Below are positions 1-13,184 of a stretch of DNA of 13,184 bases, one piece after another. The stretch is from Opitutaceae bacterium (GTDB taxonomy: Bacteria > Verrucomicrobiota > Verrucomicrobiia > Opitutales > Opitutaceae). Every line of letters starts with the position of its first letter. Positions within the stretch are counted from its first letter, which is position 1. Location: positions 1-13,184 of the forward strand of contig JAESUN010000346.1 of the NCBI GenBank assembly GCA_016763045.1, in the 5' to 3' direction. The translations under genes were made by a program, and so were the position numbers. The notes beneath the pieces were generated by a model. That model ran no database searches and was not told where the DNA came from. It was given only the letters and a program-made list of their open reading frames with translations.

Positions 1-114
1 CAATTAACTTACTCTATTGTTTTAATTATATTTTTTGTGGGGATTCCTCAGGGTCAGAGTAAATCGATCTCTCATTACCGTGGCATTACGATCCAAACCC
101 CATTAATCTATAAT

Positions 115-330
115 TTAGCAGTGATCAAAAATCCGTGTAAGGGAAATTTGTGTCCGAATTCTGGTATATTCAAATAAATCAATAGAAGAATTGTTTTTGG
201 TCACCGCTAAATTCAGGACCGGGCCAAATTCCAATAATTGAAAGTCACGTTTGGTAAGTTCCAAAGAGATAACAGCTCTCTGGTCTTTTCTTGTTTTTCC
301 AAACGCTCCCCATATTTCACCGTAATTAAC
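115..330 (-). pseudogene. C-terminal fragment of an outer-membrane beta-barrel protein (Slam/DUF560-like)
   Basis: An open minus-strand frame without a start codon runs from about 330 to a TAA at 115-117 (71 residues). The translation has alternating beta-strand character, with stretches such as SLELTKRDFQLLEFGPVLNL, then a polar turn KNNSSIDLFEY and a final strand ISLTRIF. This resembles the last strands of the barrel of surface lipoprotein assembly modifier (DUF560) proteins, which commonly end in an aromatic residue. Here four extra residues (DHC and one more position) follow the expected terminal Phe, suggesting a slightly altered 3' end. The N-terminal part is absent: at about 330-336 the sequence switches to the DUF4143 relic on the other strand. 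No promoter or start is seen, so it is a dead remnant. The family assignment is by remembered sequence style and is tentative; that it is a gene fragment is firmer. Confidence 0.45.
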
Positions 331-332
331 AG

Positions 333-902
333 CCGATATGGATGATGCTGACCCATTGTCAGGGCGGCATGCTCAATGCTTCAAATCTATCGGTCGCCTC
401 CAGAACTGTGGGATCATATGTTGATTTATTAGTTGATTTACTTTGGTTCAGGCGTTTAAAGCCCCTGCATAACAATATTGGCAAAAGACTTGTCAAAACA
501 CCCAAGATCTACATTCGTGACAGTGGATTATTACATGCGCTGCTCGGGATCAAAGATTATAATGAACTTGCCGGCCATCCTGTCATGGGTGAAAGTTGGG
601 AAGGGTTCGTGATTGAAAATATTTTATCCGTTGCGCCTCTTGGAACAAAAGCAAGCTTTTACCGCACATCAGCAGGCGCAGAAATTGATCTGGTTCTGGA
701 AATTCCTGCGGGCAAGATTTGGGCTATTGAGATTAAATCAGGCATCCGGGCCAAGCCTAGCAAAGGCTTTTATAATGCCATTGAAGATATTGGGTCTGAT
801 CGTAATTTCATCGTTTACGCAGGAAAAGATACCTACCCAATAGCAGAAAATATTGAGGTCATACCCCTACCCGATATCATGCAGTTAATTAAAAAGGAAT
901 AA
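333..902 (+). pseudogene. DUF4143 ATP-binding protein, C-terminal half only
   Basis: The frame reads PIWMMLTHCQG and continues to a TAA at 900-902. It matches the C-terminal half of the AAA-type ATPase/DUF4143 family: the winged-helix part with RLVKTPKIYIRDSGLLHALL, then WEGFVIENIL, and a PD-(D/E)xK-like core with GAEIDLVLE and AIEIKSG. Full family members are about 370-400 residues and begin with a Walker A ATPase domain, which is missing here. An in-frame TAA lies at 327-329, directly before the first homologous residues. The stretch between LNASNLS and RTVGSYVDLL is also shorter than usual, consistent with decay. An ATG at 342 could give 186 residues, but without the ATPase domain normal function is unlikely. 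The intact family is often linked to toxin-antitoxin or defence-like loci, but its role is not settled. It is convergent with the XRE relic at 939. Confidence 0.75.
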
Positions 903-938
903 ACAGTGTGATTAATAAAATTTTCCCGCGCAGATAAT

Positions 939-1211
939 TCATTGAACCTTTTGAATTCCTAAAATCAATTCAGGTTTCGCCAGCGCAGCAGTCACTTTTA
1001 AAAAGGCCTGCTGCTGCTCATCGGATAAACCTCTGAATAATTCCAGCAATATCTTTTCTCTTTCATTCTGCGCCAGAACCCCATAATCCAATATCTCAAT
1101 AGGGTGACAACCAAATACTTTCGACAATCGCTCCAACCAATCCACATTCTAACGGCGGCTCCCTGTTTCCAGTTGGTTGATCTGCCGATTACTGGACCCC
1201 ATCAATTCTGC
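939..1211 (-). pseudogene. XRE-family helix-turn-helix regulator, broken by stop and frameshift
   Basis: On the minus strand from 1211 the frame reads AELMGSSNRQINQLETGSRR, then a TAG at 1149-1151, then NVDWLERLSKVFGCHPIEIL and on to a stop at 939. This is the recognition-helix half of a Cro/C1 (XRE) helix-turn-helix domain followed by a glutamine-rich tail with ELFRGLSDEQQQAFLKV. Family members usually have RRLNVDWLERL here, so the TAG looks like a Leu (TTG) to stop nonsense change. Upstream of 1211 the frame is lost: the expected first helix is replaced by sequence in another frame that resembles a transposase. A 68-residue reading from GTG at 1145 lacks the DNA-binding helix and is unlikely to be a working protein. 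Confidence 0.65.
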
Positions 1212-1212
1212 C

Positions 1213-1332
1213 AATATGAGTCAGTAGCACCATGCTCTTACGCTGACGCTGGATCATAGGCCGACTTTTATAATAGGCTCCATAATCACAAGTGCTGACC
1301 TCCATAATCTGGCGGAGACGGCTAACTGAAAA
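1213..1332 (-). mobile_element. Probable IS3-family transposase (OrfB) N-terminal scrap
   Basis: Just upstream of the XRE relic, the minus-strand frame after a TAA at 1333-1335 reads FSVSRLRQIMEVSTCDYGAY, then YKSRPMIQRQRKSMVLLTHI. The pattern of VSRL..+..VS...Y.AY..RP followed by a basic stretch and LL..I..I resembles the start of IS3-family OrfB proteins, where an HTH_21-like region precedes the DDE core. The frame runs on to a TAA at 1189-1191, but from about 1212 the XRE homology takes over in a different frame, so the junction is near 1212. No terminal inverted repeats or OrfA were found. The similarity is judged by eye over 40 residues. The alternative is that these residues are a diverged N-terminus of the XRE gene itself. 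Confidence 0.4.
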
Positions 1333-1427
1333 TTATAGTCAATCGCAATGATTGAATAGAGGCTCGTGACCAGTACGGCATAACCTCCGCCCCAATTCAA
1401 ATCTCTTTCCAATTAATAAATTTAACA

Positions 1428-1442
1428 TGACAAGCCCTGTCA
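1428..1442. promoter_or_regulatory. Imperfect palindrome TGACA-N5-TGTCA upstream of relic promoter
   Basis: The sequence TGACAAGCCCTGTCA has perfect 5-base arms around a 5-base centre. The same 15 bases are conserved in the intact receptor promoter at 12939-12953, although bases around them have diverged. It lies about 43 bases upstream of the first TGTAAA operator. It could bind a second regulator or be part of an upstream activating site; no binding protein can be named from the sequence. Confidence 0.35.
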
Positions 1443-1477
1443 AAGTCCTTCACATACGGTTGGCTTATTTTTATAAA

Positions 1478-1491
1478 TGTAAATATTTGCA
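1478..1491. promoter_or_regulatory. LacI-type operator, distal site of relic promoter
   Basis: TGTAAATATTTGCA matches the consensus palindrome TGTAAATATTTACA with one change (A to G in the right arm). A TATAAT hexamer at 1492-1497 abuts it directly, so a protein bound here would cover a promoter. The corresponding site in the intact receptor promoter is a perfect palindrome. The change may reflect relaxed selection on the relic. Confidence 0.6.
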
Positions 1492-1526
1492 TATAATATC
1501 TTGCATGGCTAATTTTCTTGTGCTAC

Positions 1527-1550
1527 TTTTTTGTAAATATTTACAAAAAA
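1527..1550. promoter_or_regulatory. LacI-type operator, proximal site of relic promoter (24-base perfect palindrome)
   Basis: The core TGTAAATATTTACA at 1532-1545 is extended by T and A runs to a perfect 24-base palindrome. Its centre lies 54 bases from the centre of the distal site, about five helical turns, the same spacing as in the intact receptor promoter. It ends just before the ribosome-binding site (GGGA at 1551-1554) of the relic gene. Confidence 0.65.
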
Positions 1551-1564
1551 GGGAAAATATCGTA

Positions 1565-1666
1565 ATGTCTAGTAAGTTTGGTATGAAGTTTATCCCGAAT
1601 GCGGCCGTTCCTATAACGCTGGCCCAACCAAGGACGATCAGTGTGGTAGTCAGCAAGAGTTTCTGA
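1565..1666 (+). pseudogene. TonB-dependent receptor relic: start fused to C-terminus
   Basis: The 33-residue frame begins MSSKFGMKF, identical to the start of the intact receptor (12816-10558, minus). It then jumps to IPNAAVPITLAQPRT and ends VSKSF, matching the receptor C-terminus VPGAPVPVTLAQPRT...LSKRF. Relative to the intact copy, 719 codons are missing and the join is in frame. TTT is present at both ends of the join (AAGTTTAT in the 5' part, CAATTTGT in the 3' part of the intact copy), so a short-homology deletion is possible. The ribosome-binding site, start codon and both operators are kept, so a peptide may still be made, but it has neither plug nor barrel. The longer reading from 1427 is only promoter sequence read through. 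Confidence 0.85.
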
Positions 1667-1687
1667 CCATATCTGGTTCGCCAAGAG

Positions 1688-1749
1688 ATGCAGACCGTAT
1701 TAGGCCCATGAAGATATTATGAAAAAAATACAATTCGACACGATGCTAA
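1688..1749 (+). pseudogene. Relic of alpha/beta hydrolase 5' end
   Basis: Twenty-one bases after the receptor relic stop, an ATG opens MQTVLGP followed by a stop. About 60 bases from here align with the first codons of the hydrolase gene at 10536, including the shared run ACAATTCGACACGATGCT at 1730-1747. One extra C near 1707 and one missing base in an A run near 1720 destroy the frame. The GTG that precedes the ATG in the intact copy is GAG here, which supports ATG 10536 as the ancestral start. The gene is cut off at about 1749 and the sequence then becomes the next promoter. Confidence 0.75.
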
Positions 1750-1796
1750 GGTATTCATGGCTCAATTATCCCACACTTCTTGCACAAGAATCACAA

Positions 1797-1822
1797 TATA
1801 ATATCATTGTAAATATTTACAA
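1797..1822 (+). promoter_or_regulatory. Promoter -10 box and LacI-type operator for the transporter unit
   Basis: A TATAAT hexamer at 1797-1802 is followed by the perfect palindrome TTGTAAATATTTACAA at 1807-1822, which has the same core as the receptor operators. The operator would lie across the expected transcription start, a classic repression position. No good -35 hexamer is visible at 17 bases spacing (cacttc at 1774-1779). The first long gene downstream is the transporter at 2132, about 310 bases away, with a possible small ORF between. Confidence 0.55.
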
Positions 1823-1847
1823 ATTGGACATACCCTTGAATAAATAT

Positions 1848-2135
1848 ATGGACCACTCCCCTGTGAAAATGATCCACACGGGCAACGAGAACCAGCATTG
1901 CACCACCCCCTTCACAATCAGGCATAACAGGCAAAGACAGGCATCTACGCCCACGGTGACACACCTTGCCAATATCAAATGGCGACAGTCTCGGGAAGCT
2001 ATATCCTACCGGGCTAATATTGTGTTGAATGCAGATATAGCACGTCTGAACGACATCTTGGATGCCGTCCTAGCCCTGCCCTCAGACCTTCTGAGTCCCT
2101 CAATATCCCATACCTATCAGGAGATAAATCCATGA
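1848..2135 (+). CDS. Hypothetical 95-residue protein overlapping the transporter start
   Basis: This frame is open from 1719, but its first part is hydrolase relic and operator, so the ATG at 1848, just after the operator, is the earliest sensible start. No clear ribosome-binding site precedes it. Its stop overlaps the transporter start as ATGA, the arrangement seen in translationally coupled genes, and third codon positions are mostly G or C, as in the neighbours. The product is polar, with a basic middle and a C-terminal stretch NADIARLNDILDAVLALPSD likely to be helical. No family is recognised. It could equally be the untranslated leader of the transporter mRNA or remains of another gene. 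Confidence 0.35.
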   Translation: MDHSPVKMIHTGNENQHCTTPFTIRHNRQRQASTPTVTHLANIKWRQSREAISYRANIVLNADIARLNDILDAVLALPSDLLSPSISHTYQEINP

Positions 2136-3496
2136 CGACGAAAGATTGCGCCTATCCTCAAACAACACTTGCACCTGTCCCTGAAAAGACTGTTCGCAAG
2201 GTTGCCACAATTTCGCTGCTTGGAGCGAGCGTCGAATGGTACGACTTCTTTCTATATGGCGCAGCGGCGGCAGCTGTTTTTCCGAGCGTCTTCTTCTCAG
2301 GCGATCTCCCCCCTCTCGTCGCCATATTTGCATCATTTGCGACCTTCGCCGTAGGATTTATCGCGCGACCTGTCGGCGGGGTTATCTTCGGCCACTATGG
2401 TGACAAACTTGGTCGCAAGGGCAGCCTAGTAACCGCGCTGGTGCTGATGGGACTTTCTTCGGCCCTTATCGGATTATTGCCGACCTATGCGATGATTGGT
2501 GCATGGGCTCCTGCGATGCTGGTTACGCTGAGATTTTTACAAGGTATAGCCATCGGCGGGCAATGGGGTGGTGCGATGCTGCTGGCAACCGAAAGTGCGC
2601 CAAAAAATCGTCGTGGGTTCTACGGAAGCTTCCCTCAAGCGGGTGCACCGCTCGGGGTCATACTCGCAAATATTGCCTTACTTATCGTAAGTTCTTCCAT
2701 GTCAGAAGAGTCTTTCATGAGCTGGGGATGGCGTATCCCTTTCCTACTCAGCGTCATACTTGTCGGGGTTGCGCTATATGTCCAACTCAAACTTGAAGAA
2801 ACCTCCTCTTTTCGTCAGCTTAGGGAACTTAACGAGGCCGCCACTGCGGACGATGATACGCCAAAGGCGAAACCGACATCTAAGCGCTCACCCGTGCTTG
2901 CCGTTCTGGCCAGCCACCCCCGACAGATCGCCTTGTCCGCAGGGGCCTTCATCGCGGTTCAGGTCGTTTTCTATATCCTCGTCGCATTTGTGATCGCTTA
3001 CGGCGCAACCCGAGAGGGTCTCGACATATCTCGCGATACAATGCTCAGCGCGGTGTTGATAGGGACACTGATCATGACACCCGTCATTTTCATCAGCGGC
3101 GCCCTGTCTGACATCTATGGGCGTAGACCCGTGATCATGGTGGGTGCTACTCTCCTTGCTCTCTGGTCCTTCGCCGTGTTCCCACTGATCGATACGGGTC
3201 AATTTCTCTGGATCACGGTCGCTATCGCCGTTGCACAAGTTTGCGTCGCCATAATGTACGGCCCACAAGCGGCATTTTTCGCCGAACTCTTTAGCACAGA
3301 GGTGCGATATTCCGGGGCTTCGCTTGGATACCAACTGGGGGCGATCTTGGGCGGTGCGTTTGCTCCGCTCGCCGCGACAGCTCTGCTTGTAGAGTTCGGG
3401 AACGGCCTAGCGATTGCCGCCTACATGTCCGCTGCCTGCGCCGTTTCATTATTGTCGGTATTCCTGCTGGCGGAGACGTACCAGCGAGACCTATAG
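2132..3496 (+). CDS. MFS transporter, metabolite:H+ symporter (MHS) type
   Basis: A 454-residue inner-membrane transporter of the major facilitator superfamily, metabolite:H+ symporter group (the group of ShiA, KgtP and ProP), which import small organic acids or zwitterions with protons. Hallmarks are GASVEWYDFFLYG at residues 31-43, the loop 2-3 motif GHYGDKLGRKG at 87-97, RFLQGIAIGGQWGG at 134-147, a charged central loop at about 225-265, the repeat loop motif GALSDIYGRRP at 323-333, and YGPQAAFFAELF at 376-387. About twelve hydrophobic segments are expected and the length is normal. The start has a good ribosome-binding site, AGGAG at 2119-2123, eight bases upstream. The serine hydrolase follows after 61 bases on the same strand, so the two probably form one operon under the operator at 1807-1822. 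The likely substrate is a carboxylate linked to the esterases and CoA ligase nearby; that is inference. Confidence 0.9.
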   Translation: MTTKDCAYPQTTLAPVPEKTVRKVATISLLGASVEWYDFFLYGAAAAAVFPSVFFSGDLPPLVAIFASFATFAVGFIARPVGGVIFGHYGDKLGRKGSLVTALVLMGLSSALIGLLPTYAMIGAWAPAMLVTLRFLQGIAIGGQWGGAMLLATESAPKNRRGFYGSFPQAGAPLGVILANIALLIVSSSMSEESFMSWGWRIPFLLSVILVGVALYVQLKLEETSSFRQLRELNEAATADDDTPKAKPTSKRSPVLAVLASHPRQIALSAGAFIAVQVVFYILVAFVIAYGATREGLDISRDTMLSAVLIGTLIMTPVIFISGALSDIYGRRPVIMVGATLLALWSFAVFPLIDTGQFLWITVAIAVAQVCVAIMYGPQAAFFAELFSTEVRYSGASLGYQLGAILGGAFAPLAATALLVEFGNGLAIAAYMSAACAVSLLSVFLLAETYQRDL

Positions 3497-3557
3497 CACC
3501 GCGGCCTATTACCTCGACAATGATCAACTCACCTCCATTTTTCGGGACCACAGACCA

Positions 3558-4877
3558 ATGATAAAAATTTTTGACCGCCGAAAATTTCTCATCAGTGCAT
3601 CCGCCACTGCAGCTTCAGCTATTGCCTACGGGCCTGCCATCGCGAGGACAATAGAAAGTGCGAACGACCCGCTAGCCACGATTCCTGGGCTTCCGACCGC
3701 CACGCCGGAAAGAGTAGGCGTCGCGCCAGATCTTACAGCACGCATTAATGCCTTTATGCAGCACCAGATAGAAAGCGGACATCTGACCGGTGGAGTGACG
3801 GGCATTGCTCGGAGAGGAAAACTGATACACTTCTCGTCACATGGCATGCTCGACATTGAAGCCGGTACGCCGATGATCGATGATCGACTGTTCCAGATGA
3901 TGTCGTCCACCAAGCCCGTTACTGCCGTCGCCCTGCTTCAGCAAATGGAGGCGGGCAAGGTTGCGCTCGACGACAAGATTTCTAGATACATCCCTGAGCT
4001 TAAGGAAATGCGCGTGCGTGTTGCAGCAACGTCAGGAGCGCCTGTCGAAACTATCCCTGCCAACCGGGAACTCACCATCAAAGATCTCGCTACCCACACC
4101 TCGGGCTTAAACGGTTTCCTCTTGGACATACCCCCTGGCACGCCCAATACACTGGCGGCACGTATCCCTTATGCAAAGAATATTCCGCTCGATTTTCAGC
4201 CCGGTACAAAATGGGCCTATTCGGCAGTCACGGGCTCAGACATTTTAGCCCGCGTCATTGAGATTACGTCAGGTCTCTCTTTCGATCGCTACCTCAAGGA
4301 ACGGATATTCGAACCCATCGGCATGCGCGATACGGCGTTCAACCTCACCGACGAGCAACGCACACGCGTTGTTCCTAGATACTCGCGGCAAGAAAACACG
4401 TGGCACCGGGAGGTAAAAGACATGCAACTCGCTGAAATACTCCTCGCCCGCACATATGAACACAATCCAAAGACCACCTACTTCCCTGGATCTTTCGGCT
4501 TATATTCTACCGCGCGCGACTATTTGCTGTTTGAGACCATGTTACTGAACAAAGGCACAATTCACGGCAATCGCGTGATACGTCCTGATTCCGTCAGCCT
4601 GATGCAATCAAACCTCGTGGGCAACCTTTATGACGGTGGCAGCGTCTATCCGAATACCAAGGGTACGGGCTTTGGCGTTTTGGTCCGAACCGTGCTTGAT
4701 CCGGCAACCTGTGACTGCGGGCGCAAGGCTGGCGGTTTTGGCTGGGGTGGCGCATACGGCACCATAAGCTGGACAGACCCTCTAAATGAACTGATTGCTG
4801 TCTACATGGTCCAGCAACGCGTGCACGACGCTGAAGTAGAATTTGAGAAAGTAATCGCTGGCGCGCTGAGGTCCTGA
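3558..4877 (+). CDS. Tat-exported serine hydrolase, beta-lactamase/family VIII esterase fold
   Basis: A 439-residue protein of the Beta-lactamase (PF00144) family, which includes class C beta-lactamases and family VIII carboxylesterases. The N-terminus MIKIFDRRKFLISASATAAS, followed by a hydrophobic stretch and AIA at 27-29, is a twin-arginine signal, so a folded enzyme would be exported to the periplasm. The catalytic SxxK is SSTK at 116-119, the tyrosine motif is YSA at 221-223, and the third motif region is GFGWGGAYG at 393-401. The open frame starts at 3414, but that region overlaps the transporter in another frame and would bury the Tat signal, so ATG 3558 is chosen; its ribosome-binding site is weak (GGGA at 3544). 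Esterase activity fits the neighbours better than beta-lactam hydrolysis. Two cysteines at 385 and 387 sit just before the third motif. The exact substrate is unknown. Confidence 0.85.
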   Translation: MIKIFDRRKFLISASATAASAIAYGPAIARTIESANDPLATIPGLPTATPERVGVAPDLTARINAFMQHQIESGHLTGGVTGIARRGKLIHFSSHGMLDIEAGTPMIDDRLFQMMSSTKPVTAVALLQQMEAGKVALDDKISRYIPELKEMRVRVAATSGAPVETIPANRELTIKDLATHTSGLNGFLLDIPPGTPNTLAARIPYAKNIPLDFQPGTKWAYSAVTGSDILARVIEITSGLSFDRYLKERIFEPIGMRDTAFNLTDEQRTRVVPRYSRQENTWHREVKDMQLAEILLARTYEHNPKTTYFPGSFGLYSTARDYLLFETMLLNKGTIHGNRVIRPDSVSLMQSNLVGNLYDGGSVYPNTKGTGFGVLVRTVLDPATCDCGRKAGGFGWGGAYGTISWTDPLNELIAVYMVQQRVHDAEVEFEKVIAGALRS

Positions 4878-4960
4878 TCCTCAATAAGATAATAGATACC
4901 GCGGATCAAGGAGGCCTGGAAAGTCGACAAAATAGCTCAGTTAATCACGAAAATTCATAC

Positions 4961-4998
4961 ACAGAAAAAAGGAGTCCGCAGTGGCGGATTCTCACTCC
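4961..4998 (-). terminator. Rho-independent terminator of the LacI-family gene
   Basis: Five bases beyond the LacI stop codon, read on the minus strand, GGAGTGAGAATCCGCC pairs with GCGGACTCC (arms 4994-4998 with 4971-4975, and 4984-4988 with 4975-4979) around a short loop. A T run (complement of the A run at 4965-4970) follows. On plus there is no T run after the hairpin, so it probably stops only the minus-strand transcript coming from the regulator gene. Confidence 0.7.
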
Positions 4999-5002
4999 AC
5001 CT

Positions 5003-6037
5003 TTACGAATCTAATCCAGAATTGTTAACGGCCAGCCTTGTTGAGCTACGTATGACCAATTCCGCGTCGATCATGATCGTTTGCGGGGGGTCTAACGGGG
5101 TTTCGGGAGCGATAAGATTCATCATATGATGAATCATCCGACGGACAGGCGTTCTAATGGTTGTCAGGCCGTAGCTCTCATGGGCTGATTCAGGTATGTC
5201 GTCAAATCCGATCAATGCCACATCTTCGGGAATGCGCAAATTTAAATTATACCGGATCGCATCCATAGCTCCAAGAGCCATGATATCCGTCAGACAAAAA
5301 ATCGAGTCTGGGCGATCTTCACCACTCATGATCTCAAGGGCAGCCTGATACCCACCTTCATAGGTCAGCTTGCCATCGGCAATGGCCACATTTTCAATAT
5401 TTTTGATAACGCTCAAGTATCGTAAAATGGCCTGTTGCCGTTCCAGCATCGTCGTAAAGGTCTGAGAGCCTGAAATGATACCAAATCGCTTGCCACCACC
5501 ACTAATCAGTAGTTTCGCCGCCGTGATTCCACCGTCCTCGGCATTGCCGCGTACGCTATGCACCGATAGGCTGGGCATATGGCGCCCCAACATGACCACT
5601 GGGACGTCCCTGCCAAGACAAAGTGCAGCCATACGGCTCGAAATGGATGCGGCTGAGATAACAATGGCATCCACTTGATATTCCAGCATCCTTTGAAGAG
5701 TGCGGTCAAAGTCGCTGTCATTAAGCGGCGTAAAAAGAAGCAACTGCTTGTTGTTTTCCTCAAGGCGAAGGCTGGCCTCTGACAGCAGGGCAGAGTAAAC
5801 CTGATTAACGAGGTTTGGCAGCATCAGTGCGACTATATTGGTTCGTCGGGTGATCAGGCTGCTCGCCAGGCTGTTTGGGACGTAGCTCAATTGATCCGCT
5901 GCCTTACGAACCTTTTCCGCCATTTTGGGAGAAACACTGCTGCCCGGCGTGAAGGTACGACTGACGGCCGCTATTGAAACGCCAGCGAGGCGCGCAACGT
6001 CCATCGAATTGACCTTCGAACTCCGCTTCCTACTCAT
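5003..6037 (-). CDS. LacI-family transcriptional regulator
   Basis: A 344-residue regulator with the LacI layout. The N-terminal helix-turn-helix SMDVARLAGVSIAAVSRTF is at 11-29, the hinge region LSYVPNSLASSL at 50-61, then a periplasmic-binding-protein-like ligand domain (TNIVALMLPNLVNQVYSALL, and near the C-terminus PEDVALIGFDDIPES). Such proteins bind palindromic operators as dimers and release DNA, or in some members bind it, when a small ligand, often a pathway substrate, is present. The ATG has GGGAG seven bases upstream. It is divergent from the acyl-CoA synthetase, with 250 bases between the starts. The palindrome TGTAAATATTTACA recurs at the promoters of the catabolic genes around it, which makes it the prime candidate for their regulator. 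The recurring site has TA rather than the common CG at its centre, so recognition may differ from the classic LacI mode. The ligand is unknown. Confidence 0.9.
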   Translation of the reverse strand: MSRKRSSKVNSMDVARLAGVSIAAVSRTFTPGSSVSPKMAEKVRKAADQLSYVPNSLASSLITRRTNIVALMLPNLVNQVYSALLSEASLRLEENNKQLLLFTPLNDSDFDRTLQRMLEYQVDAIVISAASISSRMAALCLGRDVPVVMLGRHMPSLSVHSVRGNAEDGGITAAKLLISGGGKRFGIISGSQTFTTMLERQQAILRYLSVIKNIENVAIADGKLTYEGGYQAALEIMSGEDRPDSIFCLTDIMALGAMDAIRYNLNLRIPEDVALIGFDDIPESAHESYGLTTIRTPVRRMIHHMMNLIAPETPLDPPQTIMIDAELVIRSSTRLAVNNSGLDS

Positions 6038-6176
6038 TCAGGCACTCCCAATTGGTTATACTATGCGACAGTTAGACACTATAATACGCGGAAATTCAAC
6101 AATAAAACCGTGATAACAAGCTCCTCGCGACTGCTCACGGTTAATATGAGTAGAGCATCGATCTTAAAACTTATAT

Positions 6177-6190
6177 TGTAAGCCTTTACA
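6177..6190. promoter_or_regulatory. LacI-type operator in the divergent region
   Basis: TGTAAGCCTTTACA matches the window consensus TGTAAATATTTACA in both outer arms, with G for A at position 6 and CC for TA at the centre. It lies 140 bases from the LacI-family start and about 98 bases upstream of the acyl-CoA synthetase start. A possible plus-strand promoter overlaps it: TTTACA at 6185-6190 and TATAGT at 6206-6211, with a short 15-base spacer. It could serve both the synthetase and autoregulation of the regulator gene. Confidence 0.5.
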
Positions 6191-6208
6191 AAAATAAAAT
6201 GTTCGTAT

Positions 6209-6288
6209 AGTTTGATCTCCATATACTGGAGTTCGTCCTCATCGACATCCGGACCTTTTATAAACATTTATACCATGGAGATCAAGCT
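6209..6288 (+). promoter_or_regulatory. Leader able to hide the ribosome-binding site of the acyl-CoA synthetase
   Basis: TTGATCTCCAT at 6212-6222 is the exact reverse complement of ATGGAGATCAA at 6275-6285. The pairing extends outward through a G-U, a G-C and an A-U pair (6211-6209 with 6286-6288). The right arm contains the only good ribosome-binding site (GGAG, 6277-6280) and touches the TTG start at 6288. A second small hairpin, CTCCA (6217-6221) with TGGAG (6227-6231), uses the same left arm and so excludes the long stem. If transcription starts before about 6209 this could be a translation switch. If it starts later, the repeat may act only as DNA. Confidence 0.4.
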
Positions 6289-8249
6289 TGAGGGATGATT
6301 CAATCAGCACAGACATACGGTCAAATAGGGCATTTTTGATAGATAATGTGGATGGAGATAAAACCGTATCAACTCTAACGGATGTAAAGGCTACCGGACA
6401 ACAGTGGCCGCCCCACGACCTTCCGGAAAGCACCTATGATCTCTTGCGTCATTCCGCCGAGGCATATGCCGAGCGTATTGCTATTTCATATTTTGAATCG
6501 GTCGAAGAACATCATCAGACACGAAAATTAAATTATCGCGAACTTTTTCAAGGCGTTACCCGTTCCGCCAACTTACTAGAGCGCCTTGGCATAGGTCAAG
6601 GCGATGTCGTGGCATTGTTGTTACCGAATCTGCTGGAAACACATCTGGTGCTATGGGGCGCGGAAGCAGCCGGAGTGGTCATGCCACTCAACCCTCTTCT
6701 GGAGGCGAAAGCTATCTCAGCCTTGCTGTCGGCAGCTCAAGCAAAATTACTTATTACATTAGGGAGTGATCCCGTCCTCGTTGAAAAGATGTTCGACGCA
6801 TTGGTTGAATCGCCAACGGTCCGGGACGTTGTGTTGATATCATCCCCAACTGGTTCAGATTGCTTACGATTACAAGCCCGCTTCGATGCCTTGAAAAGCC
6901 CCGTCAAGGTCCATGATTTCACGGAATGTTTTTTAAATGCACCAGAAAACCACCTTGTAAGCGGGCGTAAAATCTCATCCGACGAGGTTGCGTCCTATTT
7001 TTGCACCGGAGGAACAACCGGACTACCAAAGATCGCCGTACGAACCCACGGACAAACAGTAGCAAACACATGGATGGTTAGTGCTATGCTGGGCACTGCA
7101 TTGAACAAGGAGTCCGTCCTGTTTTGCGGCCTTCCGCTTTTTCATGTAAACGCGGTGATCATCACGGGACTGGTCCCCTTTTTCAAAGGCGCGTCAGTCT
7201 TACTTGGCACGCCTCTCGGCTATCGTACGCGTGAGCTCATTCCTAAATTCTGGGAAATTGTCGAGCAGCATGGCGTGACCGCCTTTAGCGCTGTCCCGAC
7301 ACTATTGGTTTCTCTTCTTGAGCATCCAAGCGCCGGATATGACCTGTCTTCATTCCGCTTTGCCATTTGCGGTGCCGCACCGTTGTCGGCGGAAGTGCTC
7401 CAGCGCTTCGAGAAAACATGTCAAATCTCGATTTCAGAGGGCTATGGCATGACCGAAACGTCATGCGTCGCCTCCCTCAATCCGATCGATGGCGAACACC
7501 GGCCCGGTTCGGTAGGCCTTCCCCTGCCGGCTCAAGACCTTCAGGCTGTAATCCTCGACAAGGACGGCACCTACATTCGTGACGCCCAAACTGACGAGAT
7601 CGGCGTGGTGGGGATAGCGGGTCCGAACATCTTCTCAGGGTACATTGACCCGCATCATAATAAACACGCCTGGATTAATCGCGGTGACGGCCGAAAATGG
7701 CTGAACAGCGGCGATCTCGGAAAAATCGACAAGGACGGCTATCTGTGGCTGACGGGCCGCGCGAAAGACTTGATTATCCGTGGGGGCCACAACATCGACC
7801 CCTCCGTCATCGAGGAAGCATTCTACGCCCATCCTGAAGTTGCACTCGCGGCCGCAGTAGGACGCCCGGACGGTCGGGTAGGCGAACTTCCTGTAGCGTA
7901 TATCCAGCTCCGCGACGGAGCGTCAGTCACCGAGGCTAACCTTCTGGCCTTTGTCTCCAAAACCATCGGTGAACGAGCAGCAATTCCAAAGGCAGTCACC
8001 ATCCTTGAGGCGCTTCCCCTGACCTCAGTTGGCAAGATCCACAAGCCTACGTTGCGCCACATGGAATCAGTAGCAGTAACTAAAAAGGCACTGAAAGATC
8101 AGGGAATTGAATATTCTTCTGTCAACTTTCTGGTAGATGGTGTTGGTGGCGCCACTGTACGCATCCAAGCTAGTGTCGATAATGAGAAACCTATTCGGGA
8201 TGCGCTTTCGCTGTTCACATTCCCTTATCAAATAATCCCTGCGACTTAA
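6288..8249 (+). CDS. Acyl-CoA synthetase (AMP-forming), long form
   Basis: A 653-residue ANL-superfamily enzyme that would activate a carboxylic acid with ATP and CoA in the cytoplasm. The adenylation motifs are in order: P-loop CTGGTTGLPK at 239-248, YGMTE at 386-390, NSGDLG at 473-478, GRAKDLIIRGGHNIDP at 490-505, and the catalytic-lysine motif PLTSVGKIHK at 577-586 (K583). After this motif the chain runs on for nearly 70 residues instead of the usual 20-30, as in a group of about 630-residue acyl-CoA synthetases. The start is uncertain. TTG at 6288 is taken because GGAG lies seven bases upstream; a GTG at 6349 is the next choice and would still keep the full AMP-binding domain. It is divergent from the LacI regulator, with an operator between, and convergent with the esterase at 8284. 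Substrate unknown: aliphatic, terpenoid or aromatic acids are all possible. Confidence 0.88.
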   Translation: MRDDSISTDIRSNRAFLIDNVDGDKTVSTLTDVKATGQQWPPHDLPESTYDLLRHSAEAYAERIAISYFESVEEHHQTRKLNYRELFQGVTRSANLLERLGIGQGDVVALLLPNLLETHLVLWGAEAAGVVMPLNPLLEAKAISALLSAAQAKLLITLGSDPVLVEKMFDALVESPTVRDVVLISSPTGSDCLRLQARFDALKSPVKVHDFTECFLNAPENHLVSGRKISSDEVASYFCTGGTTGLPKIAVRTHGQTVANTWMVSAMLGTALNKESVLFCGLPLFHVNAVIITGLVPFFKGASVLLGTPLGYRTRELIPKFWEIVEQHGVTAFSAVPTLLVSLLEHPSAGYDLSSFRFAICGAAPLSAEVLQRFEKTCQISISEGYGMTETSCVASLNPIDGEHRPGSVGLPLPAQDLQAVILDKDGTYIRDAQTDEIGVVGIAGPNIFSGYIDPHHNKHAWINRGDGRKWLNSGDLGKIDKDGYLWLTGRAKDLIIRGGHNIDPSVIEEAFYAHPEVALAAAVGRPDGRVGELPVAYIQLRDGASVTEANLLAFVSKTIGERAAIPKAVTILEALPLTSVGKIHKPTLRHMESVAVTKKALKDQGIEYSSVNFLVDGVGGATVRIQASVDNEKPIRDALSLFTFPYQIIPAT

Positions 8250-8283
8250 CTTAACGGCAAGATGCAGCATATTGATCATTAAG

Positions 8284-9507
8284 TCATGACAGCTTCTCTA
8301 TACACTGGTAGGTCACTTCGCGCAGGGCTCGCGCACGTGAATCGTCGAGTACGCCTAAACGCAGATTGTTCGGCGTGTAGGCAAAACCCAAATTTGTCGC
8401 GGGATCCGCAAATGCCTGCGATCCTCCGGCTCCGGGAGTGCCATACGCGCGATCATCGGTTCCAAAGTTAAAAAATGGCCCCGGTTTCGAAAATCCGAGC
8501 GAATAGGCCGTCGGTATGCCAAGCACGATGTCCCGATCACCGCAAGAAGGTTCAATTGCTGCGGCCTCAAGCTGTTGAAAAATCTCAGACGCACAATGGA
8601 GTATTGGGTTGCGGCCCGCAAAGAGAGAATAGCTCAACGCAAGTGCCCGGGCCGTCGCCACGCCACCAAAGGATGGTAGTTCAAGCTTGAGATATTTGCG
8701 TGTCGACACGTCGGACAGATTTTTTAGTTTGGGATTGCCGGCAACGCGATGAAAGAGGCTTCGCGGATTCAAACTAGACAGGATAGTACGCAAGGGAAGC
8801 TGGCGTATCGCGCGCCAATCCGGCGTCACAACGATTTCGGCGACACGCTCATCGGGGATAGCATCAGGTAGTCCGATGTACATATCCTTGGGCGGCGGAC
8901 CAGACAGGCGATCACGCACCAATTCGCCAACGGTTCGCCCATGCTGATCAGCCCGGCGAACAATTGCATTCTGGTAGAAGCCCAGCGTTGTCGCATGATA
9001 TCCGTGCCTGGTACCAGGCGTCCAAAGCGGTACTTGTTTCGCGAGCGCATCTTCCAATATCTCACGATCTGCCATCGACTCCGGTGTCAGCGTCACGTCA
9101 ACAGCCGCCAAGCCAGCCTGATGGGCCAACAATTGCCGAACCGTTACGGATGACTTCCCCCCTTGAGCGAACTCGGGCCAATACGAAGCAACTGTGCGAT
9201 CGAAATCCAAATGGCCATCAGAATGAAGCAGCGCCATCACGAGCGCGGACAAGCCCTTGGTGGTAGACATCACGACGACCATCGTATCCTCGTCCCAGGA
9301 CTTCTGACGGTTCAAGCAACGCCAACCACCCCAGATATCGACGACGCGTTCACCGTTAACATACGCCGAACAAGCGGCACCGATCTCCCTACCCTCTCTA
9401 AAATTTTCTCGAAAGATGTCAAGTACGGACTCAAAGCCCGGCGCTATATGACCATAGAGTTCAACCTCACCCTGCGGGGTCGCAACACTGTCCTGTATAA
9501 TATTCAT
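8284..9507 (-). CDS. Serine hydrolase, EstB/LACTB-like beta-lactamase family
   Basis: A 407-residue member of the Beta-lactamase (PF00144) family, different in subgroup from the one at 3558. SxxK is STTK at 81-84 in the context VVMSTTKG, the tyrosine motif is YHATTLG at 170-176, and the third motif region is GAGGSQAFADP at 359-369. No signal peptide is seen, so it should act in the cytoplasm. This GAGGSQ and YHA pattern is typical of esterases of the family VIII group rather than of beta-lactamases. It is the last gene of the minus-strand operon receptor, alpha/beta hydrolase, this gene, with 66 bases to the hydrolase stop. The start ATG has only a weak GAGAG-like ribosome-binding site. It ends 34 bases from the convergent acyl-CoA synthetase. 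Ester cleavage feeding acids to that synthetase is the likely role (inference). Confidence 0.85.
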   Translation of the reverse strand: MNIIQDSVATPQGEVELYGHIAPGFESVLDIFRENFREGREIGAACSAYVNGERVVDIWGGWRCLNRQKSWDEDTMVVVMSTTKGLSALVMALLHSDGHLDFDRTVASYWPEFAQGGKSSVTVRQLLAHQAGLAAVDVTLTPESMADREILEDALAKQVPLWTPGTRHGYHATTLGFYQNAIVRRADQHGRTVGELVRDRLSGPPPKDMYIGLPDAIPDERVAEIVVTPDWRAIRQLPLRTILSSLNPRSLFHRVAGNPKLKNLSDVSTRKYLKLELPSFGGVATARALALSYSLFAGRNPILHCASEIFQQLEAAAIEPSCGDRDIVLGIPTAYSLGFSKPGPFFNFGTDDRAYGTPGAGGSQAFADPATNLGFAYTPNNLRLGVLDDSRARALREVTYQCIEKLS

Positions 9508-9573
9508 TTCATCTCTCTATCAATCATGCTAGCAGCCCAATGAATTCGGACATCTTTCCTATGCATCTCAACG

Positions 9574-10536
9574 TTAGGAAATAAGAACACTAAACGCCGC
9601 AAGCGCTCTATCCACATCTCTCTTTGTCGACGGTATCGCAGCCGTCATGCTGAAGCAACCATGTATGTTACCCACGGCTTCCTGATAAACAACTGGCACG
9701 CCCGCTTCGATAAGGCGAGCCGCATAAACCCGTCCTTCATCACGTAGCGGATCGAGACCAGCAGTCACAAGCAAGGTCGGCGGCATGCCGGTTTGGTCGA
9801 AGGCAAGCAGATTGAAGCGAGGATCATCCTCGGGGGCATCATAGTGCCCTGTGAACCAATCTAGCGTCTTACGCGTAAGATAATATCCATCCGCATTTTC
9901 TCGCATCGAACGGGTTTCCAGACCGATAGAGACACAGGGATAGATCAGAAACTGCCCTATCAACGGAATTTCAGTAGGCTTGTCAATCAAAGCGCGCGCC
10001 GTAATGGCGGCCAGATTAGCCCCCGCACTGTCTCCAGCGAGGACCAAACCGGACAAGCGGATGCCGAGCGCATCAGAGGCGTTGGTTACGATCCAGCGCG
10101 CCGCCGCTTCCGCATCGTCGGGAGCTGCGGGCCAAGGGTTTTCCGGCGCAAGCCGATAATCGACCGAGACAAGCGGAAGGTTCAGGTCACGCGCGATTGT
10201 GAGGCAAAGCTCATGATGAGAATCGAGATCACCCATCACAAATCCTCCGCCGTGAAAATACAGGATCAGAGGTGTTGGCGCGCCCCTATCCTCCGTATTA
10301 TAACAACGAAGCCCGATTTCCCCGCCAGAATGCGTGAAGCAGATGTCCCGCACGCTAACCAAGTCTTGCTCCACAGGCGCAGAGCGCATTTTCTTGGATA
10401 TCGCGCGCGTTTCCTCCACGCCAAGTTCGCCAATCTGCGCCAGAGGAGTAGTGGCCAGCAGGTCAAGCAGCGCCTGAGCATCGTGTCGAATTGTGTCTTT
10501 TCTCATAAGATCATCATGGCCTATTAATGTTTGCAT
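9574..10536 (-). CDS. Alpha/beta hydrolase of the HSL (hormone-sensitive lipase) type
   Basis: A 320-residue cytoplasmic esterase. Counted from the chosen ATG, HGGGF at 95-99 forms the oxyanion hole, DYRLAPE follows at 126-132, and the nucleophile elbow is GDSAG at 168-172 (Ser170). The likely acid residue is Asp262 in GLDPLRDEG and the base is His292 in NIHGC. These are the marks of the HSL family (bacterial family IV), which hydrolyses short to medium esters. A GTG one codon earlier is possible, but the relic copy has GAG there while keeping ATG, so ATG is preferred. It begins 21 bases after the receptor stop, with no strong ribosome-binding site, suggesting translation coupled to the receptor. 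A third ATG at residue 11 (MRKDT) is an alternative. The second operon esterase follows at 9507. Confidence 0.9.
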   Translation of the reverse strand: MQTLIGHDDLMRKDTIRHDAQALLDLLATTPLAQIGELGVEETRAISKKMRSAPVEQDLVSVRDICFTHSGGEIGLRCYNTEDRGAPTPLILYFHGGGFVMGDLDSHHELCLTIARDLNLPLVSVDYRLAPENPWPAAPDDAEAAARWIVTNASDALGIRLSGLVLAGDSAGANLAAITARALIDKPTEIPLIGQFLIYPCVSIGLETRSMRENADGYYLTRKTLDWFTGHYDAPEDDPRFNLLAFDQTGMPPTLLVTAGLDPLRDEGRVYAARLIEAGVPVVYQEAVGNIHGCFSMTAAIPSTKRDVDRALAAFSVLIS

Positions 10537-10632
10537 CACTTGGCGCAGCAGATATGGTCAGAACCTCTTGCTGAGTACCACGCCGACTGTCCGTGGTTGG
10601 GCCAGGGTCACAGGAACTGGCGCGCCTGGGAC
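10475..10632 (-). repeat. Right arm of inverted duplication, 3' part
   Basis: Counterpart of 1592-1749. It contains the last 24 codons and stop of the intact receptor, the short gap, and the first 62 bases of the alpha/beta hydrolase gene. Shared runs include TTCTGACCATATCTG (minus strand) across the stop codon and ACAATTCGACACGATGCT in the hydrolase. Confidence 0.8.
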
Positions 10633-12816
10633 AAATTGATTGGTAATGGTGGATGCGGAAACTTCGCCGCTAACACCGAAGAGATTCTTGATATAGGGGC
10701 TAACCTCCCAACCGTCCGCTAATTGCAAGTTCATGGTTGCATCGACAATATTGTAACTGGCAAGCTTGTAAAGAAGCGCCACATTACTGCCCTCGTAGCC
10801 GGAGTTGCGCGCGCCGATGTGCCTTAGCGTAACATTCAGAGATCCTTCTATGGAATCGCTTAGCTCGAAGCTGTATTTTGTCGCCAAGGCGAAGCTGAAT
10901 TTTGACGAGAGGGGTAACCTTGCGCCGATGTAGTTCAGGCCGAGAACCGGTGCCACAGTGGTCAGCTTGGCGTCCGTATAGGACGCTGTAGCAAGGACGT
11001 TGAAATTCGGAACGACGCGATAGGACAGCAATGCCTCAGCGCCGTTGACGCGCGCGTTACCAGCATTCACGAGCTGATTAACGCCCCCGATATTGCGGAC
11101 TTGCTGAATGTTGGTCCAGTCGATGTGGTAAGCGCTGACATTGATAAAGCCTCGCCCTGCCAGACTTTGTTTCACCCCGACTTCATAGTTCCAGAGCTTA
11201 TCAGGCGAAAAGGACAGATTACCGCTACTGGTGCCGCCGGTCTGCAAATTGGGTCCGCCAGGCCGATAACCGCTGGCGATGCGGCCGTAAATCATGGTTT
11301 CCTCTGTCGGACGGTAGCGCAGATTGAAGAGATAGGTTTGAACAGACTCTTTGGAGGTTCCGGTACTGACTATAGAGGTATTTGGTGCGGGCGGGTTCAC
11401 AATGAAACCGAAACCACTGGAGGAAAATACCTGATCGCTCCAGTTTTGCCGTATACCGGCTGTCACATCCAATGTGGGACTGATCTGGAGCGTTGCATTG
11501 GCGAAGAGGGCGAAATCCTTAGCCACGCTAGGCAAATCGAACCTGCCGATGGGCAGGCCAAGCAGCTGTCCTTGGGGATCGGCATTGTTTTGTATGTTGG
11601 CCACCTGAAACGTTGTCTCGCGAGAATAAAAAGCGCCCGCGACCCACTCTAATGTGCCGCCGCTTTCTGAGGTCAGGCGCACTTCCTGGGTTAAGCGCTT
11701 GCTCGTAGAGTCACTGAGAAGAATGTAAGGGTTGACGCCGATCGGCCCCAGAGCCGCGCCTAGAATGGCACTATAGGCGACACCAAAATCACTCGCGGAC
11801 TGATTCCGTATCTTTTGATAGGCGGTGATTGAAGTCAAGTTTGCCCATTGAAGGTCCCAGTTGATCACGGCGCTTCCCAGATAGAGTTCTGCTTCGGCCC
11901 CCTGAGATGAAGCGAAAGACTGATCGTAGGTGCCTTGTGTCGGGGCGTGGGTAACCACATCACGCATGGAGGCCGCGGTGCCGTTGCTTTGGAGGTGCTC
12001 AGCGAAACCGTTCAGTTGAATCTGAAGGTCTGGCGTAACGTCAATCAGAAGAGCGAGGCGCCCATGCAACATGCGGGAGTTACCGATATTCTCCCGGTTG
12101 TGATCCGGATCATCAATATAACCAGGAGCGTCCTCGGCCATAGCGGTCACGCGTAAAGCAACCTTGTCGCCCAAGGGGGTGTTCAACGCCACCCGAGCGG
12201 CCCCGCCAACCTTACTGTTGGAGGTGAAGTTGCCTTCTGCCTCTATCTGCCCGGAGAATTCGTCGAGGCTTGGCGCTTCGGTAATATATCTTAGCGTACC
12301 GCCGAGCGCATTCGCGCCGAAAAGAGTGCCTTGTGGGCCGCTGAGAACTTCTACCCGTTGAAGATCGAAGAGGCCGATATTGATGGCCTGCGCACCTGCG
12401 CCGAAGGGAGTACTTGACCCGATCGGGACATCATCGAGATAGAGGCCAATTGCGCTGTTCAACTGTTTACTTCCCGTAGTAATGCCGCGAATGACAACTT
12501 TGTTGGTGTTCGGTGATGTTGACTGAAAACTCACACCAGGCGTGAAGGCCGCGAAATCGACAAGGCTTCTGGCTTTCAAATCTTGCAACATTTGACCGCT
12601 GACGGCGCTGACAGCACCAGGCACATCATGGAGGCGCTCGTCGCGCCGTGTCGCGGTAACAATAATTTCCTCAAATGCCGTCTCTACGCGTTTCTGGGAA
12701 GCATTATCCGCAGACGACGACCCGGCCTTCTCCTGCGCATAGGCAACCGGACTCAATGCGACGATTACCAGAGCCGAAACGCTGGACATAAACTTCATAC
12801 CAAACTTGCTAGACAT
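10558..12816 (-). CDS. TonB-dependent outer-membrane receptor
   Basis: A 752-residue receptor for energy-dependent uptake across the outer membrane. The signal peptide ends near AYA (25-27) before QEKAG. A TonB box EEIIVTATRR is at 49-58, then the plug domain with VPGAVSAVSG (65-74) and VEVLSGPQGTLFGANALGGT (155-174), and a long beta-barrel ending in the terminal Phe of VLSKRF. The length is normal for the sphingomonad family involved in uptake of organic substrates. An upstream GTG at 12954 would add 46 residues of promoter read-through with two operators in it, so ATG 12816, preceded by GGGAGA and eight bases, is chosen. It is the first gene of an operon with two hydrolases, which suggests that an ester is the cargo. 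Expression is probably set by the two palindromes at 12834-12907. A relic of a second copy lies at 1565. Confidence 0.93.
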   Translation of the reverse strand: MSSKFGMKFMSSVSALVIVALSPVAYAQEKAGSSSADNASQKRVETAFEEIIVTATRRDERLHDVPGAVSAVSGQMLQDLKARSLVDFAAFTPGVSFQSTSPNTNKVVIRGITTGSKQLNSAIGLYLDDVPIGSSTPFGAGAQAINIGLFDLQRVEVLSGPQGTLFGANALGGTLRYITEAPSLDEFSGQIEAEGNFTSNSKVGGAARVALNTPLGDKVALRVTAMAEDAPGYIDDPDHNRENIGNSRMLHGRLALLIDVTPDLQIQLNGFAEHLQSNGTAASMRDVVTHAPTQGTYDQSFASSQGAEAELYLGSAVINWDLQWANLTSITAYQKIRNQSASDFGVAYSAILGAALGPIGVNPYILLSDSTSKRLTQEVRLTSESGGTLEWVAGAFYSRETTFQVANIQNNADPQGQLLGLPIGRFDLPSVAKDFALFANATLQISPTLDVTAGIRQNWSDQVFSSSGFGFIVNPPAPNTSIVSTGTSKESVQTYLFNLRYRPTEETMIYGRIASGYRPGGPNLQTGGTSSGNLSFSPDKLWNYEVGVKQSLAGRGFINVSAYHIDWTNIQQVRNIGGVNQLVNAGNARVNGAEALLSYRVVPNFNVLATASYTDAKLTTVAPVLGLNYIGARLPLSSKFSFALATKYSFELSDSIEGSLNVTLRHIGARNSGYEGSNVALLYKLASYNIVDATMNLQLADGWEVSPYIKNLFGVSGEVSASTITNQFVPGAPVPVTLAQPRTVGVVLSKRF

Positions 12817-12833
12817 TACTATATTCTCCCTTT

Positions 12834-12851
12834 TTTGTAAATATTTACAAA
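12834..12851. promoter_or_regulatory. LacI-type operator, proximal site of receptor promoter
   Basis: TTTGTAAATATTTACAAA is a perfect 18-base palindrome just upstream of the receptor ribosome-binding site, with its centre about 26 bases from the ATG. It is probably within the transcribed leader, or at the start point if TTGCAT (minus strand, spanning 12873-12878) is a -35 box. Its centre is 54 bases from the distal site. Confidence 0.65.
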
Positions 12852-12883
12852 GGTGTAACACAAGCAAATTAGCCATGCAAGAT

Positions 12884-12907
12884 ATTATATGTAAATATTT
12901 ACATATA
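12884..12907 (-). promoter_or_regulatory. LacI-type operator with abutting -10 box, distal site of receptor promoter
   Basis: A perfect 22-base palindrome (12886-12907, core TGTAAATATTTACA at 12890-12903) overlaps a TATAAT hexamer (minus strand, 12889-12884). A protein bound here would block a promoter using that box. Two equal sites 54 bases apart on the same face of the helix would allow cooperative binding or looping. Confidence 0.65.
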
Positions 12908-12938
12908 TAAAAATAAGCCAACAGCATGTGAAGGCCTT

Positions 12939-12953
12939 TGACAGGGCTTGTCA
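12939..12953. promoter_or_regulatory. Imperfect palindrome TGACA-N5-TGTCA upstream of receptor promoter
   Basis: Identical in all 15 bases to the site at 1428-1442 in the relic copy. It lies upstream of the distal operator at the place expected for an activator site. No regulator can be assigned. Confidence 0.35.
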
Positions 12954-13033
12954 CGTTAACTTTATGAAGCGTGATATTCTTTTAAATGTGTAGATCAAAC
13001 AACATCGTATTGAGAAAATTTATGTGACAAACC

Positions 13034-13183
13034 CTAGAAAATAGCAATGGCATTGACCGGACTACCCGTTCCGCCCGGCACTGATGTGTCAATGATCTCC
13101 GCCTTGCAGCCGATCACGACCTCGCCCACATAGCCCCTGATCCATACTTCTCGGTGACCATAAGCAACCGGCACAGAATAATC
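13034..13183 (-). mobile_element. IS21-family transposase (IstA-like) C-terminal fragment, cut by window edge
   Basis: From the right edge inward on minus, the frame reads DYSVPVAYGHREVWIRGYVG, then EVVIGCKAEII. This matches the C-terminal beta domain of IS21 IstA-type (Mu-like DDE) transposases, which normally continues with ARH.RSY. Here it instead continues DTSVPGGTGSPVNAIAIF and stops at 13034-13036. The break at about 13090 suggests a deletion or recombination joining the transposase to unrelated sequence. The rest of the element lies outside the window. No IstB gene or terminal repeat is seen inside it. Confidence 0.65.
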
Positions 13184-13184
13184 A

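Follow-up and report, generated by a model that had tools for sequence, protein, structure and literature searches.

In Xanthomonas campestris, a LacI-type repressor is described as controlling both the TonB-dependent receptor and the MFS transporter of the inner membrane that belong to the sux carbohydrate-utilisation locus (SuxR, SuxA, SuxC; PMC1790865). In the survey of Ravcheev et al. 2014 (PMC4052901), as far as its account of operator motifs goes, 1173 of 1303 LacI-family regulators have a CG operator centre, 49 have a different centre and 29 a degenerate one. The hinge helix of the family is described as carrying a conserved alanine and an intercalating leucine (PMC2329647).

We analysed a 13,184-nucleotide stretch of DNA from an Opitutaceae bacterium (the window), in which a receptor, an inner-membrane transporter and a LacI-type regulator are found together, as in the sux locus (Table 1). 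The locus resembles the LacI/GalR local regulons of LacI, PurR and CcpA, as the survey portrays them, in its domain layout, its even palindrome, the site before the regulator's own gene and a regulon that adjoins that gene. In contrast to the sux locus, no sugar-processing (carbohydrate-active) enzyme was found among the ten window proteins scanned by profile; the window's enzymes comprise three hydrolases of esterase type and a single acyl-CoA synthetase, and the presumed targets differ from the sugar enzymes of LacI/GalR regulons. The regulator has an N-terminal LacI helix-turn-helix (PF00356, 46.0 bits against a cut-off of 27) and a periplasmic-binding-protein-like sensor domain (PF13377, 69.8 bits against 26.5), and it matched PurR, CcpA and LacI structures. 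We consider it very probable that the palindromes are operators of this protein, which would locally repress a set of genes for uptake and ester breakdown. This reading draws on the conservation of the sites, their occurrence together with the regulator, where they lie with respect to promoter-like sequences, and the gene families.

Table 1. Features of the locus, in window coordinates
Feature	Coordinates	Strand	Basis
Relic: inverted partial copy of receptor promoter, receptor first and last codons, alpha/beta hydrolase start	1413..1751	+	Inverted repeats I1, I2, I3
Copied putative receptor operator pair in relic	1478..1545	.	1478-1491 one change, 1532-1545 exact
Putative operator TGTAAATATTTACA, 310 bases before MFS start	1808..1821	.	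Exact
MFS transporter, metabolite/H+ symporter type	2132..3496	+	TIGR00883 406.6 bits, below cut-off 443.45
Second beta-lactamase-fold hydrolase, probably esterase	3558..4877	+	Carboxylesterase structures
lacI-family regulator gene, 344 aa, proposed binder	5003..6037	-	Pfam LacI and Peripla_BP_3
Putative divergent lacI/CoA-ligase operator TGTAAGCCTTTACA	6177..6190	.	Right arm TTTACA 17 bases before TAGTTT
Acyl-CoA synthetase, divergent from lacI	6288..8249	+	AMP-binding; NF005714 775 bits, cut-off 632
Beta-lactamase-fold serine hydrolase, probably esterase	8284..9507	-	Pfam Beta-lactamase; best structures carboxylesterases
Alpha/beta hydrolase, hormone-sensitive-lipase type, after receptor	9574..10539	-	Abhydrolase_3; lipase and esterase structures
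TonB-dependent receptor, 752 aa	10558..12816	-	Pfam Plug, TonB_dep_Rec
Putative receptor-proximal operator TGTAAATATTTACA, 19 bases before ATG 12816	12836..12849	.	Exact; counterpart in 4/4 relatives
Putative receptor-distal operator TGTAAATATTTACA, 54 bases upstream of proximal	12890..12903	.	Exact; spacing not conserved

Palindromes in the window

The earlier note had listed six palindromes in the window, and we found that all six are real: a scan found the palindrome exactly at 1532, 1808, 12836 and 12890, with one mismatch at 1478 (TGTAAATATTTGCA) and with three central changes at 6177; position 6259 adds a seventh match, which has three mismatches (TATAAACATTTATA). These seven matches compare with a mean of 0.52 expected, and 0 of 200 shuffles reached seven. 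The whole-genome motif scan that the earlier note had proposed placed all four exact copies of the bin (2.29 Mb, 442 contigs) within the window. At up to two mismatches the bin held 17 matches as compared to 12 for the reversed control pattern, and loose matches therefore carry little meaning. By the window statistic, 6177 taken alone is close to chance, so its reality rests on the loci of relatives. As a separate observation, the contig looks foreign to its bin.

We took the receptor start to be ATG 12816, which has GGGAG before it; a longer open frame runs through 12836 and 12890, and with the presumed start both sites would lie upstream of the receptor gene. Only four of the six sites are independent. 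Positions 1413-1593 are an inverted copy of 12788-12968 (91%), and two further inverted repeats relate 1589-1706 to 10518-10635 (80%) and 1723-1751 to 10473-10501 (90%); the sites at 1478 and 1532 are duplicates of 12890 and 12836 in a deleted inverted copy. The 54-base spacing that had been remarked on in both pairs is present, but the relic inherited it by duplication, and it is no independent evidence. A second receptor site in the relatives was weak in locus L005, at 79 bases, and none was found in L006, L007 or L139; the pair is not conserved, and with a spacing of 54 in the window, 79 at the weak L005 site and none in the other three loci, we ruled out a conserved looping pair. BLAST of the DNA around 1808 returned the hydrolase-start relic, and otherwise only the palindrome was significant.

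Conservation of the site with the regulator

Orthologues of the regulator are present in four other genomes (83, 72, 68 and 64% identical), each with a TonB-dependent receptor behind the regulator; the window receptor is 73, 62 and 59% identical to those of L005, L006 and L007. In all five loci, window included, 16-25 bases separate the site from the presumed start of the receptor; for L006, L007 and L139 we placed this start by the purine-rich stretch that precedes it, and earlier in-frame start codons exist. A variant site lies between lacI and the divergent CoA-ligase gene in all four loci that have this arrangement; L007 has no divergent ligase there and no site before lacI, and the region before lacI holds a site in 4/5 loci. 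The best arm match had no mismatch in seven of nine regions and one mismatch in the L139 receptor region and the L006 divergent region. When we shuffled the 126-base receptor regions, 0, 3, 0, 0 and 9 of 2000 shuffles reached the best match (window, L005, L006, L007 and L139); for the divergent regions the counts were 0, 1, 0 and 0 of 2000 (window, L005, L006 and L139). That the palindrome is a LacI-family site, as the earlier note had proposed, is supported by its company: in five loci it accompanies the lacI orthologue and the promoters of its receptor and ligase.

Genomes G057 and G059 each have a single exact copy of the 14-mer, at this receptor promoter; exact copies are absent elsewhere in these two genomes and in the window's own bin (G000). 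Among 250 sampled members of one genus it occurs in a single genome, a regulator carrier that is one of G057 and G059. With at most one mismatch, matches were found in two of three regulator carriers as compared to five of 247 others in this sample (Fisher p 0.002); in total, one mismatch gave seven of the 250 genomes and five for the control, which is no enrichment. Counts at up to two mismatches were 43 against 43 for the reversed control in G057, 1 against 2 in G058 and 1 against 3 in G059, and TGTAANNNNTTACA in five genomes gave 23 against 22. In G057, TGTAAGTATTTACA and TGTAAGTGTTTACA were dropped as operators, both being inside reading frames; a third G057 site, TGTAAATTGTTACA, and the outlying sites of G000, G058, G059 and G1406 were left out of the operator assessment. 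L008, whose regulator is 40% identical, has no site, and TGTAANNNNTTACA is absent from 52 loci of 34-42% identical regulators. No plasmid-borne orthologue was found in 15 records (best 40.7% identity), and none in 56 relatives of the window's genome (best other score 108 bits, 730 for self).

These data bear on three other readings. It is improbable that the palindromes serve as operators for a different, unlinked regulator, with the lacI gene a bystander: a centre other than CG, unlike most LacI motifs (1173/1303 as surveyed in PMC4052901), would fit this, but the site accompanies the lacI orthologue across 64-83% identity and includes the region before lacI in most loci, its exact form is confined to a regulator carrier among the 250 genus members, and a 16-bp palindrome of the same register lies near some related lacI genes, consistent with the LacI reading. 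We regard as very unlikely an RNA element, a weak 5' leader hairpin beside the ribosome-binding site; the closeness of the receptor site to the presumed start codon and flanks that lengthen the palindrome in several loci speak for it, but a half-arm could form no more than one G-C pair, an identical sequence is found as far as 310 bases ahead of the MFS start, and the ligase-promoter site coincides with a possible –35 and so would not be transcribed there. Least credible is chance plus duplication of one palindrome in AT-rich spacer DNA, since, for all that 1478/1532 were copied from 12890/12836 and loose matches genome-wide are at control level, L006 and L007 have the same placement at 64% GC, and the shuffle results (window and relatives) and the exact-match distribution argue against it.

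Promoters and proposed mechanism

At the ligase promoter we found TTTACA-17-TAG in 4/4 loci, and at the receptor promoter TTG-N20-TA in 5/5 loci, its TA beginning 6-10 bases ahead of the putative operator. The latter has a shuffle frequency of 0.005-0.055 per locus; because it was noticed by eye and chosen before its test, this test is descriptive. In a promoter scan another pair outscored it in the window, and in L007 it fell outside the top three; the –10 hexamers of the receptor promoters are poor, and near some sites (window receptor, L005 ligase) other hexamer pairs score higher. A receptor site behind a weak –10 and a ligase site with one arm as a possible –35 suggest repression. Neither the MFS transporter nor the esterase gene behind it was found in L005-L007 by tblastn; their one putative site in the window is 1808.

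From these sequences we infer binding, repression rather than activation, an inducer and a pathway. Without inducer, a regulator dimer would sit just behind the –10 at two promoters, the one that serves the receptor, alpha/beta hydrolase and beta-lactamase-fold esterase and the MFS/esterase promoter, and at the divergent promoter it would cover the ligase –35 and dampen its own gene. Entry of the substrate or of a breakdown product would make the regulator release the DNA, and the receptor, transporter, esterases and CoA ligase would come on together; an ester would be taken up and hydrolysed, and the freed acid would be activated to a CoA thioester. That the presumed targets of this LacI regulator are genes for esterases and a CoA ligase instead of sugar genes suggests a non-sugar inducer, and the locus provides a way to find out which substrate this TonB-dependent receptor takes up. 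We found no literature, judged by description, in which a LacI protein governs genes for a receptor, an esterase and a CoA ligase.

Centre of the putative operator and recognition helix

The putative operator is an even palindrome with a 14-bp core in five loci, to which this protein is predicted to bind. We counted 11 distinct sites, excluding the two relic duplicates, the weak L005 site at –79 and the 6259 match of the window. Their centres are TA in six, CC in four and AC in one, in contrast to the CG of most regulators in PMC4052901; the earlier description of the centre as TA, not CG, is right in that CG is missing from 11/11 sites, but TA accounts for 6/11 only. Non-CG centres are a known minority, so the locus would be a further regulon of an established type; LacI-type switches are widespread, and what sets this one apart is a site middle other than CG. 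A literature search found no printed record of the 14-mer or the related 16-mer. The hinge alanine and leucine are present in the window, L005, L006 and L007; in L139, isoleucine replaces the leucine.

For comparison we used distant LacI relatives, L123-L135, which have TTGCATTCGAATGCAA nearby, CG-centred; they were picked for their CG palindrome (13/52 related-regulator loci, two from one genome), and L136 was added as a related-regulator locus without it. They share with our sites a 16-bp palindrome TTG...CAA near the lacI gene (7/11 of the distinct sites). In contrast, their centre is CG and their recognition helix QSA (QSS in L135), while ours is non-CG with IAA. A tentative explanation, which we hold to be possible rather than probable, is that a LacI clade exchanged QSA for IAA in its recognition helix while its operator, once TTGCATTCGAATGCAA-like, became TTGTAAATATTTACAA; it would have lost the CG step and mostly kept the hinge leucine that is described as intercalating at that step. 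It would also accept another class of sites, which are asymmetric (TGTAAG-C/A-CTTTACA and related forms), with one arm kept because it is also the promoter –35. The two groups, with the same register, mostly the same hinge leucine and another centre, are a natural comparison for asking how the centre of a LacI operator is recognised. As at our locus, a TonB-dependent receptor gene is present at 10 of the 13 L123-L135 loci.

Palindromic sites in the window

The earlier note had described six palindromes, all at promoters of catabolic genes or their relic. We found that TGTAAATATTTACA, at three or fewer mismatches, has seven matches in the window as compared to a mean of 0.52 in shuffles, indicating that the palindromes are real; four are exact, the only exact copies of the whole 2.29 Mb bin. 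All six sites were recovered; however, the number of independent sites is four, because the relic is an inverted, internally deleted copy that combines the promoter and the first and last codons of the receptor gene with the beginning of the hydrolase gene. Sites 1478 and 1532 thus repeat 12890 and 12836, and the 54-base spacing common to both pairs, which the note had pointed out, carries no separate weight. The relic lacks its middle part, as about the first nine codons of the receptor run in frame straight into the last ones. A 138-aa frame begins in the hydrolase relic, includes site 1808 and shares ATGA with the MFS start; neither the whole frame nor 1848-2135 has a Pfam match. Beside the DUF4143 fragment, the apparent end of a broken helix-turn-helix gene was seen by eye and has no Pfam match. 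A possible near-symmetric site variant with three mismatches, TATAAACATTTATA, lies 15 bases upstream of the ligase start codon.

Features of the window, with gene order from the left and source of the family assignment
Feature	Coordinates (strand)	Gene order	Source
DUF4143 fragment	342-1145 (including the apparent helix-turn-helix gene end)	leftmost	Pfam
Relic copy	1413-1751
Relic sites	1478, 1532
138-aa frame	1719-2135
MFS site	1808
MFS transporter		second	Pfam/NCBIfam
Beta-lactamase-fold hydrolase		third	Pfam/NCBIfam
LacI-family regulator	5003-6037 (-)	fourth	Pfam/NCBIfam
Divergent lacI/ligase site	6177
Site variant	6259-6272
Acyl-CoA synthetase (ligase)	6288-8249 (+)	fifth	Pfam/NCBIfam
Second beta-lactamase-fold hydrolase		sixth	Pfam/NCBIfam
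Hormone-sensitive-lipase type hydrolase		seventh	Pfam/NCBIfam
TonB-dependent receptor	10558-12816 (-)	eighth, rightmost	Pfam/NCBIfam
Receptor sites	12836, 12890

Recurrence of the sites with the regulator

Scanning genome contigs for the regulator gave four loci: L005 in a MAG named Robiginitomaculum (genome G057; regulator 83% identical), L006 in Sphingomonas leidyi DSM 4733 (G058; 68%), L007 in Sphingomonas sp. ERG5 (G059; 64%) and L008 in a Rhizobiaceae MAG (40%). L139 (G1406; 72%) was added by searching 250 genomes of the ERG5 genus; its regulator is identical to P0014, a protein listed under Sphingomonas sp. PAMC 26605. Behind the regulator of L005, L006, L007 and L139 come genes for a TonB-dependent receptor and an Abhydrolase_3 protein, with another AMP-binding gene intervening in L007. 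The regulator is rare in sampled genomes: it was found in 1 of 397 from the ERG5 family, in 3 of 250 from the genus and, above 42% identity, only in G057 itself among 398 from the order of G057.

Directly upstream of the receptor we found TGTAAATATTTACA in L005 and L007, TGTAAATATATACA in L139 and TGTAAGCCTTTACA in L006, and here and in the window the site lies 16-25 bases from the presumed receptor start. On the ligase strand, the divergent lacI/ligase site is TGTAAGCCTTTACA in the window and L005, TGTAAGACTTTACA in L139 and TGTATACCTTTACA in L006; L007 has no site upstream of lacI and L008 none anywhere in the locus. When we made 2000 dinucleotide shuffles per region, the observed match was reached in 0 (window), 3 (L005), 0 (L006), 0 (L007) and 9 (L139) for receptor regions, and in 0 (window), 1 (L005), 0 (L006) and 0 (L139) for divergent regions. 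This recurrence with regulator orthologues upholds the local LacI-family regulon that had been proposed: sequence comparison supports it well as real, with predicted operators whose centre is not CG.

Tetranucleotide composition of the window correlates at 0.51 with 20 other contigs of the bin, eight of them chosen for holding a near-match to the site; each of the 20 against the rest gave 0.82-0.94 (15 contigs) or 0.12-0.72 (5, one under the window's value). This composition and the absence of a regulator orthologue from 56 relatives of the window's genome suggest that the contig is a foreign island or was placed in the wrong bin. The bin-wide count is therefore weak evidence, and counts in G057 and G059 are better.

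Exact matches are confined to the locus in the bin, G057 and G059, but loose matches are at control level. G057 and G059 each contain a single exact TA-centred 14-mer, at the receptor in both, and the whole G058 genome has none; in G059 the receptor copy is the sole match even at two mismatches. Two-mismatch counts against the reversed site pattern (G057, 43 vs 43; G058, 1 vs 2; G059, 1 vs 3) are background. Exact TGTAAGCCTTTACA occurs once each in G057 and G058, inside the locus, and is absent from the G059 genome. In five genomes (the bin, G057, G058, G059 and G1406), TGTAANNNNTTACA has 23 sites as compared to 22 for the control, a number without enrichment; 10 of the 23 lie inside the locus. 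G059, itself a regulator carrier (match at E <= 1e-70), is the only one of the 250 genus members with the exact 14-mer; one-mismatch matches occur in 7 genomes (control, 5), comprising 2 of 3 carriers as compared to 5 of 247 others (Fisher p 0.002). A CG-centred palindrome that shares its outer arms with the site, TGTAACCGGTTACA, occurs once or twice per genome outside the locus in G058, G059 and G1406 and may serve a different LacI-type regulator as operator.

Centre of the proposed operators and recognition helix

As the earlier note had stated, the centre is not CG. In 11 distinct sites (window 12836, 12890, 1808 and 6177; two each in L005, L006 and L139; one in L007), each taken on the strand of the receptor, MFS or ligase gene, we found 6 TA, 4 CC and 1 AC. 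In the LacI-family catalogue of Ravcheev et al. (PMC4052901), the centre is CG in 1173 of 1303 regulators, different in 49 and degenerate in 29, so a non-CG centre is uncommon but known. Francke et al. (PMC2329647) tie loss of the CG pair to loss of the hinge leucine; here, 4 of 5 orthologues retain this leucine, and L139 has Ile.

In 13 of 52 loci of more distant regulators (L123-L135; 12 from the order of G057), we found TTGCATTCGAATGCAA, in the same register as TTGTAAATATTTACAA but with a CG centre instead; 10 of the 13 have a TonB-dependent receptor. The recognition helix reads QSA in these regulators (QSS in L135); in the 91 closest listed proteins (P0001-P0091), it reads IAA in 78 and VAA in 4 of the 82 readable, 9 being unreadable. 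A 64-row tree, which drew a program warning of long branches, placed the five site-bearing orthologues and the 13 CG-site regulators on separate sides (support 100/100). We infer that the CG palindromes belong to the nearby distant regulators. Variants ending GAAGTCAA in L128, L133 and L134 hint at a second motif.

Promoter placement and a proposed route

In all five receptor promoters, TTG-N20-TA, a pattern noticed before being tested, has its TA beginning 6-10 bases ahead of the operator, which would then cover the transcription start; its -10 boxes are weak, and hexamer pairs with higher scores occur near the window site. TTTACA, the right arm of the site, lies 17 bases ahead of TAG in all four ligase promoters (in L005 another pair outscores it) and may double as -35, which would explain why this arm is kept and the other is variable. 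Both placements appear to favour repression through blocking of RNA polymerase, and we infer that the regulator would repress from operators placed over the receptor transcription start and the ligase -35; inducer and substrate are likewise presumptive. A likely route is that an ester would enter via the receptor and be hydrolysed, and that the freed acid would be activated to CoA.

The hydrolases' nearest solved structures are named lipase, esterase or carboxylesterase, except for the best match of the hormone-sensitive-lipase type hydrolase, named EH0 only. Among solved structures, the ligase is nearest to an oxalate-CoA ligase, then to fatty-acyl, feruloyl and malonyl CoA synthetases. The Pfam scan of ten window proteins detected no sugar enzyme. 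An NCBIfam chloramphenicol hydrolase match to a hydrolase (202 of 500 bits, far under the model cut-off) was not taken as resistance. Beyond the esterase genes, L005 carries Heparinase II/III C-terminal and cupin genes (16105-17575), possibly an unrelated alginate-type cluster.
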